The position numbers were made by a program, and so were the translations under genes. Shown piece after piece: positions 1 through 10,280 of a stretch of 10,280 nt of DNA (within the stretch, counting starts at the first letter, position 1; every line of letters starts with the position of its first letter). The notes below the pieces were generated by a model. It ran no database searches, was not told the origin of the DNA, and worked only from the letters and a program-made list of their open reading frames with translations. Origin of the DNA: a bacterium (GTDB lineage: Bacteria; Cyanobacteriota; Vampirovibrionia; Gastranaerophilales; UBA9971); contig JBAWVS010000067.1 in the NCBI GenBank assembly GCA_037147175.1, positions 1 to 10,280 of the forward strand, in the 5' to 3' direction.

Positions 1-79
1 AAGAATTAAGTTAAAAAAACTTTATCCTAATAAATTAAATTAACAATGCACTAGAGTTATTATTTCCAATTATGCCTTT
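1..79 (+). other. Broken or missing 5' part of the flippase gene
   Basis: In the same frame as the downstream flippase, codons 2-40 read RIKLKKLYPNKLN and end at a TAA (41-43). The frame then reopens at 44 as QCTRVIISNYAF and runs into the ATG at 80. The first peptide looks like the basic cytoplasmic loop that precedes the second half of Wzx proteins, and the second runs into the conserved 'DKIIMGF' region. This suggests coding sequence interrupted by a stop or small indel rather than intergenic DNA. The frame starting at 42 also reads a hydrophobic peptide (NNALELLFPIMPLWIK) before a TAA at 90-92, which fits a frameshift. There is no Shine-Dalgarno site before position 80. It may be a real pseudogene or a sequence error near the edge. 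Confidence 0.4.
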
Positions 80-874
80 ATGGATAAAATAATTATGGGG
101 TTTATTTCAACTTTGGCACAGGTAGGTTTATACGATATAAACATTAAGTTTTTGAGCATAATAACCCCTCTGGTAACATCGTTAAGCGCTGTTATACAAC
201 CACGAATAGCAAATATATACGCAAAGGGTGATGATGCAAAAATCAAGGAGTATACGACATTAACTATAAAAGTGATGCTATTTCTGACTTTTCCTCTGAT
301 TGCCATATTGATTGGCATATCCGATAATCTTGTGCAGTGGTTGTTTAAAGGAGAATTTCTGAAACTCGCTTTTTTAATTAAAATAACATCTCCCATTATT
401 TTATTCCTGACGGTGGGAAGTATTTTTGGAACTCAAATTTTAATACCTACGGGAAAAGAGAAAGATTTTACTATCTCGTTAGTAATTGGTGCAGTAGTGA
501 ATGTATATTTCAATTTCCTTCTCATTCCAAAATACGGAGCTGTGGGAGGTTGTATAGCTTACGCTTTATGCCAACTGTCTGTGTCCATGTACCAGTTTTT
601 TGTCACGAAAAAATATATCAATTTGGAAGAAATATCGCAAGATTTGTGGAAATACCTTGTTGGAGCTGTAATTGTGTTTGTTTCACTTTCCTTTGTCGAT
701 AAACTTCAACTAAGTCATCTCTGTATTCTCATAGTGCATTTAATAACAGCTGTTTTGGTGTATATTTTGGCTACAAGTCTTTTAAAGACTGATATAAACA
801 TATTTTTAGCATCTAAAGTAAGTGAATTCATTAGGGGAAGGGAGAAAGAGCTGAATGAAAATATTAATATATAG
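80..874 (+). CDS. wzx: Wzx-type polysaccharide flippase (C-terminal part)
   Basis: Inner-membrane flippase of the MATE-like polysaccharide transporter superfamily, expected to move lipid-linked repeat units from the cytoplasmic to the outer face of the membrane. The 264 residues are strongly hydrophobic. They include family-like stretches such as DKIIMGFISTLAQVGLY (2-18), a P-R motif near residues 41-42 after the first long helix, and the late segment with GTQILIPTGKEKD, then a helix with N-x-x-x-N-F-L-L-I-P and G-A-V-G-G. Full-length Wzx proteins are usually 400-480 residues, and the first visible motif normally lies around residue 200, so about the N-terminal 40 percent is absent. The ATG at 80 has no ribosome binding site and is probably not a natural start. 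The gene ends overlapping the next by 20 bases, which indicates an operon. Family assignment is firm, but whether the gene is functional is doubtful. Confidence 0.8.
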   Translation: MDKIIMGFISTLAQVGLYDINIKFLSIITPLVTSLSAVIQPRIANIYAKGDDAKIKEYTTLTIKVMLFLTFPLIAILIGISDNLVQWLFKGEFLKLAFLIKITSPIILFLTVGSIFGTQILIPTGKEKDFTISLVIGAVVNVYFNFLLIPKYGAVGGCIAYALCQLSVSMYQFFVTKKYINLEEISQDLWKYLVGAVIVFVSLSFVDKLQLSHLCILIVHLITAVLVYILATSLLKTDINIFLASKVSEFIRGREKELNENINI

Positions 875-2054
875 CGATGCGGAAAATTTTAATTTTTTCA
901 GAAAAATGGTGAAACCTCTAAACGAACTGGGACATGAGGTTCATTTTTTAACAAACAATTTTTACAATTACTTAAAAGTTAAAAAACAAGGCTATAAATT
1001 TTTTCTGGTAAAAAGAGCCGATAAAAAATCATCTGTCGAAAATATTCCTGATAGTCTGCTGATGGGGCTTATAAATTTAAAAAACGCAAAAAAACTTTAT
1101 TCAAGCATTGTTTTTACGTTAGAAACTCTTAATGACAAGCATAACTATAATTTATTTATGACATGGAACGGTCATAACATTATTGGTCAGAGTTTTGAAA
1201 CTTTTGCAAAGCAACATAATATAAAAATGCTTTATCTTGAAATTGCAAACATTGACGGAAAAATATTTGCCGATCCTCAAGGTGTTAATGCGCTTTCATC
1301 TTTGTTTGCAAATCCAGAAATTCTTGAGGAGTTTGAAGTTGATGAAGCAAAATTTGAGGAATGGCGAGAAAATTATTTAAAGAATAAATTGAAATCACAC
1401 ATTGTTCGTCAAGCTATTATTAAAAAAGTCGATTTAAAAGATTTGATCTTTAACTATATTTTAGGACTCTTTAAAAAATTTATTCTCGGAGTTCCCAATT
1501 TTCCTAAGATTTCTATGATCCATTTTTTCAAAAAAAGATTGAAAAATAAAGCTCAACAAAAGTACGGCTACGATGATTTAAACATAGAAAAAGAAAACTA
1601 TATTTTTTATCCTATGCAAGTTTCAAGCGATACTCAACTCATGATAAACAGTGATATAGATAATGCTCAAGCAATAGAGATTGCTTCGGCAAAAGCAAGA
1701 GAAAAAGGAATTAAACTTCTTGTAAAACCTCATCCTGCTGAAACAAACAAAGTTTTTATAAAGAAAATATTTGACTTAAAAGAAAAATACGGCTTTTACT
1801 TTGTAAAGCACAATACATTTCAGCTAATCAGCAATTCTGACGAAGTAATCACAATAAATTCAACAGTAGGACTGGAAGCAAAAATTCTTGACAAACCCGT
1901 AACCTTTTTAGGCAGAAGTTTTTTTGCTAAAATGAATAATAATATGCTAAAAAAATATATTATGGGCTATTTGATAGATGCTGATTATTTCAATAATGAG
2001 CCAATCAGAAAAGAGTCTGCGGTTAAAATAATTGAAAGAGTTAGAGTTTTATGA
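855..2054 (+). CDS. Capsule polysaccharide biosynthesis protein, KpsS/LipB-like
   Basis: A 399-residue soluble protein resembling the capsule synthesis/export family (Pfam Capsule_synth; KpsS, KpsC, LipB), whose studied members are beta-Kdo transferases building the linker between capsule and lipid. Visible marks are an N-terminal Rossmann-like start MKILIYSDAENFNFF, ADPQGVNALSSL (139-150; compare D-x-x-G-V-N-A-x-S), PMQVSSDTQL (253-262), VKPHPAE (290-296) and TINSTVGLEA (333-342). The last three form the nucleotide-sugar binding half of a GT-B-like fold. There is no signal peptide or membrane helix; residues 176-235 are rich in lysine and aromatic residues and may touch the membrane. The ATG at 855 lies inside the flippase end and is preceded by a purine-rich GGAG (841-844). 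Its stop overlaps the next start as ATGA. KpsS normally belongs to ABC-transporter capsules, so the exact reaction here is uncertain. Confidence 0.72.
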   Translation: MKILIYSDAENFNFFRKMVKPLNELGHEVHFLTNNFYNYLKVKKQGYKFFLVKRADKKSSVENIPDSLLMGLINLKNAKKLYSSIVFTLETLNDKHNYNLFMTWNGHNIIGQSFETFAKQHNIKMLYLEIANIDGKIFADPQGVNALSSLFANPEILEEFEVDEAKFEEWRENYLKNKLKSHIVRQAIIKKVDLKDLIFNYILGLFKKFILGVPNFPKISMIHFFKKRLKNKAQQKYGYDDLNIEKENYIFYPMQVSSDTQLMINSDIDNAQAIEIASAKAREKGIKLLVKPHPAETNKVFIKKIFDLKEKYGFYFVKHNTFQLISNSDEVITINSTVGLEAKILDKPVTFLGRSFFAKMNNNMLKKYIMGYLIDADYFNNEPIRKESAVKIIERVRVL

Positions 2055-3067
2055 GCAAACAAAGATTAGCTTGGCTTGACACAGGAAGAGGCTTAGGGGC
2101 TATTTGGGTTATGGCGGCTCACTTTATTCAACATTTCCCAATTCATTCACAAAGTGAACCTCTAATAAAAAACTATATTGTTTTAGGGAGGGCAGGTGTC
2201 GTTTTATTTTTTTGTATTTCTGGGTTTATAATCCCGTATACTTTGTTTAAATCAAACCTTAAAGATTTTATAATAAATAGAATTTTTAGATTGTATCCGA
2301 TTTACTGGTTTGCAATTCTTACATTAATTGTCATTGAATCAAAAAAGTTCGATTTTATCACATTGCTATCTAATCTACTTATGATACCAGGCTTTTTAGG
2401 CGTTAAATATATAATTTATGTTTTTTGGACTTTAGAAGTAGAATTAATTTTTTATATTTTATGTGGAATATATTATTCTAAAAACCTTTTAAACAATGAA
2501 AAATTCATTTCAAATAATATTTTCGTATTTTTGTTTTTATCCTTCTTATTTGCATTATTAAGACCTTATCTACATATTCCAGCCATAATTTTTTTGGGAT
2601 TGGCTGTTATGTTTATAGGCGTAAGAGTTTATATTAAAAAGTCATTGGATTTCAAATTTTTCATTATATTTTTACTTTCGGTCATTCCTATTAGCTTTTT
2701 AGAAAAAAAATCATTGTTTTTAAGTTTTATGCCTGCTTACTTTTTAGGCTTGAGCAGTTTTATAACACTTTACAATCTGCAAAATTTAAAGGCTAATTTT
2801 TTATCTTTTTTGGGGAAAATAAGCTATTCTATTTATCTTTTGCATCTTCCTGTTGGCATATACTTTTTGAATTTCTATACCCTCAATTACAATGTTTATG
2901 CAGGCGTTGCGGCAGCCGTTGTTTCAGTAATTTTAACATCTTATCTTACTTATACTTTTATTGAGAAAAAGTTTACAAATATTGGAAGATACATTATAAA
3001 GCGTTATACAAACAGAGAATTGAATTATAATTGTATTGAGAAGGAAATTTTAATTAATGAAACTTAG
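2051..3067 (+). CDS. Acyltransferase-3 family membrane O-acyltransferase
   Basis: A 338-residue integral membrane protein of the acyltransferase-3 family (OafA/OacA/NodX type), expected to O-acetylate, or otherwise O-acylate, sugars of the surface glycan at the inner membrane. The family motif R-x(4)-D-x-x-R-G appears at residues 5-14 (RLAWLDTGRG), and the likely catalytic histidine is H24 in MAAHF. The segments GRAGVVLFFCISGFII (46-61), INRIFRLYPIYW (75-86) and FWTLEVELIFY (125-135) are all characteristic. About ten hydrophobic helices follow, then a polar tail from about residue 310. It lacks the extra SGNH domain found in larger members, so it is the short form. The start codon overlaps the preceding stop (ATGA), implying translational coupling. 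The acyl group and acceptor sugar cannot be read from sequence. Family confidence is high. Confidence 0.9.
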   Translation: MSKQRLAWLDTGRGLGAIWVMAAHFIQHFPIHSQSEPLIKNYIVLGRAGVVLFFCISGFIIPYTLFKSNLKDFIINRIFRLYPIYWFAILTLIVIESKKFDFITLLSNLLMIPGFLGVKYIIYVFWTLEVELIFYILCGIYYSKNLLNNEKFISNNIFVFLFLSFLFALLRPYLHIPAIIFLGLAVMFIGVRVYIKKSLDFKFFIIFLLSVIPISFLEKKSLFLSFMPAYFLGLSSFITLYNLQNLKANFLSFLGKISYSIYLLHLPVGIYFLNFYTLNYNVYAGVAAAVVSVILTSYLTYTFIEKKFTNIGRYIIKRYTNRELNYNCIEKEILINET

Positions 3068-4298
3068 ATTAACCTTGCCAAAGGAACTTAAATTGGCAAT
3101 TCCCAATAATATAAATTTAACTGAAATATGCGCTTGGCTTTGCGTTGTTTTTTCGGGGTTTTATCTTTACGGGACTCCGATAATAAGCCCTGTGTACATT
3201 AGTTTCTTTACTGTTCTTGCTGTTGTAATTTTCGGGTTGTTTACAGGAGATAAATGTTCTTTCAATAAGGTTTATATCTCTGCTTTAATGCCAATCGTTT
3301 ACATTGGAATCACTCAACCTTTACTTTTCCATTTAGAAGTTTTGGGGCAATGTATAGCTTTTGCTTATTTTATTTTGACTGTTTATTTATTAAACAATTT
3401 TGATAACAGAAAAATCGTAAAAATTTCTGAGCATTTTTTATGTTTTTCTACAATTCTATTTGCAATTGATACTTATTTAAGAGTGCATTCTGCTTTACAC
3501 GGTGCTAATTTGATCTCATCTTTTTATGCGTTTAAAGGTGGAAGTATTATGTGGAATGATACAAACGGTCTTGGTCTGCAAGTTGTTGTAATGTTCTTTC
3601 TTGCTTTATATTTAGATATAATTCAACCCAAAAAAAGTTATAAAGTCTACCAGCTTATTCTTTTCATAGTTACTATTTTATCTTTTTCAAGAATGTCAAT
3701 TGTTGCCATAGTTGTTTTCTGGATAATATTTAAACAAGCTCGTAAATTATTTTCTCTCAAAAATATTATTTTAATGCTGTCATTTGGGCTTGCTTTTTTG
3801 CTGTTACAAAACTGTTTTACGAGTTTAAATCTATTTGAAGGAAGAAGTTTAGACTCCAAGTTCTATGTAATTTCAAAAACAATTGATTATATTAAAAATG
3901 CCGACTTGAGCTCCATTCTTTTCGGAGTAGGCTTAGCTAATACCAAAAGTGTTCTTGGGTATTGGCCGGGGCATAATTATTTCAGTATGTATTTTGTCGG
4001 ATCAGGATTAATTGGATTTTTAGTTGTATCCTCTTTACTTTTTTATATTTCAATTAAAACAAGGTTTAAAGCGTTAATAATTATTTTACCCATACTGTTT
4101 AACGGCTTTTCTGTCTATATTATGTATAATGCCTTCTTTTTTAGTTCATTGGCGATAATATACCTAATCGAAAGAAATTTAAGCCAAAAAAACGAGAATC
4201 TATATTTAGAGCCTGTCTTGTTAAAACCTTCTTGCTGTCATGCCGAACTTGTTTCAGCATCTGTCCAATTGTTAGACTCTGAAACAAGTTCAGGGTGA
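3057..4298 (+). CDS. wzy: Wzy-like O-antigen/capsule polymerase
   Basis: A 413-residue polytopic membrane protein with about 11-12 hydrophobic segments, fitting the O-antigen ligase/polymerase superfamily (Wzy/WaaL). These proteins join lipid-linked repeat units on the outer face of the inner membrane. Supporting signs are SFSRMSIVA (209-217; compare the S-R motif), a polar periplasmic loop at about 252-305, and FGVGLANTK (289-297) followed by W-P-G-H-N-Y (303-308) and G-S-G-L-I-G-F (315-321), a pattern typical of the family. It overlaps the previous gene by 11 bases and has AAGGA at 3041-3045. An oddity is that codons 394-413, starting C-H-A-E-L-V-S-A-S, lie in a palindromic repeat that also supplies the stop. 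The native C terminus has probably been replaced by repeat-derived sequence beyond the last helix, so activity may be intact. Polymerase versus ligase cannot be separated from sequence alone; context favours Wzy. Confidence 0.82.
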   Translation: MKLRLTLPKELKLAIPNNINLTEICAWLCVVFSGFYLYGTPIISPVYISFFTVLAVVIFGLFTGDKCSFNKVYISALMPIVYIGITQPLLFHLEVLGQCIAFAYFILTVYLLNNFDNRKIVKISEHFLCFSTILFAIDTYLRVHSALHGANLISSFYAFKGGSIMWNDTNGLGLQVVVMFFLALYLDIIQPKKSYKVYQLILFIVTILSFSRMSIVAIVVFWIIFKQARKLFSLKNIILMLSFGLAFLLLQNCFTSLNLFEGRSLDSKFYVISKTIDYIKNADLSSILFGVGLANTKSVLGYWPGHNYFSMYFVGSGLIGFLVVSSLLFYISIKTRFKALIIILPILFNGFSVYIMYNAFFFSSLAIIYLIERNLSQKNENLYLEPVLLKPSCCHAELVSASVQLLDSETSSG

Positions 4299-4300
4299 CA
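4236..4300. repeat. Palindromic repeat overlapping the wzy 3' end
   Basis: Two 22-base arms (4236-4257 and 4279-4300) are reverse complements at 19 of 22 positions and flank a 21-base centre. Each arm contains the core AACTTGTTTCAG or its complement, and the outer ends are TGTCA/TGACA. Read in the wzy frame it encodes C-H-A-E-L-V-S-A-S then S-E-T-S-S-G and a stop (4296-4298). I recognise this peptide signature as one that recurs at protein C termini and between genes in several unrelated bacteria, which marks it as a dispersed, possibly mobile, palindromic element rather than part of the polymerase. No second copy is visible in this window, so the dispersed nature is inferred. Confidence 0.75.
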
Positions 4301-4312
4301 TTTCCTTTTTTA
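4236..4312 (+). terminator. Possible Rho-independent terminator formed by the palindrome
   Basis: The long stem at 4236-4300 is followed directly by a T-rich run (TTTCCTTTTTT at 4301-4311). Transcribed on the plus strand this gives a strong hairpin and a U-rich tail, so the repeat could end the wzx-to-wzy transcript. Against it, the stem is longer than most terminators, has internal mismatches and a 21-base loop, and overlaps the coding end. Confidence 0.4.
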
Positions 4313-4322
4313 GCCAGATGGC

Positions 4323-4352
4323 TTCTTACTTAATGGCGATTAGGCTTATATT
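4323..4352 (+). promoter_or_regulatory. Weak candidate promoter upstream of the GT6 gene
   Basis: The 93-base gap before the GT6 gene holds TATATT (4347-4352), five of six matches to a sigma-70 -10 box. TTCTTA (4323-4328) at an 18-base spacing is only a poor -35 match. A separate promoter would make sense if the palindrome terminates the upstream transcript. In DNA this AT-rich such matches arise easily by chance. Confidence 0.22.
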
Positions 4353-4391
4353 TGCAGGATTTATTAAAACGAGACCGAGGAAAGGAATAAA

Positions 4392-5222
4392 ATGAAAATA
4401 GCAGTTTTATATATAGGGCTTGGTCGATATACTGTATTCTGGGAAGGGTTTTATAAAAGTTGCGAGCAATTCTTTCTTCCAAAACATGAAAAAACATACT
4501 TTGTTTTTACCGACAATGAAAGTTTAATGTTTGAAAAAGAGAGTAACGTGGTTAAAATTCATCAGGAAAACCTGAAATTTCCATATGCAACTTTATTGCG
4601 ATTTGAGATGTTTAGTAGAATTAGAACGCAATTAAAAGAGTTTGATTATATTTTCTTTTTAAATGGAAATATGGAATTTGTTGACTTTGTCAATGAAGAA
4701 TGTTTGCCCACAAAAGAAAATGACGGGCTGGTTGCAGGTCTTTTGCTGGCCAGACGTTTTTTTAATAATCCGGACAGGTTACCCTATGAAAGAAACCCTC
4801 TATCAAATGCTTATATACCCTACGGTAAAGGTACCCATTATTTACAGGGTGGCTTAAATGGCGGAATGGCGGATGAGTATTTAGAAATGATTGATAAACT
4901 TAACGTCGCAATCAAGGAAGACTTGGCAAATGGTATTATAGCAGTTGTGAACGATGAATCACATTTGAATAAATACCTGTTAGACAAAAATCCTCTTATT
5001 TTAGAACCTAATTATATGTATTCTGATCAGGCTTTTATGGAAGAATATAAGAAAAATAAAAAAATTGTTGTACTCAATAAGCAAGAGCCAAAATGGGGAG
5101 GAATGGACTACTTAAGAGGTAAAAGAGATAAACCAATTGTAGGATTCGAGGCATTTATTTGTTCAATAATTTTATTTTTTAAAAAACAGTACAGGGTATA
5201 CGTTAATAAATTTCTTTATTGA
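4392..5222 (+). CDS. GT6 (ABO blood-group family) alpha-1,3-Gal/GalNAc transferase
   Basis: A 276-residue family GT6 enzyme, related to human ABO transferases and bacterial members such as E. coli O86 WbnI and Bacteroides ovatus BoGT6a. It should add Gal or GalNAc in alpha-1,3 linkage to a galactose, which is normally alpha-1,2-fucosylated. Evidence: FYKSCEQFF (20-28), YFVFTD (36-41), RFEMF (70-74), FFLNGNMEF (88-96), ERNPLSNAYIP (133-143), HYLQGGLNGG (149-158) and NDESHLNKYLL (187-197), with the catalytic glutamate at 189. The metal-binding D-x-D of animal enzymes is N-G-N (91-93), as known for bacterial GT6 enzymes, which are metal-independent. There is no N-terminal anchor; residues 249-276 form an unusual hydrophobic, then basic and aromatic, tail that could bind the membrane. 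The start is well supported by AAGGA at 4382-4386, five bases upstream. Donor choice is unresolved: by my alignment human positions 266/268 are Gln/Gly, and Gly268 is the A (GalNAc) type. Confidence 0.92.
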   Translation: MKIAVLYIGLGRYTVFWEGFYKSCEQFFLPKHEKTYFVFTDNESLMFEKESNVVKIHQENLKFPYATLLRFEMFSRIRTQLKEFDYIFFLNGNMEFVDFVNEECLPTKENDGLVAGLLLARRFFNNPDRLPYERNPLSNAYIPYGKGTHYLQGGLNGGMADEYLEMIDKLNVAIKEDLANGIIAVVNDESHLNKYLLDKNPLILEPNYMYSDQAFMEEYKKNKKIVVLNKQEPKWGGMDYLRGKRDKPIVGFEAFICSIILFFKKQYRVYVNKFLY

Positions 5223-5282
5223 AATCATAAAAAAATCATCCGCAAAAAATTGGAGCAGTATTAAAGTTGAATTGGTGGAATT

Positions 5283-6014
5283 GTGAAAAATACGGAATGT
5301 AAAAAAACAGCTGAATATTTTAATGAAAATGTACCTGAGTATTGCCTCGAGAGATTTGGGTTAATCGTTGATTTTATTAAAAAACAGGTAAAATCAGATA
5401 GCAATTTTCTTGATATAGGATGTGGGGCTGGAAATGTACTTCAAATGATACAAGATCAAACAGGAATACAAGATCTTTACGGAATGGACATAGCCGAAAA
5501 TTATTTGAATGAAACAGGCAAAAAAGTTGAATTTAAGTCAATACTGGGTTCTATTCTCGATGAAGAAATAGTAGGAAAATATAAAAATAAATTTGATTTT
5601 GTCATGCTGTCAGCAGTATTGCATCATTTAATAGGTGACTCAAGGGCGGATTCTATTGAACTGGCAAAAAAAGCTTTGGATAATGCTTTTCAACTTGTTA
5701 AACCTCAAGGGTACTTTCTGCTCGTAGAGCCTGCTTATGCACCGACAATTTCAAATGATTTCATCTTTAACATTAAAAAATTCTTTTCTTCTTTTGTTGA
5801 TGGTCGAATTGAATTGTTTACTCAAGGTCTCAATATTGGGGATCCTATAGTTTCCTTTTTAACTCCCGATCAGATTAAAAACATGATGCAAAATATAGAC
5901 AACAATGAACTTTTAGGAGAAAAAATCAGTTCCAATGGTGTTCCTTTGGCGATGAGGTTTTTATTTGTTAAAGGAACCTACAATACCAATTTTATAAGCC
6001 GAAAAATAAAATAA
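5283..6014 (+). CDS. Class I SAM-dependent methyltransferase
   Basis: A 243-residue class I methyltransferase. SAM-binding motif I is FLDIGCGAGN (42-51), the second strand ends in YGMDIA (66-71) with the acidic ribose-binding residue D69, and FDFVMLSAVLHHL (104-116) is the motif IV region. LVKPQGYFLLVEP (138-150) is the following strand. The acceptor cannot be read from sequence; in this setting a sugar hydroxyl or amino group of the repeat unit is the natural guess, but a capping or unrelated role is possible. The start is GTG: no ATG lies between the upstream in-frame TGA (5268-5270) and this codon, and GGTGGA (5274-5279) serves as a somewhat close Shine-Dalgarno site. It lies 60 bases after the GT6 gene on the same strand and is probably co-transcribed. 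It is the last plus-strand gene before the convergence point. Confidence 0.85.
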   Translation: MKNTECKKTAEYFNENVPEYCLERFGLIVDFIKKQVKSDSNFLDIGCGAGNVLQMIQDQTGIQDLYGMDIAENYLNETGKKVEFKSILGSILDEEIVGKYKNKFDFVMLSAVLHHLIGDSRADSIELAKKALDNAFQLVKPQGYFLLVEPAYAPTISNDFIFNIKKFFSSFVDGRIELFTQGLNIGDPIVSFLTPDQIKNMMQNIDNNELLGEKISSNGVPLAMRFLFVKGTYNTNFISRKIK

Positions 6015-6049
6015 TTAAGCAGATGATGTTTTAAGCTTTAAATAAGCAA

Positions 6050-6772
6050 TTATTCAACCAAGACAAAAAGTGAATATCCGCCCAGTAATTTAGCAGAAAA
6101 ATCAACATTGATTTTGTTCAAGATGCGTCTGGGTATATGCAGCATTCTTGATTTAAGGCTTATGCTTTTACTAATTCCGGCTAATTCCAGAACACTGTTA
6201 CCATAATGCCAATCCAAAACTTTATACCCGGCATCTTCGAGAACTGCCAAGAAAATGTCTTTATTGAAATAATGTATATGTCCGTATTTTTCTCTGGATT
6301 CCAAATAGTAATGACCAAATAAAGCTTTTAGAGCAAATATTTCTAAGGGAACGTTAAAAACTTTATATTTGCCTTTGTTTTTGACTTGCTTTAAAAAACC
6401 TATGTAATCATCTATATGTTCTACAATATCAATTAAAAGCAGCGCATCGTAGTGTTTATCAGATTCGGTCAAAAAATCTTTTAACTGAAAATTCAATCTT
6501 GCTTTTTCCTTGTTTTTACATATTTGGTAGGCATCTTCAGAAACTTCATACCCGCAGAATGTTATATCTTCTTCCATTTCATTATAAAGATTGTTTAATA
6601 TTTCTCCGGCACCGCAACCTATTTCACTTATAGTTTTTGGCTTAATATTATTTTTATCGAGCAATTTAAGTATCTGTAAGGCTTTCCAGGGAGAATCCTC
6701 TGTATGCCAGGTGGGATTGTTCTCTAAATACTGACCGTCATTATATAAATTAGTTTTTTCAATATCATTCAT
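6050..6772 (-). CDS. Class I SAM-dependent methyltransferase (Methyltransf_23-like)
   Basis: A 240-residue class I methyltransferase, clearly different from the one at 5283-6014. Motif I is ISEIGCGAGEI (48-58), the acidic residue closing strand 2 is E76 in FCGYEVSE, and LLLIDIVEHIDD (111-122) is the motif IV region. HIHYFN (165-170) is a pattern common in this subgroup just before the last helices. The N-terminal 25 residues (N-D-G-Q-Y, N-P-T-W-H) resemble a substrate-capping segment. Target unknown: a sugar of the repeat unit or the glycan end is likely from context. The start is firm, with AGGAGA (6783-6778) five bases upstream on the minus strand. It is last in the minus-strand run, 75 bases after the fucosyltransferase, and the only gene of that run with a real gap before it. 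Confidence 0.84.
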   Translation of the reverse strand: MNDIEKTNLYNDGQYLENNPTWHTEDSPWKALQILKLLDKNNIKPKTISEIGCGAGEILNNLYNEMEEDITFCGYEVSEDAYQICKNKEKARLNFQLKDFLTESDKHYDALLLIDIVEHIDDYIGFLKQVKNKGKYKVFNVPLEIFALKALFGHYYLESREKYGHIHYFNKDIFLAVLEDAGYKVLDWHYGNSVLELAGISKSISLKSRMLHIPRRILNKINVDFSAKLLGGYSLFVLVE

Positions 6773-6811
6773 GTTTTTCTCCTGCTGTATTTTTTTATTT
6801 TAAAAGTGGCA

Positions 6812-6829
6812 TACTGCCCGTTGGCAGTA
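6812..6829. repeat. Short perfect hairpin between fucosyltransferase and methyltransferase genes
   Basis: TACTGCC (6812-6818) and GGCAGTA (6823-6829) pair perfectly over 7 bases with a 4-base loop, in the 75-base gap of the minus-strand run. On that strand it is followed by TGCCACTTTTAAAATAAA, so a T run starts only 6 bases past the stem. It could be a weak terminator, an attenuator or an mRNA-processing hairpin that lowers expression of the last gene. It may also be chance. Confidence 0.35.
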
Positions 6830-6847
6830 ATACTGTTGTATTTGACG

Positions 6848-7663
6848 TCATGTGGTTATCCATTCTTTGACATACAAATCCTTTGAACTCACATTTGAAA
6901 GGATTCCGAACCACCTTTTAGGAGCAAAAATCAGTTTGCGGGGATTTTTGCCAAGCCAAGAAGCCCACCAGCTAAATGAACTGTTGGCAATAATAAAATG
7001 TTGGCAGTTACTCATTAACATCAAGTCCAAACACCCACTAGAATCGTTGTTATTGTCAACAATCGTCATTTTGTCATTTATTTTGAAATTCTTTTTTACC
7101 CAGTCAGTATCATCAGAAAATATATAAAAATGTGGATTTTCAATTTTGCGGATAATAAAACTCATTGCTTTTTTGTAATAATTTAAAGAACAGGTTCCGT
7201 GAACCAATCTGGCTTTTAGTGTTGAAACATAATCGCCACGTCTAATATGGATACAAACAGAATTGGAACTTTTAATTTTATCCAACAATTCTTGATTTGT
7301 GTCATCGGGAGTTTCTTTAAAAGTAAACTCTTTCCTTATTATGGTTTCAATGTCTTTAAAATATTTTTCACTTTGCCAATAACCGTCAAGATAAACATTG
7401 TCGGGCAAGTCCAGCACTTTAGAATCGAAATGAAAATGCTTCTCCTTTCGATAATTTTCGGATTTTATTTTGTCAATTTCATCCTGAGTTGCTATTTCAG
7501 CGTTTATATTGAAAACATTAAGCTGAAATTTGCGATTTCCATACTTTGCAAAATCGGAAATAGCAAGTTTCAACTCGGTATTGTTCTTTTCAGCAAGACA
7601 AAGTCCAACCGCATACTGAAACATCTGATTTCCTATTCCGCCGATAATTTTTACTACAATCAT
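6848..7663 (-). CDS. GT11 alpha-1,2-fucosyltransferase
   Basis: A 271-residue glycosyltransferase family 11 enzyme, expected to move L-fucose from GDP-fucose to the 2-OH of galactose, forming an H-antigen-type Fuc-alpha-1,2-Gal. Seen: the family N terminus GGIGNQMFQYAVG (8-20), the GDP-fucose binding motif HIRRGDYV (139-146), FYIFSDD (179-185) and the C-terminal block DLMLMSNCQHFIIANSSFSW (213-232) continuing W-A-S-W-L. These match bacterial enzymes such as E. coli WbnK/WbiQ and Helicobacter FutC. Length is normal for a compact member and there is no membrane segment. The ATG start follows the GT2 stop by 3 bases; AGGAG lies 13 bases upstream (7681-7677), rather far, so translational coupling with GT2 is likely. 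GDP-fucose synthesis genes are absent from the window. Fucose-to-galactose alpha-1,2 is the usual activity, but a few GT11 members use other acceptors. Confidence 0.92.
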   Translation of the reverse strand: MIVVKIIGGIGNQMFQYAVGLCLAEKNNTELKLAISDFAKYGNRKFQLNVFNINAEIATQDEIDKIKSENYRKEKHFHFDSKVLDLPDNVYLDGYWQSEKYFKDIETIIRKEFTFKETPDDTNQELLDKIKSSNSVCIHIRRGDYVSTLKARLVHGTCSLNYYKKAMSFIIRKIENPHFYIFSDDTDWVKKNFKINDKMTIVDNNNDSSGCLDLMLMSNCQHFIIANSSFSWWASWLGKNPRKLIFAPKRWFGILSNVSSKDLYVKEWITT

Positions 7664-7666
7664 TTC

Positions 7667-8488
7667 TTAGTGCTTTCTCCTCAAAATCATATTATATATC
7701 AATTTCATAAGGTCATAAGGCATTATTCTCAGGCAGAACTTTAAAAATACATTTCTGGAAAATTCAAAAATGTTTATAAATCCAATTTCTAGAAAATATA
7801 AGTACAATTTAAATTCTTTTTCTATATAAAAAGAACCTTTACGGCGTTTTATCATAGTGTTTCCTGCTCGAGCATTAACCAAACATTCGGGAATATTAGC
7901 CATTTTCATTCCCAGCTTAAGCATTCTTGCCCACAAGTAATAATCTTCAAAATAAAGAAATGTTTGATAGTTGCCTGCATTCAGGACAGCAGTTTTTCTG
8001 AACATGACAGTCATATGGTTTAAAGGATTTCTCCATTTTGCATACTTAGCTATATCTTCGGGTCTTATTGGAACGCTTTTTACTGCATAAATATTTTCAG
8101 GTTCATCTTTAAATTCTGAAATAAAACTTCCAACTATGGAAATGTCGGGATTTTTTTTAAAAACGCCGATTTGTTTTTCAAAACGGTCATTTCTGGCAAC
8201 ATCGTCTGAGTCCATTCTTGCTATAATTTCAAAAGAGCAGTTTTCTACGCCAATTCTTAAAGCATTTCCCAGTCCTTGATTTTCTTCCAAAGCGATCACT
8301 TTGAATAAGTGGGAAAATTGTGATTTATATTCATTAATAATTTTTTCTAATTCAACAGTTAAAGGTCCGTCTTTAACTAATAAGATTTCCGAGGGTTTAA
8401 TCGTTTGATTTATAATGCTGTCGAGAGCTTTTCTTAAATACTCAGCCTTTTCTTTTTCATATAAAGACATCAATACGCTAAAATTCAT
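7667..8488 (-). CDS. GT2 family glycosyltransferase, WbnJ/WbiP/AmsE-like
   Basis: A 273-residue cytoplasmic GT-A enzyme of family GT2. Seen, numbered from the ATG: NFSVLMSLY (2-10), LRKALDSIINQT (18-29), LLVKDGP (36-42), EENQGLGNALRIG (68-80), the donor/metal motif ARMDSDD (90-96), NPLNHMTVMFRK (154-165) and YFEDYYLWARM (179-189), which carries the likely catalytic acid pair E181-D182. This set resembles E. coli O86 WbnJ and O127 WbiP (beta-1,3-galactosyltransferases acting on GalNAc) and Erwinia AmsE, so transfer of galactose from UDP-Gal is my best guess. An in-frame GTG at 8503 would add five residues (278), but its only purine-rich stretch is too close, and family members begin with M-x-F-S-V-L, so I prefer the ATG at 8488. 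It overlaps galE by 11 bases and ends 3 bases before the fucosyltransferase start. Confidence 0.87.
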   Translation of the reverse strand: MNFSVLMSLYEKEKAEYLRKALDSIINQTIKPSEILLVKDGPLTVELEKIINEYKSQFSHLFKVIALEENQGLGNALRIGVENCSFEIIARMDSDDVARNDRFEKQIGVFKKNPDISIVGSFISEFKDEPENIYAVKSVPIRPEDIAKYAKWRNPLNHMTVMFRKTAVLNAGNYQTFLYFEDYYLWARMLKLGMKMANIPECLVNARAGNTMIKRRKGSFYIEKEFKLYLYFLEIGFINIFEFSRNVFLKFCLRIMPYDLMKLIYNMILRRKH

Positions 8489-9464
8489 AATTATTTCGCT
8501 CACATTCCCAATTCAAAGCTGTTTTGCATATAATCTCTAAATCATTATATTTAGGATTCCAGCCAATTTTCTCGATTATTTTAGAGTTATCTGCAATGAT
8601 ACAAGCAGGATCTCCTTGTCTTTTTTCTACAATTTCAACAGCGAAGTCTTTTCCGCTTACTTTTTTCATTGTATTTATAACTTCTTTTACACTATAACCG
8701 AAACCATATCCGCAGTTAAAAATATCACTTGCGTTATTATCTAAATAGTTAAGAGCTTTTATGAGTGCATCAGCTAAATCATCAACGTGAATATAATCTC
8801 GTACCCCTGTTCCGTCAGCAGTATTAAAATCATCTCCGTAAATATACATTTTTTCTCTATTACCAAGAGCAGTTTCCGCCGCTACTTTTATCAGGTGAGT
8901 AGCATTAGGGTAGCATTGCCCGATTCTTCCTTTTATATCAGCACCCGCAACATTAAAATAGCGCAGTATGACATATTTAAAATCTTTATGAGCAACAGTA
9001 ATATCTTGAATGATTCTTTCACTCATTAGTTTACTCATTCCGTAGGGGTTTATCGGATTTAATACATTACTTTCTTTTACAGGCAACTGAGTAGACTCAT
9101 CATAAACTGCCGCTGTAGATGAAAAAATAAATTTGTTTATATTGTGCTTAATACATAATTTAACTAAATTTGCAGTGTTAATTGTGTTGTTAAAATAATA
9201 TTTTAACGGATTTTCTACTGATTCAGGCACAACAATAGATGCAGCAAAATGAACAACAGCATTTATTTTATTATTTATCAATATATTTTCTATTTTATCT
9301 ATTTCAGATAAATCTACTTGAAACAGCTTGCCAAATAAAATATTTTTTACAAAACCGGTTGATAAATTATCAATTATATAGATATTATGGTCAGTTTCTT
9401 CCCCGAGTTGTTTGACAAAATGACTTCCTATATAGCCTGCGCCGCCTGTAACTAATATGTTCAT
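8478..9464 (-). CDS. galE: UDP-glucose 4-epimerase
   Basis: A 328-residue extended short-chain dehydrogenase that interconverts UDP-glucose and UDP-galactose with bound NAD; some relatives also act on UDP-GlcNAc/UDP-GalNAc. Seen: the NAD-binding GGAGYIGSH (7-15), DNLSTG (32-37), FSSTAAVY (114-121) with T117 at the catalytic Ser/Thr position, the Y-x-x-x-K pair Y141 and K145 (YGMSK), RYFNVAGA (168-175), GTGVRDYIHVDDLADA (218-233) and KRQGDPA (281-287). Length and motif order are those of an intact GalE. At the position of E. coli Tyr299, which restricts that enzyme to non-acetylated sugars, my alignment gives Ile289, so acceptance of N-acetylated sugars is not ruled out. It starts 1 base after the sugar transferase stop and overlaps the next gene, so it belongs to this operon and probably supplies UDP-Gal to the GT2 and GT6 enzymes. 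Confidence 0.95.
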   Translation of the reverse strand: MNILVTGGAGYIGSHFVKQLGEETDHNIYIIDNLSTGFVKNILFGKLFQVDLSEIDKIENILINNKINAVVHFAASIVVPESVENPLKYYFNNTINTANLVKLCIKHNINKFIFSSTAAVYDESTQLPVKESNVLNPINPYGMSKLMSERIIQDITVAHKDFKYVILRYFNVAGADIKGRIGQCYPNATHLIKVAAETALGNREKMYIYGDDFNTADGTGVRDYIHVDDLADALIKALNYLDNNASDIFNCGYGFGYSVKEVINTMKKVSGKDFAVEIVEKRQGDPACIIADNSKIIEKIGWNPKYNDLEIICKTALNWECERNNYEF

Positions 9465-9465
9465 T

Positions 9466-10149
9466 TTATCCGTGCCTTCCTGATAATGCCATGAATACAG
9501 CTTTTACAAGTATACTGAAGTCCCAAAACAAGTTTCTGTGTTTAATATAATAAAGTTCGTATCTTAGTTTTTCTATTGCATCTTCTGTAGATGCCCCATA
9601 TCTGTACATTATTTGGGCCCAACCTGTCCAACCGGGAGTTACCCAGTGTCTTCTTTGATAAAAAGGAATTTTTTTTTCAAGTATCTGTGTGAATTCAGGT
9701 CTTTCAGGGCGAGGACCTACCAGACTCATTTCTCCTTTTATTATATTAAGCATTTGAGGAAGTTCATCGAATCTTAACTTTCTGGCAATGCGTCCTATTT
9801 TTGTTACTCTCGTATCTTTATTGTTGTTTACAGCCCAAACAGCGCCATCTTTTTCAGCATTTTCTATCATTGTTCTGAATTTAAGCATTTCAAAGATTTT
9901 GCCATTTTTTCCAACTCTTTCCTGCGTATAAAATATTTTGCCTCCGTCAGCTATTTTTGTTGATACCGCAAGAATAATCATTATTGGCAATGTCACGAAT
10001 GATATTATTGAAGCCCCTATAATATCAAAAATCCGCTTGCATAATCTGTAAATTGGTCGATGTATCCTTGTCAAATCATAAATAAACCACTCGGGGGTTA
10101 TTGTTTTTACAGCAACCTTTAAAGTTAAAAGTTCATAAAGTTCTGACAT
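9466..10149 (-). CDS. Polyprenyl-phosphate sugar-1-phosphate transferase (initiating enzyme)
   Basis: Bacterial sugar transferase (PglC/WbaP/WcaJ family) that moves a sugar-1-phosphate from a nucleotide sugar to undecaprenyl phosphate and so starts each repeat unit. Seen: KRIFDIIGA (38-46), a hydrophobic re-entrant helix (44-64), FYTQERVGKNGKIF (73-86), LKFRTM (89-94), LRFDELPQ (125-132) with the catalytic D128-E129 pair, MSLVGPRPERPEF (141-153) and TPGWTGWAQI (171-180). The catalytic domain is complete. Residues 1-35 (LYELLTLKVAVKTI, PEWFIYDL) match the end of the extra N-terminal domain of long family members, not the start of a short one. The ATG at 10149 has no Shine-Dalgarno site and the frame is open to 10260, so this start is doubtful and the gene probably extended upstream. 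The sugar specificity cannot be read. Confidence 0.88.
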   Translation of the reverse strand: MSELYELLTLKVAVKTITPEWFIYDLTRIHRPIYRLCKRIFDIIGASIISFVTLPIMIILAVSTKIADGGKIFYTQERVGKNGKIFEMLKFRTMIENAEKDGAVWAVNNNKDTRVTKIGRIARKLRFDELPQMLNIIKGEMSLVGPRPERPEFTQILEKKIPFYQRRHWVTPGWTGWAQIMYRYGASTEDAIEKLRYELYYIKHRNLFWDFSILVKAVFMALSGRHG

Positions 10150-10280
10150 TTTGAAAAAAGTTATATCTTTATGTGCACAATCTGAAATATAAAATAATGT
10201 GTTTTGTTCAATGGTTTTATTTATTGCTATATCATGCCCCGATGTCCAGTCAGAATTTTTTTAAGTTACTATCCTATGCA
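10150..10280 (-). other. Broken or missing 5' part of the sugar transferase gene
   Basis: In the same minus-strand frame, codons from 10260 to 10150 contain no stop and read a protein-like peptide (including D-I-A-I-N-K-T-I-E-Q-N and T-L-F-Y-I-S-D-C-A-H) that joins smoothly to the annotated start. There is no ATG, GTG or TTG in that stretch. A TAA lies at 10263-10261, and the other two frames carry TAG at 10276-10274 and 10271-10269, so all three frames are closed within the last 20 bases. A run of seven A (minus strand, 10262-10256) sits at the break. The N-terminal domain of a long-form sugar transferase has therefore been lost here, or the sequence near this edge is faulty. Confidence 0.45.

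Follow-up and report, generated by a model that had tools for sequence, protein, structure and literature searches.

A glycosyltransferase of family GT6 encoded by a Gastranaerophilales bacterium retains the fold and the catalytic residues of its family, but the acceptor residues typical of GT6 enzymes paired with a GT11 fucosyltransferase are gone. The gene shares a contig with GT2, GT11 and galE genes in a genome that also carries the GDP-fucose pathway. The reading we favour, with about even confidence, is that this is a fucosylated-glycan locus and that its GT6 acts on something different from the standard Fuc-alpha-1,2-Gal acceptor.

Gene content and layout of the locus

The window, which is the whole stretch of DNA that was analysed (10,280 nucleotides), is an entire contig (C67) of the genome, so the locus is cut off at either end. 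RpoB identity places the genome in the order Gastranaerophilales. The GT6, GT11, GT2 and neighbouring galE genes named in the initial annotation are genuine, as their open reading frames agree with the coordinates and their products match the corresponding profiles (Table 1). GT6 is on the forward strand, and GT11, GT2 and galE are on the reverse strand. The two gene blocks are convergent, meeting near 6014/6050, and their G+C contents are alike (0.28–0.33). No Rfam families or tandem repeats were found in the window.

Table 1. Features of the window and of the GT6 acceptor site
Positions	Strand	Feature	Evidence
80–874	+	C-terminal half of a Wzx/MurJ-type flippase; gene broken or ended by the contig edge	MurJ profile 250–435 of 451, E 5.4e-10
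855–2054	+	Surface-carbohydrate protein of the Capsule_synth family (PF05159), perhaps a transferase	Pfam E 1.8e-15
2051–3067	+	Acyltransferase family 3, likely sugar O-acylation	Pfam E 1.6e-22
3057–4298	+	Putative Wzy-like polymerase, hydrophobic	Position and composition only
4392–5222	+	GT6 glycosyltransferase, NXN type, altered acceptor site	Pfam, NCBIfam, BoGT6a match, AlphaFold2 model
4740–4763	+	GT6 residues 117–124 (LLLARRFF) opposite BoGT6a acceptor segment HPGFY; Leu119 for His122	Alignments
4947–4952	+	GT6 Val186-Asn187 replacing conserved BoGT6a Trp189-His190	Alignments
5283–6014	+	SAM-dependent methyltransferase	Pfam Methyltransf_23, 1.2e-14
6050–6772	-	SAM-dependent methyltransferase	Pfam Methyltransf_23, 1.6e-14
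6848–7663	-	GT11 fucosyltransferase, probable alpha-1,2 type	Pfam E 5.5e-40; HxRRxD motif
7667–8488	-	GT2, probable beta-Gal transferase	Pfam E 7.1e-26; DxDD motif
8478–9464	-	galE, UDP-glucose/UDP-galactose 4-epimerase	TIGR01179, 452 bits (cut-off 262)
9466–10149	-	Initiating sugar transferase, a polyprenyl glycosylphosphotransferase present only as its catalytic part	EpsB_2, 292 bits (cut-off 393)

The presence of wzx and wzy, also proposed earlier, holds in part. At the contig edge lies a wzx of which only the C-terminal half is present, with an in-frame stop at 41–43 upstream of its ATG at position 80. The wzy candidate has a fitting position and a membrane-like character, but it matches no family in Pfam or NCBIfam. 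The initiating transferase is represented by its catalytic part, for which the below-cut-off EpsB_2 match spans profile positions 220–439 of 443.

Fold and acceptor site of the GT6 enzyme

The GT6 reading frame is intact and codes for 276 residues, with matches to Glyco_transf_6 in Pfam (E 2e-31) and to Gltr_6 in NCBIfam (270.5 bits, above the cut-off of 250). The closest solved structure is that of BoGT6a (E 5.6e-48), and the AlphaFold2 model, the core of which is confident, matches BoGT6a (PDB 4ayj) with a Z score of 34.6, an rmsd of 1.2 and 37% identity. The NXN motif is present as Asn91-Gly-Asn93, and the catalytic residues Asp188, Glu189, Lys230 and Arg242 are kept. At the positions of human residues 266 and 268 the enzyme has Gln and Gly; the glycine is GTA-like, and the residue at the 266 position is neither Leu nor Met. 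The nearest known relative is 51% identical. A viral sequence search with this enzyme as the sole query found no relative, and one with an alignment found 266, under a pattern that required [HN]DES or an N-terminal motif, so that this set is mildly biased at residue 190.

The acceptor site is different. His122, Trp189 and His190 of BoGT6a lie in its acceptor site or acceptor loop (PMC3961637), and the alignments, in a residue comparison that rests on one acceptor-bound bacterial structure, place Leu119, Val186 and Asn187 opposite them. Among 108 aligned GT6 sequences, this is the only one to have lost all three. Every one of the 75 GT6 enzymes encoded adjacent to a GT11 has His122 and, where readable, an aromatic residue at 189 and His190, and the human ABO transferases keep both the HPGFY and the WHDES segments. 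A change of Thr134 to proline was considered as a marker of a non-fucosylated acceptor and was rejected, as proline is found in 8 of the 75 GT11-adjacent enzymes.

With somewhat less confidence than the reading of the locus as a whole, we suggest that the enzyme may be functional, with a pocket rebuilt to glycosylate something different from the H-type and plain beta-Gal acceptors on which characterised GT6 enzymes act. If so, it would be the first GT6 known with such a specificity, and its neighbours in this gut-type, non-photosynthetic relative of the cyanobacteria would be a GT2-GT11 pair that makes the H antigen.

The GT2-GT11 pair and the supply of GDP-fucose

The GT11 protein contains the HxRRxD motif described for GT11 enzymes (PMC4202792), here as HIRRGD, and finds no sequence match among solved structures. 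One member of the family, HhFT2, is an alpha-1,3-fucosyltransferase (PMC4202792); the window enzyme is probably of the alpha-1,2 type. In NCBIfam, the GT2 protein matches only generic EpsE-like profiles with scores below the cut-off. It shares the DxDD motif (here DSDD) with WbnJ and WbiP, which it had been proposed to resemble, but the motif was rejected as proof of beta-1,3-Gal transfer because it is too common, being present in 26 of 30 sampled GT2 proteins. Judged by association, the protein is probably a beta-Gal transferase.

The GT2 and GT11 genes are consecutive and in the same frame, separated by a stop and one further codon. In two other Gastranaerophilales genomes, G280 (locus L051) and G036 (locus L054), homologous domains form a single fused protein. 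Identity between the fused domains and their window counterparts is about 35% (35% for GT11), and of all proteins in its genome it is the window GT2 that best matches the GT2 domain of the fusion. The fused gene overlaps a GT6 gene in both loci, and in G036 gmd and fcl adjoin the cassette. These natural fusions back the action of GT2 before GT11 that had been proposed. In G003, a genome of the same family, a GT2 gene adjoins a GT11 gene (46% identical) without a GT6.

The GDP-fucose pathway had been set beforehand as a test of the blood-group proposal, and both genes were found in the genome: gmd at 571 bits, above the cut-off, and a full-length fcl at 492 bits, slightly below the cut-off of 500. 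A search of the genome revealed no fkp. As gmd and fcl are present, GDP-fucose can be made. The genome contains three GT11 genes, two of which are at another locus, on contig C49. Production of an H-like half, Fuc-alpha1,2-Gal-beta-HexNAc, by GT2 and GT11 is reasonably supported by these comparisons.

In the model that we propose, the window would belong to a polysaccharide locus of the lipid-linked Wzx/Wzy type, in which the sugar-phosphate transferase would begin the repeat unit and GalE would supply UDP-Gal. GT2 would add a beta-linked Gal to HexNAc, and GT11 would place alpha-1,2-fucose on that Gal, giving an H-like element. GT6 would transfer alpha-1,3-linked Gal or GalNAc, independently of metal; its acceptor would differ from the standard Fuc-alpha-1,2-Gal and be located elsewhere in the same repeat or present in a modified context.

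Alternative readings and comparison with known systems

In the initial annotation GT2, GT11 and GT6 act in turn to give (GalNAc or Gal)-alpha-1,3-(Fuc-alpha-1,2)-Gal-beta-1,3-HexNAc, a true A- or B-like display. The three transferase families and the GDP-fucose genes are all present, and GT6 and GT11 co-occur: GT11 is found in 8 of 11 GT6 genomes compared with 64 of 386 genomes overall (Fisher p 4e-5, relatedness ignored) and is adjacent in 75 of 103 other GT6 loci, and in relatives the fused GT2-GT11 lies beside GT6. However, the final step is not supported, as the GT6 is without the pocket residues that normally recognise the blood-group precursor, and the gene is on the strand opposite to GT11. 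The premise that GT6 enzymes generally need a GT11-made acceptor also fails, because two 99% complete genomes (G084 and G109) contain GT6 and no GT11 anywhere, so that a GT6 does not imply such an acceptor. True mimicry is therefore doubtful here, and we regard it as improbable. The same two genomes, together with the GT2-GT11 pair of G003, the convergence of the blocks and the additional GT11 genes on C49, would suit separate glycans, one from the forward block with GT6 and another from the reverse block with GT2-GT11, their co-location saying nothing about a single structure. This is unlikely, though slightly less so than true mimicry. Against separation, a single locus usually has both a wzx and an initiating transferase, and here half a wzx is on one strand and the initiating transferase on the opposite one; the two blocks are also similar in G+C.

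Loss of several conserved pocket residues could also mean that GT6 is a degenerate or very weak enzyme that remained after its acceptor site was lost, and that an H-like fucosylated repeat is all that the locus makes. The donor side, where Leu replaces Thr10 and Phe replaces Trp66, appeared to point the same way, but these changes were rejected as signs of decay since GT11-paired GT6 enzymes of Phocaeicola and Prevotella share them. The intact frame, the confident fold and the retention of every catalytic residue examined also speak against degeneration. Deviations at conserved columns (5 of 41) are no higher than in the GT11-paired Prevotella enzyme (5 of 40), which indicates that the gene is not in general decay, and the terminal branch of 0.71 is near that of BoGT6a (0.69). 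We consider degeneration as improbable as true mimicry. Our preferred reading remains a GT6 that acts on a different acceptor within a fucosylated-glycan locus.

Natural anti-A and anti-B antibodies, as well as glycans shared with the host, have been proposed to stem from gut bacteria that display blood-group-like sugars. To our knowledge, Gastranaerophilales are seldom considered among the bacteria that display such sugars, and in a literature search combining the order with blood groups, three papers contained both terms, none of them on the subject as judged by title and term count. The present case indicates that GT6 and GT11 in one locus are insufficient to call A/B mimicry and that the acceptor residues need checking.

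BoGT6a, the metal-independent A-type GT6 of Bacteroides ovatus (PDB 4AYJ and 4CJ8), shares with the window enzyme the NXN motif, the Asp-Glu catalytic pair and a Lys and an Arg close to the C terminus. In comparison with BoGT6a, the window enzyme is without His122, Thr134, Trp189 and His190; two residues are inserted in its HPGFY segment, and it has an extra C-terminal helix. The polysaccharide locus of E. coli O86 contains WbnJ (GT2), WbnK/WbwK (GT11) and WbnI (GT6), as described in PMC4202792 and in the initial annotation. Compared by description only, it resembles the window in combining the three families with galE in one polysaccharide locus, but in the window GT6 is altered and on the opposite strand. 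A DNA-level search for distant matches to a GT6 gene in E. coli genomes gave none. GT11 and GT6 also occur together in cyanophage and Bacteroidota pairs (L060, L063, L066 and L067), in L066 with gmd and fcl as well. Unlike in the window, the two genes of these pairs overlap in one operon, and their GT6 enzymes have His122 and His190; the phage enzymes have DXD in place of NXN. The cassettes of G036 and G280 share the GT2-GT11 order with the window, but their GT6 enzymes keep the HPGFY and WHDES segments. Given this gene order, the fusion, the kept acceptor residues and, in G036, the adjacent GDP-fucose genes, their sequences make these two relatives much more convincing candidates for A/B mimicry than the window locus, and the hypothesis is directly testable in them.

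Host genome and gene content of the locus

The window is all of contig C67 of a 2.66-Mb genome that is 99.4% complete. Comparison of RpoB gives the host 80% identity to L018, a genome labelled Candidatus Gastranaerophilales, and 80–82% to two further members of the host's own order, whereas L018 and these two share 90–95%, which places the host within Gastranaerophilales in a family different from most.

The forward strand carries half of a wzx gene followed by genes for a Capsule_synth protein, an acyltransferase, a wzy-like protein, the GT6 and a methyltransferase. On the reverse strand, read from the right end, a polyprenyl glycosylphosphotransferase gene of which only the catalytic part is present is followed by galE, GT2, GT11 and a second methyltransferase gene. 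The two blocks run towards each other and meet near 6014/6050. The three transferases of the initial annotation were found where it placed them, with strong family scores, and its gene inventory is right. The wzy-like protein is hydrophobic and has no family match; its last codons come from a palindromic element whose 27-nt arms are 81% complementary and enclose an 11-nt loop, resulting in the tail CCHAELVSAS. The partial genes at both contig ends, each with stops upstream, are either broken genes or assembly-edge errors.

Coordinates of features in the window and in the loci compared with it
Feature	Location	Position	Strand	Remark
wzx, C-terminal half	window	80-874	+	partial
Palindromic element	window	4236-4300
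GT6	window	4392-5222	+
GT11	window	6848-7663	-
GT2	window	7667-8488	-
galE	window	8478-9464	-
Sugar transferase, catalytic half	window	9466-10149	-	partial
GT2-GT11 fusion	L051 (G280)	7977-9728		gene overlaps GT6 gene
Fusion and GT6	L051 (G280)	7977-10468		GT6 acceptor residues kept
GT2-GT11 fusion	L054 (G036)	10352-12178		gene overlaps GT6 gene
Fusion, GT6, fcl and gmd	L054 (G036)	9624-16493		GT6 acceptor residues kept
GT6 in two ORFs	L057 (G348)	9883-10747		apparently split by stop or frameshift

The GT2-GT11 pair and GDP-fucose supply

The GT2 and GT11 genes of the window are consecutive and in the same frame, separated by one stop codon and one more codon. Homologous domains are fused in the order GT2-GT11 in proteins of 583–608 residues from two other Gastranaerophilales, G280 and G036, and the best match of the fused GT2 domain in the host genome is the window GT2 (37%, E 1.3e-25; next 1.5e-22). 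A Clostridia MAG with a GT6 also carries such a fusion on the same contig, and in G003, of the host's own family, a GT11 with 46% identity overlaps a GT2. This arrangement supports successive action of the two enzymes, exact linkage aside. Characterised beta-1,3-Gal/Glc transferases share a DxDD motif (PMC4202792), which is present in the window GT2 but also in 26 of 30 GT2 proteins sampled, and is therefore weak evidence for its activity. The window GT11 has HxRRxD.

The genome contains the GDP-fucose pathway, for which the initial annotation had proposed a search, by the de novo route: gmd lies on C4 (571 bits, cut-off 415) and a full-length fcl on C94 (492 bits, cut-off 500; next match only 81 bits), while a search of the host genome for fkp found none. 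An H-like Fuc-alpha-1,2-Gal element is a plausible product of the locus, and somewhat favoured. Two of the three GT11 genes of the host lie on C49, in a separate polysaccharide locus with several methyltransferase-like ORFs.

Association of GT6 with GT11

A GT6 gene is present in 1 of 10 genomes from the host's family and in 11 of the 386 genomes in the phylum sample, 64 of which have GT11. Eight of the 11 GT6 genomes also have GT11 (Fisher p 4e-5, shared ancestry uncorrected), and GT11 lies within 50 bases of GT6 in 75 of 103 GT6 loci, a set dominated by viral contigs and cyanophages; the coupling is thus real in general. In cyanophages and other viral contigs (L060, L063, L064, L065 and 80 IMG/VR loci) GT6, mostly of the DXD type, commonly has GT11 as its immediate neighbour. 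The coupling is not universal, since GT6 is present without any GT11 in G084 and G109, two genomes that are 99% complete; their GT6 proteins carry HPAFY and WHDES segments and use an acceptor that no GT11 makes.

The fusion, an overlapping GT6 gene encoding ABO-type acceptor segments and, in G036, fcl and gmd in the same gene run make G036 and G280 far stronger candidates for blood-group mimicry than the window. Their GT6 proteins are closely related sister enzymes (support 100/99). Human residue 268, one of four that distinguish human B from A enzymes (PMC4202792), corresponds to Ala in L051 (B-like) and Gly in L054 (A-like), which is offered only as a lead.

The GT6 acceptor site

The window protein is a true GT6, since its closest solved relative is BoGT6a of Bacteroides ovatus and its AlphaFold2 model (mean pLDDT 86, with 172 of the 276 residues scoring at least 90) superposes on 4ayj with a Z of 34.6 and an rmsd of 1.2 over 231 residues. 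Asp188, Glu189, Lys230 and Arg242 are kept. Catalysis by BoGT6a is metal-independent (PMC3961637), and the same is expected here because the NXN motif is present.

The acceptor site is altered. Leu119, Pro131, Val186 and Asn187 occupy the positions of BoGT6a His122, Thr134, Trp189 and His190, and LLARRFF, with two extra residues, replaces the HPGFY segment. In BoGT6a, His122, Trp189 and His190 belong to the acceptor site or the acceptor loop (PMC3961637). An alignment of 108 GT6 sequences, which includes many near-identical copies from phages, shows His at position 190 in every other protein that has a residue at this position, and an aromatic residue at 189. Position 122 in these other proteins is occupied by His, except in a single clade of four members, which has Trp; all 75 GT6 proteins with an adjacent GT11 have His122. 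It is possible that the window GT6 has lost its function; apart from the acceptor changes, no decay is seen, and a changed acceptor is the simplest reading. The A- or B-like epitope proposed initially draws no support from a GT6 with these residues replaced, and a true epitope of this kind from the locus is unlikely. Human ABO transferases carry both HPGFY and WHDES. Bovine alpha-1,3-GalT keeps WHDES, with Gln at the His122 position.
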